From Amphiura filiformis (taxonomy: Eukaryota; Echinodermata; Ophiuroidea; Amphilepidida; Amphiuridae): a stretch of 64,000 bases of DNA. Position 1 is the first letter of the stretch, and every line of letters begins with the position of its first letter. A program made the position numbers and the translations under genes. The stretch covers positions 42,784,599 to 42,848,598 of the forward strand of contig NC_092640.1 of NCBI RefSeq assembly GCF_039555335.1, in the 5' to 3' direction. The notes beneath the pieces are model-generated. The model had not been told where the DNA came from, ran no database searches, and saw nothing but the letters and a program-made list of their open reading frames with translations. Below are positions 1 to 64,000 of the stretch, in pieces.

Positions 1-479
1 CCTCCAGAAGCGCCCTCCTGCACAACTTCCACGCAATCAGCATCGTCCCTCACGGTATCCACAGCAGGTCCATCTGGACTGATCACTATTCCTGCGTTTG
101 AATCCAACGCCGGTGTCACGGCCACCAGATCCACCACCAATGGTACTGTGGTGACCATTGCTGTTGTCGTCGTCACTGGAGCTGCAGCCATCAAGGGAAC
201 CAGCGGTTTGGTCTGGACTTCAGTATGTGAAGTATTCAACAGTGCATCTACATCAGTACCTACAGATGTCGTGTTGGTTACAGCTTCCGTTGCAACCGAT
301 GCGTATTCTGGTGAAGCCTCCGAGGCGACTGATGCCAAGTCTGGTGAAGCCCCAATGCTTTTGGAAAGGGAGGTTGGAGCAGCTTCTGTAGCTACTGATG
401 ATGAGGATGGGAAGGCTTCTACTGAAGCATCTTGACACATAGGTGGTGTGACATCTTTGAGAGCATCCAGGATTGGAGT
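1..479 (-). CDS. NBR1: NBR1 exon 15 (partial)
   Basis: Acceptor ttgtattgcag precedes position 479. The phase-0 frame stays open to the window edge (159 codons). The product is Ser/Thr/Ala/Val-rich, with imperfect internal repeats of the type SVATEA, SVASEASPE and SVATEAV, followed by a Thr run. It corresponds to the low-conservation stretch between the LIR and the C-terminal UBA. No domain is recognisable. Open frames on the plus strand here are shadows of this exon. Confidence 0.8.
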
Positions 480-3400
480 CTGCAATACAAGACATGAGAA
501 ACTCTGTAGCATATCATTTATCCAAGTATTACAACCCACAAAAAACATGGAAATTATCAGAAGAATATGAAAATGGTGATGTAAAAGTGGTAATTTCCGC
601 TCGTGTAAATTTCTGCGCTTTGCCTATTTTTAACTTCATTGCTTGTTTAACTGTGATCATGAGTTTTCTTAAATATAATTGTGTGTTTTTGGAAACTACA
701 AACTTGCGACTTTACGCTCATTTCATGGTAGCAGGTCACAAATCTGACATTTACGATTAACATGTTCTCTCAGTTTAATTTCTTTGAGTGTAACCATCTG
801 ATCCGTCAAAAGTTATCAAAATCTCCATTCCCAAATGACGCAGGGACCTGTTGGTATTCAACAACCTACCTGTGTTGACCTTGTCATGGATGCATCTATA
901 GGTTTCTTAGGATCAAAACAGTCAGGTAATGGTACGACATAGAAATCATCTAACAGATTATCTGAATTGCCACTCTCATAACTCAACGTCTCAATGTCAT
1001 CTGAAAAAACAAAGATATCTGAAATTAGAAAAAGAAAAAAGTTTGCAAGGTCAATTAAGGTCAACTTCAATAAACATTTCATAATTAATTTGCCATCATT
1101 AATACATATTATTTATCCTGAGAAGTGGACAAAATACAATTTGTAATTCTACAGATTATATCTCTTCAGGTCCAAGGGGGAGGTGCAAGGACTTCCAAAA
1201 TGTGGGTTCCCCCAAAAGTGGACTCTTTAGGTTGATTTTTGAAAATTTTTCACTCGAAAATGTTTGCTTGAATTTCCGTAAAGTAAAATGAAATTTGATT
1301 TTTTTTTTGCATTTTTGATACACATCCAGTCACTCTTCTGCGAAAAGAGCATATGAACTGCTAGTGCCACCATAGTTTGAATCCTGTATGAATGCCCTCT
1401 TACCATTTCCACTCTTAGTTTTGAGTGGTAAAAATTTTGGCCAGATCAAATTTTGTTATTTAATCATAACAAAAATCTAATAGCAAATGTGAAGGAGTAC
1501 TCCCATGGTACATTTACTCAATTCTCCCCTTGGGAACAGCAATAGTCAAGTTAGCTCAATCGTTAAGGCGTTCGACTATGGTGCGAGAGGTTGCGAGTTC
1601 GAACCCTGCCGGTGCCTAGTATGCTCTTGTGGAAAATTGATTTAGCTTGAAATTCCCCTGGACAAGGAACTTACTGCTAATTGTCTCGTTATAACCCGTA
1701 CGAAACTCGGGAAGCTGATCCTGGTTGCGATGGTTATTTGTGGAAAGTCTAGGGTGTGCGCTCTGTAGCAGCAAAGTCCCTGATTTGTTGTAAATGTTTT
1801 ATGGATTGATGTGGGGCCGTAGTGGTCAGCGACAACCTGTAAAGTGTGCTGAGGCTTGTGGATCAACGTCTAGGCGTTGTGCCTGTGCGTAGCGCACTAT
1901 AAGTCACTGCTGGGTTTTTTTTAAAGTCTGAATTTAATCTTCAGTTGTTGTCAATTCAATTCAGACGCTCTTTCCAAGCCAATACCCCACCAGATTGTTG
2001 GGTATTGAACCTGAGACATCATACACCAAAGTATGGTTCAAAAGAGTCAGGTCCTTAGGGTGACCCCCCTCTCCCAAATCCCAATATGGCCCTCAGAAAT
2101 TAAATTAAGGGAGTGAGTATTTTTAATACAAAGTAGCACCCTGAATGAAAACGTATTTTGAGGCTTGTGGCTCAAAATTAATTAGGAATATGGGTATTTA
2201 GTCCCACAAAGTTTAAAGTAGCCCATAAAATCAAATGTATTTTGAAATAACCTAACCACTGCAATTCATATTTAAAACATCTGTCAGCCAAGTGTATACA
2301 TCACTGCACACAATTGCATACTGGTAACGCTGCATACATCTTTAGATACCAGCCATGCATGCGTCTTACCATCATCATATTCTTCATGTGGTTTCTCTTT
2401 CTCTTCATCATCTGCTTTCTCATATTGGTCTTCATTCTCCAACTCCACCATCAGGTCCAGACTGTGCTCGGATATGCGGCTACTCAACAAGTTGCCATCA
2501 AGTTGGAGTACTGGTGACATGCATGGTGTCAAACCAACTACAGAGATACAATTGTGTACCAAAACTGTGTTTTGAAACATATGTGAACTTAAACAGTGGA
2601 ATTAGTATTTTACAATTGTTTCAGAGTCCACTTAACTAAATAAAGAAATCTAGCGGACAACACAAGAAATGGCAGTAGTGGCCCTCTCCAAATTGAGTAC
2701 AATATAATTTTATGAGAAACTGTATTTTGGGCCAAATTTGTTATCAAATCATAAATTGGTTCCTGCCATTCTGTGGTGCACTCTTATTTTTTTTCTGTGT
2801 GGGCGCTGCTGTCTGGCGCAATAGGTGACTCCATTATTTCTGTTTCTTTTTTTGACAAATTTGTAGTTTTAAGTAGTGGTAACCACTGGTTTCTACAAGG
2901 CAGGAAACTATCATCAGTCGCGGGAGCCAATGTTGAAAAAAGTCTGTCAATTTTTATCTTAACCACTGGTTTCTATGGGACAGGTTGTAAAAGTTGCAGG
3001 AAAAATGTTCAAAAGTCGCCCAATTGGGCTACCAAATCGCAGGTTTGGCAATCCTGGGTTTGACACCTACCTATAGGGGTATTATTTGGCGTAGCTGTGG
3101 CTTGTGGGGAGTTCACCGCGGCAACCTCAGCCTCTACCTCAGCTTCACTGGTATCGCTGATCTTTAACATCTCAAATGACAGCACATCTTGAGCTGTGAG
3201 TACATCTGATGAAGAGACTACCTTAACCGTAGTGGAAGAGTCCACATTACTGGTCTGTAATTGGTAGACAGCATCAGAGGCAGTGCTCACTGATGGCTCA
3301 AAGGGGGTGGAATCAACTAGCTCCTGTAGAAAATTGATAAGAATAAAAATATATTGAATCATGGTATTTTGAATGTTCAGATCTTCTTATAATAGATGTC

Positions 3401-6400
3401 ACAGTATATTGAGATCTTGAAACTTCTGTAAAGAGCCACATACTTCATTATGTTCTTCTCCAAAATTCAAAATTAGTTTTGAACACAATATATAATGAAA
3501 AGATACTGAAAAATACACTACACAAAGATAGGCATATACTGTCCCAGATCAATTTTCATGTTGTTCTTTGAAAACATAACAAATACACACTATTGACATA
3601 ATAATTTTTCAGCAATTTTTTTGTTTACATTATTTTTTCTCTGATTTTGTACATGAATGCAAAATTATAAATAATAGTCCAGGATAACTGTGGATGTGTC
3701 TAAAGTTTGTTCAGCTTTTAGTTTTTTAGGTGGAAATTATTTGGCTTTTTGTTACTGTGCGCCAATAAAGTCCCAACTCACGCTCACAGAATTCACATAA
3801 GCGCAAGCGCAGGTCACGCATTATGCAACGCACAACTAGCGCAAGCATAGCGCAAGCATTGCGCCGAACCGTGTGCATGCCATTCTATATCAATACACGG
3901 TGTTACGAGTCTTGTTTTTTTCACCTTATAATAAACCGAACAAACTTCAGAGCTAACCAATATAGTGGACTTATCATCAAATGCAATGTTGTTTCTCATC
4001 TATTATATCAATTGGCAATACGGACCATCCCTGGTTCCATGTGCATCTGCGTTTGGAGGTGCGTTTTCATACGAACGTCCTCGAACATGGCAAATGCGTA
4101 CGCACCCCTTCTCATGCACAAACACTCCACACACACCCCCCCCCCACCCGTCTACTTACCATAGCTGGTATTATAATCTGTGGTTGCCTCATCTCTGTTG
4201 ACTCTATTTTAGGTTCCAGAATCTCGGCTGGATCTACGATAATATTACACCACACACGATGACCAAACTGTTGCCCACTCTGCGCCAGACGCCAATGGCT
4301 CTGATACTGGCCAGGATTGGTCGGGGCAGTATACTCTACACACACAGATCCTTCTTCCCCTGGGTTCAATGCGGGTACATTGATAGGGTCTTGGCACATG
4401 GTGGGTATATTGCCCCACAAGAACTTCAGCTGTAAAGAAAAAAAAAAAATTCCAATATGCTGAACATCCCATTGACATTGAACTTTTCCTGCAGAGTCCA
4501 CGGAAGAAACTTTTTCAGTGATACCTAATATAGTGTAGTACCCTATGTTTTTTGTGGGAGGTAATGGAACATTTTGAGATTTTGGCCTTAAATGATAGAT
4601 AAGGGTTCCAGGAACTCAAATCAAATTGTTACCATTTTTTTCCTCCCAGCCCTTGGTGGCCATCTTGAATTTCAAAATGGCCGCCACTTTTTACATATTT
4701 TGGATTATAACTTTGCTTCTGAGCTCCACATCAAGCTGAAAATGGTGGCAATACCCATGTTTATGATGTCAAGGATTACAATGAAGGCATATACAGGGTT
4801 ATACGTCATTTCGTTTGGCGGCCATCTTGGATTTCAAAATGGCTGCCATCATGAACACATTTTTGGCTATATCTGAAGTTGTGCGCCAATATCCATGGTG
4901 GCAATATCCATGTTTATGATGCAAAAGATTTGCAAACAAAGCATATATACACAAAGGTACAGGGCATTTCATTTGACAGCTCTCTTAGATTTCAAAATGG
5001 CATACAAACAACATATTTCGACCACAATATTTATCTTAAATTCAGAGTTACTTAAACCGGTAGCAATAGTAATAGTAATACACATGTTTATACTGCCAAG
5101 GATTACAAAAAAAGTTCCAAGAAAGTTACATTATCTGATGGCCACCTTAGATTTCAAAATGGCCGCCATTATTATCATATTTTGACTTGCACTTCTTAAC
5201 ATTTTGTAAGGTACTGCATAATTGCAGGTTCTACATAATTGTTTCCAATTTTGATTGCATGAATTTTAGGTAAACCATTAAGAACTGAAACTTACTAGCT
5301 TGACTGTAATACACCATTATAATATTATTACTCTCTCAATCTCCTCGCTTGTTTCTGGCTCAGTCAGTATGTTGTAACAGTCCTCACTAGAATTGCACTA
5401 ATACACAGTTCAGTACATTAAGTTATTACTTTTGCAGGTACAGCGCATTGTGGAGTACATAGTCTTTGCACAGTTACATCTAATAGGTTCTAAGTTCTGC
5501 AACTGTTTCCGGTGCACACTCCACAGACGTTAACACCGGCATTAATTTTAGATCCATCTTTGCACCATCCATGTGTACAAGGATCATAAATAACTGGGTG
5601 CAAAACGTCATCCTGTGTCCATATGCTGGCTTGAAGATGCGCACGGTAGATATGCTGTAAAATAGCACCGGGCGTTGGAGGAAGCTTGTCAATACCCCCG
5701 CGAGGGTTTAAGTTTTTGGAACCTTTTCCACCACAGGGAAGCAGCAATAGTAGCTGCTACATCTTTGGTACTGAGCAGCATGCACATGAATCCCTCACAT
5801 GAATTCCTCCTGTGTACCATGGCCAGTACTGCACTTCAGGTCTGATGTGTTTGTTAATACATCTCTTCTGGTGACAGTTACTGCAGGCTTTGTGTAGCTG
5901 GAAATGGCCTTATCAGCCAGGAAGAGCGTTAGGCTATTTTTAGACTTTCGTCCAGCTCCGCAGATCAGCACCACATCCTTTCCCAGGCAAAGACACAACA
6001 GCAGGAAAGAGAAATTCATGCACTAAAAGGCATTGGGCCAAGACACATTTTTAGGAAAATCTGTATAACGTCATGACTAACCAGGTTGTCGAAGATCATA
6101 CACAACAGTCGATTTTAGGTTTTGAAAGCAGAGGTGAGAGAGCAAAATTTGACTTTGTTAATGCTCGAATCAATGGAGATAAAAGCCTCTGGAAACAAAT
6201 GACATGTTAAGTACCAAATTGGGATAAACTCGGCAAAACGGTCAAACTGAAAGCCAGTGGTGAAGTCTTGCACCTCAAATCAGCAAGTACAATGTTGTCA
6301 AGGGTACAGGTTGTAGCAAAATCACAGAGACAGACGGAACTTGAAGAGGTGATATCTCAGTATGATCTCATTGCCATAAACTCTACTTTGATGAACACTA

Positions 6401-9400
6401 CTGGACACGTTCTTCCAATGAAAAACAAGAGTCAGCTCTTTCAGAGGAGGAGCAAACTGATGAATCTGCAGCTTCAGCAAATGAAGAACAATGATGACAA
6501 TTCATTTGAAATAGTCCTTGAGAAAGTCAACTGGAACAGAGATCAGCAGTAACTACAAGAACGTGGTAATCCATTCTCAGTCTCTTTAACAAACATTTGA
6601 TAATAGATGCAAGGGCAGTTGTCCTTTGATAGCTTTTGATGATATTGCAAAAGCATTCGTTACCAATATTAAATCACTCCTCAAGAATTATACAGCAGGT
6701 TGTGTCATCTTTGATACCTACAACATGAAGTTGACCCTCAAAGATGACATAAATTATGAGACAGAGGGTGAAGACCTCCTTATATCAGACAGCACTCCTG
6801 TTAAAGACATAGAGAAGGTGATGTCCAATCCAAGGAAGTCCAAGGATAGCCTGACTCTCTTCCTGGCTGATAAGGTCATTTCCAACAACAGAAAACCTGT
6901 AGTTACTGTAAACCAGACCTGAAGTACAGTATTGGCCATAGCACGCAGGAGGAGGCAGACATCTTGATGATCCTCCATGGTCTTGAACTTGCGAGGTCTG
7001 GTATTATCATGATTATTAAAGGTCGGTTTCTTCACCCAAGATACAGACTGGTAGGTTCTTCTATTGAGAAGATTCCCTGAAGTAGGGCTTGACGCTCATA
7101 GAATCACAGGAACATCAGAGGGCCATATAGCTTTGAAACCTTTTTATAATGAACTTGATGCGTGAAGAGCTATGGCCCTATACCTGGTTTCCATGCACTG
7201 GCTGGCCGTGATACCACCGGACGAATAAGTGGAATGGCGAAGAAATCTGCCTTCTCAAAAAGCACCAGACAATGTTGTAAATATCCAAGATCTTGGCAAA
7301 GGAAACGTATCATCACCTGAAGTTATGTGGCTGCGAGGGATTCATGTGCATGCTGCTCAGTACCAAATATGTAGCAGCCACTAATGATACTTCCCTCATG
7401 TGGAAAAGGTTCAAAAGCTTAAACCTACGCAGGGTATTGACACGCTTCCTCCAAACGCTTGGTACTATTTTTACAGCATATTCACTGTGCTCATCTTCAA
7501 GCCAGCATATGGGCACAGGATGATGTTTTGCACCCAGTTATTACATGTACACTTGGATGGTGCAAAGATGGCCCTGGAAAGATGGATCTAAATTAGGCTG
7601 TGGAGTATGTACACCGGAATCCGGAATCAGTCGCAGAACTTATTAGATGTAACTGTGTAAGAACTATGTGTTCTACAATACGCTGTACCTGCAAGAGTAA
7701 TAACTTAGAATGTACTGAACTGTGTAAGTACAATGATAGGAAGGACTCTTGTAGCACACTGGCTGAGCCAGAAACAAGCATTAAGATGGAGAGAGTAACT
7801 ATAATGGTGTGTTACAGTCAAGCTAGTAAGTTTCAGCTCTTAATGGTTTACTTAAAATTCATGTCTCAGTCTAGAAACAATTATGCAGAGCCTGCAATTA
7901 TGCAATACCTTACAAATGTCAAGAAGTATAACCCCAAATATGTTAATAATGGTGGTCATTTTGAAATCTAAGGTGGCCATCAAATATGTAACTTTCTTGG
8001 AATTCTTTTTGTTATCCTTAGCATTATAAACATGTGTATTACTATTGCTACCGCTTTAAGTAACTCTAAATTTAAGATAAACATTGTAGTCCGAAACATG
8101 TTGACAGTGGCGGCCATTTTGAAATCTGAGAGAGCTACCAAACAAAATGCCCTGCACCTTTGTACATGTATATGCTTTATTTGCAATCGTTTGCATCATA
8201 AACATGGATATTGCCACCATTTTAAGCTTGTTGTGTGGCTCACAACTTCAGATAGAGCCAAAAACATGTTCATGATGGCAGCCATTTTGAAATCCAAGAT
8301 GGCCGCCAAACGAAATGACGTATAACCCTGTATATGCCTTCATTGTAATCCTTGACACCATAAACATGGGTATTGCCACCATTTTCAGCTTGATGTGGAG
8401 CTCAGAAGCCGAGTTATTGTCCAAAATATGTAGGAAATGGCGGCCATTTTGAAATTCAAGATGGCTGCCAAAGAGCTGGGAGAAAAAAATGGTAACAATT
8501 TGATTTGAGTTCCTGGAACCCTTACCTATCATTTAAGACCAAAATCTCAAAATGTTCCATTACCTCCCACAAATAACAAGCCATAACCATAAGTAACCCC
8601 ACTAATAATTGATTTCATGAAAAATAGTTCACTTTACATAATTTTATAAACCAACCACCTAAGGAACCCTCTATATCAGGGGTCCGCAAATAGCGGCGCG
8701 CGCGCCACATGTGGCGCGCCGTGGCTTCCCGAGTGGCGCGCGGCGCCGTTTAGACTTTAAAAAAATAAATAAACAATGCGATTCCCATGTTATCCTTGTA
8801 AAGACAGGCTAAAATAGTACAAAATGTTGCACCAAATGGCGTCATTTGCACCTCAAATTTCAAACAATCGATAGCTACCGGTATTGAGTGGCGCTTTTCA
8901 GTTTTCTTTTATTTCATGTGGCGCTGCAACAAATCTATTTGAGGAAGCCTGCTCTATATTGTTGTACATGTTTCACAATCAAGTTTAACACCTCATTGAC
9001 ATAACCAAAATGTTGGAAAGGCTATTCCATTTAAAATCCACACTACTCCTGTGGAAGATTTTGGAAATATCTTCCATAGAGGGAGCATGTTTTTCAAATG
9101 TAATTGGTCAGAGTTAGTCATTTTGAAACCCATACTCCCCCTGTATTATAGCTTTACCTATATCTTCCACAACTGGAGTAAGTATTTCAAATGGAAGTTA
9201 CCCAATTGTCCATTCTATTCAAAACTTATACTCCCTCTGTGGAAGACTTCAGCTAAATCTTCCACAGGGGTAGTGTGGATTTTAAATGGAATAGCTCAAT
9301 AGCATTAGCAGCTCATCAGCTCATCACACCCACTCAGCCCTCGACCTATTGACCCTTTGCATGGATCCGCCATGTTGCTATCAAAACAAGGCTCTCACCT

Positions 9401-12400
9401 TGGTCTGGGGCGGACATTTTAAAAATGAATTTAGAAGAGCAGCTTCGACACCACCTGCATTACATTCCAGATGTTAAATCTACATCATATGCAAAATTTG
9501 ACGAAAATTGAACGAGGCCGTTTTATTTTAGGGCCATTTGCCTATAACTGGTCTTTACATGTAGACCTATGGAGAGAGTGCCCGTTGAGGGCGCTATAAC
9601 CTCCATTTTAGGAACAAAAATGTGATTTAAAAAAACTGCCCGTGCAAATTTTCTAAAATTTTCAGAGTATGTAGTATGAACATGTAGAAATATAATCAAG
9701 TAGTTGCCCTACCTGCTCTTCTCCAAATAAATAAGTCCTATACCTCAATGATAATGAAACCTCCCTGCAAACAAATGCGCAAGAGGTGCATTTTTTACTT
9801 CACACTTTTGCAGGCTTCTGCAAAGCATGTGCAGTAATTAAAGTATGTTTTTGAGAGGCGTACATCCACGCAACATGCACTTTGGGGTAAAACATCAATT
9901 TGAAATGACATGCAAACGGTCATTAAACAACTCTGACAACACTTCAAGAGAAGTTGTGTCATGAGGCCTCAGCATACCTTAGTGTTTGTGTCCCATTGTC
10001 GTGTACCATTATTACTCATCACCCAGGTCTTGGTAAACTTAGTTCCTGGTTGCATGTGTGTCTCATCAGGCAAGTTGCCATCCCGCAAGAATATGGCATC
10101 CATTTTGCTGTAAAAAAAAATTCAAATCAAATTAATGAACAATGCATGTATGACTAGCACCGTACCAACAAAACAGCCCCTTCAACATCAAGCTCCAACA
10201 GGAATCAACTGATGAAGGGCAGGATTGGTCAATGATCATTCAATATCAGAAAGTATGTAACATCAAATTCCTTGATTTGTGTACTGTAAAAGTGGACATT
10301 TTCACGAGACTAATTTTTTGCACTTTGCCAATTTTGACCCGTTTCCCTTGTTTTTAAACTTTGCGATTCTAAGTTTCCTTACATTGACTTATACACAAAA
10401 GGAAAATATTCACACGTTATTTTCGCAGTAGCAGCTAGGAACGTGAAAAGCGCAAAAATATGTGTTGCGTTGAAATTTCCAGGCAGGCAGGGTTGTAGCC
10501 ACGCCGGGGCCGACCGGCACTAAAAAAAAATAATAATAATTTTTTTTTTTTTTTTTGATTTATTCATCATAAAAAGAGTAAAAAACAAAAAAAAATTGGG
10601 GTATACCCCTTATCCTATTCCCCGATCCCTCATGTTCACTAAAAAGATTGTGCCCCAAGCCAGCACTCTAATTTGATAGTAAAATTAGTAAAAACAGAAC
10701 CCAGTACGTAGAACTTATATGATTTACAAGATTTCACAGGTTTGAACAATGTAAACATAATAAGTACCCAAGTTTTTGTAATTTATACAGCCACGATGAG
10801 AAATTGTGGGAGATTTTCATCAACGGTGTACATACTGATTGAAGTACAGGAGAGAGTAGCTTAATTCAGGAACATTCCCGCAGAATCCTAGCAACCTGAC
10901 CTTCATTTTTTAACACAATTACATATCAGCAAACTTACGAGAGGATCTGGGCCTGATCTTTCTCCTCTTCTTCTTTATCCTTTGGTGGTTGTGGTATAAC
11001 ATGAGCTGCTTGCAATATTTCCTCCACTTGCCTCTCAGCCATTTTCTCAATCTTTTCACGTTTGGTCGGGGAGATGACAGCCAGAGCTTCCAGTTTTTTC
11101 AGTTTGCGCTTCAGGTCGGATTTGGCCATTTTGCGTGCCATTTTCTCCTCCAAGCGTTTGGTTCTGCACACATAATAAAACAAAAATTAGACATATCACA
11201 TGTAACATCCTTTTCTGCTTCTCCAGATTATGCAAATTAGTGCAAAACAAGCATGATTTACATAACCTACACTCCTGGTAGCAAGCCCGTAACAAGAATT
11301 GTTTGAGGTGCAGAATTCCCCAAATGTTGACCTGTTTCCAAAATAAATGTGCTAACATGTAAAAAACATTATCCCTGCTTAAAATGAACTTTTTCAGACT
11401 ATTTTGTACGGTTCAACGTGAAAAGGTGGTCACTTAATTAATTATTCATTTTTTCCATATTTTCCCCAAGAAAAGAGTATCTTTTTGTCTATTAGGGCCT
11501 TCAGGGGGATGGGGGATACATCGCAACACACACACCTTGGCTAAGGGCCTTTCTGAGGGGGGTCCACCTGCTTACAAAATGTTGCCAGTGCTCTTTTTAA
11601 AATTCACCTCAAGCTCCTTAGGAGAGGAATACACAGCTCTCCTTATTTTCGGCTTGTATGAGTATTGCACAATCTCCTTCTGACAAGCTCTCCTTATTAT
11701 GAATCAGGAGAGCACACCTGTAATTTTCATAACTTGTTGCTTCATAACGTGGTACATGTAGAGTTAAGTATAAACCATGAGAGAATCCCGTCCTTCTGAG
11801 GGGCCATGGAGATGAGGAGTTTTCTAGGGTTATCCAGGGTTGACAAACCAACAAATTCAAATCAAATCAATAGATTTGTAACAAAACAATCTCTTCCACA
11901 CACAATACAACCACCTACCTGGAGCTTTGAGGGATGGCCATATCATCAGAATATAATGGATGTGTAAGAAGTGGTTCCATCTTGCCAGTCCTGTTTATGC
12001 ACCCACAGCGGTGGCTGGACGTTTGAGCTTGAGGAATACATGACCTGTGTCATGGACTCCTTCAATGGACTCACATTGCTCACATAAGTCATAGTCTGGG
12101 CAGTGGCTGAAATGAGAGATGAAAGAATGTGTGTATTCATTGCATATTCTTTACTTACAATGATACAATGGGCTATTCCATTTAAAATCCACACTACCCC
12201 TGTGAAAGATTTTGGAAATATCTTCCACAGAGGGAGTATGAATTTCAAAAGGAATGAACACATTAAGCAGCTCCATTTGAATCTCAATCTCATACACCCT
12301 CTGAGAAAGATTCAACCTGAATCTTCCACTGATGGAAGGTAAGTTTCAAATATAGCTGCCAATGTATTAATTCCATTTGAAATTCATACTCCCCCTGTGG

Positions 12401-15400
12401 AAGATATTTTCACAATCTTCCACAGGGGTAGTGTGGATTTTAAATGGAATAGCCCAATCCCAGATGGTTGTGATATTGCCAACGTCAACGTACAGTTCTT
12501 TATCTGATTTTCAAAACTGATACAAACAAGTACAAAATGTAGCTACAGCGATAGTTTCAAAGTCATGAACACAGTGTGCCATTTTAGGTGTGCTTTTTTG
12601 TGTGTTCAGTACCTGTCTGGTAGCCTCCCTGTGGGAGTGTTGTCATGGTTGAGTGGTGGGAACGTGGGCATTTGTAACGGTGTGTTCATTCATATGAAAT
12701 TCTCACTGAAGTTGTCTAAATGTTATCTATTGTGCTGTCTTTGTATGCCAATAATATGACTGTTTAAAATAGTTCAAACTTCTTTTAGCTTCAAGTAGCT
12801 CTTCAGTATGGCATTGGACAAAGTAATTCTGCATGTATAAAAAGGAGAGTGCTGTTCCTTTACAAGACTACATCCCCAAATGATGGTATATGCTTCAATA
12901 TACAAAATTAGTGTCCGAGGTCAAATGTGATCAGCAAATTCTTGCAAAGCACAATGATCATAACTATGCAACTGCTTTGTAAATCTGAGATGGAATTCAT
13001 ATAATAGAACTCATACAATTGTGATGCAGTGGTTCAATTTTTTCCAAGTTAATTTGTTATAACAAATACTTACCCACACTTATACCTAACACCAACTACC
13101 GTCCCTGTTACAGTTATCGCAGATGATTCCAAGATGGCAGTAAATAGCTGAGTGGAAAATGAAAGTGAAGATACAATTAATTTCCTCTTCTCTCTTATTT
13201 CATTGGTGATCATGCATCAGACTTCAAGTGCCAAGAAAACAATTTTACGTGTACAATTTTCGGTTCTCAAATCTGAGTGGCGAGTTCTGTTAATTTTTCC
13301 ACATGTATGTTTATTGCATCGCAAAATAGCGAAAAAGTCAGTGGGTGTACTATTTGAAATCTCCAGAAATTTGACAAGATCCAAATTCATTATTTGATGA
13401 ACTGCAGGGAAGTCAGAAATGACACGGAAAGCAGGCAAAATTACATTGTTTTTATGGGAGACTAAATTACAGTTGCACCTCCATTGAATTAGCCTGTGTC
13501 AACTTTTCAATTCCAATCTGGTTAACAGTCACGTGTGTATGTTTTACGATCAGTCACAAATTGTCACTAAGGCAAAAAAAATAGATTTGTCTCATGTCCC
13601 ATTGGAGCTTGAAATCTAATGTGGTATGCAGTTTTTTATTTCATTTTTTATAAATTGAACAATGCCAATTTTGGCGATCAGAAACAAAATTGAAATTGAA
13701 CATTGATTTTACAGCCGATTTTTCAACCAAATTTGGTTAAATTGTTTAAAAAAAATAAAATAAAATTCAACTTCTGCCATTTTGCTTGAGCAAACACGCA
13801 GCATAAATCAAATGCACGTGGGGAACATGCGCCAAATCTATTTTAATTTTTGCCTAATGAGAGCTTAATAATTGCCATGTGTAAATGCAATAAAGTCATA
13901 AGTGCTTTGTTAAAGGCCCTTTCAGTGATCTCAGTGAAAGTGCAAAAAAAAATTAAATTGTTTATAAATTGCCTAAAAGTGAAGACCAAGTCATTAAAAT
14001 TGTCATTAGGTATTTTGATATGAAAAAATTTGGCGAAAAAAAAGAGGAAAACAGCAGTATTGACAAAGTTGAGGCTCCATTCAAATACATGTAGCTAATT
14101 TATATACTGTCAGATTCATGTAAATCTGTAATCTGTGCCTTATTTTTGTCTTAAACAGTTTTTAGCTGAACCACTCGCAGGCTCACATCTATGATAATGA
14201 CCAAGGTACCAAAATCTGAATTTTGATTATTTTTACGATCATCCAGATGAGCAAATCACTGAATGGGCCTTTAATTCACTTACAACCTTATTGCATTGGG
14301 TTATCCATTTGAAACCACACTCCCCTTGTGGAAAACATATCCAGAGTCTTCCACAGAGGGAGTACAGGTTTCAAATTGAATAGACGATTGGATAACTTCC
14401 ATTTGAAATACTCAATCCAGTTGCGGAGGATATAAGTAAATTCACATACCAGGGGAGTATACATTTCTACATTTATAAGCTGAGCCAATTCTATTTGAAA
14501 AACATACTCCCTCTGTAGAAGACTTATCTTAAATCTTCCACAGGGGTATGCCAGATTTCAAATAGAACAGCCAAATACTTATTATTGGGGAGTATGCATT
14601 TCAAAATAAGTAACCCTAGCCAATTCCATTTGAAAAACATACTCCCTCTGTTACAGACATCTGATTATGTACCTGTTTCTGGAGCTGCAGACTGTTTCTC
14701 TGTTGCTTGGTCTTCTTTCTCAGCACAGCATGATGACTGCACGCGGCTACGTTTACGAATGGTCTCCACAACGGCTAGATCCAATCCTTGCAACACTCCA
14801 CTGATGATCTCATCAACCAACTATGACATGAAAATATAATATTGCACCAATTTCATTATTTAATTTAAAAAGCATTAATTTGTGGGAAAATGAACAATCA
14901 AACTAAAATTGAACTCTTGGCACTTAGGAAGAAATACTCCACGACACCCAAGGTAATGTGGGGATTAACAATTAAAACTCAAGATTTCCCTTGACAAATA
15001 CCCTTAAAAGTTGTTCCACTGGGGAATAAACAGGATTTCATGCTCACAGGCTTGTACCCCAGAGCTGACACGTACCCTATAACCCCCAACTGCACCAAGC
15101 TTTCTCTCTTACTGTGTGCTACGCTTGAATATATTCATAGTTCTCAAAATTAGCTAATTAAACTTCTGCAATTTTCTTTTCTTAGCAAATCAGTATATTG
15201 AAGATCTGTGAAAAGGGGGCAATATTTCCACTGAAAGTTACCAACTGTGTGTCATACACCACTCATAGCCAACCCATTGTATACTGCTAGACATCCATGT
15301 ATTAAAGTGTAAAATATTCATAGCATAGTGAAGCATTTTATGTCAAATTTAGCGAGTCTGAATATTTATGAACTCATCTCTCTGCAGTCTGCACCACAAG

Positions 15401-18400
15401 CTGTGTGCTTTGACAAAGCAGTCAATTGACTCACCACCTGGTCATGTCCTTAGAGGTGTTGCTTAACTAGACTGTATGAGTAGAGCTACTACACTATTCT
15501 AGTCTATTCTATTCAAATAACATACATGTATCATGGTACATGTACATCCTATTATATAAAGAACAATGTTGTATCATGCAGTGTACTGTACACCCTACTT
15601 TAAACATTGAATCATACATGCATGTATCATACATTGTACATATTGTATACAATGAGCTCATTTGTGCCACTGACTAACAACTCACTGAGCCCCGGTTATT
15701 GTACGCAGGGACTGTCTTTTGGAATTTGCAGGAGAGCATTAAATAGCTCTGCTGGAGTCTTCAAGAAGAGCTGTTTAACACATTAACAATAGAATGTAAG
15801 GAGAGAATGGCCAACTAATTGAGCTAAAAATCACTCTCCTATATCAGATTTAAGGAGAGCAGTAGAGTGATCTCATTCTGCTCAAAAGGCAGTCCCTGTT
15901 GTACGTTGTAGGATGAACAATAAATGCAGATAATTATAGCCATACATGTACAGAAAAAAGCACAACTTGTTCTTTTCTGTCAAGCAAAACTCAAGACTTC
16001 CTGTGTTTTAAGAATAACCCCATTGTATGAAAATTTACTAAATTCCCTCTTGCTATGATGATTTAATTCCAGACAACAGACCACTATAAATGAAAACAAA
16101 TTTGTACTGAAATATACAAATGTAAGTGAAGCACTTTCAAAAAGGTTGCTCATAAATAAATCTAAACTTTGCTTGTCCTCAAACAGAAATATTTTTTCAA
16201 TCCAAAAATATTAGTGCTGTATTTTTCTGGAACAAGGAGTAGTACTACCCTGGGATACTGCACCAGACAACATCACAGACCAATTAACAACAACATAACG
16301 TTACAGCTACTGTGATACTGCTCAATATATATTTCTACTGCTTATTTCATTCACCTTACAGGCAGAGCAAAACTCACTCTCCCCCATCCAGTGAAAATGG
16401 GTGGTAATTTAAAGCTATTAACCACTGTGCACTGCCATGCATTGCATAATGTATACTACATCCATGCAAATCATATGGTGATACAAATATTTTCTAAAAT
16501 TCTGAAAATCAAAATCTGGTAATTTAAATCAGTTGTTTTTGCGCACTATCTGTGTAACATTTGGCAAGTCATAAGTCTTACACAACCATATCAACATGGA
16601 CTTTTATGCAAAAACTTGATGACTTGTGAAATAAATCATAGATATCCTTTTTGTGAATTGTGTATTTTCACTTCAATTTAGTGTCTGACCGATCAGGTCC
16701 TTATCTGAATCGGCCGATTGACCGATCAATTCCCTCTTTGATCTGCCGATTCGATCACCGATCACCGATTACCAATTCCCCAATTGTAAACAATGGCTGC
16801 CATCGCCGTGAGTAAATTTCATCCGTATGTTGAAAGGGTACTTGTACATGTACGATAAGCAAAGTATTACCATAATTATGTATGCTGAGCACAAAAAACA
16901 CACTCCCGTATTCATTTAAAATACTTAATTTGACCATGATTATTATCAGTTCAATTGACCTTTTCCCCTGATGTCCGAGTCCGTCGAATCATTTGATCGC
17001 CCCATTTTAATATTGTGTTTACGTTCAAGTCAGTGTGAGTTTTGCACAATGCAGATCACTACCGATAAGCTAATAATCGGCCCGATACGGAAGCTACCGA
17101 TCTGATCGGTCAGTCTCTACTTCAATTATTCTTATTTTTCCTTGAAATGCATACCCTCTGGGTCTGTGCATGGAGAAGACAAAAAATTTGCTATCCCAAT
17201 TCCAGTTGAACTATATGATTTAACCAGGCGGAATGTATTATGCATTTTCTGCTCAAATCCAGCTGAAACCTGTTTAAAAATCCCCAAGTTGGATTTTATA
17301 TAATTTGGCCCCAATTTGAGGAATTTTGTATGGAATTCCAAAATCTACCACATCTTTTCTACTGTTTCATGATGAAAATTGTTGGATCTGGAAATGGGAA
17401 AATGGTGGAATTTGGTTTGAATTCCAAAATCTTCACCAAAGGGGATGTGAGTTTTCAAATGGAATAAATATCCCCATATTTGGATGTTAGATAAGGGAAT
17501 CATTTGGAATTGTGAAAACTTTTGGGAATGAGAGAAAAGTTAAACAACTGAAAAAATAAAAGTAATTCAATGAATACCAGATTTTCGAGCAAAATATTTT
17601 TGAGCAAATCATAAACATACTTCCACTTTAGAACCAAATGTGTCATATGTCATTATGTTTCCATGTTGTCAATGCTACCTAACTCCAAACACTTAACACA
17701 AACAATACCTCTTTATTCACACCGCTCCTCACTCTTTCCGAAGAGCTCCTGCGAGCGAGACGCTTTTGCTTATCCATCTTGCGAGTCAACTTCTCCTTGC
17801 ACTTCTCCATGTCATCATCACTGCCCGTAGCTACAACTTTACCGCTCAGGGAGCGCTGCATTTTTCGGGCCTGTCCCGCCATGGCGGCCAAGTTTGCGTA
17901 GTAGTCTCCGCTTGAATCGCTGTGACGTTTTGGCTTGACTTTGCGCCGCTTGAACCCACACTCAGGGGGTGGGGGTCGTGGGGGTGGGCTGGATGGGAGT
18001 GGTCTGTCTTCTGGCATCATCTTTGGGAAGAAAAATAAGAACAGGGTTGGGTTAGGTCACACTAAAGTGGCAAGTTTTCCGTTTTCTGAAAGTCAATTCT
18101 GTGTTCATTTCTGTTCTCTAAAACGTGCAGATTCTATGGAAATCTGGCCATTAAGTTAATAAAAATTTAGGTTCTAGAAACACTAAGTAAATATCCAATA
18201 TGGCGACCATCATTTAACTTATCATGGTACCAAAAATGGAATGAAAAAGGCAAAAGTATACCACTAATTGGCCCTAAAGGCAAGTAAATAAGGAATTAAA
18301 GAAAATATCAGTAACAGATGGGGCTTGCTTGGGCCTTTTGCCAATAATTTAGTTGGAAATAAGTTTAATTTTAGAATTATATCTGATATCCCAATTTTCT

Positions 18401-21400
18401 GTGTTTTCCTTTTTCTACTCCGATTCCGTGATCTTTTTCCCATTTTCCGCGAAAAAAAAGAAGAAAAAAGAAATTGCCACTTTAGGTTATACACCAACCC
18501 AGGATATTTTCTCTTATCCCTACAAACATAAATTGCACACATTCATGCAACATGCACAACACTTCAAAATGATCAATACATGTACCCATCTCTTTTTGAA
18601 CTTTTTGTTTGTTTGGATTGTACAACCATAGATAACCCAAAAAAGTATTTTAAGGGCAGCTAATTTCCATTTGGGGTTCAATATTAACAGTCAGATAACA
18701 GAATCAGATCACTTCCCTTATCCAGGATGACAACATAATGATGCACAGCATGTCGGATTGGGACAATCAGGAGTTAACACCCTACTCTTTTTGAAACTGA
18801 CTGTGAGCAACATATATTGTCAGTCAATCAGATAACCCCGTGTCCATAGGACTGATGGCTTAGCATCCCCTCCAAAAGACTGAGTATTCACATGTTCATT
18901 TACCTAATTGCCATGGGGAGAGGGAGCCCAAATTTAATCTCCAGATGTTACTATTGAATTCAGACTTTCTTTTGCAAGCAAATACTCCAGCAGGTCATCA
19001 CAGCCAGGGATCTAACCCAGGGCAACTACTGCTTTTTACTCTGGCTTTGATGTTCTAAATACATTGTACCTACCTCTTCCGAAAGTTAAACCTGGAACTG
19101 CATGATGAAATGACCACACTTTGCAGACTTATATCATTTACAAAAAGGTTCAGGTCATATCATTGGGATAAATATTCCATTTGAAATCCATGCACCCCCT
19201 ATGGAAGACATGACCTTCATCTTCATACAGGGGGTGTAGATTTCAAATAGAGTCACCCATTCAGGCAACCCCATTTGAAATTCACACTCCCTGAGTGGGA
19301 GATTAAGGTTACGAATGTATGTCTTCCTAGACTTGTGTATGGATTTCAATTAGTATAACCCATTATAAGTGGATCTCACGTTGCGTTTATGACGTGTTGC
19401 AACGAAAATGTACCCTATAGATGTCAGTGGCAACATGAATACACACATTTCTAATAAGATATTGATGTCCACAAAAAATGGTGCTGTTCAGTACTGTTGT
19501 TTGGTTTGCGACAGGTATATGTATGTAGCAGGCTTATAATTACTAAGGCAAAATGATACACCATAACCCACGACGAGGGGTGATTGATAAGTTCATCCCT
19601 AAGGTAGAAGGAGATGAGCTATACAGTTTTGACTGATATTCTCTCGACTTATTGAATGATTTCACAGGAAGTTTGAAGCGTTATAAATACCTCAATATCT
19701 TGTGGGTAAGATGAAGTGTCTTGCGGTTCTTGATCTTGGTTACTAGTAGCGACGATCTCTCCTTGAGGGATTAGCTTCATGCGCACCACATCTCTCTGCT
19801 CACGGGCAAGATTCTTCGCTTCTGTCAGCTCCTCTGTAAACACACAATATTAATAATTAAAATTACAAAATACTAAAAAAACACCCTAAGACTACATTTT
19901 ATCATGACGCATCCCCTCTGACATGGGTTGGAGATGTTTCAGATTTACAATAATTGCAAATAATGTTACTTGATGAAAAATTGACCAGACAACTCTATAC
20001 CTTCCTCGAGTCAGTAATTTAGATATTGTTTTTTATTGTATCTCAAAAAGTAATGATGATAAGTATGTAAAAGTATACATTTCCAAAATGAAAATGACCC
20101 ATGGAGTTTACTCACACGCTTTTTAGAAACCCACCATTTATACAGCAAAATTTTAATCCCCCACCCTTTTACTGATTTTCAGAATTCCAAACCCCACGGT
20201 GTAGAAAGCGTGTCGGACAAACAATGATTCCTTCGAAAATGAGCATTTATTGACAAAATCACTAAATTTGATTTGATTTGACTGACTCTAAATAAAGGAA
20301 GTTATACCGACTATATAACTCATCGCATCGGTCAAATTAAAATGGTGGACTTTGTAGCAAACTGCTTTACGAGTTATGGGACGAAATAATGAGAAAGTAA
20401 GGAAAATAACTTATTTTGCATGTACACTGTATACATGTACTTAAAAAATCTGAATGCCTTGATCAATTTTGACAAGTGATGTCTGATGCATTATTAATAA
20501 TAAAGCTGCTTATCACAAATTTGATTTTTCCTGCAAAGTCCACCCTTTTGATGTGCCTGAAGTCATCACTTTCAGTTACCCCAACTGCCCATACCTAACC
20601 CTAAATTAATTCTAAACTTGACCTTAAAATTCACGACAGGAAAGCTGTGCATACTAGCCCATTTCAGGTAGCCAGATTTCTGCTCATCTCGCTCCATATT
20701 GTTTTTCCTGGTATTTATGTCTGCTGCATTGAATTATAATACCAGCATGCGGCACTAGATACTCTCACTATTATCAGTCATGCATGGTGGGATATATGTT
20801 TCATAATATTTGCTGCATGAATTAAATGATAATGGCAAAATAAAACCGAAAATCAACACAAGCAGTTATAAATGCAAGGGCAGCGCAAGCAATCTTTTTT
20901 TGGGGGGTGGAGGGAAAGTGAATTTTAGGGGAGGGCCAAAATTAACAAATTTTTCAAAAAATGTTTTTTTATTGGAGGAAACTGGGGGGGGGGGAAGAGT
21001 TCTTACTGAGGGCATTTTTGAAAGGGACAACATTTTTTGTTATACGTCAATTTTAAAGAATTCCATTTTCCAAATATATCAGGTCACCTTCCTTTAAAAG
21101 TAAATTAATCCCTGCTTTGATAAAATACATCAACAATATCTTAGCAATAATGAAATACTCAAATAACAAATAATGAATAACGAAAAGTTATCTCATAATG
21201 TAAGAGTCATCCGATGCCTTATGTACAGTACATGTATTCTATAAACACAATATTATGTACATGTACATGTATGTACTTGGCAATGACAATGGTCCAACAA
21301 TGCCATCTTTCTAATCTAAATATCAACACACACAGAAACTACACAGTTAGCGATACTGTTATGATACTGTGTGTTTAGAGAGCCTGCAGCTGGATGCGAT

Positions 21401-24400
21401 CTATTATCAGACAATTAATAATTAACACACTGGATCATGGAGGATGCATGCCTGCCTATAGACATTTAAGAGCCAATCGACCATGTCTATGTATACATGT
21501 AGGAATACATTCAAGCCTCCACAACACATACTTTAAGTTAAAATATATATCTTCTTCTTAAATTACATTGATGAATTCTTTTTCTTGAAATAAAAGTTTA
21601 GTTAATAGCGTACATCTCAGAAGGTGTGACCCTGACACCCCGCCTGACACCCCTTGAAATCAGTAAATCATGAATGATCCGTCTACATGGGCACAACCGT
21701 ACAACCATAAGAATCACACATCGCACAATACAATACCATGATAACAACATGCATTGACAGATATTAGACATGGAAAAATCTCCGAACATTCCTACCTGTG
21801 CGGGGACTTGAACCCCAAGCCTCGCCAACCCTCCCCTTAATCAGTGCATGACCAATTTTCAAACTTGGATACCTTGGATACCTTATTACCTCCTCCCCAT
21901 TAGGTCAGTGCTGTACTGTACAGTCCAAAAACTGATTGAGGAGCCAATATCTCCAAACTTTATAAATTTAGGAGCCCAAATTTTGCTCCCAAGTAAAAAA
22001 CAAGGATTATAATAAGCGCTAGCGCCCTAAAAGCAACACATTTTGATGTATAGTACAATTTTTTCAAAATTGTTTATACTTTTCAAATTTTTTCCACCCT
22101 TTTTTCTTTACTAATTCTTTTGCTGCCCCTTCTTCTTCCGCCACCCCTTCGTTTGCCGCCCCTTCTTCTTCCGCCGCCCCTTCGTTTTGGCCGCCCCAGC
22201 TTTTACCCCGGGGGGCTGGCGCCCCCAAAGCCCCCCCAAAAAAAATATGCGCATGCTTTTGCCTACATGTGTGACATGATGATGACATACACTACACATG
22301 TGGGTTTATATACATGTAATGTACCATATGTGCAAATTAAAGTATTTCATTTAAAATTCTAAAATTGTCAATAATAACAAATTGCTGCTAATGTCACAGG
22401 AGACAGTTCTGAGAAAACAGCTGACAAGATTTCATAACCAGTATACTACTGTATAAGTGGTAATTTTTGCGTGTAAGTTATTTTCACAATTTGGAGTGAG
22501 AGACACTTTTCGCAAATGTTATTTTTGTGATTGTCCAGTCCTTCACTTGCTTATCGATTCGTGAGGTGTTATTTTCATGGTTGGAGCGCTAATCACGAAA
22601 TTTGCGAAAAAATAACCCTCGCAAAAATTACCTCGCAATGATTCTGACACTAAATGTTCAATTAAATTAAACCTTAATCATGTTTTTAAAATTAAATCCA
22701 AGTACTACCTTTCACACCTACATTGATAGGAAGGAAGACATACTTAATTTGAAGTAAACAAACAGTGCAACTGTTTGTGACTATCTTGTTTTGTGTGAGT
22801 GAACAATAATGTACAGCGATATAAATAGAAGAACAAAGTTCATTGAACACGCACAGATCTTTGTTATTGTTGTTAATTGATGCAGGTACACATGTATGCG
22901 TGGCCACACATACCTAAAATGAAGGCCATGGCAAGTCACCTAAAATAGGCATGATCTATCAGTCAAATCAAAGTGGTCTTGGCTAACAAGGTACAACGTG
23001 CAATGTTGTTATTTGTGAATCATGCTCGTAACCGCCTAGATTTGTCACGAGTTGCTAAGTTACTCATTTTGTAGCCCAAAATAGTAATGATGATGAAATC
23101 TAGTGAATATAATGAGTGATTGTTCAAGTATTAAAAGTGTTCAATGCTATCTGAAACCAGTACATGCTACAGTAAAAGAGTAGCTAATCTGTCATTTTAT
23201 GGAACACCTCACTAGAATTTTCTATTTGCAGAGTTGAAAACTAGAAATCGGATATTACTCATTCATCAACACAATAATAAAACATTTTACTTCAGGTTCA
23301 AAATTTGAAGGAAAAAAAGGAATTTCATGTGATACAGTAACTGGGTTTTTAAACTGGCAACACTGTGACTTGCTGATTTGATGCTGGGTATCCATCTTGG
23401 AAATTGCACAATTTGATGGCAACTTGAATCATGCAAGACATGATCTGAGATGATGTGGCTTTAGTTTTAATTTAAGCATCTAGAATATTCCGATCACATA
23501 ATACATGGAGTGAGTGACTGTATATTATCACATGTGATTGGCAACTATGCAGGCATACAAATAATACAGTAGTAGCGTAGCCAGCGGGGACAGAATGCCC
23601 ACCTGGCAAAAATTGAGAGAAAAAGTGCTCTGACAAGAAATGGGCAAGGAGCCCCTTTTCTACCAAAATAGAGTAAAATACAACATATTTGCGCGCTATG
23701 TGTTCACATTGTTTAGATAAAGCCATCCATCCTGATAATGGGCGAAAATAGTGTAAACTAGTACATTTTTGCGCACATCATCCCAATAAAGCCTTTTTTG
23801 AACATCTCTCTAGAGATGTACTGTATGATGCAACTGTAATTTTTTTCGTCTGTGCCCTTGAAATTTTGCCACCCTGACCAAAAAAACTGGATACGCCCCT
23901 GAACCGATTATTTTCTTTTCACAAAATTGGACAAAAATTAGTAGCCTAGTACATCCATGAATTATATTCTACAAACATATTTAGCCAATTATCACAATCA
24001 GCTTTTTAAGTGCTCAAGACCATATTTATATACATTTGTATCTAGAGCAATATACATGTATACACAATTACAGGTGACAGAAGAATTATATTTTATGTAC
24101 ATTGTCTACTTCCAAGAAGTAAACAGTGTTTGCTCCAATTTTATTTAGGATATGTACATGTACATAAGTGTTGGAAGGAGTGATGACAAGAAAACCATCC
24201 ACAATAAACACCTGCCCTGCTATTTTGCGTATTGTTCCCTTTTCTTCAATTCATTTTGTTGTGTTTTTATTTATTTCTGTGTCTTTCTCTTATTAGATCA
24301 CTATAAACTGTGTCAAGGTTTTGTGTACAACACAAATTGCAATGTAGAAAAAAGTTCAAAAACTGATCAGTCAATTATTGGGAGCTGTCCGTGCGTGCCA

Positions 24401-27400
24401 GGGAGGAAATATCCGCAATGTCAACAGGATCAGCTGTTTCCCATAGGAAGTGTTATTTGTAAGACAAGGGGATAAACCCAGCTCATGACAGGTGAAATAT
24501 CTGCTGTACATGACTTTAAAACTATATTAAAGGTATCATTTACTAGCTTGATCACACTTGAAATGATACGCAGTAGTAACAGATAATCAGTTATTTATTA
24601 GGCAAAAAAATTGCTTGCCCTCCAGTGGGATTTTGGGGTGGGTGGCCCGTGGGTTGGTCAGAAAAATAAATTTATTTTTATTTTTTTTAATGACTCACTA
24701 CTGTATATAGGCCTGTAGGCAATGAACATTGGCCATGTGGAAAGATACAATACGGTACTTCAATACGCAAGATACATCATAGAAATGGATTCAATTAGAA
24801 TGACTGCATACGACAGGCATAAGACGCTAAGTTTATTGGAACATTGATGCAGGAATTTATAAATGTTATATGAGTTTATAGCCATGGTTTTCTTTTTAAG
24901 AAAAATGTTGTTGGCCAAATTTAGTTTTAAAATGAAATTTAGACACAGAAAAAGTAATAAAAAACATTAAAATTATATAATTTATAAACTAAAAACTAAA
25001 AAAAAATTTTTTTAAGGGTCAGCCCTGATTTTGGGTCGGTCAGTGAAGGGCAAGCAAACAAATTATTTTTGGGCCTTATGTAATAATTATTATCACTTAT
25101 CATCAATTCTTACTCATGTCCATACCATTGAAGATATCTATATCTATTTGATAAAAAAAAACTGTTTATTTCAGACTGTGATGTAATCTAAATCTGACAT
25201 GCAAAAGCGATTCTCACTAATTTCTGTGTTCCGAGTAAAACCCAAGGGCACTACCAGCAGAACTATTCTTGTATTGAGCAAATCAGAGATAAGGTTATAG
25301 TCAGTATTTAAGGCTGAAGGGGATAAGAAGTGCATTGAACTTACCTTCACTATTCACACAAATCTGAAATGAAACCAGAGAAAATATTGTTACATTCAAA
25401 ATATGATATGATATTTATATTACAAATCTCCATTTAATTACTCTACAAATATTCAGGGGCAAAAATGGAGAAGATTATGCCAGGGCCCCATCCAGTGTTG
25501 CCAAAACTTGTCAGCTTCAAGGCGCGGCGCATTGACTCGCCAGGCCGCGGTAAAGGATTCTCAAATAGCCCAATTTTTTAAGCTTCCAAAAAAGAGCCCA
25601 ATACCGGATATATGGGCGAATTTACCCGAATTTAGAACACAAAACACCCAATTGGGCGGAAAAGCACTTGACTGTTAAAGTTCCGGTACTTACTGGGAAG
25701 TTACTGACCGATCAATAAATGGTCACAAAACCCATTGTAATTTCGATTTGGAGCTTCAAAGACTCCAAACCTTTATAAATCGGCTAAATTGAAAGGAAAA
25801 TACATCAAATTACTGCCGCTGCCTGAGACTGGCAAAAGTAGCCCAATTTTAGATAAGTATCGGCATGCTTTTTTGAGTAGCGGCAAGTGATCGCGAAGTA
25901 GCCCAATTGTGCGCCTAAGGCGTGGCGTTGGCATCACTGGCCCCATCCTCCACATAGATAAAACCATGATTTCAAATTATTTGTATAATATACATGTATA
26001 ATAGCCCCAATGCTTGAATTATACACATGTATACAATCAGTACATCACTTCTTATCTTCAAAACTTCAGAAAATAAATGTACATGGCCTCATGCCAAATT
26101 CAAAATCCGTGTCAGGTTTTAAATATATACCTCTTAAAATTGTATACACATAAATACCCATAACCCATAGCCATAATTTTAACAATAGAGGTTATCCGTG
26201 CTCTATAAGGTGCATATCCTATCAGCGACTGCTACATGTACAATGTATACCTTGTTTAGGACTTTCAAAAGAAGTACCTGCATGTGCAACAGAGGTCGAA
26301 ATATTAATTTCAGAGACCATGTTATGCGTTGTTTATTTACATCCAAATATTGCCATATTATATACCCCCATATGCATCATCAGAATATTGGGATTACAAT
26401 GGAAAGATAATCTGCACAACTTACTAGTGTAATAGAAGACTAAAGCAGTTATTTCATTTTAAATAATGGCAATGTTAACAATATCTAATATTTTGAATGA
26501 TTGGTTTTTGTTGACAATTGGTCCATGCTTGTCGATAATCAGGTAACTGCTTTGTCGACAATATTGTTGACAACAGCCTTGTCGACAATAGCCTTGTCGA
26601 CAATAGCTCTACATGAAATACATGAAGTACTCACCTCTTCATCCTCATCATCAAGATATTTCGCTCCTAATCTGTCGTCATCAAATGAACACTTGAGCTG
26701 TAAAATAAGATAAGTATTTCTATAGTTAATTTCAGATTTAAAATAATGAATAGCCATAATGCATGTTTACATGAACATAAATAACAAACACACAAGCTTA
26801 TTTTTAGCCAGCGACCAGTCCCACTGTATTGGCTAACCCTCAATCCCCAAAAGAAAAGATTAAACCCCCTTAAAACCAACCACCAAAAGAATAAATAAAC
26901 TGAAACCTTAATTTGAAAGCTGCTTCTAAACATGATGTACTGTATGGTACAGTTTACAAAGATCTTTGCCAAATTTCACAATGACACTAATTATATATAT
27001 AGGAAGGGGTGAGAGCTAATTAACTGGTAATTAATTAAGTCAAGTATGTGTCTACCAGCACCATTAATGAATGATGTCATACTTATGTACCACCTATGAA
27101 GTGGAGTTCTCATTGGCTAATTATTAAACCCATGAGAACTACCTGGCGATTGGCCAAAATGAATATTGTGTCCAATTTTGAACCAATCAAAGAGGGTATT
27201 AATAATATCATCTGAAAATGCAAGTTTGATTCATGAATATTTTAAAGCCTAGACATAATTGGCAATTGAAATGAGCATTTCAAGTTATCAACCAATCAGA
27301 AATGCTGTTAGATAACCAATAGTGTCCTGTCCAGGGGATAACTTCATGAACTATCAGTCTATCATGCATTCCTTTACTAACTGCACAAGAAATGTCAATC

Positions 27401-30400
27401 ACACATAAAATTAAATGTTCGTATTGCATACAAATTCCAGTGACGTCCCTAGACCTTGGGCTCCGCAGCAGCAACCGTGTTTCTACCTGTTTCCCTACTT
27501 TGAGTGTATTTTCCGTCCAGACATGTAGACCCCATGGTGCACATGCCCCCCCTAGATATCCCCTGCTTACATTACATACATTACCAGTACTGTATCGGTA
27601 CCAGAAAGACAGGAAGTGGAATTTGGAGCATTAATTGGTGTAACAATGTGTAGATCACATAAAATGTACCAGTACATGCATGCTTGGAAAAAATGTGGAA
27701 AGTAGGAAGCTCCTTCCCGGGAAATTTGGAAGTTTGGAGGGAAATTAAGGTCCTTAAACAAAAAAATACATAAGAATTTGGTGGAATTTATCTTTTTGAA
27801 GGGAAATTTTGATCATCTTCCAGGGAAATTTTAATTTTTTCCAGCCCTGAGTACATGCATGCAATTTTTGTATTATGGCACAAAAAAAACTGTATTGTCT
27901 AGCAATTAGTCAAACCCCCCTCCCAAAAAGAAAATTTCAACCCCTTGAAATTTGGCCCAGTAAATACAAAATGTTATTTTTATTTTGGGCCAAAATAGTG
28001 TAAAATTGAAAAACTGGCATGGGAAACTTCACCTCCTGTACTTGAATGTTCTTTTTACCACCCCTAGTGTTCTGTTAGCCTTCTTGGTTGCTTCCGCTAC
28101 CTGTTTCCCTACTTTGAGTGTATTTTCCGTCCAGACATGTAGACCCCATGGTGTGACCCCCCCCAACCCTAGCCCCCCATGGACTTTTATAAAGATCACA
28201 ATAGATTTATACATTGTACATGTGTCAAATATTTGCACAGTATGTTTTAAGGGGGTACTACACCCCTGACAAATGTTGTGCCTATTTTTGCATTTTTCTA
28301 AAAAATTATAGCACATTGGTGACAAGTAAGATATGTATATTATAGGGGCAAGGACTACAACTACTCTACTGAAAATTCAGCAACTCAAAGCAAGTAGTTA
28401 TTGATTTATTGATCAAATATTGGTGTTCCCTCATTTTTGACTGTAACTCCACAATTGTTGTCTGTGCTGAAATAAAATTTCCAGTGCAGTAGTTGCAGTC
28501 CTTGCCCCTATAATATACATATCTTACTTGTCCCCAATGCGCTATAATTTTTCAGAAAAATGCAAAAATAGGCACAAAATTGGGCAGGGGTGTAGTACCC
28601 CTTAAAATGTTTATTTTGTTAATGGATCACATACAATCTGTTCTAACTACACATGAACAGCTGTAACAGCTGCAAGTGATAATGAACAGGGCATTTACCT
28701 ATCTACTGAAGAAATTATGAAAGATCACTTTTATACATACATTATATGCAATGAATTACGTAAATTTCCAGTTAATTTTCATTTCCACCCTGTACTTTTG
28801 ATCTCCCTATAGTGCAAAGTGGCAATTGAATTTAAAGGCCCATTCAGTGATCCCAGCGAAAGTGTAAAAAAATCAACATAACAGTAAATTGCTAAAAGTG
28901 AAGGATATTAGTCACTGACACTGTCATTTATGTATTTTTGTAATTGTGAAAGTTGAGTACATTATCACCGTATATCATTTTCGCGCTTTGAACAGATCTT
29001 ACTGACTTGCTACAATACAATGTATAGATATAAGAGGCAAACCTTAGTTAACACATTTGCTATAGAAAAATTATTTAATTCGTGTACATCGTGGAACATA
29101 GGCCTACTCTTTGCGCGGCTGTGCGTAGTAAGCTGTTGTACGCTGATAACCTCGCTAATATTGATGCGCAGCGAGTAGCGCTGCACGCTCATGTATTAGT
29201 GTGATTCATGGATTAGTCGCGAAGTAACAAGCGTAGTTGAATGTTCCACGATGTACACGAATTAAATAATTTTTCTATAGTCAGCCAAATTTTCCTAGAC
29301 CGGGGCCCAAACACAATATATATATTTACATAGAAAATTAAAGAACAGATTGGACAGCCTGGTCAAGGAAACCCATATGTTGTCTATACTTCACTTGACC
29401 CAAATATATGATTTTTTATGGTGATATGGACACTCGCACGTGGAATTTTAGAGGGATTTTGATAGCAGTTCCACATAGAAAAGCTGCTATCATCATGAGA
29501 CTAAGATCTAGAAACACCACCGGAATGCTGTTTTGTTAGCCGAATCTTTTTGATGAAAGTCAATCTTTGACAAGATGTAACTTTGCTACGGAAAGACGTG
29601 CTATGACAAAAAGTTTTTCAGTTTTGGCTTTCTTTACTCAAGGACTTTAATTTGATATATAAAATGATGCAGTTTGATGGCAAATTTGAATTCACCTGTC
29701 ATACCTACAATGTACAGCCATCGAGATATTAATAGAAGGAGAATGCACGAACCCAGTTCCCTTTGTACTATGATCGTTATGAGTCGATACTGAGCAATCA
29801 GGTATGAATGGTGCACTATCGATTTGCTAAGCTTCTTATCTATTGAGCTTGGCGGTTATGAACCACCGTTATCGCGACTTCTAAGCAGAATGACGTCATT
29901 TTTACCCACAAAGCATTGTGGCCGTGACCATAAACAAAGGAAAACAATTTACTTCCGGTAATTTTATAACGCCAATTATGGCCAAGCTTGGCGGATCGTA
30001 AAAACAACATTGCCAGTCTTGGAAAACCTTTCCAAATCATTTCCACTGGTTTAAAAGTCCCGCAGACACCCGCCAGTATTACTAATCACGATCAGAAAAA
30101 ATACATAAATTCACCGTAACTTTGGAAGGAAATGAGAGAATTCGATCACGCTTTCGCTAGTAAATCAACTTGAACTCGGAAACACAATGACGCAATCGAA
30201 GATCATGTGACCCGATGCAAAAGGGCACTAATACCATCCATTTCGATGGGTCACCTAGGGGGTCGGTTTAAATTACATTTTAAAATAGGTGAGCGATATT
30301 GTCGCCTAACGATCATAAACATCAAAGGCCGTGTTTGAGGGACTGCACTGATTAAATCCATTCAAGTGATGACTCGCGTTGAATAGCGTAATCGGCTTAA

Positions 30401-31012
30401 CCCTATTGAGTGGATTAGGATTTTTCTGTGGAATCTCCTTCCATTAGTAGCTCGATGGTACAGCGATGTACATTTGTACCAAAACGAGGTTCTCCCAGCC
30501 CAGCAAACGCAATGCGCAAATAGAATAGTGCATTTTTATTTCTTGCCTTTTTCTACTTAGACTAGCAATGCGCCAGAGCTAAATTGCAAAGCGTACCGGT
30601 ACTTAAAGCATGCGTTTGACAGGTGTATCCACACACAACCCGCATTTTGTGGGTAGAACCGCCTCACTTTGAGATGACTGTGCAAAACTTAGGGTCAACA
30701 AAAATGCAAAATAACAAAATGTGGTGAATTTGGAAACAATCAAGTTTTATATGGTCATGATGAAAATAACTAGTAGGACAATGCGTGCAATTGAAAGGGG
30801 GAATATTTAAGAACAATAACAACATACATGACATAGCAGAAGATACTTTACAACAATTGTTTTCATAATGATTTAGGCCTATCAGATTTTCACATGTTCA
30901 GACAGTATTTAATTACCAGTGCTTCCAAATCTGTCCAAGTTATGTCGTAGGCCAGTGTGAATATCTCATGCTTATCCGCATAATCCACTTCTAGCGCAAA
31001 ATTTTCACTCAT
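1..31012 (-). CDS. NBR1: NBR1-like selective autophagy receptor, 15 exons, 3' end outside window
   Basis: NBR1 links ubiquitinated cargo to LC3/GABARAP on autophagosomes in the cytoplasm. Joined exons on the minus strand: 31012-30917, 26697-26635, 25363-25345, 19833-19691, 18020-17709, 14820-14673, 13147-13074, 12106-11919, 11163-10939, 10107-9978, 4429-4160, 3323-3071, 2537-2370, 1000-870, 479-1. Every junction has GT/AG ends and matching phase. Domain order is that of the family: PB1 (about residues 4-85), a basic region, ZZ zinc finger (about 263-310), a charged coiled coil, FW domain (about 425-540), an acidic region and an LIR-like motif near 716. About 899 residues lie in the window; the amphipathic and UBA regions expected at the C-terminus would be beyond position 1. 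Conserved signatures seen: YLDDEDEE in PB1, HWRLAQSGQQFG and VWCNIIVDP in FW, LTAQDVLSFEML and LPDCFD after it. Two one-base frame breaks occur in the ZZ exons; all other exons are intact, so I favour sequence error over a dead gene. Confidence 0.9.
870..1000 (-). CDS. NBR1: NBR1 exon 14, LIR-like segment
   Basis: The exon lies between a gttttttcag acceptor and a gtaggt donor, phase 1 in and 0 out. It encodes an acidic stretch (SDNLLDDFYVV) followed by PLPDCFD, which aligns with the human NBR1 region around its LC3-interacting YIII motif and LPECFD. Here the hydrophobic core reads F-Y-V-V then Pro, so a usable [FYW]-x-x-[ILV] core begins one residue earlier than in human. Confidence 0.85.
1001..2369. 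other. NBR1 intron 13, holds a SINE
   Basis: Intron between exons 13 and 14. It carries a plus-strand tRNA-derived SINE at about 1540-1922. Nothing else recognisable: AT-rich unique-looking sequence. Confidence 0.7.
1540..1922 (+). mobile_element. tRNA-derived SINE, near full length
   Basis: The head has a pol III A box (tagctcaatcg, 1552-1562) and a B box (gagttcgaaccc, about 1595-1606) at tRNA-like spacing. A body of about 300 bp ends in a T run at 1915-1922. The tRNA-like part lacks clean acceptor-stem pairing and continues into a body, so this is a SINE and not a tRNA gene. It is antisense to NBR1, within intron 13. Confidence 0.75.
2370..2537 (-). CDS. NBR1: NBR1 exon 13, acidic region
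   Basis: Phase 1-1 exon with a ctctgtag acceptor and a gtaaga donor. It begins with VGLTPCMSPVLQ; the TPCMSPL motif is shared with vertebrate NBR1. A strongly acidic, Glu/Asp/Lys-rich stretch (DDEEKEKPHEEYDD) then precedes the LIR exon. It has no folded domain. Confidence 0.85.
3071..3323 (-). CDS. NBR1: NBR1 exon 12
   Basis: Phase 0 in and 1 out. It contains SSSDVLTAQDVLSFEMLKI, nearly the same as the vertebrate NBR1 segment SVDLLTAQDLLSFELL downstream of the FW domain. The flanks are Ser/Thr/Val-rich and look disordered. This motif is one of the firmest links to NBR1. Confidence 0.88.
3324..4159. other. NBR1 intron 11
   Basis: Intron sequence. The part at about 3720-3860 (gtcccaactcacgctcac and GCGCAAGC motifs) is a dispersed repeat with an inverted copy near 55495-55640. 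A C-run with CA repeats lies at about 4130-4150, beside the exon 11 donor. Confidence 0.55.
4160..4429 (-). CDS. NBR1: NBR1 exon 11, FW domain second half
   Basis: Phase 0-0 exon of 90 codons. It encodes LKFLWGN, a PGEEGSVCVEYTAP strand, SHWRLAQSGQQFG and RVWCNIIVDP, the conserved core of the four-tryptophan (FW/NBR1) beta-sandwich that also occurs in ILRUN. Tryptophans are present in LW, HW and VW; the remaining conserved ones are in exon 10. The FW domain takes part in cargo and partner binding in the family. Confidence 0.92.
5490..6020 (-). pseudogene. Left-arm copy of the element's coding fragment
   Basis: Minus-strand frames give LPPTPGAILQHIYRAHLQA, a GWCKDGSK segment and CGVCTG (5490-5747). 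Near 5815-6010 is a segment with LKCSTGHGTQEE and SLTLFLADKAI. The same pieces occur on the plus strand at 6830-7650. The frame is broken by stops and an internal deletion, so it is not a working gene. Confidence 0.6.
6260..7760 (+). pseudogene. Right-arm decayed mobile-element gene
   Basis: Consecutive open pieces in shifting frames: 6268-6552, 6626-6922 (with SLTLFLADKVISNN), a HSTQEEADIL stretch just after, GRDTTGRISGMAKKSA near 7207-7250, then GIDTLPPNAWYYFYSI and a Cys-rich tail to about 7760. The order matches a single ancestral protein read 5' to 3'. Several frameshifts and stops make it non-functional. No DDE triad can be placed with confidence. Confidence 0.6.
8677..8951. mobile_element. 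hAT-type MITE with 8-bp target duplication
   Basis: The terminal inverted repeats CAGGGGTCCGCAAATAG and (reversed) CAGGCTTCCTCAAATAG bound a 275-bp element with a GC-rich gcgcgcgcgcc core. It is flanked by perfect 8-bp duplications CTCTATAT (8669-8676 and 8952-8959), as hAT transposition produces. It has no coding capacity and lies in NBR1 intron 10. Confidence 0.85.
9021..9294. mobile_element. GTGGAAGAT-family palindromic MITE, copy 1
   Basis: The ends gctattccatttaaaatcc and its complement bound a block made of alternating inverted modules of the form (cactccccctgtggaagat). Related copies lie at 12170-12455, 14290-14663, 19168-19370 and about 59430-59580. The open frame across it is an artefact of the repeat. 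Confidence 0.75.
9295..9977. other. NBR1 intron 10, 5' part
   Basis: No gene, RNA or well-bounded repeat recognised; ordinary intron sequence between the MITE and exon 10. Confidence 0.5.
9978..10107 (-). CDS. NBR1: NBR1 exon 10, FW domain first half
   Basis: Phase 2 in and 0 out. It encodes FLRDGNLPDETHMQPGTKF followed by TKTWVMSNNGTRQW, matching the opening strands of the NBR1 FW domain (human NLPDGTHLQPGTKF). It supplies two conserved tryptophans. Confidence 0.92.
10108..10938. other. NBR1 intron 9
   Basis: A/T homopolymer-rich tract at about 10525-10590. The rest shows nothing recognisable. Confidence 0.5.
10939..11163 (-). CDS. NBR1: NBR1 exon 9, charged coiled coil
   Basis: Phase 2 in and 2 out, 74 whole codons. 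It encodes RTKRLEEKMARKMAKSDL followed by KRKLKKLEAL, a Lys/Glu-rich helix matching the family's coiled coil between ZZ and FW (human KAEKQRLRAEKKQRK region). A second acidic-basic helix ends in a DKEEEEKDQ run. Coiled-coil self-association is known for vertebrate NBR1. Confidence 0.85.
11164..11918. other. NBR1 intron 8
   Basis: Holds a dispersed-repeat-like segment with repeated ctccttattat and ggagagca motifs at about 11600-11720, resembling sequence near 15720-15880. No gene seen. Confidence 0.45.
11919..12106 (-). CDS. NBR1: NBR1 exon 8, ZZ finger second half, frame broken
   Basis: Phase 2 in and 2 out expected. The frame gives HCPDYDLCEQCE, then HDTGHVFLKLKRPATAVGA and a TAA stop. The sequence past the stop is open in another frame (INRTGKMEPLLTHPLYSDD) and joins exon 9 in phase. 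The exon is 188 bases where 189 would keep the frame, so one base is missing, most simply in the G run at 12002-12004. Zinc-binding Cys and His residues of the ZZ fold are otherwise present. Confidence 0.8.
12107..13073. other. NBR1 intron 7
   Basis: Contains a GTGGAAGAT-family MITE (12170-12455). The remainder is AT-rich and unremarkable. Confidence 0.55.
12170..12455. mobile_element. GTGGAAGAT-family palindromic MITE, copy 2
   Basis: Starts ggctattccatttaaaatcc and ends with the complement (ggattttaaatggaatagcc). The inner modules are inverted repeats around tcttccacag. It is nearly the same at its ends as the copy at 9021-9294. Confidence 0.8.
13074..13147 (-). CDS. NBR1: NBR1 exon 7, ZZ finger first half, frame broken
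   Basis: Phase 1 in and 2 out expected. It encodes IICDNCNR, then a break, then VVGVRYKC, the standard ZZ opening CxxC...GxRYxC. One extra base is needed to explain the shift: after CDNCNR the direct frame meets a TAG within a few codons. The G run at 13103-13105 is the likely site. Length 74 confirms the one-base surplus. Confidence 0.8.
13914..14270. mobile_element. MITE with TTAA target sites
   Basis: Left end AGGCCCTTTCAGTGATC and right end gatcatccagatgagcaaat...cactgaatgggcct are imperfect inverted repeats flanked by TTAA on both sides, as piggyBac-type insertion leaves. A related end (aaaggcccattcagtgatcc) occurs at about 28834. Confidence 0.65.
14290..14663. mobile_element. GTGGAAGAT-family repeat, diverged copy
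   Basis: Several inverted modules of the type catactccctctgtagaag and tcttccacaggggta occur between 14290 and 14663. The outer ends are degraded. It abuts the donor of NBR1 exon 6. Confidence 0.6.
14673..14820 (-). CDS. NBR1: NBR1 exon 6
   Basis: Phase 0 in and 1 out. It encodes LVDEIISGVLQGLDLAVVE, then a basic RKRSR and an acidic Glu-rich tail. The position before ZZ corresponds to the short helix region of vertebrate NBR1 (ETFREQVVNETVEKL). Moderate conservation; included on splice phase and context. Confidence 0.75.
14821..17708. other. NBR1 intron 5
   Basis: A 2.9 kb intron. It holds a hAT MITE (16679-17119) and many tacatgtac-type strings at about 15530-15660. A diverged GTGGAAGAT-like segment lies near 17400-17470. 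No gene seen. Confidence 0.55.
16679..17119. mobile_element. hAT MITE, CTTCAATT target duplication
   Basis: The inverted ends TAGTGTCTGACCGATCAG and TAGAGACTGACCGATCAG bound a 441-bp element. Perfect 8-bp flanks CTTCAATT lie at 16671-16678 and 17120-17127. The interior repeats gatcggccgat-like motifs and has no coding capacity. Confidence 0.88.
17709..18020 (-). CDS. NBR1: NBR1 exon 5, basic proline-rich region
   Basis: Phase 0-0, 104 codons, acceptor cttcccaaag and donor gtattg. It encodes a proline-rich start (PSSPPPRPPPPE), a basic cluster (FKRRKVKPKRH), then Lys/Arg-rich helical sequence ending RSSSERVRSGVNKE. I see no counterpart in vertebrate NBR1; it fills the linker between PB1 and ZZ. 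The basic cluster could act as a nuclear import signal (inference). Confidence 0.75.
18021..19690. other. NBR1 intron 4
   Basis: Contains a GTGGAAGAT-family copy (19168-19370). No gene seen in the rest. Confidence 0.5.
19168..19370. mobile_element. GTGGAAGAT-family repeat, diverged copy
   Basis: Begins ataaatattccatttgaaat and ends with gatttcaattagtataaccc. Internal modules such as atttcaaatagagtcaccca sit in inverted order. Confidence 0.55.
19691..19833 (-). CDS. NBR1: NBR1 exon 4, end of PB1 domain
   Basis: Phase 1 in and 0 out. It encodes EELTEAKNLAREQRDVVRM followed by KL, the last helix and strand of the PB1 fold (human EYEEALKMAVKQGNQLQMQV). A Gln/Asp/Glu-rich linker then runs to the exon end. 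Confidence 0.88.
21600..21850 (-). mobile_element. Possible tRNA-derived SINE
   Basis: On the minus strand, gggttcaagtcccc (B-box-like) lies near 21811. An A-box-like tgcactgattaagg lies upstream near 21845. The tail is not clear. Confidence 0.4.
22115..22230. repeat. Short imperfect ccgccccttcttcttccgcc repeat
   Basis: Several near-tandem copies of a 15-30 bp C/T-rich unit ending in a run of C and G. Translations of either strand are repeat artefacts. Confidence 0.6.
23567..23901. mobile_element. hAT-like MITE
   Basis: Ends cagtagtagcgtagccag and ctggatacgcccctg are imperfect inverted repeats of a type common in animal hAT MITEs. No clean target duplication found. Confidence 0.5.
24600..25085. 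mobile_element. Inverted-repeat element
   Basis: Left ttgcttgccctccagtgg and right cagtgaagggcaagcaa form inverted ends around AT-rich sequence. No coding capacity seen. Confidence 0.45.
25345..25363 (-). CDS. NBR1: NBR1 exon 3, 19-nt microexon
   Basis: The intron ends in tttcag before 25363 and the donor is gtaag. The 19 bases encode ICVNSE plus the first base of the next codon, matching SINSQG in the human PB1 domain. The phase (0 in, 1 out) is exactly what exons 2 and 4 require. It was found by homology; no open frame reveals it. Confidence 0.88.
25493..25939. mobile_element. hAT MITE, GCCCCATC target duplication
   Basis: Ends CAGTGTTGCCAA and (reversed) CAGTGATGCCAA, with perfect 8-bp flanks GCCCCATC at 25485-25492 and 25940-25947. 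The 447-bp interior carries repeated agcccaat motifs. It lies in NBR1 intron 2. Confidence 0.85.
26635..26697 (-). CDS. NBR1: NBR1 exon 2, PB1 core
   Basis: Phase 0-0, 21 codons. It encodes LKCSFDDDRLGAKYLDDED plus EE, matching the human PB1 segment VSFDLNTIQIKYLDEENEE. The acidic YLDDEDEE is the PB1 OPCA-type patch that pairs with a basic PB1 partner such as p62/SQSTM1. Confidence 0.92.
27478..27556 (-). mobile_element. LINE reverse-transcriptase fragment, copy 1
   Basis: Almost the same sequence as 28098-28175 (tacctgtttccctactttga through agaccccatggtg). On the minus strand it reads a VWTENTLKVGKQV-like segment typical of the region after the LINE reverse-transcriptase active site. Confidence 0.6.
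28029..28175 (-). mobile_element. LINE reverse-transcriptase fragment, copy 2
   Basis: The minus-strand frame gives GLHVWTENTLKVGKQV, then AEATKKANRTLGVVKRTFKY, the pattern (LGV...KV...KANR.LG..KRTF) seen in CR1/L2-type LINE polymerases. Only this fragment survives. Confidence 0.7.
28251..28601. mobile_element. TTAA-flanked MITE with long inverted repeats
   Basis: Ends gggggtactacacccctg and caggggtgtagtacccc are inverted repeats extending about 100 bp inward (shared tattataggggcaagga). They are flanked by TTAA at 28247-28250 and 28602-28605, a piggyBac-type footprint. Confidence 0.85.
29060..29281. mobile_element. Hairpin MITE
   Basis: Ctatagaaaaattatttaat at the left and its exact complement at the right extend to a 40-bp perfect inverted repeat including gtgtacatcgtggaacat. 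The centre of about 140 bp is not recognised. Confidence 0.8.
30917..31012 (-). CDS. NBR1: NBR1 exon 1, start codon and PB1 beginning
   Basis: The ATG at 31012-31010 opens 32 codons (MSENFALEVDYADKHEIF...) ending TWTDLEAL at a gtaatt donor, phase 0. The TWTDLEAL piece matches TWADIEAM of human NBR1. The family starts within a few residues of the PB1 fold, which supports this start. Confidence 0.88.
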
Positions 31013-32279
31013 GGTGATCTGCTACAGATATCAACAGGTACGATAAACTATAATTGCTGCACCATCGTCGCCTAAAACTGGTTCAATTCTGATGACGAAT
31101 TTCGGCCTGATTTTCGCCCGATTACACTTCACGTAATCAAGTTGTTGATGTTGATACTGAGCCTGTTTACTCTGATTTTCTCAATACGCGACGAAAGTAA
31201 TCAACAATTTTCTTGTTCTAAAACCTAATAAATTGATAAAATATTTGCTCCAATGTCAACCACGTGTCGTATAATATAGTTTACTACAATATCGTGTTGT
31301 TTTTGCAGTAAAATAATGTAAATATAAATGTGCCTCCAGAAATAAACAAAGCGGATGGATTTGTCACGGGGAATCCCAAAATAGACGTGACGTCAATCAA
31401 AATGACTGCGCTGCTGATCTTTGCGACACTAGGGGGCGCTAGAACATAAAAATAAAAATTAAACAAGAAGAGTCCTCAAAAAGGAATATCCCATGATGAG
31501 AGGCTGATAAGGTGGACTCTGAATGCCCGGTCTGAATGTCATGTCTGTCACCCGGGTCTGTCAATGCTCAGTTTTCAAACATATTTTCTATCCCGAATTT
31601 TTACATGATATTAACTGCTATGTGTTCAAAAGTTGGTTGCCTATTGCTCCCTAGGCTATTAAAAAAGGCCCCCCGGGTTATGGCAAGGGCTGCCAGGTAG
31701 GCCTATCCGCGCCGGTCAAAAGCGGAACTGATATATTCTGCACGGGTATCTCACAAATCAAGTTATTTTAACCTACCGTCTACGCGCGCTTTACCATGTT
31801 TAATAATTTGCAAAGAATGGGTGCGTAGTGAGTAACTTGATTTGTAATTGACGGTGTGGCATAACATTAAAGCACAAGTCTTTGATATTTTTATGACCCC
31901 CCCTCTTTCTAGGCCCCCACACACACATTCTCCCCCACCGCACTTTGGGCCCCTCTTTTTTTTTTTTAAATGTTAGTCCCCTAGACCTCCCTTTCAGTAC
32001 CGTAGCTTTCAGTGTGATTTAATCTCAGAGTGGCCTCAATATCGATATATCTCGAACAAGCATGAAAATGGCTGGTGTCATATATCCATTATCTACTGGA
32101 GATAGCTGATGTCATCCCGGTGATATCTACTGAAAATGCTGCCACTGCCATCTATATATTATCTACTTAGGGGGCTGGCATTTTCTTCGGAAATGATCCC
32201 AAATTTGCAACAAAAAGTCGGTGTCAATAAAATTGTGACCCCCTATTTCGGCAACAAAAATTTTATGATTAGCTGAAGT
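31013..32279. other. Intergenic, 5' flank of NBR1 and array edge
   Basis: Presumed promoter and 5' UTR of NBR1, then unique-looking sequence. Degenerate ctactggagatagctgat-type units from about 32085 mark the start of the minisatellite. Confidence 0.5.
31388..31395. promoter_or_regulatory. CRE-like palindrome TGACGTCA upstream of NBR1
   Basis: A perfect ATF/CREB consensus about 375 bp upstream of the NBR1 start codon, near a short GC-richer stretch. The transcription start is unknown; a function is inference from position only. Confidence 0.35.
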
Positions 32280-32738
32280 GATGTCATCTACCTGCTATCC
32301 ACTGAAGATAGCTGATGTCATCTACCTGCTATCTACTGAAGATAACTGATGCATCTACCAGCTATCTACTGAAGATAGCTGATGTCATCTACCTGCTATC
32401 TACTGAAGACAGCTGATGTCATCTACCAGCTATCTACTGAAGATAGCTGATGTCATCTATCTGCTATCTACTGAAGAGAGCTGATGTCATCTATATACCT
32501 GCTATTTACTGAAAATAGTTGATGTCACCTACCTGCTATCTACTGAATATAGCTGATGCCATCTAGGCCTACCTGCTATCCATTGTAGATAGCCGATATC
32601 ATCTACCTGCTATTTACTGAAGATAGCTGTCATCTACCTGCTATCTACTGAAGATAGCTGATGTCATCTATATACCTGCTATCTACTGTAGATAGCTGAT
32701 GTCATCTACCTGTTATCTACTGTAGATAGCTGATATAA

Positions 32739-33160
32739 TATACTTCATTAATATATTCTTGTTCATTGATTGGTTAAAAGTGGATCACATGACCAAAAAT
32801 AGTTCTACCCGCCAGTACTCCTATCCGTAAGCCGTAAATAGTATTTTCAATGTCCCGGATGAGCCGTAAATAGTACCTCCAAGCCGTAAATAGTACTTTT
32901 GACCATGCCTTCCGCGTCAGCGCATTCGATGCGACGGAACAGTTCACGCACGCGAAACTGCCATAGCGTGATTTCGCGCTGCTGTAATTGGTTAGCCCGA
33001 TTTTAGCCTATTCGATTTTTTTGAAGGGCAAAATATAGGTTGTGCTTAAATTGGTTGTGCTGTTCACTCAGGATAGAAGCTGGATTGCATGGAGAGTCAA
33101 ACGGTCAAATAATTTTCTTTTAACCAATCAATGAACAAAGAACATATTAATGAAGTATAT
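32739..33160. mobile_element. Transposon inserted in the minisatellite
   Basis: Inverted ends tatacttcattaatat...tgttcattgattggttaaaa and ttttaaccaatcaatgaaca...attaatgaagtata. Inside are three agccgtaaatagta repeats (about 32829-32900). It splits the 34-bp array. Confidence 0.75.
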
Positions 33161-33187
33161 AAAACAAACTGCCTTTATTCGAAGTTC

Positions 33188-33305
33188 TGGTTAAAACTAT
33201 GGTCCCTCGTTGAGATCAAATAATACTATTTTCCTTCGGGGCTGCGCCCCTCAGGAAAATAGTACTATTGATCTCACCTCGGGCCCATATTTTTAACCAG
33301 AACCT
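33188..33305. repeat. Foldback palindrome beside the inserted element
   Basis: Ctggttaaaactatggtccc with gagatcaaataatactatttt is mirrored by aaaatagtactattgatctc and tttttaaccag around a ccttcggggctgcgcccct centre. It could form a long hairpin. Confidence 0.75.
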
Positions 33306-36300
33306 CTCATGGCAGTATATATTTGTATATCATCTACCTGCTATCTACTGAAGACAGCTGATGTCATCTACCTGCTATATCTACTGCAGATAGCTGATGT
33401 CATTTACCCGTTATCTACTGTAAATAGCTGATGTCATCTACCTGCTATCTACTGCAGATAGCTGATGTCATCTACCTGCTACTGAGATAGCTGATGTTAT
33501 CTACCTGCTACCTACTGTAGATAGCTGATGTCAGTTACCTGATATCTACTGGAGATAGCTGATGTCATCTACCTGCTATCTACTTAAGATAACTGATGTT
33601 TTCTACCTGCTATCTACTGAAGACAGCTGATGTCACCTATCTACTATCTGCTGGAGATAACTGATGTCATCTACCTGCTATCTACTGAAGATAGCTGATG
33701 TCATCTACCTGCTATAAATAGTAGGCCTAGATAGCAGACAGATGACTGAGGAATTATGCAGTCACAGGGCAGTAGTTTGAGGGAATAATTAAAATGTTAA
33801 TGCCATCTAGGCCTACCTGCTATCCATTTTAGATAGCTGATTTCATCTACCTGCTATTTACTGAAGATAGCTGTCATCTTTTTGCTATCTAATGTAGATA
33901 ACTGATGTCATCTACCTGCTATCTACTGAAGATAGCTGATGTCATCTGCCTGCTATATACAGTAGATAACTAATGTCAACTTTCTACTATCTACTGTTAT
34001 CTATTGCTATCTACTGTAGACATTAGACAGCTGATGTCATCTACCTGCTATCTACTGAAGATAGCTTCAGTCATCTACCTGCTATATACAGTAGATAGCC
34101 GATGTCAACTTTTTACTATCTACTGTAGACACTAGATAGCTGATGTCATCTACCTGCTATCTACTGAAGATAGCTGATTTCATCTGCCTGCTATATACAG
34201 TAGATAACTAATGTCAACTTTCTACTATCTACTGTTATCTATTGCTATCTACTGTAGACACTAGATAGCTGATGTCATCTACCTGTTATCTACTGAAGAT
34301 AGCTGATTTCAGCTGCCTGCTATATACAGTAGATAGCTGATGTCAACTTTCTACTATCTACTCATTAGACATTAGATAGCTGATGTATTCTACCTGCTAT
34401 CTACTGAAGATAGCTGATGTCAACTTTATCTACTGCAGATAGCTGAAATCATCTAACCATTATCTACTGTAAATAGCTGATGTCATCTACCTGCTATCTA
34501 CTGAAGATAGCTGATGTCATCTACCTGCTATCTACTGCAGATAGCTGATGTCATCTACCTGTTATCTACTGTAAATAGCTGATGTCATCTACCTGCTATC
34601 TACTGAAGATAGCTGATGTCATCTACCTGCTATCTACTGCAGATAGCTGATGTCATCTACCTGCTATCTACTGAAGACAGCTGATGTCATCTACCTACTA
34701 TCTACTGAAGACAGCTGATGTCATCTGCCTGCTATCTACTGAAGACAGCTGATGTCATCTACCTGCTATCTACTGAAGACAGCTGATGTCGTCTACCTGC
34801 TATCTACTGAAGATAGCTGATGTCATCTACCTGCTATCTACTGCAGATAGCTGATGTCATCTACCTGTTATCTACTGTAAATAGCTGATGTCATCTACCT
34901 GCTATCTACTGAAGATAGCTGATGTCATCTACCTACTATCTACTGCAGATAGCTGATGTCATCTGCCTGTTATCTACTGTAAATAGCTGATGTCATCTAC
35001 CTGCTATCTACTGAAGATAGCTGATGTCATCTACCTGCTATCTACTGAAGACAGCTGATGTCATCTACCTGCTATCTACTGAAGATAGCTGATGTCATCT
35101 ACCTGCTATCTACTGCAGATAGCTGATGTCATCTACCTGTTATCTACTGTAAATAGCTGATGTCATCTACCTGCTATCTACTGAAGACAGCTGATGTCAT
35201 CTACCTACTATCTACTGAAGACAGCTGATGTCATCTACCTGCTATCTACTGAAGACAGCTGATGTCATCTACCTGATATCTACTGAAGACAGCTGATGTC
35301 ATCTACCTGCTATCTACTGCAGATAGCTGATGTCATCTACCTGCTATCTACTGTAGAGAGCTAATGTCATCTACCTGTTATCTACTGAAGACAGCTGATG
35401 TCATCTACCTGCTAAGATCATCTACCTGAACTGAAGACAGCTGATGTCATCTACCTACTATCTACTGAAGACAGCTGATGTCATCTGCCTGCTATCTACT
35501 GAAGACAGCTGATGTCATCTACCTGCTATCTACTGAAGACAGCTGATGTCATCTACCTGCTATCTACTGCAGATAGCTGATGTCATCTACCTGCTATCTA
35601 CTGTAGAGAGCTAATGTCATCTACCTGTTATCTACTGAAGACAGCTGATGTCATCTACCTGCTAAGATAGATGATATCATCTACCTGCTATCTACTGAAG
35701 ACAGCTGATGTCATCTACCTGCTATCTACTGAAGACAGCTGATGTCATCTACCTGCTATCTACTGAAGACAGCTGATGTCATCTACCTGCTATCTACTGA
35801 AGATAGCTGATGTCATCTACCTGCTATCTACTGGAGACAGCTGATGTCATCTACCTGCTATCTACTGAAGACAGCTGATGTCATCTACCTGCTATCTACT
35901 GAAGATAGCTGATGTCATCTACCTGCTATCTACTGAAGATAGCTGATATCATCTATCTGCTATCTACTGAAGACAGCTGATGTCATCTTCCTGCTATCTA
36001 CTGAAGACAGCTGATGTCATCTACCTGCTATCTACTGCAGATAGCTGATGTCATTTACCCGTTATCTACTGTAAATAGCTGATGTCATCTACCTGCTATC
36101 TACAGAAGATAGCTGATGTCATCTACCTGCTATCTACTGCAGATAGCTGATGTCATTTACCTGTTATCTACTGTAAATAGCTGATGTCATCTACCTGCTA
36201 AGATAGATGATATCATCTACCTGCTATCTACTGAAGACAGCTGATGTCATCTACCTGCTATCTACTGTAGATAGCTGATGTCATCTACCTGCTATCTACT

Positions 36301-39184
36301 GAAGACAGCTGATGTCATCTACCTGCTATCTACTGCAGATAGCTGATGTCATTTACCCGTTATCTACTGTAAATAGCTGATGTCATCTACCTGCTATCTA
36401 CTGAAGATAGCTGATGTCATCTACCTGCTATCTACTGCAGATAGCTGATGTCATCTACCTGTTATCTACTGTAAATAGCCGATGTCATCTACCTGCTAAG
36501 ATAGATGATATCATCTACCTGCTATCTACTGAAGACAGCTGATGTCATCTACCTGCTATCTACTGAAGACAGCTGATGTCATCTACCTGCTATCTACTGC
36601 AGATAGCTGATGTCATTTACCCGTTATCTACTGTAAATAGCTGATGTCATCTACCTGCTATCTACTGAAGATAGCTGATGTCATCTACCTGCTATCTACT
36701 GCAGATAGCTGATGTCATCTACCTGTTATCTACTGTAAATAGCTGATGTCATCTACCTGCTAAGATAGATGATATCATCTACCTGCTATCTACTGAAGAT
36801 AGCTGATGTCATCTACCTGCTATCTACTGAAGACAGCTGATGTCATCTATCTGCTATCTACTGAAGACAGCTGATGTCATCTACCTGCTATCTACTGAAG
36901 ACAGCTGATGTCATCTACCTGCTATCTACTGCAGACAGCTGATGTCATCTACCTGCTATCTACTGCAGATAGCTGATGTCATCTACCTGTTATCTACTGT
37001 AAATAGCTGATGTCATCTACCTGCTATCTACTGAAGATAGCTGATGTCATCTACCTGCTATCTACTGCAAACAGCTGATGTCATCTACCTGCTATCTACT
37101 GAAGACAGCTGATGTCATCTATCTGCTATCTACTGAAGACAGCTGATGTCCTCTATCTGCTATCTACTGAAGACAGCTGATGTCATCTACCTGCTATCTA
37201 CTGAAGACAGCTGATGTCATCTACCTGCTATCTACTGCAGATAGCTGATGTCATCTACCTGTTATCTACTGTAAATAGCTGATGTCATCTACCTGCTAAG
37301 ATAGATGATATCATCTACCTGCTATCTACTGAAGATAGCTGATGTCATCTACCTGCTATCTACTGAAGACAGCTGATGTCATCTATCTGCTATCTACTGA
37401 AGACAGCTGATGTCATCTACCTGCTATCTACTGAAGACAGCTGATGTCATCTACCTGCTATCTACTGCAGATAGCTGATGTCATCTACCTGCTATCTACT
37501 GTAAATAGCTGATGTCATCTACCTGCTATCTACTGAAGATAGCTGATGTCATCTACCTGCTATCTACTGCAGACAGCTGATGTCATCTACCTGCTATCTA
37601 CTGAAGACAGCTGATGTCATCTATCTGCTATCTACTGAAGACAGCTGATGTCATCTATCTGCTATCTACTGAAGACAGCTGATGTCATCTACCTGCTATC
37701 TACTGAAGACAGCTGATGTCATCTACCTGCTATCTACTGCAGATAGCTGATGTCATTTACCCGTTATCTACTGTAAATAGCTGATGTCATCTACCTGCTA
37801 TCTACTGAAGATAGCTGATTTCATCTACCTGCTACCTACTGTAGATAGCTGATGTCATCTACCTGCTATCTACTGAAGATAGCTGATGTCATCTACCTGC
37901 TTTAATTAAATAGTAGGCCTAGATAGCAGATAGATGACTGAGGAAGTATGCGGCCACAGGGCAATAGTTTGAGGGAATATTTTTTAATTTTCTGGAAGAA
38001 TATACACTTATAGCTGAAAGATAACAGTCGACAGCTATCTACAATGTGATACAATGAATTCAAACATGATATTAGCTATCAACATGCATGACGTAGATGA
38101 AAATTTAGGATCAAAATCTTCCAATTTTTGAGGGGATTTGGGTGGGAGGTGCACTCCGTGTACGAGTGATTTGAGCACTTCCAAACTAGGGGTCTTTTTG
38201 TGACATATTTAGTTGCCAAAATAGGACTTCAGATGACAGAAGCTTTCAAGGGTCATTCACGTCTTTCAGTGAAAAAATGGGATTTATTGGTGAGAAATTT
38301 GTCCTATTTCAGAGAAATCCTACAAAATATTAATCTTGTAAAGGTATAACAGAAACATAGTAGGGTCATTTAGGTGATGGGGTCATTAGGTGACAAATGT
38401 TTTAAAAACATGGGGTCTTTTAGTGACAAGTTGTAAAAACATTTGGGTCTTTTAGTGACAGTGACAGCTGGAATAGGAACTATTTTAGGTGGTACATGGC
38501 TGGTACCATACTGCATGACTCGGCACCTCACTTCAATGACAACATACAGCAGCAGCATTATACAGCATGCGAGTAGGACCAATATCACCACAATACATAC
38601 CCAAACCATACACCCCCACCATCCTGGAAGTTCAATTTCTTTCTGCAACCATAATGGGCTGCTGCAACCATAATGGGCTGCAATTATAATACCCCTAACC
38701 GTTAGCGGTTAGAGTTTAGGATTAGGGTTATCATAGTGCGGCCCATTATTATGGTTGCAGAAAATAAATGTGTGTCCTGGAAAGAGACACAATTAACTAA
38801 ATTGACAAAAAGATAAGACACTGTTTGTATAAGCTTGTAAGTCGGACCAAGATCACTCCTCCCCCCCCCCTCCACACACACACACACCCACCCCCTCATA
38901 AAGTCCTGGAAAGACACAACTGGGATACTTGATTTATATCATATATTTCTTTATTGCTTATACACACAAAAAACCCAACAAGACATTATAAGTTATTGTA
39001 AGTAGTGCTGCATGGTAGATGCCCTGTTCACTAATTCAAGATAATTCATGTGTACCATGAAGATAATAATAATATTCATGTGTACCATGAATATAACAAA
39101 GACACAAATCAACATAACAATATATTTAGCATGATAACAAACAATAATGATCTGTTCCAATTTCCAATTGAAATCCATTCACTC

Positions 39185-39508
39185 CCTATATGCCGTAGAA
39201 GTGACATCATAATCAAATTAACTACCACAGCAATAGATGAATACAATTTTTGAATAGACCGCCCTGCACAACAAGCAGATTGCACTAATCACCTGTGTAT
39301 GTCAGCAAACATAGATTGAATACAATACTGCTCTTTTCAAAGATACTTATCTTACAGGTGCGAGTGATCAGCCTTTCTTTGACATCTATAATTCAATGCA
39401 TTGGTACCGCGTGAACGTTGTAGTTCAGGGCGGTATAGTCAAAATTGGATTCATCTATTGCTATGGTAGTTTATCTGATTAACCACGTCACTTCTACGGC
39501 GTATAGAA
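39185..39508. mobile_element. Inverted-repeat MITE
   Basis: Tatgccgtagaagtgacatc at the left and its complement (cacgtcacttctacggcgta) at the right. The inner arms carry accaccacagcaatagatga and a gaccgccctg/cagggcggt pair. Confidence 0.7.
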
Positions 39509-39854
39509 GACATGCCCATAATTTTCCACACAGGGTTGTAGGTTTCAAAAGTAACACAAAATTGAATCCAACCAGTGACTGTTCATACACGGTCCCTGAT
39601 CCAACTCACTTGAAAGATCAATTAATATTTTCATTAGGTATGCAAAGTCATGTGTTGATTGTACAGCTGATAGTACAATTTTGTAGCTGTGTTCATTCTA
39701 ATGAAATTTTTACTGTAGGTAAATGAGGTTTTATGAGGAATTGGGCAGAATGTATGAGAAATGGACAAAAATGTGAAAATGTTGACAGTTCCTCATCAAA
39801 TTCTCATCATGATGAGGTGATATAGATAATAGAGCATGTCTTCAATGTCACATA

Positions 39855-39974
39855 GAGTGTTTTTTGTATACTGACAGCTCATTAATTTCTTATCATTATT
39901 CAATTGTATGAGAATGTCAATCAAACTTATATAATGATAAGAAATTAATGGGCTGGTTATATAAAAACACTACG
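39855..39974. mobile_element. Small hairpin MITE
   Basis: Left agtgttttttgtatactgac with cattaatttcttatcatta pairs with right taatgataagaaattaatg and tatataaaaacact. Confidence 0.65.
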
Positions 39975-40411
39975 GGCCAGTTTCTCACAGAATGGCTAGT
40001 GGTCAGGCTTCCTAAGCCATCAGGCTTAAGTCCAATTAGTCCTATATACCAGTGCTTACAATTTCACATCATACATCACCCAGAAAGATGATTTTGAAAG
40101 GAGGTACTTTCTGAAAGTGCATAAATTGGACTTAACCCCCTATTAATGCACTGTTTAGGGTTAATTGGGGAGCACCCCCGGCACAGACACTTTAAACTAA
40201 CTGAGTACATTTTGAATTGAAATATTAAGGCACATGTCATTTTGGTTCACTTTGTGCGACAATGGAGAACCTATTCCTGAATGGGTCACAACTTGAGGTA
40301 ACCATAAAGGCATCAAGGAAGATCAATTCAAACTAATACCACCAACTCTAACCCAACCTCACTGGGGACATAATGAAAATTTCAGATGCAAAAACTGATA
40401 TTTATAATATT

Positions 40412-40426
40412 TTTTATTTATTTATT
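40412..40426 (-). terminator. Possible polyadenylation signals of the kinase-caspase gene
   Basis: Plus-strand tttatttatttatt is AATAAATAAATAAA on the minus strand, about 700 bases past the stop codon at 41129. AATAAA is common in AT-rich DNA, so support is weak. Confidence 0.3.
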
Positions 40427-40664
40427 TTAATTGGCAATTTCAAACATAAAAAAAAAAATAACAATGTATGATTGTATGTGCTACTTTTAATGATAGTTTC
40501 AAAAATATACCTTGGATTTTTTGAAGTAGGGTGTCAATTTAAAGCTAGCATTATTTGGTAGATGTTGGTGGACTTATTAACTCAAGAAGTTTGAAAATGG
40601 CATTTATCGGCTTGCATCTGAACCCTTCACATGTATACAATTAATTTCCTGCTACATACTGGCT

Positions 40665-40841
40665 ATTCGCCAGCGAAGTGTTACGTGTAATCCGTTTATC
40701 ACATGTCAATTGGATCACGCTTTTGAGTTCTTCACCACGATCGAAATGATCGCAACACAAAAGTCTATGATTTGTACTGCCAAATCCAAAAGGTGTGTGA
40801 TCCAGTTACCAGAAAGTTATGCAACCACTTCGCTGGCGAAT
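40665..40841. mobile_element. Hairpin MITE in presumed 3' UTR
   Basis: Attcgccagcgaagtg (40665-40680) and its exact complement (40826-40841) bound it. Inner inverted segments include ggatcac/gtgatcc. Confidence 0.7.
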
Positions 40842-40920
40842 ATAGTCTCCCAGTCTCTTGCTGGTGACCGAGCACCAACAGACAAGGACAACAACTGATT
40901 GTAATGTGTCTCATCTGTAG

Positions 40921-41102
40921 TTGAGAGTTACGCCATCTTGGATTTCGCAGTGGCAAACTCGAATTACACACATATAACCAACCATATTTTGAAGGGTGTG
41001 TACACATGTAGAAAGGCGCATTGTCTGTACACTGGAGACGCACCGCGTAAATGCACCAATTCAAATCTGCCACTGCGAAGTCCAACATGGCGTTACTCTC
41101 AA
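40921..41102. mobile_element. Hairpin MITE just after the caspase stop codon
   Basis: Ttgagagttacgccatcttg with tttcgcagtggcaaa is mirrored by tctgccactgcgaagtcc and aacatggcgttactctcaa. The inverted repeat begins 27 bases past the stop, so the mRNA 3' UTR would fold into a long duplex. Confidence 0.75.
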
Positions 41103-41128
41103 CTTGAGGCAAAAAACGCTATAGTTCC

Positions 41129-41751
41129 TTAAACTGTCTGTAATCTTGTGTCTTCAGGGCTCTCACACAGATACATCTTCTTCCTCAGCGTGTTAAACAC
41201 CGATGCTGTTTGCTTGTTCCCTTCTTCATCTACAAAAGTACTCATGTTCTTATTAACCATAGTCAGCAAAGTCAGTATGTCATACTTTGTACCTGCCTTC
41301 CGGATGGTCTCAACGAGTGACCCAATGTACCATGATCCTTCTGTAGTATGACGGTATGCTACATGACCTGGTACAGTAGCATAACCAAGGATAAAATCCG
41401 ATTCATTTGGTATTGTTTCTTTCTCTGTAAGACCATCATGCTCTAGTGAAGAGCCTTGTCTCTTGATGCCTAGACATGACTCGAAGATGAACAGCTTTGG
41501 CTTCCCTGATAACGTCCTACAGATGTCGGCTGTGAAGAGTTGCGTCAGTTTCAAGATGGGAATGGACGTGCCATCGCAGCCGTAAAGTTTACTGTTAGCT
41601 CCATGTGTTAATACGCAGCATACAAAACAGTCAAACTTGGAGTGGTCTGTTCGCCGTTTTGAATCCAGGATGTCATACATAGCAGATTGCTTCAGGTTGG
41701 TGCGTACTTCAACCTTGTAATTGAGACCTTCAAATAGCTGCTTCAGATTTT
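41129..41751 (-). CDS. Kinase-caspase exon 8: caspase catalytic part, p20 end and p10
   Basis: Acceptor ataatttcag; the first two bases complete a Glu codon with exon 7. It encodes FDCFVCCVLTHGANSKLYG with catalytic His499, KLFIFESCLG with Cys542, then a p20-p10 linker containing LEHDG, then IPNESDFILGYATVPGH, YRHTTEGSWYIGSL and TLRKKMYL, all caspase-8-like. The stop TAA is at 41131-41129. The pentapeptide is ESCLG where caspases usually have QAC(R/Q)G. LEHD|G fits an initiator-caspase self-cleavage site. Three tail residues past the fold make no known domain. Confidence 0.9.
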
Positions 41752-44700
41752 CTGAAATTATAAAGGTAGATTTCATTTAAGTTGATTACTTTAAATGACT
41801 CCCACCTCCTGTCTACTCTTAGGGGGCTGTCATTTTCTTTGGAAGGGGGGTCATGAATATGTAGGTGACCAGAGTCATTTTTTGTGACTCCCCCTCCCCA
41901 TAGCAGGCTGAAATTTGATTATGACCCCTCTATCTCCGACTGATAATTTTAAAGAATTTTTGTTTTTACTATCCTCTATCATGTTATAGGGCAGGTACTA
42001 TTAGTTATTAGGTGAAGCGGAGGTATAGTGCAGGGAAATTATCGTGCGCTGAAGTGTCATACTGGGTGAAGCCGAACACTTCGCGCACGATCATTTCCCG
42101 TACCATACCTCCGCTGAACCTAATAACTAATTTATCATACCACTAAGTCATTCTAAATATTGAAATAATTACGTTTTTAAACATTTTAATTGCTGCTAAA
42201 TAGAAAAAAAAATATTACAGAAAAATAGATAACTGTTCCGCGTATTACAGATTGCGTGCATTTTACGCGCCCGGTTTACGCATATCGCCTTTATACGCGT
42301 ACCTCGCCGTACACGCATATCGGGCTTGCAAAATACGCTCTCACTGACTAGATATAAAGCGTAAAATACGCACTCACTGACTAGATACGAAAATATATCA
42401 GGTTAGCGGTGTTCTTTGATGTTTCCCTTAGTGGTATGATAAAATATTTTATCATAATGGATATCAGCTGTTGCACCGCATATCCACTTCTCAAAATATT
42501 AGACCCATCTATCGTTTATTCTGTAATTTTACTTTGCAATACCATAACCTGGTATTTGGTAATCATATCTGCACTATTTACAAATCTGATGCTTCAACAG
42601 TATATCAAATGTCTCTTATGGTAGGCATTCCAGAAGGTTTACATCCAAGCTCAGCTAGAAATTGACAAGTGTATGGCTGTCATTTGGAACAACTTGGTCT
42701 TAGAGTTTATGTTCACTGATGAAGTTAACTGTGATGAATGTACGAACACATCCATTTACGCTCACCTGCATCCCGATCAGATCCATGTCTATCCTTGAAT
42801 TCAGGATCCTTTAGTCTCCTTGCTTTCCCGAAATCTACATTATTGATGATAACACATATACCATGGGGTTTGTTCCTCATGTGATAATGCCGAACCTGAT
42901 ATGATGCCCCAAGAGTGGCTGCAGATGAAGATTTTGGCATGGATCCCACTGTTCCTGATCTTGTGGATGTTCCTGATATGAATAAAGGGTTAGGGTAAAA
43001 GCTTAGGGTTACATTTTTAATATGGTGTATTCCAGGGGCTATAATCAGCCCATGCCCATAACAAACAATTGATATTATGACAATAACAATGCATACATAA
43101 AAGTATAGTAAGAATCTCAGCGTTAGTACAAGGTGTAAATGTTAGGTTGTTTCAAAACGTTAGAAAATTCTGATTAATTAGTTGTTAATTGATTTAAATA
43201 AGCATTCAAGCAGCATTCTAATTCAGTTGGTGTGTCTTGTCAAGAATACATGCAATTTGATTGGTTTTCACCTATACAAGATGTCACGATAGTGGATAGT
43301 CATATAAGACAGTGAGCGCGCCTACGTTGCGACACGTAACCGTGGCGGCATGCATGTAGATTCTCACTGATCGCGCGATACTGTGTTCGCCTAATACATG
43401 TGCGCGAAATAAGAACGCGATTCGGCGGCTTAGATGTTCGCAACAGTTTCGTTCATTTAAAACAACGGGGATGTACTTCCAAAAGTAACTTGATTTTTTC
43501 TGGAAAAAAAGCACTTTTACTTATAAAAAAAAAGAATGAGAATAAAAGATAGGATTTTGTCTTTTGCCTTTTGTCTTTTCCAATATCGTGTCATAATGGA
43601 TGGGCTGGCCAATATTTTTATCGTAGTGGATACCGGCTGCACCGGCATTGGCCAGCCCATCCATTATGACACAATATTGGATAGGCAAAAGACAAAATTC
43701 TATCTTTTATTCTCTAATTGATGGTCGATCATAAGATCAAACACATTTGGTTCCTTATTTTGGTGCCTTATACTGGTTTCATACTTTCTGCCACTTGCCG
43801 CTGAGCAGTGTGACACTTCATCATGCCACTTGCAGTGTCTGTAAGCGGAGCAGCACTAAAGCCAATGTTGCCACTCAGCATTGCCAAAAAACTTATTTAT
43901 ATATTCTCATACACAGCCCTCGAATTAAGGATCTGAAAGGGCACGGCAACTTTTTTAGGGCAAGTTGAAAATTGCCTTGGATTTTCACTGAAAAGGCAAG
44001 GCAGCATGGCAGTTTGTAATATTTCAAGAGGGCATCATGGCAACTGTTGAAAATTTGAGAAGGGCACAAGACAATTTTTCAAAAGTGAAGAAAACACACA
44101 CAAACTTAGATAGATGATTTTATAATGAAGGGGCAGGGCTGGGGCACAGACAGCAACTTCATTAGAGGGCACGGCAAGTGACTGCCTTGGGTAAAGAACA
44201 TATTTTGAGGGCATTACGGCAGTGGGGATGGGCAGCCACGGCAAAATGTCATGGGTGCCGTGGGTTAATTCGAGGGCTGCTCATACATCCGAGTTGACTT
44301 GAATTGAACTCCTAACGAACCTGCCGCTTGCGCAAAGCTGTGGAGTGATCAATATATTGGCTTGTCACTGGCCACCGCTAGTGTTTTTGGTGTGACTGGG
44401 CAGTGAAGCAATGTCAGAGCAGCAAAGCGGCAAGAAAGTATGAAACCAGCGTTAGGTTAAGTTAGTGTAAGTGTGTGTGTGAACAAGATCAGTGTTAACT
44501 AACACCAACCTTAATGTTAAGAATTTACCACTGATAAAGTGTCAGTTCTAAAGCAAATATGCTATTTAGACTGTACGTGTGAACAATTATCGGTGTCAGC
44601 AATGCTGAAAACAGGGTTCTAACAGCCCAATATATGCATTACTCCAATATGTATGGAAGTGCCCTTTGTGGGTTGGTTTCACTGGTTTTACCCGAAAACT

Positions 44701-47700
44701 ATAGCATATCTTCTCCTGTCATAGGGCCCTATTGTAGCACTTTTGTGGGAACGATTAATATCTTTCCCATTTTTCCTCTGATATGAACCCCTAGTGTTGC
44801 ACTTTAAAGGGCATAATTCACATACATTGTAACATTTTGGAAATATGCGGCTTTTATATACATACCTTGCAATTCATGGGTCTCGGCATGAAGTTCTCCA
44901 GAAATTACTTCACCAGTTTCCATAGGAACATCTACAATAAATATAAAAGAAAACTGTCAGCTACACTCTGCATCACCATTGTTGAATGTAAGATTATTAC
45001 TACACATTGGGGTCATGCACTCACTAATATGTGCAGATGACGTCAAACTCCCAATGTTATGATTCTTTTGCCTTTCTTGCCCCTGTGCCAGCATACATGT
45101 ATGCATGATTCTGTTCTTCCACACTCACATTTCTGTTCTATCAATTTCCTCCTAATAGAATTTGTTTTCTTAGGTTTTTTAAATCCAAAGCTAATTTAAT
45201 TCCGCTACATTCAATTTGCCTGAAACACAATATTATTATACTAATTTCCCTGTTCTCTAAGCCTCCTTTAAATAAATGTTGACATTTATATAGCGCCTTT
45301 CACATGTATCAAAGCGCTTTACATTTATTCCGCCGTCGTTAGAATATGTCAGCTGCCATACAATGCCCAAGGCATGCTCATACCTTTAGGCGGTGCTCAA
45401 TGGACAATATCCATAACAGCTCCCCATTTCACCCCTGGGTAGAGAGAGGCAAGTGAGGTAAAGTGCCTTGCCCAAGTGCACAACACGATGGCACCGCCAG
45501 GGCTCGAACTCGCAACCCTCCGATTGCGAGGTAGAGCCTGTACTGCTGCGCCACCGTGCCCAACCTTTTCATTATTTCATTCCAAATCAGTTAAATAAAC
45601 CTCACTACTCATGAACACATCTGTCCAGGCCTCAAACTTTGGAATTGGGACCAATTTTAGAAACCTTAACCAAAATTTTAAAAATAACCCCAAAATGACA
45701 ACTAGATGACCTCTGACCCCAAATTCATTGGTACCTGTGAGGAATCCTGGCATTGGAATCACTCCACAAAGATTTCCTCATTTCATGGCACCAGCGTTCG
45801 AAATAGGGCCGGTCATCCGGCCATTGGCCTGTAACTTTTTGGTCTGGCCGGTAACTTTTCTGACTGGCATCTAGTTGCCGGCCCGGCTGGCCGGGAACTT
45901 TTTAAGGTCAAGCCCGGCTGGCCTGTAACTTTTTGAGGCATATTTCGAACACTGGGCACAGGCATTTCCACCAACTTACCTTGCCCTCCTCCCGATCCTG
46001 TTGACATGGTCGCCATATCTGCATCTTCACCTGAAGAGGTAAAATAATTAATTTCACAGTTTTAGCATATACTGCATGCATCACATAGCTTAATTATATC
46101 CCTTAGTTCAATCTAACTGGGTTTAAAAGTTATAACTCCATATGCAGTCTGTGCTATTTTCAACTCATTAATTGGGCATAATAATATTGCAGAATCTAGT
46201 CTTTTCTCCCCACATAGGAGTAATAGTAAGGATAGGGGGAAGACTATATTGTGGAATTACACCATCCATTTTTAATGGTTAATTACTACAATTATTGTAA
46301 GCATGCACTCTAAAAAAACCAAGTGTGTGGCCGGCTGTGGACAAAGCGGTTCACATGTTGAGGGAACACTGTATGTCCCTTCAGCGTAATCAAAGTGTAG
46401 CACCAATGACACAGGAGGGGGGCAGTGCAGGAAAGATATTACAACCGGGTATGACTTGGCCCAGTGACACAAGGCCAAAGGTTTCTCCATTTGCCTTTTT
46501 TTAATAAGGCCCCAATTTTCATCTACCCCTGTACGCAGTTAGTTCTCGGCAACCTTGGTGATAATAGGGAGGTTTTAGGCTTACCTGATAACTCATGACC
46601 TGCATCTGTAGTAAAAAAATATAAAAGTTTCAATGATTACTTTCATGTAAGACACTTGAACGACTTTACTGTTATAATATTGCTGAAAGACAAAATGCGC
46701 AGTATATACAGTGGTAAACTGCATGACCGTAAATGACATTAAAGGGGTCAGTCTCAAAAGGGGTTCAGGCTTGATGCCCTCTGTTGTAAAAAATGATTTC
46801 ATCTTCTGGTCTTATGCATTGATCTGCTTGCTATAAAACATTGCAGTAAATTAATACAAACTTGATCAAAGTTTCTAAAACTATCGACATGTAATAATTT
46901 GATTTATTTATTGTGCAACATGCATGAGTGAAAGACATGCACCGCCACCTGATACATTAGTTTATATGATAATGATAATTACCATATTTATTATGTTGGC
47001 ATTTGGTCTGTATGCACAAAACAAGTTCACCAGGTCTTTAGACCTGGCCTATGTAGTTTATAGTATTACAGCCTTTTTGCATTTAATACCTTCTCTATTA
47101 TTGCAGATCCTGTTACATTAAATACATGAACAGCTTAATATATTATGTAAGTTGAACTTTTGGACTTTGCTATGAGTAAACTTGAGGAAAAGAAAAGATT
47201 AAAGGGATCCCTGCCTAAGTCTAACCTCTATAGTTAGACCAGGCCTAACTTTAGACCTGGTCTAAATTGTTTGTGTATACATACCTTGTTGTTTTTAAAC
47301 TGTTAAAATATAAAGAACCAAATTAACCCCCTGATCACTACCTGCCGATCTAAAATTGCCTCTGATTGGTCAATTACATGATATCTTCACTTTAATCACC
47401 AATCAGAATGGAGCTTTGCAAATAATTCACCCCAACTTTTTTGTGTGGTGAAATTATTCTAACAATGTTGCTGATTGGTCCAATTGATAATGAAAACTGT
47501 TTTGTCCAAACTGTAATATCATGATTATTTTTGGGATAATTTGTAGAATCAAATTTCTCTCTTACCTTGTTGAAGATGAGATGAAGCTAGAAAAGGTTTT
47601 GCTCCTGAGGATGAAAGTGGACTGACAGATGACATTTCTACATCTGCAACAGAAAGATGAGACAAATACTATAGAGGTTGTGCATAAACGGTTCCAAAAA

Positions 47701-50700
47701 AGTAAGCCCCCCAGACATTTTAGTATAATCCAAAAACGGCTTGATCAATTCTCTTGTTTTAAAGTTAGGAAGGTAGACTGATTAGTCATGCATCAAGTGC
47801 GTGGGTTTTTGTTGCTACTTTTTAGCATCTTCATTGCAAACTGCAGCCATTTATGAAATTTTAGGCCAAAAAAGTTGCATTTTTCTACATAGGCCTTTTA
47901 TGCTTCAATTTGTGTTTGACAATTATTTCCCTTTAAGTGAGTAATTTAATCAAAAAGAAGCATAATTTAATTTAACTAAATTTAAGCTTTTCCTGATTTA
48001 GGTGTCACACATTCAAAAACAGTTTTTATGGTTCAGTGAATAAATTAAAATGAATGCTGCTGCAGCTTATTAATGTCTTTCAAAAAATGAATAGGCCTTC
48101 CTTCATGTGAGATGGCTTTCAAGCATCGTTCTTCTCTGCTGTTGGTCAAGCTGGTTTCCCGCATGCTGCAGGATTTGCTGCAAAGTTCTTTAAGGTGGTG
48201 TTGTCCCTCACTTGTCCGCTTGTAACAAGTTAAGTCTTAATAACGGCCACCCATATAAATGTTTTTTTGACCATTCAAAGAATGACCACAATGAAACAAG
48301 TGTATAGGGATCCAGCATAAAAGATCTAAATCTGTTGATCCATTGGTTAAATTAATCAATGAACACAAGATTTATCATTGAAGTTAGTTGTTCCTTCCTA
48401 ATAAATTTAATTAGAATGAAATGCTTGTTAAATTTACGCATTTTAATGCATAAAAAAAGCCAATTTAGAAAAGTGCAACCTTTATTGATGAATACAATTT
48501 CATGAAGGGCTATATGATTACTCACTGAACCATAAACATGTTTGAAATGTAACTAGAAATGTCACAGTTTGCGTCGAATGGGATGCCTCCACCCTGATGA
48601 CCCCAAAATGACCTTGCAATGACCCCTTGGTGACCCTCAAATGATCTTCCAAAAATTTGGCTCTAAATGTTGAGTGTACCCATCAAGTTTCATGCCCATA
48701 TGACAAATTTTATTAATTTGACCTCAGATGACCCCTTGGTGACCCCGAAATGACCTTCCAAAAATTTGGCTCTAAATGTTGTCTGTACCCACCAAGTTTC
48801 AAGCCCATACGACCAATTTTATTAATTTGACCTCAGATGACCCCTTGGTGACCCCGGATGACCCCATCATGACCTTCCAGAAATTTGGTTCTAAATGTTG
48901 ACTGTACCCACCAAGTTTCAAGCCCATATGACAATTTTTAGTAATTTGACCTCAGATGACCCCTTGGTGACCCCGGATGACCCCAAAATGACCTTCCAAA
49001 AATTTGGCTCTAAATGTTGACTATACCCACCAAGTTTCATGCCCATAGGATTTGAACTGTCCATATGAGACCAAATTTACAAGTTGACCTCAAATGACCT
49101 TTGACCTCAGTATATGACCTTGAACCCCACCCAAAAAAAAGTATCCAGGGTTTCTGACCATGACCAACCTATCCTGAAAATCTGAAGTCAATCCTCCCAT
49201 CCATGCCCGAGATACAGCATCCGGACGGACGGAAGCACGGAAGGACGGAAGCTCGGAAGCTCGGACATTGCAAAAACAGTATGCCTCGCGGTGGAGGCAT
49301 AAAAATTAATTCATGAACATCTTAACTTAAGTTATTTTAATAAAAAACAAAAAAAAATATATAGAAACGTTCCTTTTTTATTAATTTTCTTCAAATGAAA
49401 GATGTATGAAACCAAAGGTCATGCATAAAAAGCCTATGTAGAAAAGTGCAACTTTTATTTGGCCGAAAATTTTATAAATGGCTGTATTTCTCAGTGAAGA
49501 TGATAAAAGATAACAACAAAACCCCGTTCACTTGATGCATTACTAATCAGCCTATGTTCCAAACTTTAAAACAAGAGAATTGAGCAAGCGGCCGTTTTTG
49601 GATTATACCAAAAATTCTTAGGGGGGACTTATTTTTTTGGAACCGTTTATGATGTATCATACCGTAAATATGGCGGACTACTCAAATGCATTCAACAAAA
49701 GCATGATTGCAATCTACCGTGACAGTTCGTCTCACATACATAACAAATGCACTACAATCAAATAGGTTGATGACAACATTTGATTGAATGGACTGCACTG
49801 CGCCATGATTACGGTGAAGGACACCGGTTCAATTCCTTTGTTTGGAGTCAATCAATAATTTCACGCACAACCTCTATATTTTAAAAAGTACTATTTGTAA
49901 ACTTATGATATCATATTTTTTTTAAAAGAGTAATTACAATAAATAAAATAAATAATGGAAATAATAAACACAATTCAACTGAAGCTTTTGATAGCAATTT
50001 ATGTCCACAAATATATGGTTGAATTCAGAAACCAGGGATGCAAGTGGCCCGACGTGATTTTGCAGGAAAAGCCTGAAAAGCGCATAAATTAAGGCTATAA
50101 AGCCACAAAACGGGCTGAAAATAAATAAAAGTGCATAAATTTGGAGTAACAAAAAGCAGGAATTCCTGCAAAAGCAGGAAAACTTGCATCCCTGAGAAAC
50201 TCTTCCACTCAAATTATAGGTTTTGTTTTGGGCTGTTTTTCTTGGCATTTGTCTCTGCAGAACAGCAGGAACATGCTGTGGAAAAGTATTTGTCTCTGTG
50301 GAAAAGTATTTATCTGTGGAAAACATTGCAGAACATTTTACCACCTGTGAAAAATTTGCCGCTGCATCTGTTGCGTCGAGAAAATACCTGTGCGACATTG
50401 ACCTCAGCCTAAAATCAAACCAAATCATAATCTGGGGCCATGCAGCAAAATTAGTGTGATATCCTAGCTTGTTGTTGTTATAGGACTGCTGATCAGCAAA
50501 ATCTTAATTCTGTCCAAATCGAAGTTACAACTTTTAGTGACCATCCACCATGAATGGGCCAAAACGAATAGAAAAAAAATATTTTGAGAAAATGACACTC
50601 CAATGTGTTAGAAAGTGAATACTATCTAGTCCACTTCTGGTGGACTCACGATAACTTGTCAATTACGTTCTTGTTATATACAATGTTGAATGTTCCTACC

Positions 50701-52452
50701 TGATGTAGCACCATGGGCTACTGTCTGTTCAGAGTCACACACTGTTTCATACCTTCTTGATCCTCCTATGTCTGGTTCGACAACCTCTTTCACTTTACAC
50801 TGATCTACAAGGAGAAAACATCATTTGGTACATTAGAAAAGAAATTATAATGACAACATCAACTAGGTATAGTATATTATAGTCTGTATATCTACCTCGA
50901 TCACCGGCACTAGCTTTGAAGTTCAGCATGTGCTGCCTTGGCTTAGCGTTGTTTCTTGCGTGTATATATATGCAGCATGTTGATCGCGCACGTAAAAGTA
51001 TGTATACGCACCAAGTAATGCTGAGCTAACACAGAACATGCTGAACTTGACTCAAGGTAGATACATTGTATACATACTATATAGTTGGCTTGAATGTGAA
51101 TATTATTTAAATCTGGAAATGCTAAAATAATTTTAACATTTTGATAGTTACAAACCAAGAATCGATGTCCATATACTTATTACAGTGTCATCATAAGCAA
51201 GAGATGTGAGAGAAAGATTGTGGGAAAACAGATAGCAGTGCACAACATAACATATGAAGCACTATAAATTTTCATAGACCAATATATTTGTTAGAAATAT
51301 AATCTATACTTTAGTGTAAATTATACATAAGTGACAAAAAAAGAAACCCTGTTCTACAGGCCTGACCAAATTAAAAAATGACTAAATTTGTGGTATGCAT
51401 GTACAATCAGCCGGGGTTTTTTTGGCCATAAGTGGCCGGATCAAGTTTAAGAGAAATTGCTGGTCAATTCAGCAATTGCAACTTATTTACAGATTTTGGT
51501 GATTTTTAGATTCATTTGCTTAAAAAAAAAGACGACAACAAACCAACCCTACTTGAAAGGTCCGTCTACTCCTAGAACACAGTTGTGTTGTTTTTCATCA
51601 CCTAATATAATAAAGCAAAAAAAAAAACTTACACGGCAAAAGACGCAGACAAACCTCGCTGATATCAGGTCTTTCATTTCTATCCGCATCCCAGCAACTT
51701 GTCATAAGAGATCGTAACACATCTGGACAATCTAAAGGTACTATTGGTCTTTCTCCTTCACCCACTGCCTTCATAACTTGATAATTACCCTTATGTTCCG
51801 CATATGGTATACCCATAGTAACTATTTCCCACGCTACGATACCGAATGAAAAAATATCAGATTTGGGTGATCTTTGCTGATGTTGTGCTACTTCTGGGGC
51901 CATCCAGTTACAAGTGCCCTTTCCTTGTGTCTTTTGGGTTGTTTCCAGATGAGTTGCTAACCCTAAATCTCCTAACTTTAGGGTGTAATCATCCATGATC
52001 AAAAAATTTAACGATTTCACATCGCGGTGACTCAGCTTTAAAGTTTTGAAGTACTGGAGAGCGCAAGCCGCTTCATAGATCCACTTCCACACACATTCTT
52101 TGGTTAGTCTTTGGTTGTTTTTTCTACAATCGTCCAAGAAGTTCCGCAAGTCTCCTCTCTCAGCATACTCCATAATGATAAACACATCATGCTCATTTTG
52201 TTTCCAAACTCCATAGAATTTGATAATGTGTTTGTGCTCCGTCTTTTGCATGATTTTGATTTCCGAATCATCTATTGATCGAGATGGGACTTTCTTTGCA
52301 GCAACTGGAATCTTCTGCCCAAGCTGGCCTGTATAGGTTGCACGCCACACTTGTGACTGACCTCCTTTACCAATGACATTGTGGAGTTCAATGGATGATG
52401 CTGGTAGAATGTGAGATAATTGTCTGTCAAGTCTTGGGGCTGATGCCATCAT
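41129..52452 (-). CDS. Predicted TKL kinase - caspase fusion protein (656 aa, 8 exons)
   Basis: Joined exons: 52452-51633, 50804-50700, 47643-47566, 46605-46585, 46030-45980, 44931-44866, 42972-42766, 41751-41129. All introns are GT/AG and every internal junction is phase 1. Residues about 20-270 are a complete protein kinase domain; 274-380 are a Ser/Gly/Glu-rich linker; 405-656 are a caspase p20/p10 most like caspase-8. Kinase landmarks: G-loop 27-35, Lys53, Glu64, HRD 142-144, DLG 162-164, APE 185-187. Caspase landmarks: Arg442, His499, Cys542, Arg583. There is no DED, CARD or death domain. An in-frame stop upstream of ATG 52452 supports that start. In vertebrates RIP kinases and caspase-8 interact as separate proteins; a fusion would couple both activities. 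Alternative: two genes, the kinase ending by read-through into intron 1 (stop at about 51598). Confidence 0.72.
41752..42765. other. Intron 7 of the kinase-caspase gene
   Basis: Contains a foldback repeat (41998-42130) and an adjoining inverted-repeat element (42129-42437), with cgcgcgt-rich sequence between. No gene seen. Confidence 0.55.
41998..42437. mobile_element. Foldback plus inverted-repeat element
   Basis: Ttagttattaggtgaagcgg and agcggaggtat pair with ataccatacctccgctgaac and taataactaa within 130 bp. A second pair, ttatcataccactaag (about 42132) and cttagtggtatgataa (about 42427), encloses sequence with repeated ctcactgactagata. Confidence 0.65.
42766..42972 (-). CDS. Kinase-caspase exon 7: caspase p20 start
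   Basis: Acceptor ttcatatcag and donor gtgagc, phase 1-1. It encodes a Ser/Thr-rich lead then YQVRHYHMRNKPHGICVII, NNVDFGKARR and DRHGSDRDA, matching caspase-8 YKMKSKPRGYCLIINN and the RxGTxxDA strand. Arg442 in DRHG is the usual S1-pocket arginine. It joins exon 8 in phase to give RDAENLKQLFEGL. Confidence 0.9.
43538..43717. mobile_element. Hairpin MITE
   Basis: Gagaataaaagataggattt at the left pairs with aaattctatcttttattctc at the right. The arms run about 85 bp with cataatggatgggctggcca in both orientations. Confidence 0.85.
43773..44449. mobile_element. Inverted-repeat element, host of a nested hAT MITE
   Basis: Ctggtttcatactttctgcc at the left and (aaagtatgaaaccag) at the right are inverted. 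It is interrupted by the element at 43914-44279. Confidence 0.7.
43914..44279. mobile_element. Nested hAT MITE, CTCATACA target duplication
   Basis: Inverted ends CAGCCCTCGAATTAA, with perfect 8-bp flanks CTCATACA at 43906-43913 and 44280-44287. The interior repeats gggcacggcaa-like motifs. It inserted into the older element around it. Confidence 0.9.
44866..44931 (-). CDS. Kinase-caspase exon 6 (linker)
   Basis: Phase 1-1, 66 bases, acceptor ttattgtag and donor gtatgt. It encodes DVPMETGEVISGELHAETH plus ELQ. Acidic and probably disordered; no domain. Confidence 0.7.
45264..45563 (-). mobile_element. tRNA-derived SINE
   Basis: On the minus strand the head reads gcacggtggcgcagcagtac with a B box gcgagttcgagccc (45523-45510). 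The body runs down to about 45264, through gcgctttgatacatgtgaaa. It lies in intron 5 of the kinase-caspase gene. Confidence 0.65.
45792..45954. mobile_element. Small inverted-repeat MITE
   Basis: Ends cagcgttcgaaata and (reversed) cagtgttcgaaata, with repeated ggccggtaacttttt inside. It ends 26 bases before linker exon 5. Confidence 0.6.
45980..46030 (-). CDS. Kinase-caspase exon 5 (linker)
   Basis: Phase 1-1, 51 bases, acceptor acctcttcag and donor gtaagt. It encodes EDADMATMSTGSGGGQ: acidic then Gly/Ser-rich, a flexible linker. Confidence 0.65.
46585..46605 (-). CDS. Kinase-caspase exon 4 (21-nt microexon)
   Basis: Phase 1-1, acceptor tttttactacag and donor gtaagc. It encodes DAGHELS. Its small size and symmetry suggest a skippable cassette. 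Confidence 0.55.
46606..47565. other. Intron 3 of the kinase-caspase gene
   Basis: Repeated agacctggtctaa-like motifs at about 47030-47265. No gene or bounded element. Confidence 0.45.
47566..47643 (-). CDS. Kinase-caspase exon 3 (linker)
   Basis: Phase 1-1, 78 bases, acceptor tctgttgcag and donor gtaaga. It encodes DVEMSSVSPLSSSGAKPFL then ASSHLQQ. Ser-rich and probably disordered. Confidence 0.68.
47671..49877. mobile_element. Large inverted-repeat element with nested insertion
   Basis: Outermost tatagaggttgtgc (47670-47683) and gcacaacctctata (49863-49876) are inverted. The arms continue as ataaacggttccaaaaaa and ttttttggaaccgttt, then acaagagaattgag and tcaattctcttgt. It encloses a tandem-repeat element (about 48570-49305). 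It lies in intron 2 of the kinase-caspase gene. Confidence 0.7.
48570..49305. repeat. Element with about 115-bp tandem repeats (first copy)
   Basis: Four or so copies of a unit with gacctcagatgacccc, ttggtgacccc, aatgaccttccaaaaatttg and acccaccaagtttca. Inverted edges gatgcctccacc and ggtggaggcat. Same family as 54540-55490. Confidence 0.8.
50033..50194. mobile_element. Small hAT-like MITE
   Basis: Ends cagggatgcaagt and acttgcatccctg, with agaaac flanking both sides. It accounts for part of the 164-codon minus-strand open frame here, which I do not accept as a gene. Confidence 0.65.
50700..50804 (-). CDS. Kinase-caspase exon 2 (linker)
   Basis: Phase 1-1, 105 bases, acceptor tctccttgtag and donor gtagga. 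It encodes QCKVKEVVEPDIGGSRRYE, then TVCDSEQTVAHGATS. With the kinase exon the split codon is TAT (Tyr); with any exon ending in G it would be GAT (Asp), as at the other exons starting AT. Confidence 0.7.
50805..51632. other. Intron 1 of the kinase-caspase gene
   Basis: AT-rich intron. Contains an inverted cluster cagcatgtgctgccttggct/acacagaacatgctgaact around 50925-51050. No gene seen. Read-through from the kinase exon would stop at about 51598. Confidence 0.45.
51633..52452 (-). CDS. Kinase-caspase exon 1: complete TKL-like kinase domain
   Basis: A single 820-base exon, start ATG ATG at 52452, ends in phase 1 at gtaagt. It encodes a full Ser/Thr-type kinase fold: IGKGGQSQVW glycine loop, VAAKK lysine, SEIKIM helix-C Glu, hinge MEYAERGDL, LSHRDVKSLNFLI catalytic loop, GDLGLA, WMAPEV, SDIFSFGIVAWEI and RPDISEVCLRLLP. 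The HRDxKSxN loop and WMAPEV place it near the MLK/ZAK and RIP kinases of the TKL group. The metal-binding motif is DLG instead of DFG, which many kinases tolerate. The lack of introns across the domain hints at origin from a processed copy (inference). Confidence 0.92.
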
Positions 52453-54539
52453 GCAGTCTCACAAACAACTTGTGTCTTACATTGTTGTCAAACAACCAAT
52501 TGTTTCGCTGTCATGTCCTCGCTGCTTCTTCTTCTTTAAATTACGGCTCAACACTCCAGGTGGATAAAGGCAAGTCGGAAATTGTGTGTGCGCTTGTGCT
52601 TTGATGCTTTTTTTACTGGAAGTGGTTCTGTAGTTGATGCTTAAATGCTTGGGGATCTACTATGCTGAATCTGTCAGAGTTTGGGTATAAAAGAGTACTT
52701 GAAAAAGTCTTTTGATGAGTGTAGCTCTATGAAGGATTTGGTGTGTGATCTCCTGGTGGAGTGCTTGACCGGGTGCAGCAGCGTTCGAACTGGTATGGAT
52801 AAGTAATCCTCATAGGCCTTTTGGTAGACAGTCAGGTGAGCAATTTTTCTCCTCTCGTCAAGTGTTCTCCTTAGGTTGGTAAGCATGGATGGAACTTGAC
52901 AGCAGACTGACTTGTATAAATAACCAACTTGTCAGCTACCAGGAAATGGTTAGCTCTTTCAGCTACTTACACCCGATTCATAATACATGTATGATATGTG
53001 CCAGCTATGATACAAAAACATAATATGTCGTAGTCCATGCAGATTTCAGGAAACATACATGTATAATAACTTCCTGATAATACCAATTCTGCCCTGGGAA
53101 TCTGCCCAGCAACAGACAAAATCTACCAACTTCTTTGTACAAAAGTCACAGGTTATACAAAAATACCAAGATATATATTGTAACAAAGAAATAAATCATT
53201 CAGGTTAACCAAACTGATATTCCTTATTACAATTTGAGGGTACCATATAAATTTCTGGAATTGGTCCAATCTCTGCAAAGCTATTGCATTATAGTTTATT
53301 TTTAGCAATGAGTGTTTCTATTATTAAAAATCAAGTTTTAAATTAAAAAGACATATATATTTGTGTGCTTTTGTAAACTTTGATTTTCTATCCCTTGCAT
53401 AGTTAAACCCTAATAATAATCTTCAGTTCTATTCAAATATTCATTCATTCAATTACAAATAGATAATTCAGATACATGGTATTCTAGATGCCATGCCATT
53501 GACCTTGTAATATTTTTATCCCGATTAAGTTGTAAATTCACCGATGTGTGACCTTTGCACATGTTGCACCTGACTTACATGTACACATATATTACTATAC
53601 AATGTACATGTACAATATTATTGTTGTTCAACCAACACATATATTGCTAATTGTTTACTCAAGGTCGTCTGAACAATTTATCTTACTTGAAATATGAAAA
53701 ACATTATACAGATAATAACAATAATATCCAAAGTTCAGTTTTTATACTGCGTAAACAAAAAACACATTTATCAAATTAAAATAAATGAAAATATAAACAA
53801 CATTTCTGACACAGGAATGAGATGGAGGTTCAATCAAAAAAGAGGAAAAGCACCAAACAGAAGGAAAATTAATGAATATCCTATACTTTTGTACAGAAAA
53901 GAAAGAAGGAATTCCCCTAATCCAAGGAAGAATCTCATCCCTGTGATATAAAAAGTTTGCAGATGAATTTAGACAATCATTTTCTCAACTTAATTTATAA
54001 CATATATTATTTGGGTTTTTTGGTGTGTTCTTTTTCAGTCAAATTTGAGATTTCTTCTGTGCATAATATAATATCATAATAATATCCAATTTGAGCAATA
54101 TATTCAGTGTAAGGAACCGAGATTCACATTTAAGCCTAAAGTTTGTTCTGTTTATATAAGGCAGAAAAAATAAGACTCGTAACACTGTGTATAAAAGGAG
54201 GATTTCGTGATCCTAGCATCCTCTTTTTATGACATTTTTCAGTAGATATCCACGAAAAAGCTTATTTCCGAAATTTCAGTTGATTCCGATTTTGCGAGTT
54301 ATGCATGATTATGTGCATTACACTGCTCCAGACAATGTGTTGTAATTTCGCTCTGGTGCACCAGAACGAAATTCAAATTTGCGATATTTTTGCTAAACGA
54401 ATTAATCTGCAAGAAATATTTGGTACATAAACATTATGTAGCCAGAGGTATCCAGTGGTGTAAAATCTCAACTTTTTTTGGGAAAAGTGGGGGATGAGGC
54501 TGTGGATCACGAAATGCCCCTTTAATTGATATACAAGGC
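52453..54539. other. 5' flank of the kinase exon
   Basis: Presumed promoter and 5' UTR of the kinase-caspase gene, with a TC-rich ctgcttcttcttcttt tract at about 52520. AT-rich and without a recognised gene; the open frame at 53694-53951 is AT-rich noise. Confidence 0.45.
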
Positions 54540-55490
54540 GGTTCTCGAACCACGAGTCTCGCCTGCTTTCGCAACCGCCTGCTTTTGTGATTACTTTTGG
54601 TAGAGGTAAATGAATTTGGCGGTTATCGGCTAGGCACGATTATGTGGCTGATGGTGACTGTGCCCACCAAGTTTCATGCCCATGCAACAGTTTTTACTAA
54701 TTTGACCCCTGGTGACCCTGAAATGACCTTCCAAAACTTTGGCTCTAAATGTTGACTGTATCCACTAAGTTTCATACCCACACGACAGTTTTTACTAATT
54801 TGACCTCAGATGACCCCTGGTGGCCTCGAAATGATCTTCCACAAATTTGGCTTTAAATGTTGACTGTACCCACCAAGTTTCATGTCCATCGACAGTTTTT
54901 ACTAATTTGACCTCAGATGACCCCTGGCGACCTCGAAATGACCTTCCAAAAATTTGGCTTTAAATGTTGACTGTACCCACCAAGTTTCATGCACATCCGA
55001 TAGTTTTTACTAATTTGACCTCAGATGACCCCTGGTGACCCCGAAATGACCTTCCAAAAATTTGGCTTTAAATGTTGACTGTACCCACCAAGTTTCATGC
55101 CCATCCGACAGTTTTTACTAATTTGACCTCAGATGACCCCTGGTGACCTTGAAATGACCTTCAAAAAATTTGGCTTGAAATGTTGACTGTACCTACCACG
55201 TTTCATGCCCATACGACAGTTTTTACTAATTTGACCTCAGATGACCTCTAGAGGTCCTCAGTGACCTTGATCCACTAACCAATACAAACCGGTTTTGTCT
55301 CGGGTCAAGATGCACCCACCCACCAAGTTTGAGAAACGTGCGACTCCTAGTCTCCGAGAAAATAGGCGAAAACCAAAACTTTAATCAAATTTGTCACACA
55401 CACACACACACACGCACCCCCCCACACACGCACACACATACATACGGAAAAGTGATTATATAGTCTCCTGCCTTATCAGGCGAGACAAAA
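54540..55490. repeat. Element with about 115-bp tandem repeats (second copy)
   Basis: Six or so copies of gttgactgtacccaccaag...ttttactaatttgacctcag...accttccaaaaatttggct. Edges gagtctcgcctgc (about 54556) and tcaggcgagac (about 55477) are inverted. It ends with a CA-rich tract (55390-55440). Confidence 0.8.
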
Positions 55491-55494
55491 ATGG

Positions 55495-55640
55495 CATGCA
55501 TGCGGTTGGTCGTAATGCTAACGCTAGTTGTGTGTTGCGTAATGTGTGACCTGCGCACGCTTATGTGAATTTATGCGAGCGTGAGTTGGGACTTTATTGA
55601 CAAGCGCAGTAACAAAAGCCAAATAATTTCTGCCTAATCA
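55495..55640. repeat. Dispersed repeat, inverted copy of 3720-3860
   Basis: Gcgagcgtgagttgggactt, tattga.aagcgcagtaacaa and caaataatttc occur here and, reversed, in NBR1 intron 11. Confidence 0.7.
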
Positions 55641-56002
55641 AAGCCTAACAATAGCGGGAGGTACTTCATTTTGAAATGGGTAGGAATGCATGCATGTAGT
55701 TGGGATTCAACTCAATTTTATTATTTGGGGGCAAACTTTTTGCTATAGTTTGTCAGCCAAATATTTGGGATGCCATCTATGGTGGGTCTGGAAGTATCAG
55801 TAATCCAAACATGTCCGGGCAGATAATTTTGTAACTGGGTTTAGAATTACTGGCCTGACTGGCAAGTTAGTGTACAGCATTATTTTATGCAGCTCAAAAC
55901 AAATTAATTTATAATAAATTCATATATTATTACCGGTATATGAAGGAACACATAAAGTTGCAACTTGATAAATTTGCTCACACATTAAAAAAAAATGCTC
56001 AC

Positions 56003-56023
56003 CTGAATTTCCGGCTCTTGAAG
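56003..56023 (-). CDS. Possible upstream 21-nt phase 1-1 microexon
   Basis: The preceding tgtag and following gtgagc would bound 21 bases reading (G)CT TCA AGA GCC GGA AAT TCA G = ASRAGNS. The same length and phase as exon 4 of the kinase-caspase gene, and it ends in G like the other linker exons. The acceptor's pyrimidine tract is poor. Speculative. Confidence 0.25.
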
Positions 56024-56123
56024 CTACAACCTGACCCTTCGTTAGCAGAATACTCAAGTTTGTTGATATGACTTTTTTGACCTGTGACATCAGAATTTGA
56101 TTGTACAGTACACGTATGTATAC

Positions 56124-56162
56124 CTGATTCAGAGATGGTAGGTTGGTCCAATTGTAGATATC
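56124..56162 (-). CDS. Possible upstream 39-nt phase 1-1 microexon
   Basis: Between tctag and gtatac, 39 bases read GYLQLDQPTISES, phase 1-1. It lies in series with 56003-56023. It might belong to an alternative 5' end of the kinase-caspase locus. Weak acceptor; speculative. Confidence 0.22.
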
Positions 56163-56240
56163 CTAGATGTCTCCTCTTTCAAAGTACTGTGGTTCTCTGT
56201 CAAGAATATATGTCCACATGACATGGCGGGGACTCTCTAC

Positions 56241-57232
56241 CGTAAACATTCGATAGTTAGCATATGTGCTTACTATTGAACACTTTTGAAATCATGCAAA
56301 CATGAAGAGCGCTATCCACAAAAGGGTTTTGAGCAAATCATCGATTTGCAGGTTTACTTGTTCGTATATGTGACACGATCTGGTCCATGAGGGCCAAATG
56401 AGGCATTTTTGAAAATTGAGTTACTGTAATTATTACATTACACATACAATAGGCCCGGGGGGGGGCCACTCAATACATATGTGTTGTCATCACCGAGCAG
56501 AAATCCACGGGAAAGGGTACTTTTTTCACGCATAGTCGCGGTCCGCGCGGACCGCGAATAGGGTAGCTATTTCATGCTATTTTGGGGAAAAGGGTATACA
56601 TTTCAACACAGGTCAGCGTTTATGGTATGGATTTTACATACACGAGGTCGGCGGTTGAAGGTATGGATTTGGAGGACATGAAGGGCCGGTTTATTGACCA
56701 CCTTTTTGGCTTCTGGTCAGTGAAAAGGGTACCTTTTTATGGTGGTTGGTGAAAAAAGTGCCTAAATATTAGTGGTCAGTGAAAAGCCGCCCTTTTTTAC
56801 AAGAAGGTCAGTGATTAGGGTAGGTATTTTCTCATGCTCGAGATCCGTGTTTAGGGTGTGAAATTTGAGGGCCTGCTTGATGATGACAACACATAAAAGC
56901 ATATAAGTGGCCCCCCTGGGACAATAGGCTATCATTTGCTGAAAACACCAAGGGTCTAGCATGCTTGGTTCTAAAGTTATGAAGTTTTTAGATGTCTATT
57001 TTTTTATGTATTTTATTGTTTTTTACTCCATATTTTAACCTTTATCTCAGTTTCAAATTTGCCGCCTTTAGCCCCCATGGACCAGATCGTGTCACATATA
57101 ACTACATTGTTTGTATGTGCATCGATGATTTGCTCAAAACCCTTTACACTTTTGTGGATAGCGCTCTTCATGTTTGCATGTTATCGAAAGTGCTCGATAG
57201 TAAGCACATATGCTAACTATCAAATGTTTACG
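56241..57232. mobile_element. Nested inverted-repeat elements
   Basis: Outer arms: cgtaaacattcgatagttag and catgaagagcgctatccaca pair with tgtggatagcgctcttcatg and ctaactatcaaatgtttacg. The inner element (about 56452-56925) has ends ggcccgggggggggccactc and agtggcccccctgggac around gtgttgtcatca/tgatgacaacac. Open frames at 56992-57250 are inside the right arm. Confidence 0.7.
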
Positions 57233-58090
57233 CTATTATGTATATACTGAGACAGCTTGATTCCAGACTGAAAATACAGCACTATTCTTTAATTAAAAAA
57301 ATAGTATCCTGTTTTACCAAATCAAACACGCTAATCATAATTCTCTAGTTGGACCTAACTGGCAATATAAGCAAAATGTTGATAATGACTCACCAATTTG
57401 GGGGGGGGGGGGGGCAAGGAAAAAACAAACATGCAATTCTGCATGTTTCATACAATCATAGGCACAAAATGTTAAGGCTTGGCATCGAAGACTTGGCACT
57501 TGCCAAGTGTAAACATTAAGTATCTTGAGTATACACTTATTTTGAGTCTTCCTCTTTTATGTTAATATAACAATTGGTTTGTAAAATAGAGTAGAAAATG
57601 TTTTTTCAAAACATCAAGAGTGCATAGACTGATATTCAGACTTTGTAACGTCCTTATTATAGGCCTGATTGTCACAGCATATGAAAAACACCATATAGAT
57701 ACATGTTGTTGGCCCTTTTTATTGCCAGTTAGTTCCGATTCAAGGATTAGTATTGAGCCATGTTTTGATCTTTGTTTTGGCAAAACATGGATGGTATTTT
57801 TTTATCCTGAAAAAATAGTGCTGTATTTTTCTGGAATTGGGAGTAGGCCCTTTATGTTCCAGATTAATTCTTATACATCCACCATTTTTGCTGGTACAAC
57901 GCTATCCCTTTCAAAGTTTTATGTGTACAATGATGATGGCCATGTTAAATAAACCAGAGCATAATTCCAACAAGTCCAACTTGAAAATAGGTATACAGAG
58001 CAAATAATTTATTCTCTTCCATACATTCATATATTTCTCTAAACCAATTAACATGCACATAATAATGTTGAAATTATAAATAGATATTTC
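57233..58090. other. Intergenic, no gene recognised
   Basis: Includes a 15-base G run at about 57401. The 110-codon plus-strand open frame at 57620-57952 has no recognisable domain. It contains a segment (gtgctgtatttttctggaa) that also occurs at about 16215. Confidence 0.4.
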
Positions 58091-58337
58091 GAGGGGTCAG
58101 AGACACAAAGACGTAACTCCATTTTGGCCATTCTGACAAATATGAGTTTAAAGATAATGGTCCACATTGACTTATGTAGTTAAGTCTATGTTTCATTGGC
58201 CGTTGATTTCAAGGGGGTGCTAAATGGAGTTCTTTCTATGTGCTTATTGGAAAGTGTTCATGTTTCTGAAAATTTTGATATCAAAATCTCATTTTCGCAA
58301 AAAATGGAGTTACGTCTTTGTGTCACTGATCCCTCCA
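58091..58337. mobile_element. MITE with long inverted repeats
   Basis: Gaggggtcagagacacaaag with acgtaactccatttt is mirrored by aaaatggagttacgtctttg and tgtcactgatccctc. Confidence 0.8.
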
Positions 58338-59429
58338 TTTGATATAATTGTAAAATAATCCATTCAATGGATTACCTTATAGTCCATTAATGATAAAAAC
58401 AAACAAGTTATACAATGACTGGTAAATCAAAAATGTTCAACTACAGAATATCAGGGTAAGAAGATGTCAGAGGCGTACCAACCAGGAGGGGGTAGGTCAG
58501 GGCTCAAATTTCAGGGAGGCCACCGAGGCCATTGCTTGCCCTTTTTCAGTTTTGGCCTTGGTGCCGCAGATCTTCGTCAACTTCAAGGCATTCTTAATCA
58601 TTTGTTGGCCTTGGTGCCCTTCTTTGTCTTTGCCTAGTGGCCTTGAAAATGAGTGCCCCAAAAAATTAAAATTTAAGGCCTGGGGTAGTTATAATTTACA
58701 AAATTTACCAAAAAGTTGTAATGTGCATCCTTGTTTTACGCCACACTTGTCCAAATTTTGACCCATTTTAGCGTTAAAATTGCACATTTTCTCACACTTT
58801 GCGTACATCTGTCCTAATAAAATCATTTTAGTTGCAGGTCAGTGGGACAATTTGTAAATTTTGCTCCCCTTGACAGCTGCAGTTGATATCAGATGGGCTT
58901 GTGTCAAAAACAGATCAAACTCTGCCATGATTAGGTATCACTCACAATGGGGAAACAGCATACTGCAGGATTATTTTGCCATGCCTCCAACAAACTTTGT
59001 TATACAGGTATTTGCTTGCATAAGTTGCATTCAGCATGTTATGATAATGTGCACAGAAGTGCTACTGGCACCAACATTATTTGTAATTTCCTCAGATCTC
59101 TTACTTTGATTTACAAAAATAAACAAAATAATGAGTACATAACAAACGTTGTTTTACAAAATATGACTATTTAAAGGTGTAAACTACACTATTATAAATG
59201 TACACACATTTTAATTTACACACCTTTTATCACAACTACAAAAGGGTGCATGGAAGCCCGTATAAATGTAACACACCACGAAAAAAGTAATAATTACAAA
59301 CAAATTGGGGCACATGAAAACTAGCTTAAAATAGGTATGACAGCCAAGAGGAATTACTTTCAGTGTGGGCAAAATCAAGAATTTAACACAGGAGAAGCAA
59401 TTCTAGCAAAAGAATAAAAAGTTCTTTTA
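58338..59429. other. Intergenic, no gene recognised
   Basis: Two plus-strand frames near 58860-59170 have no start context, domain or splice support. A cttggtgcc-type internal repeat lies at 58553-58640. Confidence 0.4.
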
Positions 59430-59580
59430 TCTTTCAATTATATAAATTCCTGCTGTCTTCCATAGGGGATTTTACTGACATCTGAATTCAAGCTGTCCAT
59501 TTCACCCCTAATTCCAGTGGTATTTACGCCTCAGTCTTCCATGGGGGTGGGGTGTGGAATTTATCTGGAATAGCACAAAG
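59430..59580. mobile_element. GTGGAAGAT-family fragment
   Basis: Ctgctgtcttccatagggga and cagtcttccatgggggtg with a tttatctggaatagcac end. Degraded copy. Confidence 0.4.
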
Positions 59581-59685
59581 GGTGAAGTTTGTTGAGGAAG
59601 TCATTTCCTCAAGGAACAGGTCACAACTGAATGGCATTAAAAAGAGTTGGGAAAATACAGAAAATGTACATATACACACTATGTA

Positions 59686-60283
59686 CGAGAGGGTATCCAA
59701 AAGTTTTTGACATCACCCAGAAGTGAAGGAGCTATATCGATGAAATTTTGTCAGTGTAATCACTGGTCCTTATGGTCTAAAAATGGTCTCATAAGTACGT
59801 TTACTTTCGTTACAGGTGGCGCTAGATGGGCAGCAGGCGCATAACCTGCAAGATGGTGAAAATTGAGGCACGCAGCGTGATTAAGTTCCTGCATTTGAAG
59901 GGTTAGGCCTACAATGCTCAGAAAATCTATGATGAAATGAAAGCTATCTACGGTGATGATTACCCATCATATGGCACTGTTGCTTTTTGAAAAAGGAATT
60001 TCCAAACTGGCCACATGTCCCTCACAGATTAGCCAAGAAGTGGACGTTCATCATTTATGGATGATGCAGCCACAGTGAAGAAATTCAAGAAAGTGGAGGA
60101 TCTTATCATGAAAAGGTTATGCGCCTACTGCCCATCTAGCGCCACCTGTAAAGAAAGTAAACATACTTATGAGACCATTTTTGGACCATAGTGTACATAA
60201 GGACCAGTGATTACACTGACAAAATTTCATCAATATAGCTCCTTTACTTCTGGGTGATGTCAAAAACTTTTGGATACCCCCTC
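59686..60283 (+). mobile_element. Mariner element, internally deleted
   Basis: The ends GAG.GGGTATCCAAAAGT with ttgacatcacccagaagt are inverted at both sides, about 130 bp long, between TA dinucleotides. Inside, plus-strand pieces IEARSVIKFLHLKG, IYDEMKAIYGDDYPSYGTV and GHMSLTD (about 59860-60025) match the N-terminal helix-turn-helix part of mariner transposases. The catalytic DDD part is gone and stops interrupt the frame. It is non-autonomous. Confidence 0.85.
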
Positions 60284-60601
60284 ATACTATTAAAGTTAAT
60301 ATTTGCTAAAAGATTGCTAAATCTTAGTCTGGTCTGATTGCCCTTTGTCCAATGAATTGGAATACATAAACAGTCACATATCTATGCTATTATAGTTATC
60401 CCCTTTTTCTACACAATTTCCACTTACCATATACATTATACACTTCTTACTTAATTTATACATTGCATGATAACCATGTTATTGGCTTGTTTTTGGTTAT
60501 AAATAGGCACTTGGTTTACAGGTAAATGTTTTTGTCAAAATTATTTTGGTGTAAATAAACGACGCACAATGTGGTCTCTGAACTTAATATTAATTCTTAA
60601 C

Positions 60602-60607
60602 TTTATT
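60602..60607 (-). terminator. Polyadenylation signal for the exon at 60809-60910
   Basis: AATAAA on the minus strand about 200 bases past the TAG stop, a normal 3' UTR distance. Confidence 0.4.
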
Positions 60608-60808
60608 GATGTGCTTTGTCGAAGTCGGATCTTGAGATTTGACAGTTGTAGACAATGTAAATTCTGCTCGACAACCCTAATACCAAGTTGCAAGTGATTT
60701 TGACACAACAGGTTCAAAACAGATTCAAATTCATCATGTTAATTGCACATTTATCTTCTCTTACAACAAAAATATTTTTCTTTTCTCAATATGTTTTCCT
60801 TAAAGTTG

Positions 60809-60910
60809 CTACCTCTTCACAGCTTCAGTAAGTTCACCCTTTGTACCAAGTTTTGAAAACCTTGTTGGCTCAAGTATATTGCCATCAAATGCAGGCCATG
60901 GTATAAATAC
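60809..60910 (-). CDS. Probable terminal exon of an unidentified gene
   Basis: Acceptor ttttattag, then 33 codons and TAG: VFIPWPAFDGNILEPTRF, SKLGTKGELTEAVKR. Balanced composition and a downstream AATAAA favour a real last exon. A second frame is also open for similar length, which lowers confidence. I do not recognise the protein; its other exons would be upstream (above 60910), perhaps outside the window. Confidence 0.4.
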   Translation of the reverse strand, partial: VFIPWPAFDGNILEPTRFSKLGTKGELTEAVKR

Positions 60911-61178
60911 CTAATAAAATATAAACGTACATAAACAACTTCCACAAAACTTCAACCCTCAGTTATACCCTTTGGGTGACTAATTATGTCATTTTCATTT
61001 ACTTTCAATTTCTCACAAATGCTGGAGGTTGTCAGCAACAACAAGTTCACAGAATTCCTGAACTGTGAGAATTACTTTAAGCAGATAATAAAATTTATTT
61101 ACTTCATTTACATTTGGTTACTTTCACAAAATAGTCTGCTTGAAGGATAAAGAAGTAATAGAAAAAAACACAGCATCA

Positions 61179-61313
61179 TTGGGCAGGAAAAACCTCCTAT
61201 GTGTCATTGGCCCCTGAACATGTTTAAAGCAAAACCTCCTATGTAACTGTTTGGCAGTTTTGCTTTAAACATGTTCAGGGGCCATAAACACATAGGAGGT
61301 TCTTTCTGCCCAA
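61179..61313. mobile_element. Hairpin MITE
   Basis: Ttgggcaggaaaaacctcct and ggcccctgaacatgtttaaa pair with tttaaacatgttcaggggcc and cataggaggttctttctgcc. Confidence 0.85.
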
Positions 61314-62089
61314 CGACGACAGGTTGTTTTAAAATGCAGTGGGTTTGCATTATAACATATCTTCCTTTTTTCCTTTTAATTCAAGATGGAATTGGGCACT
61401 CTAAAAAATTACAAAGTATTCTGATTGCAAAACCTATAACTTCTACTTAAGGCAGTGTGGGGTGTGTTTAATACCCCCAGTTTAGCTCACAAGCTTCATG
61501 ACCTTTGGTAGCAAACACAGCATTACGAAAGGTCCCATGATTTATGCCCAAATCCATATTATGTAGAGCAAAAGATTCCAATTTCCTTAGCCTTTGATCA
61601 AAGCAACAGAACTATGCAAAGTTCTGCAACCATGCTGAATGTACACGGATGCTCGTACATTAGCAGCATGCTTCAACATTGCTATTTACAAAAGGAAATA
61701 CATGATTGTACTATAACTGTTACATTATAAATACAAGAACTTTTCGAGTTAAAATTGATCTTAAGACTTTACATGTGTATAAATTGATCAACTACTAGAG
61801 CAGTGAGACGAAAGTACTTTAATTTTTTTACACAGTTGCAGTTGTTTCGTGTAAGATACTTAACAGCATCTTTACACCTGTATGTACACCAGCACTTTGA
61901 GTGAAATTTGTGACCTAAAGCTGCTGGGCCCAATGAAAATTTGAAATTCACACTGATGCCAGGGACTGTACTTGTATTATATTATATTATACTATGTAGG
62001 TATATAGATTCAGTACAGGATTCAAGCAAACCCTCTACATGTATATAAAAAAGAAAGTACCTTTATAGAGCGAATGCAACACAACACAC
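61314..62089. other. Intergenic, no supported gene
   Basis: A minus-strand frame of about 45 codons (61468-61605, containing NHGTFRNAVFATKGHE) is open but has no start, splice site or family I can name. Confidence 0.4.
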
Positions 62090-62798
62090 TATAGACCACT
62101 TGACATGTGACGTCATTGTCCGGCAGTTTGCGCACAAATTATGGCAATTTCCATTGTTCTTTGCCCTGCAGTGTGCGTACGCATCGTAGTTTGCTCAGGA
62201 CACATGCATTTTAAATCGCCCTCCACATTACATATAGTACACATCGCTGACACATCGCCTTTTGCATGGTCATTGGTCACACAATGAAAACAATTGTTAA
62301 AATCTTGTTAAATTTTTATCAAATGTAAATAATTGAAGAGTAAGAAATTTGATAATTCGCATTGTTTAAAGCCTCTGTTTCCTCATATAAAAGTTCACTT
62401 ACGAAGGGAATTGATTATGCTCCTCAGTGAAGTAATCCCATGGGCACTACTTGCCTGACTTACAGTGTTTCTGATTGGTTAATTGAATGATATAATCATA
62501 TGAGTAACCAATAAAAATGAATCTTTTAGATCGCTTAGCAATTTTAAGCTTAATCCCCTTCAGCCCAACTGACTATTCTTACCATATCTCTAATTGGCTC
62601 AATACATTATGGCAATTTCCATTGTTCTTTGCCCTGCAGTGTGCGTACGCATAGTAGTTTGCTCAGGACACATGCATTTTAAATCGCCCTCCACATTACA
62701 TATAGTACAAGAAAGCTAACAGTGCAGCAGTTCGTTCAAGCATATCGATAGACTAGTCCCTTACCTTTGTTGATAAACAATGATGTCAAGTGGTCTAT
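62090..62798. mobile_element. Inverted-repeat element with internal duplications
   Basis: Atagaccacttgacat (62090-62105) and atgtcaagtggtctat (62783-62798) are inverted ends. A 100-bp block (atggcaatttccattgttct onward) occurs twice inside, at about 62140 and 62609. Confidence 0.65.
62246..62545. repeat. 300-bp segment duplicated at 63111-63400
   Basis: Ctgacacatcgccttttgca through gtgtttctgattggtt is nearly the same at both places, in the same orientation. The 3' parts also share cccttcagcccaactgacta. Confidence 0.85.
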
Positions 62799-63110
62799 AT
62801 GTCAGTCAAATATTATTGTACTGTAACTAGAGATAGTAACATTGGTGTAACTTATACTAATCACATTTCGCTGATTCAGGGGGTGTGATCAGGCAAAATT
62901 AGTCTTTCAGAGCAAAATTTGTTTTCATTTTATTTTGCTTAATGCATTACCCATTGATAGGGTACCATAGTTACCAGACAGTGAAACACTATCATAATTG
63001 GATAAACATGTATGATTTCAGACATGCGATAATTGCCATAGTGATGGGGACACCAGAATACAGGGTACATGATAAGTTGCAAACTTTGATTATACCTTAA
63101 TATCAGTAAA

Positions 63111-63400
63111 ACTGACACATCGCCTTTTGCATGGTCATTGGTCACACAATGAAAACAATTGTTAAAATCTTGTTAAATTTTTACCAAATGTAAATAATTG
63201 AAGAGTAAGAAATGTGATAATTCGCATTGTTTAAAGCCTCTGTTTCCTCATATAAAAGTTCACTTACGAAGGGAATTGATTATGCTCCTCAGTGAAGTAA
63301 TCCCATGGGCACTACTTGCCTGACTTACAGTGTTTCTGATTGGTTGATTGAATGATATAATCATGTGAGTAACCAATCAAAATAGAGCTTTTAGATCTCT
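63111..63400. repeat. Second copy of the 300-bp duplicated segment
   Basis: A direct repeat of 62246-62545 with few differences, so a fairly recent duplication. Confidence 0.85.
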
Positions 63401-63524
63401 TAGCAATTTTAACCTTAACCCTAACTGAACCAGGTCTCACTAAATCTCATTATTAAAACCACTGCTCGTGCATGCATTGCACGTGATGCGATGATGCAAT
63501 CAGCCTAAGTCATATACCCAGGGA

Positions 63525-63680
63525 ATCGTTGGCTGAGCCAACGTCACCCGTATGGCTACAGTTCGGTGTTCTTCAGCATTGCAAGCGAGGGGTACGAGGT
63601 TCGAATCGAAGTGACTTGTTTGTTCATCTTCTCTCCTTTTTCGTTAATTCTTTCCCTTCAGATAGCAAAAAAAAAACCTT
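63525..63680 (+). mobile_element. Possible tRNA-derived SINE head
   Basis: Tggctacagttcggtg (A-box-like) and gaggttcgaatcg (B box, about 63595-63607) at tRNA-like spacing, followed by an A-run at 63667-63676. It does not fold as a clean tRNA. Confidence 0.45.
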
Positions 63681-64000
63681 GTGTTCAGTTGGGGTTAATC
63701 CCCTTCAGCCCAACTGACTATTTTTACCTTATTTCTGATTGGCTCAATTCGTAATATAGCACTTTTTTGTAACCAATCAAAATAGCTTTTAGAGGCTAGT
63801 AGTGACCATGAGGGTAAGCAACACATTTTAGTCCCAGAATGTGTCATTTGTTTGTTTGTATGTTGATGACACATGCACCAACTATCTCGGGATAATTGCC
63901 ATTGTGTCATGTGCCATCTACAAGTAAAGCCTGGGCATTATGAAGTTTTCCATTACAATATTATTATGAGATAAACAATCAAAAAGTGAACAAAATAACA

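Follow-up and report, generated by a model that had tools for sequence, protein, structure and literature searches.

The minus strand of a 64,000-nucleotide stretch of the Amphiura filiformis genome (contig NC_092640.1; the window) encodes a protein kinase and, downstream of it, a caspase, which raises the question of whether the two are parts of one polypeptide or products of two adjacent genes. A preliminary description had proposed a phase-fitting kinase-linker-caspase exon chain of 656 residues, and this was reproduced: the eight-exon model was re-derived exactly, with 7/7 GT-AG introns, all seven in phase 1, and an open frame of 656 amino acids plus stop. Exon 1 (51633..52452; this and all following features are on the minus strand) holds the start codon and the entire protein kinase domain (Pfam match 52392-51649, PK_Tyr_Ser-Thr, E 1.6e-57 in the public protein P0005), with the catalytic Lys53, Asp144 of the HRD motif and the metal-binding Asp162 of a DLG motif all in place. 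The linker is encoded by exon 2 (50700..50804), which is contained in P0005; exon 3 (47566..47643), which opens with DVEMSSVSPLSS, a motif common to the paralog linkers; exon 4 (46585..46605), a 21-nt micro-exon encoding DAGHELS; exon 5 (45980..46030); and exon 6 (44866..44931), which opens with DVPMET, exons 2, 3, 5 and 6 each being phase 1-1. Exon 7 (42766..42972) contains the end of the linker and the start of the caspase domain (from about 42862), including the S1-pocket residue Arg442, and exon 8 (41129..41751) encodes the remainder of the domain up to the stop, with His499, Glu540-Ser-Cys542-Leu-Gly, an LEHD/G step at Asp555 and Arg583. The LEHD tetrapeptide before this glycine (41435..41446) lies in the p20/p10 inter-subunit linker and is a candidate processing site, LEHD being preferred by initiator caspases. 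The window was split in all six frames into 2101 stop-to-stop pieces of at least 20 aa; in a search of these with local profiles, the kinase exon was the sole match of the kinase profile, and every match of the caspase profile fell in the frame of exon 7 or exon 8. A Pfam search covered 24 of the window's 33 stop-to-stop frames of at least 100 aa, a scope from which genes with small exons would escape. The window contained no tRNA, no Rfam model reached its gathering score, and NCBIfam, whose models were nearly all bacterial or archaeal, gave only matches below cut-off.

The class of the kinase was assessed by comparison with chains of kinases of solved structure. A profile of six A. filiformis members gave MAP3K20/ZAK (MLT) chains in the top three rows, followed by an EGFR chain, MAP3K7/TAK1 and MAP3K12 (best 60 of 2485), and a single-sequence query placed EGFR at the top, FAK second and TAK1 lower (best 60 of 2569). 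No RIPK was present among the best 60 chains of either search, and a RHIM-like core ([IV]Q[IVLC]G) was absent from the six A. filiformis proteins and the 656-aa model. RIP kinases were therefore not supported as the closest relatives, no RIPK being among the best-listed chains; by the profile search, the window kinase is nearest to ZAK/MAP3K20 and TAK1, MAP3K-type members of the TKL group. A part of PMC11507063 describes some RIPKs that also have no RHIM. The parallel to RIP kinases drawn in the preliminary description thus held for the domain arrangement, in which an N-terminal kinase is followed by a cell-death module as in RIPK1, but not for the kinase sequence. The window kinase differs from ZAK and TAK1 in being fused to a caspase and in having DLG in place of DFG. 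ZAK has a SAM domain, in contrast to the window protein, in which none was found at E up to 0.01.

The caspase half of P0005 matched Peptidase_C14 with E 1.4e-54 (185.7 bits against a Pfam cut-off of 21.4), and in a comparison of exon 8 with the PDB all five top rows were caspase-8, so that the earlier assignment to a caspase-8-like peptidase was borne out as caspase-8/10-like by sequence comparison. Equally upheld was the absence of a DED or CARD prodomain, as Pfam matched neither in P0005 or its paralogs P0044 and P0057 (E up to 0.01). Of the 37 proteins listed in a sequence comparison, in contrast, 33 carry a DED and one a CARD (precomputed Pfam); in the window protein the kinase occupies this N-terminal place. 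The catalytic dyad, His499 and Cys542, was kept in the window copy (among 45 aligned caspases including this copy, His was present in 44 and Cys in 44), and in 3/3 fusions this dyad was kept together with both S1 arginines. All three likewise have a D/small-residue step in their inter-subunit linkers (LEHD/G, ICHD/A and VPTD/A), with further Asp residues present there. The QACxG pentapeptide, however, was replaced in the window copy by ESCLG, as opposed to QACQG in P0044 (and in caspase-8/10) and QACQA in P0057. The first position of this motif was Q in 43 of the 45 aligned caspases, E in the window copy and a gap in one, and ESCLG occurred in the window copy only. Replacement of the usual Q-initial motif by ESCLG may have changed the activity or the specificity for Asp, and because Glu takes the place of Gln at an S1-pocket position, the window copy probably differs from its paralogs in substrate preference or activity.

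Besides the window protein, A. filiformis has at least two predicted fusions of this type: P0044 and P0057 show the same kinase-linker-caspase order, P0057 with an additional ZU5 domain, and P0044 was 37% identical to the window protein (245/654 columns) over an alignment spanning both kinase and caspase. In place of the caspase, other close kinase relatives from A. filiformis have a different module, a Death domain in P0043 and a Roc GTPase in P0045. In a tree of 45 kinase domains (the best-scoring 45 of 129 profile matches), the six A. filiformis kinases formed one clade (98/96), within which P0005 clustered with the Death and Roc relatives (95/84). The caspase trees were built from 41 of 48 profile matches, after four short matches and three sequences that were fragments or copies of the window protein had been removed, and from the 34 left when 14 named rows were excluded; the window caspase had a long branch (1.27-1.37) in these trees. 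A single origin of the fusion gave p-AU values of 0.50 in the caspase tree and 0.16 in the kinase tree, and was thus neither rejected nor shown. Both profiles matched 3 of 173 fetched proteins (P0005, P0044 and P0057), all from A. filiformis, in searches that overlooked known relatives. In the profile search for this architecture, P0043 and even P0005, one of the two query rows, were missing from the best 120 of 861 matches, so that its apparent restriction to A. filiformis is only weakly supported.

The linker of about 130 residues is mostly predicted to be disordered and includes the Asp steps ATSD/V, EDAD/M and GGQD/V. In a structure prediction of modest quality (mean pLDDT 65.4, pTM 0.47), a stretch with pLDDT <50 at residues 293-404 connects the kinase and caspase regions; all 50 rows shown in a fold comparison were kinases, so that this comparison is silent on the caspase half. 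The motif D[VI]xMx[TS], selected after the sequences had been inspected, occurred in 5/6 family linkers, a number reached in 0 of 20000 shuffle rounds. Whole-linker alignments were mostly not above shuffles (15 pairs, 300 shuffles each): only P0042-P0045 and P0044-P0045 had scores reached by 0/300 shuffles, while the score of the window-P0044 pair was reached by 6/300.

Returning to the initial question, it is conceivable that two neighbouring genes were misjoined by both the preliminary description and the public annotation, the kinase ending in intron 1 and the caspase having its own promoter. The kinase exon does stay open until a stop at 51598, which would allow an intron-retained, kinase-only product. 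However, the predicted protein P0005 (649 aa; UniRef "isoform X2") is identical to the 656-aa model except for the 21-nt exon 4, which it lacks, so that the kinase-caspase join has been predicted independently. Furthermore, the diverged paralogs P0044 and P0057, listed on a contig of different length (78.6 Mb vs 67.5 Mb), show the same kinase-caspase join, and the linker motif is common to the family. Intron 1 also contains no AATAAA or ATTAAA, a weak test given that both signals are equally missing from the 628 bases 3' of the caspase stop. Two adjacent genes are therefore considered very unlikely indeed, and a kinase-linker-caspase architecture in one predicted protein, as originally proposed, is well supported by sequence.

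Given this architecture, it is judged rather probable that the locus is a single gene in which a ZAK/TAK1-like kinase, standing in place of a death-effector prodomain, is followed by a linker and a caspase-8-like initiator activated by proximity. The product is best read as an initiator-type caspase free of death folds, with a MAP3K-like kinase as its recruitment domain, in a family that varies the C-terminal cell-death module. An upstream stress or immune signal would lead to self-association and autophosphorylation of the kinase, which would bring two caspase domains close together on the long disordered linker and permit proximity activation and processing between the large and small subunits, with no need for a FADD-like adaptor. 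In part of PMC2575513 it is mentioned that induced dimerisation can switch on the catalytic domain of a caspase in an artificial fusion. The direct phosphorylation-proteolysis switch in one chain suggested earlier is plausible as a hypothesis, and the caspase of the window copy has the atypical ESCLG motif. The family may have originated by exon shuffling via phase-1 introns, for which the window gene is the sole source of intron evidence; as the kinase occupies one exon with a phase-1 end, followed by phase 1-1 linker exons, it could take other C-terminal modules, and those found behind the related A. filiformis kinases are caspase, caspase plus ZU5, Death and Roc. A broader proposal, tentative and on the doubtful side, is that the brittle-star MAP3K-type kinase is a plug-in activation domain for cell-death effectors, gating the caspase of its own chain in the role of a death-fold adaptor, with these modules exchanged behind it, and that the window caspase, through its S1 Glu, has shifted from strict Asp specificity.

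A different role for the window copy, in which its caspase is regulatory, has weak activity or has a changed specificity and tunes P0044 and P0057 by heterodimerising, in the manner of cFLIP and caspase-8 and with its own kinase as input, is considered unlikely. The replacement of QACxG by ESCLG and the long branch could point to lost or changed proteolysis, the paralogs retain QACQG and QACQA, and the Glu two residues before the Cys resembles the acidic residue that paracaspases and metacaspases have at the same place. However, cFLIP is without a catalytic Cys, and in the window copy the His, the Cys and both S1 arginines are intact and the LEHD/G step is retained. It is less likely still that the chief target of the caspase is its own linker, cleavage of which would free or activate the kinase and make a p38/JNK-type kinase output the effector. 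Several kinases are known to be freed or activated by caspase cleavage, MAP3Ks, to which this kinase is nearest in the profile search, feed p38/JNK, and the disordered linker offers several Asp steps, but the P1' residue at these candidate steps is Val or Met, neither of which is favoured in caspase cleavage.

Comparable precedents for the preferred reading, a single-chain initiator caspase with a kinase as recruitment domain, include hybrid genes of amphioxus. TNFR-caspase, LRR-caspase and Death-caspase hybrids, some with cDNA, are attributed to domain shuffling and called pathway shortcuts in the parts consulted of PMC2575513 and PMC3196919, and are likewise lineage-specific fusions between a caspase and a signalling domain placed upstream of it. 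At the three mentions of 'kinase' in PMC2575513 no natural kinase-caspase protein is described, and the word occurs 0 times in the main text of PMC3196919. In the NCOA6-clade TRADD-N and Roc-COR conflict-system proteins of PMC8195603, kinase and caspase are alternative modules at one place and, at 12 of the 53 places in that source, not joined in one kinase-linker-caspase chain. Among the titles and abstract openings found in the open-licence PMC literature, none names a kinase-caspase protein. Relative to what these sources describe of amphioxus hybrid immune genes, the kinase is a new partner domain for a caspase, and such genes would be extended to echinoderms.

The two activities usually reside on different proteins that act as partners; in vertebrates, kinases and caspase-8 influence each other via adaptor complexes. 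A kinase-caspase chain would show whether a kinase can substitute for the adaptor, and would offer a one-gene system in which to test phosphorylation-gated proteolysis; the window copy, in addition, is a naturally occurring caspase whose active-site motif is changed. Its sister P0043 has the RIPK1-like order of kinase and C-terminal Death domain, and this Death domain was matched better by THO complex subunit 1, PIDD and CRADD than by RIPK1.

The preliminary description had proposed that a protein kinase and a caspase are encoded as one polypeptide, the alternative being two adjacent genes. The eight exons of that model, running on the minus strand from 52452 to 41129, were found to join into a 656-residue frame with its stop ending at 41129, all seven introns being bounded by GT-AG and in phase 1. 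Independent support for a single chain came from a predicted public protein, P0005, one of 37 proteins listed when the caspase part was used as query. This Amphiura filiformis protein of 649 residues (NCBI 'uncharacterized protein'; UniRef 'isoform X2') joins the same parts and is identical to the eight-exon model except that it lacks the seven residues of exon 4. This near-identity places the window in A. filiformis or something very close to it. The naming of a second isoform hints that exon-4 skipping may have transcript support. On P0005, Pfam placed PK_Tyr_Ser-Thr at 21-268 and Peptidase_C14 at 411-636, and neither DED nor CARD was found at E <= 0.01, in agreement with the absence of both predicted earlier. 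Within the window, family kinase profile matches were confined to exon 1 and family caspase profile matches to the frames of exons 7 and 8; with one kinase exon and one caspase region matched, there is thus no kinase/caspase gene cluster there. A structure model of modest overall confidence shows the two regions separated by a disordered stretch, and all 50 listed rows of its fold comparison were kinases. Intron 2 carries a tandem array (48619-49047, period 119, 3.8 copies). Sequence in intron 5 (about 45300-45560, minus strand) was judged by eye to be tRNA-derived and SINE-like; ARAGORN reported no tRNA gene in the window, this stretch included.

The window kinase-caspase is a family member rather than a one-off. 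With its kinase part as query, 16 proteins were listed at E <= 1e-10, the top five all from A. filiformis, and one of the 16, P0044 (647 aa), also combines kinase and caspase, aligning with P0005 across both domains at 37% identity. A profile search built from these two proteins brought up P0057 (943 aa; kinase, caspase and ZU5), the tail of which matches ZO-1 and UNC5B chains. Kinase plus Peptidase_C14 was thereby found in two further proteins, both from A. filiformis. Among 173 proteins compared, only these three matched both local profiles, which is weak evidence that the architecture is absent elsewhere, because the set draws on 120 of 861 profile matches, P0005 and P0043 not being among the 120. 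Of the closest A. filiformis kinase relatives, P0043 carries a Death domain that matches those of THO complex subunit 1, PIDD and CRADD better than that of RIPK1, P0045 carries a Roc GTPase, and the partial model P0042 has no other Pfam domain. The kinase of P0045 reads HCD where HRD is usual and its activation loop is shortened, so it may be weak or dead. Three related MAP3K20-like A. filiformis kinases have C-terminal NHL-repeat matches, above the Pfam cut-off in P0065 and P0067 and slightly below it in P0066.

Two histories remain: either a single fusion, after which some copies had their caspase replaced, or two independent events in which members of one kinase family were joined to caspase-8-like proteases. 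In a tree of the best 45 of 129 kinase-domain matches, the six A. filiformis kinases formed one clade (98/96). P0044 and P0057 grouped together in both trees (91/76 kinase, 100/99 caspase), while the P0005 kinase fell with P0043, P0045 and P0042 (95/84) and its caspase took a position without good support. A single fusion was rejected by neither tree (p-AU 0.50 caspase, 0.16 kinase). The motif D[VI]xMx[TS] occurs in five of six family linkers, Roc and partial members included, and was reached in five linkers by none of 20000 shuffle rounds, having been chosen post hoc; whole-linker alignments between members were mostly no better than shuffles. In the window gene, exons 3 and 6 each open with a copy of the motif, the kinase is one exon ending in phase 1 and the linker exons are symmetric 1-1, a structure which, for this gene alone, fits exon shuffling.

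The expected Lys, HRD Asp and metal-binding Asp are all present in the window kinase, where the metal-binding residue lies in a DLG motif instead of the usual DFG. In the caspase, His, Cys and both S1 Arg are retained, and the Cys is flanked by Ser and Leu. Two residues before the Cys, 43 of 45 aligned caspases have Gln, one has a gap and one, the window copy, has Glu. The Gln contributes to binding of the P1 Asp; in paracaspases and metacaspases the corresponding residue is acidic. The window member may have a specialised or modulatory role within the family. In each of the three fusions, the linker between the subunits contains an Asp directly before a small residue (LEHD|G, ICHD|A, VPTD|A). 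Most likely, the kinase is predicted to stand in for the death-fold prodomain: its self-association or phosphorylation would bring caspase domains together, and this would lead to processing between subunits. PMC2575513 states that activation of a caspase catalytic domain can be induced once it has been artificially fused to a dimerising module.

The suggested parallel with RIP kinases and caspase-8 held for domain arrangement but not for kinase kinship. The six-member profile matched MAP3K20/ZAK best among solved structures, then EGFR, MAP3K7/TAK1 and MAP3K12, and the single window sequence matched EGFR, FAK and then TAK1; since no RIPK was among the 60 rows listed for either query, the likeness is one of arrangement only. 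In amphioxus, caspases are already described as joined to upstream signalling domains, e.g. a TNFR-caspase with cDNA support (PMC2575513; PMC3196919). 'Caspase' does not occur in the main text of the A. filiformis genome paper (PMC11310086), and none of the titles and abstract openings listed by searches of the open-licence PMC literature names a kinase-caspase protein. We rate hybrid cell-death genes as already known, and the kinase partner as new and functionally suggestive.

Other caspase combinations were seen. P0019 (Dreissena polymorpha, 780 aa, partial) has a caspase (1.2e-60) followed by a Gasdermin pore-forming domain (4.1e-17), a predicted link of protease to pore-forming protein. 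Two predicted proteins of metagenome source combine TIR, STING ligand-binding and caspase domains (P0068, 679 aa) or a caspase followed by ubiquitin-like domains (P0022, 455 aa). Elsewhere in the window, an open frame at 4112-4615 on the minus strand matches the Ig-like domain of NBR1 type (N_BRCA1_IG, E 4.2e-16).
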